From Bacteroidales bacterium (GTDB lineage: Bacteria; Bacteroidota; Bacteroidia; Bacteroidales; Azobacteroidaceae): 13,307 nucleotides of DNA. The stretch covers positions 1-13,307 of the forward strand of contig JAJBTS010000165.1 of the NCBI GenBank assembly GCA_020860885.1, in the 5' to 3' direction. A program made the translations under genes and the position numbers. The notes under the pieces were generated by a model. It saw nothing but the letters and a program-made list of their open reading frames with translations, was not told the DNA's origin and searched no databases. Positions 1 to 13,307 of the stretch are shown in pieces (position 1 is the first letter of the stretch; every line of letters begins with the position of its first letter).

Positions 1-63
1 TCAAAAAAAGCAAACATAAATCGTAATAAATTACTGGAGTTTGATATATTAAAAAAGACTATT

Positions 64-453
64 ATGTATTTCAAAAAGATCGAATCATTCATTTCCCGGT
101 TGGGTTATTCTATTTCGTATCAGAACGAAAAGGAAGGTATCTTTTGTATTGAGAACGAATCGGATGGAATTAAGAACCTGATTTTAGGAGTAGCTCCTCC
201 CATTCTTATCATGGAACAATTTATCTTTAAATTAAAAAGTGACGACAAGGACGTATTGAAGTCATTATTGAAAAAAAACAGAGATATTATCCATGGTGCA
301 TTTGTTCTGGATGAAGCTGGTGAGAAAGTTATTTTCAGATATACTATGCAAATAGAGAATCTGGATATTAATGAATTTGAAGGTGCGCTGAATTCTTTGG
401 GCTTATTATTAAGCGAATATTACGAACAAATTATTGAATTTTCTAAAAAGTAA
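64..453 (+). CDS. YbjN / Tir-chaperone-like small protein
   Basis: A 129-residue soluble protein with no signal peptide or membrane segment. The alternating short strands and helices, the central NRDIIHGAFVLDEAG stretch and the later IENLDINEFEGALNSL stretch resemble the YbjN/type III secretion chaperone-like (CesT/Tir fold) proteins often annotated 'molecular chaperone Tir' in Bacteroidota. This assignment is from memory of the family, not from a search. Such domains are small dimeric peptide-binding folds; secretion chaperone activity is not implied here, because no secretion genes are visible. The ATG at 64 follows an A-rich leader. The gene stops 4 bases before the PspA ATG, so the two are almost certainly co-transcribed and perhaps translationally coupled. 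Inference: an adaptor or chaperone for the PspA/flotillin/AAA+ module. The operon promoter was not found in the 63 bases upstream and may lie outside the window. Confidence 0.8.
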   Translation: MYFKKIESFISRLGYSISYQNEKEGIFCIENESDGIKNLILGVAPPILIMEQFIFKLKSDDKDVLKSLLKKNRDIIHGAFVLDEAGEKVIFRYTMQIENLDINEFEGALNSLGLLLSEYYEQIIEFSKK

Positions 454-457
454 AATT

Positions 458-1159
458 ATGAATATTTTTAAGAGACTACTTAGGATCGGACAGGCAGAAA
501 TTCATTCTGCAGTAGATAAGATGGAAGACCCTATTCGGATGACAGAACAAGGGATTCGCGAGATGAGGGAAGATCTTGATAAAGCGCTGGAAGCTTTGGC
601 TCAGGTCAGAGCCATGGCTATCCGTACTAAAAATGAGAAGCAGAAAAAACAAATTGCTGCGGAAGATTACCAAAATAAGGCTGTCTTGCTGATGACTAAA
701 GTTCAAAAAGAAGAATTGAATCCGGAACAGGGAGAAAAATTGGCAAAAGAGGCATTATCTTTGAAAGAAAATTTACTGGAAGAGATCGCACTTTTGAACG
801 GACAACAGGTTACCCATGAAAATTCGGCGGATGAAATTCAAAAAAATATTGACATATTGCATTTCAATATAACCAAATGGGAAAATGAGTTGAAAACTCT
901 TAAATCGAGAATAAAAGTCAGTCGTGCTACGAAAGAAGTGAATAAACAAATGGCGCAAATCGACAGTAACAGTACGATTAGTATGCTTGAACGTATGAAA
1001 GAGAAAGTAGAAGAAGAGGAGGCTTTGGCTCAGGCTTATGGAGAAATTGCTAACAAACGGACTTCTGTAGATAAAGAAATAGATAAGGCTATTGGGTATG
1101 AAGGCTCAAAAGTAAATCAGGATCTGGATGAAATAAAACGGAAGTTAGGTATATTATAA
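458..1159 (+). CDS. PspA/IM30 family protein
   Basis: A 233-residue, almost wholly helical coiled-coil protein of normal PspA/IM30 length. The N-terminus MNIFKRLLRIGQAEIHSAVD is an amphipathic helix of the membrane-binding type, followed by the family hallmark KMEDP near residue 25. Long charged helices follow, then an ISMLERMKEKVEEEEALAQAY stretch near residues 170-190 that matches the family's C-terminal helix. PspA/IM30/Vipp1 proteins belong to the ESCRT-III superfamily; they polymerise on the cytoplasmic face of the inner membrane and protect or remodel damaged membrane (established for the family). The ATG at 458 is chosen over an in-frame TTG at 434, because the TTG lies inside the upstream gene and would add eight residues before the conserved start. 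There is no pspF, pspB or pspC nearby. The neighbours are instead a Tir-like chaperone, an OB-fold membrane protein, a flotillin and an AAA+ ATPase. Confidence 0.93.
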   Translation: MNIFKRLLRIGQAEIHSAVDKMEDPIRMTEQGIREMREDLDKALEALAQVRAMAIRTKNEKQKKQIAAEDYQNKAVLLMTKVQKEELNPEQGEKLAKEALSLKENLLEEIALLNGQQVTHENSADEIQKNIDILHFNITKWENELKTLKSRIKVSRATKEVNKQMAQIDSNSTISMLERMKEKVEEEEALAQAYGEIANKRTSVDKEIDKAIGYEGSKVNQDLDEIKRKLGIL

Positions 1160-1189
1160 TATTAAAATTTATTGGATCTATACATTATT

Positions 1190-1885
1190 ATGAATGAATT
1201 TTTTCACAGTTTAATGCACCCTCTCCCCAATGCTGTCATGACAGTAGTGATGGGTATCATCCTCCTTTATTGGCTTTTTGTATTCCTCAGTGGAGTCGGT
1301 ATTGACGATTTGGATCTGGGATTTGATTTTGATGTGGATGTTCCGGATGCCGATACAGATACGGATGTAGATACTTCAGAACCGGATGGAGAGGGTGCTG
1401 GTGAAAAAGAACCGGGTTTTTTTATAAAATTTCTGAATTTCATGAATGTTGGAAAAGTTCCGTTCATGCTTATTTTATCAGCGTTTAAGTTTTTTATCTG
1501 GCTTGGGTCTCTGATAACAACTTCATTTATAAATGTAAGTACATGGGGAGCCTGGTCCTTGTTGATATTGTTTCCATTAGCTTTTATCAGCTTATTTTTT
1601 ACTAAAATAACAACGAATCCTATGGCGAAAATTTTTAAAGAACTCGGTTACCGGGGTGAGGATGAAATTGATTTTATCGGACGTTCTGGAAAAATGCTTT
1701 CTAATATTAAAGATAAGAAAATAGGAACTGCCGAAATTATGATAGATAATAATCCTATAAAGTTGAATGTGGTCAGCATGGATGGACAAGAACTTAAATA
1801 TGGTGAATATGTAATTATAGAAGATGAATCGGATGACAAAAGAACTTATTATGTAAGTAAAGAAATAAGTATCCGGAATTTTTAG
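1190..1885 (+). CDS. YqiJ/NfeD-like membrane protein with C-terminal OB fold
   Basis: A 231-residue membrane protein starting MNEFFHSLMH. Visible parts are a first membrane helix at about 13-36, a strikingly acidic linker at 38-74 (12 Asp between residues 39 and 66), two further membrane helices at about 86-110 and 117-139, and a C-terminal beta-rich domain at about 150-231. That last domain looks like the OB fold of NfeD/YqiJ proteins: an IGRSGKML opening, alternating strands, then a KYGEYVIIEDE strand. The family is normally encoded next to a flotillin, as in E. coli yqiJ-yqiK, and that is also the arrangement here, with the flotillin ATG 32 bases downstream. The likely role is membrane partner of that flotillin, with the OB domain presumed cytoplasmic. 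The ATG at 1190 is preferred to an in-frame TTG at 1172, which would add only six residues. The Asp-rich linker is the least conserved part and could bind divalent cations, but this is speculation. Confidence 0.85.
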   Translation: MNEFFHSLMHPLPNAVMTVVMGIILLYWLFVFLSGVGIDDLDLGFDFDVDVPDADTDTDVDTSEPDGEGAGEKEPGFFIKFLNFMNVGKVPFMLILSAFKFFIWLGSLITTSFINVSTWGAWSLLILFPLAFISLFFTKITTNPMAKIFKELGYRGEDEIDFIGRSGKMLSNIKDKKIGTAEIMIDNNPIKLNVVSMDGQELKYGEYVIIEDESDDKRTYYVSKEISIRNF

Positions 1886-1917
1886 AATATATAACCCTTA
1901 AAATAAAGAATTGAATT

Positions 1918-3972
1918 ATGCAAATTATTGTTATTATCGCAGGAGCTATTATTTTTTCTGTGCTGGTGTTTCTGGGATTACTGGCTTCTTTTTACAAGAA
2001 AATTCCTCAGGGAAAAGCTATTGTCCGAACTGGAGTAGGTGGAACGAAAGTGGCTTTTAATAAAGGTATGTATGTGATTCCTATTTTCCATAAGATGGAA
2101 ATTATGGATATCTCTCTTAAAAAAGTACAGATAGAGAGAATGCAACACGACGGATTAATTTGTAAAGATAATATCCGCGCTGATATAAAAGTCGCGTTTT
2201 TCGTGCGGGTAAATAAATCGGTTAATGATGTAATTAATGTTGCTCAGTCTATTGGTGCTGAACGGGCCAGTGATATTTCTACCTTGAAAGATATTTTTGA
2301 AGCTAAGTTTTCGGAAGCATTGAAAACGGTGGGTAAGAAATTTAATTTTATAGAGTTGTACGAAGCTCGCCGGGAGTTTCGGGATGAAATAATAAACATT
2401 ATCGGAACCGATCTGAATGGTTATGTGTTAGACGATTGTGCGATCGATTATCTGGAGCAAACAGAATTGAAATTTTTAAGCGCCGAGAATATTCTGGATT
2501 CTGAAGGTATACGGAAAATAACCGATCTGACGGCTGCTCAGAATATCAAAGCAAATCTTATTCGTAGAGAGGAAGAGAAGGTGATTAAAAAGCAAAATGT
2601 AGAAGCCCGTGAAGCCATTTTGGAATTAGAAAGGCAATTGGCAGAAAAAGAAGAAAAACAAAGACGTGAAATAGATAATGTTAAAGCACGTGAAGAGGCT
2701 GAGATACAAAAAGTACGTGAGGAGGAGCGCCTGAAAGCCGAATCTGTCAGGATTACCACCGAAGAGAGTCTGGCGATACAGGAAGAAAATAAGCTTCGTC
2801 AGATTATTATTGCAGAAAAGAACAAACAACGAACCCAGGCTGTTGAGACGGAGCGTGTCGAAAAAGATCGTGCTTTAGAGCAAACCGAAAGGGAGAGGAT
2901 TGTTACTTTGGCTCAGATTGATAAAGAACGTGCTGTGGAAATTGAAAAGAAAAATATACAGGATGTCATCAAAGAACGCGTTCAGCTTGAAAAAGGGGTT
3001 GTAGAAGAACAACAAAACATTCATGATATTGAAGCGTTCCGTACGATCGATCGTCAGAAACAGGTAGGCATTACGGAAGCATCTCAAGAAGCTGAACAGA
3101 GATTAATAGAAACTGTGAAAAGCGCTGAAGCGCAAAAGCTTGCGGCAGAAGAAAGAGCTAAAGAACTTTTGATCCAGGCAGAAGCTGAGAAAGAGGCTTC
3201 AGCGAAGCAGGCCGAAGCCAGAAAAATACTTGCTGATGCAAAGGCCCGGGAAGATGCAACTCTGGGTTTAGCTGAAGCGGAAGTAATTAAAGCAAAAGCT
3301 GAGGCGTTGGAAATACAAGGTTTCACAGAAGCATCTGTTATAGAAAAGAAGGCGAAAGCTGAAGCTCTGGGTATTGAGGTGAAATCAGACGCGAAGAAGA
3401 AAGAAGGGCTGATGGAAGCCGAAGTGACTAAAGAGAAAGCATTGGCCGAAGCTTCAGGTATAACTGAGAAAGCCGAAGCTATGAAAAAACTCGACGGTGT
3501 AGGTAAAGAGCATGAAGAATTCAAAATTGCTATTCAAAAAGAAAAAGAAGTGGAATTGGCTCAGATCCATATTCAGAAAGATATCGCCGAAGCTCAGGCT
3601 CATGTATTGTCTGAAGCATTAAAGAATGCGAATATTGATATTGTGGGAGGAGAAACGATGTTTTTCGAGAATATAGTGAAACAAATATCAAATGCTAAAG
3701 GATTTGACCGGCTGGTAAATGAAAGCTCCAATGCTACTCAACTGAAAAATGCACTATTGGGTAATAGCATTTCCGAAGGAGATCTTTTGGACCGTATCCG
3801 TTATTTTGCAGAAAAAACAGGTATATCAACGGAAGATATTAAGAATTTAAGTATCGCCGGATTGATATTGAAAATGCAAAGTAAAACAAGTGATAAGGAA
3901 GATAAAAGCTTTTTGAGCAGTCTTCTGGAAATGGCTCAATCAGCAGGAATATCAGATAAAAAGATAAAATAA
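1918..3972 (+). CDS. Flotillin-like SPFH/PHB protein (YqiK type)
   Basis: A 684-residue membrane-anchored flotillin. Residues 3-26 form one N-terminal membrane helix. Residues from about 27 to 200 form an SPFH/band-7 domain, recognisable by KIPQGKAIVRTGVGGTKV followed by GMYVIPIFHKMEIMDISLK. Residues 200-580 are a very long Glu/Lys/Ala-rich coiled coil, with degenerate repeats such as AKAEALEI near 459 and AKAEALGI about 20 residues later. The C-terminal 100 residues contain IVGGETMFFENIV and a less charged tail. The protein is longer than E. coli YqiK (about 550 residues), mostly through the coiled coil. Family members form membrane-bound oligomers that organise microdomains (established). 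The OB-fold gene directly upstream and the PspA gene before it place it in an envelope-stress module. Long reading frames on the opposite strand here, such as 3084-3524, are by-products of the GAA/GCT-rich codons. A hairpin follows the stop. Confidence 0.93.
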   Translation: MQIIVIIAGAIIFSVLVFLGLLASFYKKIPQGKAIVRTGVGGTKVAFNKGMYVIPIFHKMEIMDISLKKVQIERMQHDGLICKDNIRADIKVAFFVRVNKSVNDVINVAQSIGAERASDISTLKDIFEAKFSEALKTVGKKFNFIELYEARREFRDEIINIIGTDLNGYVLDDCAIDYLEQTELKFLSAENILDSEGIRKITDLTAAQNIKANLIRREEEKVIKKQNVEAREAILELERQLAEKEEKQRREIDNVKAREEAEIQKVREEERLKAESVRITTEESLAIQEENKLRQIIIAEKNKQRTQAVETERVEKDRALEQTERERIVTLAQIDKERAVEIEKKNIQDVIKERVQLEKGVVEEQQNIHDIEAFRTIDRQKQVGITEASQEAEQRLIETVKSAEAQKLAAEERAKELLIQAEAEKEASAKQAEARKILADAKAREDATLGLAEAEVIKAKAEALEIQGFTEASVIEKKAKAEALGIEVKSDAKKKEGLMEAEVTKEKALAEASGITEKAEAMKKLDGVGKEHEEFKIAIQKEKEVELAQIHIQKDIAEAQAHVLSEALKNANIDIVGGETMFFENIVKQISNAKGFDRLVNESSNATQLKNALLGNSISEGDLLDRIRYFAEKTGISTEDIKNLSIAGLILKMQSKTSDKEDKSFLSSLLEMAQSAGISDKKIK

Positions 3973-4002
3973 ATACTGTTCATTCCATCATTAATTCGAG
4001 TT

Positions 4003-4037
4003 TATCTGGATCCCTTTATTTTTAAGGGATTCAGATA
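4003..4037 (+). terminator. Strong intergenic hairpin (partial terminator or processing site)
   Basis: Bases 4003-4016 pair with 4024-4037. This gives a 14-bp stem with one G-T wobble (4009/4031) and a seven-base loop TATTTTT. It starts 31 bases after the flotillin stop and ends 17 bases before the ATPase ATG. The run that follows is ATTATTAACAC, not a clean T tract, so a classical terminator is doubtful. Attenuation between the four upstream genes and the ATPase, or mRNA processing or stabilisation, are equally plausible. Confidence 0.5.
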
Positions 4038-4053
4038 TTATTAACACACAACT

Positions 4054-5442
4054 ATGCAGGATCTGGAAAAAAATAAAGCTGTTGAAGCATTAGAAGCAGG
4101 AACGTACGAGATTATCCGTAAAAGATTGCAAGTTCAAAAAGATATTCTTCAGGAGAAATTGAACGCACTGAATGAAGCGCGGAAAGAAGTTTTTTCTTCA
4201 ACAGACTTTTCATTAATCGCTAACCAACGTATTAATACTGAAAATAATTGTGAAGCGAGAGGAATACTTGCGTTAGGCAATCTTTGTATATTTGGATATA
4301 ATGTCCATTTCGGATTGAGAACAGAAATAGAGTTGAAGGATGTTTTTAGTATCTATTTATTTGAAAACAATCAATTTATACCTCAATCGCTGGAGTTGAT
4401 AAATGATCCGTCTTTTGTTACTGACTTTAAGAATCTGTATAAATATTACCGGGATTCTATTTTCCTAAAATTCAGAAGAACTGAGAATTACCTTTACATG
4501 ATTTTTCAGACTAGTAAGAATGCGGGAGATGAAAAAGCCTTCAAATGGCTGATCAAAGGATCTAAACTGACCTATCAGGATGACCGGAGTATTCATGAGG
4601 TAGTGAAAGCTCCGCAGCATGAGTTTGTTTGGGTAAAAACAACACTGGAGGATCGTCGTTTAGGGGTCTATCCTCATGTATCTGTTTTGGATAAAGTATT
4701 TATCGAAGCTACTGGAGGAGATATTACTTTTAAGGTAGAAGATAATACTCAGACCGGTAAAGGAATTTATTCGGAAAAAGTGGAGAATAAGGATCAGCAG
4801 CTGGACGATGCCGAATATTATTATGCAGATTTAGGTAATTTGATATTATTGCGGATTAAACCTTATCAGGAAGATTTTCGAACCTATGTATTCAATGTCC
4901 GGACAAAAGAGATTTTGAACATAAAAATACTGAACGATGCCGGAATATTATTGCCTGATAATCAGGGAGTCATATTTCCTAATGGTTACTACCTTCAAAA
5001 CGGAGAATATAAGATCTTTGAAAGTGAGTTGGCAGGGCTTGAGTTTTTCAGGAAAGTAATATCTCCCAACGGAGAAGACTTCCTGTATATTTTCTATCAG
5101 AACAAACGAAATATCTATGTACTGATGTCTTACAATATTATCAGGCAACAGGTAGAAACGCCTATTATCTGTAACGGACATACTCTCTTTTATGATGGAA
5201 CGCTTATCTTCTTCCGGTCAGAGCAAGAAGCCATCCGGCATCATCAGGTCCAGATATGGCAAACTCCCTATTCTCGTCAACTTAAAGAAAACACGGAAAA
5301 GAAAGATAATTTTTTATATAAAATAGGGAATAAAGATATTGTTAAAGCAATGGCTGAAAGTCATGAACTGATACAATTGATCAATAAAGAAGATACATAT
5401 GAAGGATTATACGAAGATATAGAAAAAAATCGGGAGATATAA
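4054..5442 (+). CDS. DUF3686 AAA+ ATPase ('DNA repair ATPase'), N-terminal part, frameshifted
   Basis: A 462-residue open frame carrying the DUF3686 region. Family-typical stretches recalled for these very large ATPases are present: IFGYNVHFGL at about 80-89, YKYYRDS, a GGDITFKVEDNTQTGKGIYS segment near 220, FPNGYYL, PNGEDFLYIFY, QIWQTPYS at 400-407, and IGNKDIV. The N-terminus (ALEAGTYEIIRKRLQVQKD) is helical and also looks complete. The domain is usually followed in the same polypeptide by a coiled coil and an AAA+ module; here the frame ends early at 5440-5442. The final codons ENREI come from the wrong frame: the family-like sequence continues in the -1 frame from the seven-A run at 5423-5429. 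The function is not established from sequence; the 'DNA repair' name is historical. Context, downstream of PspA and flotillin, points to membrane stress. If the shift is real and not suppressed, this product lacks the ATPase domain. Confidence 0.88.
   Translation: MQDLEKNKAVEALEAGTYEIIRKRLQVQKDILQEKLNALNEARKEVFSSTDFSLIANQRINTENNCEARGILALGNLCIFGYNVHFGLRTEIELKDVFSIYLFENNQFIPQSLELINDPSFVTDFKNLYKYYRDSIFLKFRRTENYLYMIFQTSKNAGDEKAFKWLIKGSKLTYQDDRSIHEVVKAPQHEFVWVKTTLEDRRLGVYPHVSVLDKVFIEATGGDITFKVEDNTQTGKGIYSEKVENKDQQLDDAEYYYADLGNLILLRIKPYQEDFRTYVFNVRTKEILNIKILNDAGILLPDNQGVIFPNGYYLQNGEYKIFESELAGLEFFRKVISPNGEDFLYIFYQNKRNIYVLMSYNIIRQQVETPIICNGHTLFYDGTLIFFRSEQEAIRHHQVQIWQTPYSRQLKENTEKKDNFLYKIGNKDIVKAMAESHELIQLINKEDTYEGLYEDIEKNREI
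5423..5430 (+). other. Frameshift site: A7 run with A_AAA_AAT heptamer
   Basis: In the upstream frame the codons are GAA AAA AAT CGG GAG ATA TAA. The bases 5424-5430 form the X_XXY_YYZ heptamer A_AAA_AAT in the correct phase for a -1 shift. Slipping back one base gives EKKSGD-IIDAYFWISD, which runs without a stop into the downstream ATPase frame; that frame is open from 5403. An eighth A would have the same effect. The only structures found downstream are weak 4-bp stems (such as CTGG 5456-5459 with CCAG 5470-5473), so there is no obvious stimulatory hairpin. A homopolymer indel or sequencing error is therefore at least as likely as programmed slippage. Confidence 0.8.
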
Positions 5443-5495
5443 TTGATGCTTATTTCTGGATATCAGATGCCAGTACTTACACTTTATCGGATCCC

Positions 5496-8400
5496 TTGTC
5501 GCAGATTCAGGAAACAGCCAGTATGGCAATTGATGAGTTTGATAAAGTAAAAGCACAGAGAAAATATGCAACGGAAATTCTTACTACGACTACAGAAAAA
5601 ATAGATGCTTTATTATTCTCAATAAAGAATACGAAGTTCGATGCTCTGGAAAAATTAGTGAAACTATTGGCTGAATGCCGGAAGATGCAGGGGGAAGTAA
5701 TCGAATTGAATAGTTATAAGTATGTCGATCCCGAAAGAATAGAAGATTTAAAGAAGATATTATCAGAAACAAACAGTAATCTTTCCGATAAAACAGTCTC
5801 TTTTTTATTGCGAGAGGAAGCATTAGCTCCTTATGAAGAAAAGGTAGTAGCACAAAAAGACTATATACAAAAGGTAACAAAAGTCATAGATGCCAATGAG
5901 ATAGATAAAAATTGCAAACAGATATCTTCGGAACTTGAATTATTGATCGATATACTCAATAGTTTGAAAATAGATGATACTACGCAGACTACAAAGATTA
6001 TTGAAAAAATATCCCTGATATTTGCTTCATTGAATGAAGTGAGAGCACAGTTAAAGAAAAAAGTTGATTCTCTTAAAAATCAGGAAGCTTCGGCTGAATT
6101 CAGAGCTCATTTAACTCTTTTGGAACAAAGTATAGTAAATTATCTGGAACTGGTTTCCAGCCCTGAAAAATCGGATGAATATTTCACTAAAATCAGTGTT
6201 CAGATTGAAGAACTGGAAAGTAAATTTGCTGATTTTGATGAGTTTATTGTTATTATTGCGGATAAAAGAAATGAAGTTGTCAAGGCTTTCGATAATCGTA
6301 AAACCCAACTGATAGAACAGATAAACCGTAAAACATCTTCTCTTGAACAAATAGGACTTCGCGTACTTAAAAATGTAGAAAATAAAGCTCAGTCTTTTAA
6401 AGCGAAGGAGGAAATTCTGTCGTTTTATTCTACTGACCTCATGGTCGATAAAGTACGTAAATTAGCAGAAGAACTCAGGAACTTAGGTGATATTTCCAAA
6501 GCTGAGAATTTGGATAATAGCCTAAAAACATCGCTTGAAGATGCTTTACGGATATTAAAGGATAAAACAGAACTTTTTGTTGATGGCGAGAATATAATTG
6601 CATTAGGAAACTATAAATTCGCGGTTAATAAACAAACACTTGATTTAACTGTCGTGAGACGGGAAGATTATCTGTTGTACCATTTAACCGGTACCGGTTT
6701 TTATCTCAACTTACAGGATAATGTTATCAATCAGTTTCAAGATATTTGGGATCAGGAATTGGTATCGGAAAATAAACAGGTTTATCGTGCCGAATATCTG
6801 GCTTTCCAAACATTTAATGAATGGTTGGTAAATAAGGATATCAATGCTAAGGAATTTGTTAATAAGAAAGTAGAACAGAGCTATTCCGAATCCTATATGA
6901 AAGGCGTTCATGATAAGGATGCTTTGATTATTTTTGATAAGTTAAAAGATATTTCTCAACAGTTAGGAGTATTAACCTTTCGCCCACAAGTTAGAGTGGC
7001 TGCACAGCTCTTCTGGTACAGTTTGAATGAGAATGACAAACGGTTGCTCCGAGGGTTGATCGTCACAGCTAATAATGTTTTAAAAGCATTTCCGGTCTCT
7101 AAAAATTATCAATATGTAATTAAGAATATTGAGGAGTTATTTATTAAATGGAATACTCAGATTAGTTTTTCCAAGATGTTGCCGGAACAAATTGCACTTT
7201 ATCTTTTTATTGAATTTGCAGAAAATCCGGCTTTCACAGTGAGTGAACAGTCTCAACTCCTACAAAAAGAATTTTTGTCCTATCTGAAAGAAGAGAAGCT
7301 TTACGAGAGTTTCAGAATAGATCTGGATAATGAGTCGTTCAGCATTGTGGAGCGCTTTTATTTGGTGAGAAACTGGTTAAGGTCTTTTATCGATCTTTCG
7401 CCGAAATACCATGTATATAAAAAATACGTAAGTGAAACTGCTTGTGAATTGCTATTGCATGAACATCAGTACGAAATGAGACGAGGTTCGGATAGAATAG
7501 AAATAGATGAATTGAGAGGAAGTCATCCTGTTATCAGCAATAATTTGTATCAGGTAGATTATCACGATTTTATTCTTAAAATGACGGAATTTACAGAGGA
7601 AAGTATTCCCAGGTTTAATAAATTCAGCAAACAGAAAGATCTTTTGACGAGTTCTTTCAAAAAGTCATTAAAAATCCATGAACTGAAACCCAGAGTTCTT
7701 ACCTCATTTGTACGTAACAAGTTGATCAATGAAGTCTACCTGCCTTTTATTGGGGCTAATTTTTCTAAACAATTAGGAGTTGTAGGAGATAATAAACGTA
7801 CCGCCAGGATGGGTATGCTATTACTTATTTCTCCTCCGGGATATGGAAAAACAACATTGATGGAATATCTGGCAAATACAATGGGATTAAATTTTGTAAA
7901 AATAAACGGGCCAACAATCGGACATAGTATCACTTCGATAGATCCTTCAGAGGCTAAAACGTCCGGTGCAAGAGAAGAATTGAAAAAGATCAATCTTTCT
8001 TTTGAGATGGCTGATAATGTTATGTTATATATTGACGATATACAGCATTGCAGCCCTGAATTCTTGCAGAAATTTATTTCTTTAGCAGACGGACAACGTA
8101 AGATGGATGGCATATTCGAGGGTGAAAGTAAAACATATGATCTGCGGGGAAAAAGATTTTGTGTCGTGATGGCAGGAAATCCTTATACTGAAAGCGGGGA
8201 AAAATTTCAGATTCCGGATATGCTGGCAAACCGTGCGGATGTGTATAACCTCGGAGATGTGATTGGAGGATCTGATCATCTTTTCAAACTTAGTCTGATG
8301 GAAAATGCAATCACAGAGAATCTTTATTTACAAAAGGTCGCTGGAAAAAGTTTCAATGATTTTTATAAATTGATGGACTACATAGAAAGTAATAGTGAAA

Positions 8401-8918
8401 TGATGCCCGATCTTGAAGGTAATCATCTGCAACAAGATATTGATGACTTTATTGCTGTTGTAAAGAATAGTCTGCTTGTGCGGAATATTGTATTAAAAGT
8501 CAATCGCAATTACATTGATAGTGCAGCGATGCAGGATTCTTACAGAGTGGAGCCATCTTTTAAGTTACAAGGTTCTTATAGAGATATGAATAAATTGGTT
8601 GGGCAAATTGTTCCTCTTATGAATAGAAAGGAGATAAATCAACTCATTCTTACTCATTATGAAAGTGAATCTCAAACATTGACTTCCGATGCAGAAGCGA
8701 ATATCCTGAAATTAAAAGAAATTGCCGGATTGTTGACAAATAAAGAGTTAGAGCGGTGGAATCATATTAAAGAAGTATTTCTCAAAAAGAATAAGTTAGG
8801 AGGGTTGGATCCGGGTAATCAGTCGGTACAGGTTCTTTCACAATTAATGGAATTTAATGAGAACCTTCAAGGCATTAAAGAGGCACTTACTTCAGGAGAG
8901 AATACCCGGGCTTCATAG
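5496..8918 (+). CDS. DUF3686 AAA+ ATPase, coiled-coil and AAA+ part, frameshifted
   Basis: This is the C-terminal two thirds of the split ATPase: 1140 residues from a TTG at 5496, with the next in-frame ATG at 5523. The frame is open from 5403, and family-like sequence (IIDAYFWI, then AIDEFDKVKA) begins before either start, so an independent start is doubtful. Residues 1-330 are mostly coiled coil, followed by a mixed middle region. The AAA+ core lies at about 770-960: Walker A SPPGYGKTT at 779-787, Walker B LYIDDIQH with D847/D848, a sensor-1-like AGNPYTESG around N895, and an LANRAD motif with a candidate arginine finger. Walker A has Ser where the first Gly is usual, and Walker B has D-D rather than D-E; I believe both are usual in this family. 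Joined to the upstream half, the protein would have about 1621 residues, the expected size. Inference: a cytoplasmic remodelling ATPase acting on PspA or flotillin assemblies. Confidence 0.9.
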   Translation: MSQIQETASMAIDEFDKVKAQRKYATEILTTTTEKIDALLFSIKNTKFDALEKLVKLLAECRKMQGEVIELNSYKYVDPERIEDLKKILSETNSNLSDKTVSFLLREEALAPYEEKVVAQKDYIQKVTKVIDANEIDKNCKQISSELELLIDILNSLKIDDTTQTTKIIEKISLIFASLNEVRAQLKKKVDSLKNQEASAEFRAHLTLLEQSIVNYLELVSSPEKSDEYFTKISVQIEELESKFADFDEFIVIIADKRNEVVKAFDNRKTQLIEQINRKTSSLEQIGLRVLKNVENKAQSFKAKEEILSFYSTDLMVDKVRKLAEELRNLGDISKAENLDNSLKTSLEDALRILKDKTELFVDGENIIALGNYKFAVNKQTLDLTVVRREDYLLYHLTGTGFYLNLQDNVINQFQDIWDQELVSENKQVYRAEYLAFQTFNEWLVNKDINAKEFVNKKVEQSYSESYMKGVHDKDALIIFDKLKDISQQLGVLTFRPQVRVAAQLFWYSLNENDKRLLRGLIVTANNVLKAFPVSKNYQYVIKNIEELFIKWNTQISFSKMLPEQIALYLFIEFAENPAFTVSEQSQLLQKEFLSYLKEEKLYESFRIDLDNESFSIVERFYLVRNWLRSFIDLSPKYHVYKKYVSETACELLLHEHQYEMRRGSDRIEIDELRGSHPVISNNLYQVDYHDFILKMTEFTEESIPRFNKFSKQKDLLTSSFKKSLKIHELKPRVLTSFVRNKLINEVYLPFIGANFSKQLGVVGDNKRTARMGMLLLISPPGYGKTTLMEYLANTMGLNFVKINGPTIGHSITSIDPSEAKTSGAREELKKINLSFEMADNVMLYIDDIQHCSPEFLQKFISLADGQRKMDGIFEGESKTYDLRGKRFCVVMAGNPYTESGEKFQIPDMLANRADVYNLGDVIGGSDHLFKLSLMENAITENLYLQKVAGKSFNDFYKLMDYIESNSEMMPDLEGNHLQQDIDDFIAVVKNSLLVRNIVLKVNRNYIDSAAMQDSYRVEPSFKLQGSYRDMNKLVGQIVPLMNRKEINQLILTHYESESQTLTSDAEANILKLKEIAGLLTNKELERWNHIKEVFLKKNKLGGLDPGNQSVQVLSQLMEFNENLQGIKEALTSGENTRAS

Positions 8919-8999
8919 TGAGAATTTAATTAGTGGCTCCACTGGATAGTTAGAAACCAAAAATATATTGATTTTTCAAATTCAATTCCGAATTTATCG

Positions 9000-9007
9000 T
9001 ATTTTTG
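9000..9007 (+). promoter_or_regulatory. Bacteroides-type -7 element before pyrH
   Basis: TATTTTTG matches the Bacteroidota TAnnTTTG -7 consensus. It lies 30 bases before the pyrH ATG, so transcription would begin about 15-25 bases before the start codon. No good TTTG -33 element is seen at the usual 19-21-base spacing; TTTC at 8974-8977 is a poor match. It separates pyrH from the ATPase gene, which ends 119 bases before pyrH. Confidence 0.5.
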
Positions 9008-9037
9008 TGTTTTCTATTAATAACTAATTAATGTATT

Positions 9038-9745
9038 ATGAAATACAGACGTGTATTACTAAAACTGAGTGGAGAATCCCTAATGGGAGAAAAACAATAT
9101 GGAATCGATGAAAACCGCTTGAATGCTTATGCCTTCCAGATTAAAGAGATTGCCGATACGGGTATGCAAATAGCTATTGTTATTGGCGGAGGAAATATTT
9201 TTAGAGGATTAAGTGGCGCAGCAAAAGGGTTTGATAGGGTAAAGGGAGATCAGATGGGTATGCTTGCTACCGTTATTAATAGTCTGGCATTGTCTTCCGC
9301 TTTAGAGAAGGTGGGAATAAAGGGAAATGTTTATACAGCTACCCGCATGGAACCTATCGGACATTTGTATATCAAACAAGATGCTATAGAAGCATTGGAA
9401 AGGGGAGAAATCGTTATTGTTTCCGGAGGAACCGGAAATCCTTTCTTCACCACGGATACAGCATCGGCATTAAGAGCTGTAGAGTTGGAGGCGGATGTAA
9501 TGTTAAAAGGTACCCGTGTAGATGGCATTTATACTGCTGATCCGGAGAAAGATCCAACGGCTGTGAAATTCGATGAAATCACTTATGACGAAATTTATAA
9601 TCGGGGGTTAAAGATTATGGATCTGACTGCTACTACGTTAGCAAAAGACAATGGACTTCCTATCATTGTCTTTGATATGGATACGGCAGGTAATCTGAAA
9701 AAAGTTCTTTCAGGAGAAAATATAGGAACTTTAGTTCATAATTGA
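9038..9745 (+). CDS. pyrH: UMP kinase
   Basis: Uridylate kinase (UMP + ATP to UDP + ADP), of the amino-acid-kinase fold and unrelated to eukaryotic UMP/CMP kinases. At 235 residues it has the normal bacterial length. Visible motifs are KLSGESL at 9-15 (phosphate-binding lysine), IGGGNIFRG at about 49-57, DQMGMLAT at 71-78, the GGTGNPFFTTDTA loop at 130-142, and VDGIYTADPE near 161-170, which binds the nucleotide. The enzyme acts in the cytoplasm as a hexamer, typically activated by GTP and inhibited by UTP (family knowledge). The ATG start agrees with the usual MKYRRVLLKLSGE opening. frr follows after 76 bases that contain a promoter-like element, so the two may be transcribed both together and separately. 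Confidence 0.98.
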   Translation: MKYRRVLLKLSGESLMGEKQYGIDENRLNAYAFQIKEIADTGMQIAIVIGGGNIFRGLSGAAKGFDRVKGDQMGMLATVINSLALSSALEKVGIKGNVYTATRMEPIGHLYIKQDAIEALERGEIVIVSGGTGNPFFTTDTASALRAVELEADVMLKGTRVDGIYTADPEKDPTAVKFDEITYDEIYNRGLKIMDLTATTLAKDNGLPIIVFDMDTAGNLKKVLSGENIGTLVHN

Positions 9746-9770
9746 TCTGCTTCTTAACGTAAAAAATATA

Positions 9771-9778
9771 TATATTTG
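9771..9778 (+). promoter_or_regulatory. Bacteroides-type -7 element before frr
   Basis: TATATTTG matches the TAnnTTTG -7 consensus, 43 bases before the frr ATG and 25 bases after the pyrH stop. A -33 TTTG at the usual spacing is not evident. It overlaps the left arm of a 7-bp inverted repeat (ATTTGCA 9774-9780, TGCAAAT 9798-9804), which could be an operator or chance in AT-rich DNA. It suggests that frr-rsgA-yitT has its own promoter in addition to read-through from pyrH. Confidence 0.5.
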
Positions 9779-9821
9779 CATTAGAAAACAGGTCTTTTGC
9801 AAATTTTTAAAACTAAATATT

Positions 9822-10382
9822 ATGGCAGTAATTAAGGAAGTACTTCAACATGCTGAAGAAAAGATGCTTCATTCATTAACTTATCTGGAAGATGCTTTGT
9901 CCCGTATCCGGGCAGGAAAAGCAAATGTTCACATTTTGGATGGGATCAAAGTAGAGTATTATGGAGGCATGGTTCCTCTATCCAACGTTTCAACTATTTC
10001 TACTCCCGATGCAAAAACAATCACTATACTTCCATGGGAAAAAACGATGCTTAGACCCATAGAAAAGGCTATTCAAGATTCAGACGTAGGTATCACTCCG
10101 GAAAATAATGGAGAAATTATTCGTTTGGGGATTCCCGCATTGACGGAAGATCGACGCAAACAATTGGTCAAACAGTCGAAAAGCGAAGCAGAGAATGCAA
10201 AGATAGGCGTTCGCAATGCTCGTCGTGATGCCAATGAAGGAATAAAAAAATCAGTAAAAGAAGGGGTCTCTGAAGACGAAGGCAAAGAAACCGAAGGAGC
10301 AATACAAAAACTTCATGATAAATATCTTAAGAAGATTGAAGACGTATTGTCTGCAAAAGAAAAAGAAATAATGACTGTATAA
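9822..10382 (+). CDS. frr: Ribosome recycling factor
   Basis: RRF, 186 residues (family about 185), which with EF-G splits post-termination ribosomes into subunits. The protein has the two expected parts: a three-helix bundle, with RIRAGKAN at 28-35 and the C-terminal helices ending in [17 protein letters not shown], and an inserted beta domain beginning at [17 protein letters not shown] and running through ITILPWEK. The conserved helix [20 protein letters not shown] is present. The ATG at 9822 gives the expected N-terminus. The gene is preceded by a TAnnTTTG element. The rsgA start lies only two bases after the frr stop, so frr and rsgA are one transcript and probably coupled in translation, which suits two genes that act on the ribosome. 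Confidence 0.98.
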
Positions 10383-10384
10383 CC

Positions 10385-11317
10385 TTGAGAGGGCTTGTTG
10401 TTAAGAATACAGGAAGTTGGTATCAGGTAAAGACCGACGATGGGCGGTTGATCGATACCAAACTGAAAGGTAGTTTCCGCCTCAAAGATATTCAGAGTAC
10501 GAATCCGATTTCCGTGGGTGATCATGTACTTATTGAAGAGAATCCGGAAGGAACTGCCTTGATTTATGAAATTGAAGACCGGAAGAATTATATTATTCGC
10601 CGGTCTTCTAATCTTTCCAAACAATCGCATATTATTGCGGCTAATCTGGATCAGGCTTTTTTGATCGTTACTGTAAACTATCCCATTACAACTCCTACAT
10701 TCATAGATAGATTCCTGGCTACTACTGAAGCTTACAGTGTTCCGGCTTCTATTTTCTTTAACAAGATTGATCGTTACAATGAAGAGGATACGGAATATAT
10801 GGATGCGTTGATTCATCTGTATGAGACTATCGGGTATACGTGTTACAAGATATCTGCATCTAAAGACAGTGATTTTTCTTTTATGAAAGATTTATTAAGA
10901 GATAAAATCACTTTATTTTCAGGTCATTCCGGTGTGGGGAAATCAACGCTTATTAATCGTTTGGTTCCTGATATTAACCAGAAAACCCAGGAAATTTCAG
11001 AATATCATAATAAAGGTATGCATACAACCACTTTTTCTGAAATGATCCCGCTCACTGAAGGAGGGTATATTATCGATACTCCCGGAATTAAAGGTTTCGG
11101 CGTTTTTGATATGGAAGGAGTCGAGATATCTCATTATTTCCCGGAAATATTTAAATTTTCTCACAATTGTAAATTCAATAACTGTACTCATAGAAAGGAA
11201 CCTGGTTGTGCTGTAAGAGAGGCCTTGAAAGATCATTATATCAGTGAATCCCGCTACAAAAGCTATTTGAGTATGCTGGATGATAAAAATGAGAATAAAT
11301 ACAGAGAGCCTCAATGA
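10385..11317 (+). CDS. rsgA: Ribosome small-subunit-dependent GTPase A
   Basis: RsgA (YjeQ/YloQ), a circularly permuted GTPase that checks late maturation of the 30S subunit. The domain order is an N-terminal OB fold (about 1-75), a permuted GTPase with G4 NKID at 126-129, G1 GHSGVGKST at 180-188 and G3 DTPG at 231-234, and a C-terminal zinc finger with ligands C262, C267, H269 and C275. At 310 residues it has the usual length. The start is a TTG at 10385, two bases after frr. It is preferred because [18 protein letters not shown] is the conserved beginning of the family and no ATG is available at that point. The stop codon overlaps the ATG of the next gene (ATGA at 11314-11317), which implies translational coupling to the YitT gene. 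Confidence 0.97.
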
Positions 11318-12183
11318 AGATTGACAAAGGATTCATTATTCAGGAAACTAAAGATTATTTCTTTATTCTTATTGGATTGTTCCTGTATGCTTTTGGATGG
11401 ACAGGCTTCTTTTTACCTTCAGGGATTACTACAGGAGGAGTTACGGGTATAGCGGCCATCATTTATTTTGCAAGTGATATACCTGTAGGAATAAGCTATT
11501 TTTGTATTAATGCCGTTTTATTACTTCTTTCCATAAAAGTATTTGGGTTTAAGTTTAGCGTTAAAACCATTATTAATGTTTTTATTCTTACGTTTTTATT
11601 ATCCTACTTTCAAACTATTTTTAAAGAACCTCTGGTAAAGAATGAGCCTTTCATGAATTGTATTCTGGGTGGGGTATTGTGTGGTACAGGGGTCGGACTG
11701 GTATTTAACTTCAAAGGAAGCACCGGTGGCACGGATATTTTGGCATTAATTATTAATAAATATCGTAATATATCGGTTGGTAAGTCAATGTTGCTCTGCG
11801 ATGTATTAATAATAAGTTCTTCGTATTTAATCTTTGAAAGTATAGAGAAAATAGTGTACGGACTGGTCGCTATGGCAGTCGTTTCCTATACAATTGATTT
11901 GGTATTAAACGGGGCGAGACAATCTGTTCAGTTTTTTATTTTTTCCGAAAAATACGCGGAAATAGCGGATACCATTATGGAAGAAGTAGACCGGGGTTGC
12001 ACCATTTTGGACGGAACAGGGTGGTACACCAAAAAAGCCGTAAAAGTAGTGGTTGTAATGGCTAAAAAAACCGAATCTGTGCATATTTTTAGAATTGTGA
12101 ACCGCATTGATCCGAAAGCATTTATTTCCCAAGCTTCAGTAAGAGGAGTCTATGGAGAAGGATTCGATCAGATAAAAACATAG
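11314..12183 (+). CDS. YitT family membrane protein
   Basis: A 289-residue protein with the two-part YitT architecture. The N-terminal two thirds form a membrane domain of about five or six helices, with the conserved [15 protein letters not shown] near 30-45 and [14 protein letters not shown] near 135-150. The C-terminal soluble DUF2179-type domain of about 85 residues runs from [18 protein letters not shown] through [14 protein letters not shown] sequence (here [14 protein letters not shown]). The Gly-rich GGxTG motifs are repeated in both halves of the membrane domain. The function of the family is not settled; the C-terminal domain is often regarded as a ligand-sensing module. The ATG overlaps the rsgA stop by four bases, so it is the last gene of the frr-rsgA transcript. 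The link to ribosome assembly is positional only. It converges with the minus-strand gene that ends at 12295. Confidence 0.93.
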
Positions 12184-12294
12184 ATTTCCGGAAACTAAAT
12201 TTTATCCTAGTTATCAGATTGTTATGAGTAAGAATTATTCTCCAGGAAGGTATAGTTTAAAATGTATATCTAAAAGAAACTGTGTTTGAAAGTT

Positions 12295-13307
12295 TTAACG
12301 GAAAATACTTAAGCTTTTATTCACAACATCACTTTCAATGCCGGCGGCTTCCAGAATACTTGGGAATAAAAAATCTGTGCGAAAGAAAGCTTCTTTATTT
12401 TTTTTTGCAGCATTGTATTTATCCGGATACTCCATCTTGTAAATATCTGACATCCAAACAAAACAGGCAGGATAATGGGTAGAATATACATTTGCCGCAT
12501 GCAACCAAATACCTTCTTCTCCTAATGCTTCTCCATGATCTGAAAGGTAAAATACAATTGCATTCTTATCTTTTAACTCATTAATCACTTTAGAAATAAA
12601 ATAATCAGTGTAAAGAATAGTATTATCATAAGAGTTGATCATTTCTTCCGGGGAATTAGAATTTACTATTCTGCTTTTGGTTATAGGATCATAATTTTGA
12701 AATTCGTTGGGGAAATGAGAATTATAGTACCAGTGTGAACCGATCGTGTGCATAATTATCAGTTGTTTTTGTTTCTTATTGTGGAGAAGCCAGTGGAAAG
12801 ACGGTAGAAGATCTTCATCCAGCCACTTATCAAAAACGTAGGTCGATTTATTGATATTATTGAAAACCAATGTATCACATTCATTCATAAAATATACATA
12901 AGTTTTAGCGGATTCCTGATTGGCTAGCCAAGAGGTATAATAACCGCATTTTTTAAATAGATCAATAAAAGATCTTTCTTTATATGCCCTCTCCGGATGA
13001 ATGCTGTCTGCGCTGGTAAGAATATGTGGTATGCTTGCATTTGTATAAGTATATTCCGAATAAATATTAGTAAAAGAAATAATATCTTCATTAGATAAAT
13101 TAGGAGTAGTATTTCTCTGATATCCATTAAAGCCTAAATGATCCGCACGAAGAGATTCCCCTAAAATGAATATTACCTGCAGGTTATCCTGTGATCCACA
13201 AGAAATTATTTCCCCCAAATTTCCCCTCTTTTTTAAGATCTCTTCTTTTTGTGAAATGTAGCTGGAAGTTATAAAGTATAAATTGAAAGGAATTCTCTCA
13301 GATTTAG
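12295..13307 (-). CDS. Phosphoethanolamine transferase-like sulfatase-fold enzyme, partial
   Basis: The C-terminal catalytic part of an EptA/CptA-type enzyme, open to the right edge (336 codons visible); the N-terminal membrane helices lie outside the window. A TTG at 13216-13218 is not the true start, because the frame continues upstream with ITSSYISQKEEILKKRG. Family residues are visible: metal-binding Glu in LGESLRADH (codon about 13158-13156), the nucleophile Thr in YTNASIP (about 13044-13042), TIGSHWYY, the LSDHGEALGE metal Asp and His (Asp codon 12540-12538), and a later His in IWLHAAN. Such enzymes transfer phosphoethanolamine from phosphatidylethanolamine to lipid A, core sugars or other glycans on the outer face of the inner membrane. 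The substrate here cannot be told. The Cys pair that brackets the nucleophile in MCR/EptA is replaced by Glu and His, so that disulfide is absent. Confidence 0.9.
   Translation of the reverse strand, partial: KSERIPFNLYFITSSYISQKEEILKKRGNLGEIISCGSQDNLQVIFILGESLRADHLGFNGYQRNTTPNLSNEDIISFTNIYSEYTYTNASIPHILTSADSIHPERAYKERSFIDLFKKCGYYTSWLANQESAKTYVYFMNECDTLVFNNINKSTYVFDKWLDEDLLPSFHWLLHNKKQKQLIIMHTIGSHWYYNSHFPNEFQNYDPITKSRIVNSNSPEEMINSYDNTILYTDYFISKVINELKDKNAIVFYLSDHGEALGEEGIWLHAANVYSTHYPACFVWMSDIYKMEYPDKYNAAKKNKEAFFRTDFLFPSILEAAGIESDVVNKSLSIFR

Follow-up and report, generated by a model that had tools for sequence, protein, structure and literature searches.

The analysed stretch of DNA (13,307 nt, hereafter the window) is the entire contig C308 of assembly G000, which consists of 438 contigs (3.0 Mb) and is 92% complete. 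It carries a large ATPase gene preceded on the same strand by four smaller genes (Table 1). The product of the fourth gave no match in either Pfam or NCBIfam and its flotillin/band-7 name is our assumption from position and resemblance. All four neighbours precede the ATPase gene in the same order in two relatives (L003 and L017); in the other loci examined they could be followed only as far as the stretch reaches, or only some of them are kept. Further genes of the window include rsgA and what we take to be pyrH and frr.

Table 1. Features of the window at and upstream of the split ATPase gene.
Feature	Position	Strand	Remarks
CesT/YbjN-like gene	64..453	+	PF22550, E 2.8e-51
PspA/IM30 gene	434..1159	+	PF04012, E 3.6e-43
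YqiJ-like gene	1172..1885	+	PF21001, E 2.4e-5; 25 bits (cut-off 23)
Candidate flotillin/band-7-like gene	1918..3972	+	Position and resemblance; conserved beside the ATPase gene in relatives
Upstream ORF, 462 aa, DUF3686 (predicted beta-propeller part of the ATPase)	4054..5442	+	ATG start; TAA at 5440-5442
Open -1 frame with the coiled-coil, DUF7902 and AAA part	5403..8918	+	1171 aa counted from 5403
A7 run where both frames meet	5423..5429	+	Followed by T; junction at 5424-5427 by P0001 and P0009
Heptamer A_AAA_AAT, in phase with the upstream ORF	5424..5430	+	By-product of the A run

In the window the ATPase gene lies in two frames, and the single continuous ORF of ~1600 aa found in relatives is not present. 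The stop codon of the upstream frame, the extent of the -1 frame and the A7 run, all part of the original prediction, were confirmed from the ORFs. The earliest ATG, GTG or TTG start in the second frame is a TTG at 5496, giving 1140 aa. Profile searches, in which the two pieces were searched separately, matched DUF3686 (PF12458, E 8.2e-165, profile positions 2-439 of 448) in the upstream piece and DUF7902 together with an AAA domain in the downstream piece.

It had also been claimed that joining the frames at the in-phase heptamer restores the sequence of the family, and this held when the proteins P0001 and P0009 were used as tblastn queries. For each, the match to the upstream piece ends at 5427 and that to the downstream piece begins at 5424, the query being aligned without gaps. 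Since these matches are gap-free across both pieces the junction is exact. P0001, the nearest relative, crosses the junction in one frame and is 89% identical to the upstream piece (residues 1-458) and, over its residues 458-1618, 82% identical to the downstream piece, in both cases with no gaps and with the same codon at the meeting point. The frame break is far beyond chance. A placement of the length difference just before the A run, at a codon that specifies a different residue in most relatives, was dropped because a pattern search among the best 120 of 985 proteins showed the residue of the window to be shared by P0001, P0029 and P0084.

When a homologue of the first piece (P0122, 81% identical) was modelled (pLDDT 89.1, pTM 0.69), strands were predicted to about residue 390 and helices thereafter. 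Comparison of this model with the PDB gave, at low TM scores, several structures that are propellers by title (DCAF1 WDR domain, Vps11 WD40 domain and Vps18 propeller), and the model thus indicates a predicted N-terminal beta-propeller. The junction corresponds to residues 444-445 of P0122, within a predicted helix (439-453) and thus not in a linker. A sequence search of the PDB gave a single weak match, Testis-expressed protein 12, which was discarded, and a literature search found no paper on DUF3686.

The organism is probably a termite or cockroach gut symbiont. The RsgA of the window is 81% identical both to that of the related genome G011 and to that of "Dysgonomonadaceae bacterium PH5-43" (P0265), the two probably being the same genome, with further neighbours in Candidatus Symbiothrix, Candidatus Azobacteroides and OttesenSCG-928. 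The genus was represented by 38 genomes, G000 and 37 others, and the ATPase was not found in these 37 or in the 44 other genomes of the family that include them. This outcome, together with the resemblance of the ATPase to that of Dysgonomonas, raised mis-binning of the contig, which was judged unlikely because the sole match to pyrH in G000 lies on this contig, with an identity of up to 90% to pyrH of the same genus, and because the named RsgA matches come from the same wider clade. A second copy of this species' ATPase gene was not found among the matches listed, P0121 representing one contig. A literature search found no paper on pseudogenes and frameshifts of Azobacteroides in termites.

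Both parts of the gene were found in 78 of 80 named loci (L059 and L081, missing the upstream part, were left out) and 77 of the 78 cross the junction in one frame, the remaining one, L067, having a run of N there. An ORF of more than 1500 aa was present in 75; the exceptions are L067, L018 (D. capnocytophagoides), with an in-frame TAG ~42 codons beyond the junction that is independent of the break in the window, and L079, with a frame change further downstream. A survey of the order gave near-full-length matches in 14 of 392 other genomes, with open frames of at least 1612 aa in 13 of them and 1295 aa in one. At the protein level 119 of the best 120 of 985 have at least 1500 aa, and the sole protein of 1000-1300 aa among these 120, P0093 (1226 aa), still contains DUF3686. 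Relatives with two independently started proteins, which the original prediction had named as the sign of a natural gene split, were sought and not found among these same 120; the list omits the second half from the window itself, so the absence of split relatives there is incomplete. N-terminal pieces were compared within the length range searched, among the matches listed (best 120 of 259), and three of the other 119 (P0129, P0131 and P0218) stop 12 residues or fewer from the junction. No relative with the same split was found among the loci, order genomes or N-terminal pieces examined, and since the relatives are mostly in one frame and the piece ends are scattered, neither a split nor recoding is a family trait, as seen here. 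The proposed comparison of A-run lengths, made on the longest A stretch near the junction, gave values from 2 to 7, the full 7 occurring in 11 of 77 one-frame loci.

The heptamer itself carries little information. Across the listed genes of the window there are 27 in-phase heptamers of the form X_XXY_YYZ, four of which are A_AAA_AAT, counting the junction site and a further one in the ATPase gene at 4068. Slippage in an A run this long ahead of a T necessarily leaves an in-phase A_AAA_AAT, so the heptamer is no independent evidence of a signal, and with the relatives examined being unsplit at this point its reading as a meaningful site was not upheld. The accompanying statement that a strong downstream hairpin is lacking was borne out, as no stimulatory structure was predicted downstream of the junction (z +0.97 and +0.56, no better than shuffles, in folds without pseudoknots), and an Rfam search of the window gave no match at gathering score.

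When the two pieces were compared with 116 full-length homologues, departures at near-invariant columns numbered 0 of 152 in the first and 3 of 331 in the second. For the second piece, as many departures or more are seen in 17 of the 116 homologues. Private changes at invariant columns were 5 against 0 and 14 against 5 for the window and P0001, respectively (p 0.06 each, 11 outgroups), and a relative-rate test between the two was significant for four of five outgroups in the second piece and for none of five in the first. The claim that the halves show no other damage thus largely stands for the conserved columns and is tempered by a mildly faster window branch. This faster branch may reflect the rate of the lineage or a weak relaxation; it would also fit an older break under relaxed selection and is not decisive. 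Both halves being without visible decay, the break is new, false or bypassed.

As a control of the assembly, 60 other contigs of G000 (537,986 bases including the window) were compared with 1,164,639 bases of G011 in search of homologous genes that change frame. Homologues of 128 of 826 ORFs of G011, covering 129,790 bases, were found in G000 and revealed two frame breaks, one near 2350 of C311, in a glycosidase-like gene with a weak match (36-38% identity), and one near 5735 of C5. Both are situated at sense-strand A7 runs and shift in the sense opposite to that of the window. The reverse survey, with 119 of 376 ORFs of G000 covering 139,079 bases, gave no frame break in G011, and two breaks against none are too few to prove an excess. 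The break in the window lay outside this survey, the surveyed stretches of G011 having no such gene, and was found with the queries P0001 and P0009.

The gene in C5, which is in two frames in G000, matches TIGR00095, presumably rsmD. Among the other 37 genomes of the genus, 29 have a one-frame match to most of the family (positions 39-191 only in G027) and eight have no such match. Three of the 29 are flagged for an internal TAA, their open frames being 179, 183 and 190 aa long. No break was seen in rpoC, mutS or mutL of G000, so breaks are not widespread in the assembly, and a mutator through loss of mismatch repair was rejected on the same two repair genes. In the covered sequence A/T runs of at least 7 number 88 per 140,301 bases in G000 and 45 per 168,615 in G011. 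Runs of at least 9 relative to runs of 8 are scarcer in G000 (6 to 85) than in G011 (33 to 112; p 0.001), a shortage that fits length errors and may also be real. Since all three breaks lie in such homopolymers, their cause is homopolymer slippage of some kind.

Taken together, it is very likely that the locus is one gene whose frame is broken by a private one-base change in the length of the A run in a single MAG contig. The gene would encode a beta-propeller/coiled-coil/AAA+ ATPase of a PspA-CesT-band-7-type operon. Its change in length would have arisen through homopolymer slippage, either as a sequencing or assembly error or as a recent, perhaps polymorphic, mutation, the error being slightly ahead of the mutation. 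Neither a programmed frameshift nor a natural gene split would be needed. If the break is real the propeller part alone would be made, plus at most some full-length protein through chance slippage. These results support the choice offered by the original prediction, between a recent shift, an error and a tolerated shift, and also its leaning against programmed frameshifting. Counted against the explanation by a private length change are the end of P0131 near the same place, the faster window branch, the outcome of two against none in the survey and the unbroken rpoC, mutS and mutL.

A real break that is bypassed, with RNA polymerase or the ribosome slipping on the A7 run so that full-length protein is still made outside any programme, is improbable. 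It would account for two halves without visible decay and for three A7 breaks in one genome, rsmD among them, and the available part of Rockah-Shmuel et al. (PMC3812077) describes indels in repeats of 3-8 bases that are bypassed, including the deletion of an A in an 8A repeat. Against it, a genome-wide study of E. coli and Buchnera (PMC5574713) detected, in the portion of its text at hand, no transcription error restoring a reading frame, and the well-tested natural case, in the accessible part of PMC4256274, has an A11 run. The breaks in C311 and C5 are moreover opposite in sense, so that slippage in a single direction would not suffice for the three together. There is a similarly slim chance that the lineage tolerates indels in A7 runs throughout the genome (the ATPase, rsmD and the glycosidase-like gene), with slippage of polymerase or ribosome keeping the proteins at full length. 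Such tolerance would parallel a proposal made for reduced insect endosymbionts, but here the genome is of 3 Mb and mutS and mutL are unbroken.

Phase variation, where the A run would vary within the population and switch the ATPase on and off, is very improbable, even if a break at a homopolymer between intact halves and the further A7 breaks in the genome speak for it. The run is not conserved among relatives, mutS and mutL show no break, rsmD is an improbable target for switching, and an A run as short as A7 makes a weak contingency locus. Slightly less probable still is a natural division into two genes translated separately, of which the second would start at 5496 or further in. The first product does hold nearly the whole DUF3686 profile and the TAG in L018 leaves a similar one, but no comparable second-half protein of 1000-1300 aa occurs among the best 120 of 985 save P0093, which has DUF3686; N-terminal pieces end all over, few of those listed near the junction, and the split cuts a predicted helix. 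The least probable of all is a programmed -1 ribosomal frameshift at A_AAA_AAT that would yield short and long products at a fixed ratio. In its favour are the in-phase heptamer and the open next frame, but no relative examined needs a shift, neither the site nor the frame change is conserved, a downstream structure is not predicted, such heptamers are common in the window and the junction lies within a helix predicted in the homologue, not between domains.

The private change in A-run length that we favour is a useful warning rather than a discovery, as such a change is always expected to leave a slippery heptamer. On its own, a heptamer at a frame break is no pointer to recoding, while most of the question is answered by relatives and a genome-level control of homopolymers. 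Should the breaks prove true in reads, the genome would allow tolerance of A-run indels to be tested outside the tiny genomes of endosymbionts.

The event is most likely an ordinary one-base slip and not a special decoding signal. According to the part of Antonov et al. 2013 (PMC3711429) available, singleton frame transitions validated by BLASTp are expected to be sequencing errors and not genuine indels. The break in the window resembles these singletons in being private to one genome with the homologue continuous elsewhere, and differs in coming from a MAG, whereas that survey, in the same part, used complete genomes. A second comparison is with tssM1 of Citrobacter rodentium, described in the accessible part of PMC4256274 as a case of poly-A transcriptional slippage, where the gene is likewise interrupted soon after the A run; there the run is A11 and not A7, and only there are an experiment and a second species at hand. 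The surrounding genes fit the CesT/Tir-PspA operon described by Ravi et al. 2024 (PMC11237479), which, in the available text, comprises a band-7/flotillin protein, a YqiJ/YuaF-like protein and an AAA+ ATPase that has a coiled-coil and a beta-propeller, with a proposed role in assembling membrane-linked complexes in envelope stress. The window shares its CesT-like, PspA, YqiJ-like and candidate flotillin-like neighbours and an AAA+ ATPase with a predicted propeller, but the ATPase is one protein in that description and in relatives, while in the window its frame is broken.

Comparison of the genus revealed that rsmD, which in the window's own assembly (G000) is divided between two frames, lies in one frame in the other genomes of the genus that possess it. 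A frame change was also seen in the same assembly in a gene that resembles a GH2 glycosidase, and the identity of this gene to its homologue in G011, a related genome of the same genus, is only 36–38%. When analysing the lengths of the homopolymer runs, A/T runs of at least 9 nt were found to be scarce relative to runs of 8 in the surveyed contigs of G000 (6 to 85) compared with G011 (33 to 112).

Frame breaks at A7 runs in G000.
Gene	Locus (contig)	Position	Strand	Observation
rsmD (TIGR00095)	L131 (C5)	5453–5981	minus	two frames, meeting at A7 run
GH2-glycosidase-like	L157 (C311)	near 2310–2353		frame change at A7 run

The operon holding the ATPase (window 1–9037) is situated directly upstream of pyrH-frr-rsgA-yitT, genes that are kept as a group in G011, while searches of the remaining 37 genomes in the genus did not detect the ATPase itself. 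The protein cluster of RsgA (P0241; window 10385–11317) is described as representing two contigs and that of the ATPase piece P0121 as representing one. The second half of the window's ATPase is absent from the best 120 of 985 homologous proteins.

Irregularities were also observed in the ATPase of relatives. In Dysgonomonas capnocytophagoides DSM 22835 (locus L018) an in-frame TAG is located at 6127, ~42 codons beyond the position of the window's A7 junction, after which the frame is otherwise open. In a Tannerellaceae MAG (locus L059) the flotillin-like gene passes, near 6000, directly into ATPase sequence from further along that gene, which gives the impression that the intervening stretch was lost or misassembled. 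The metagenomic ATPase piece P0131 (467 aa, from a contig of 1,984 bases) becomes unrelated in its C-terminal residues close to the same junction, possibly indicating a second frame break in this region. At the C-terminus of the ATPase an EFNxNLxxIK-like repeat occurs once in the window (8800–8918) but in about four copies in P0001, its nearest relative.
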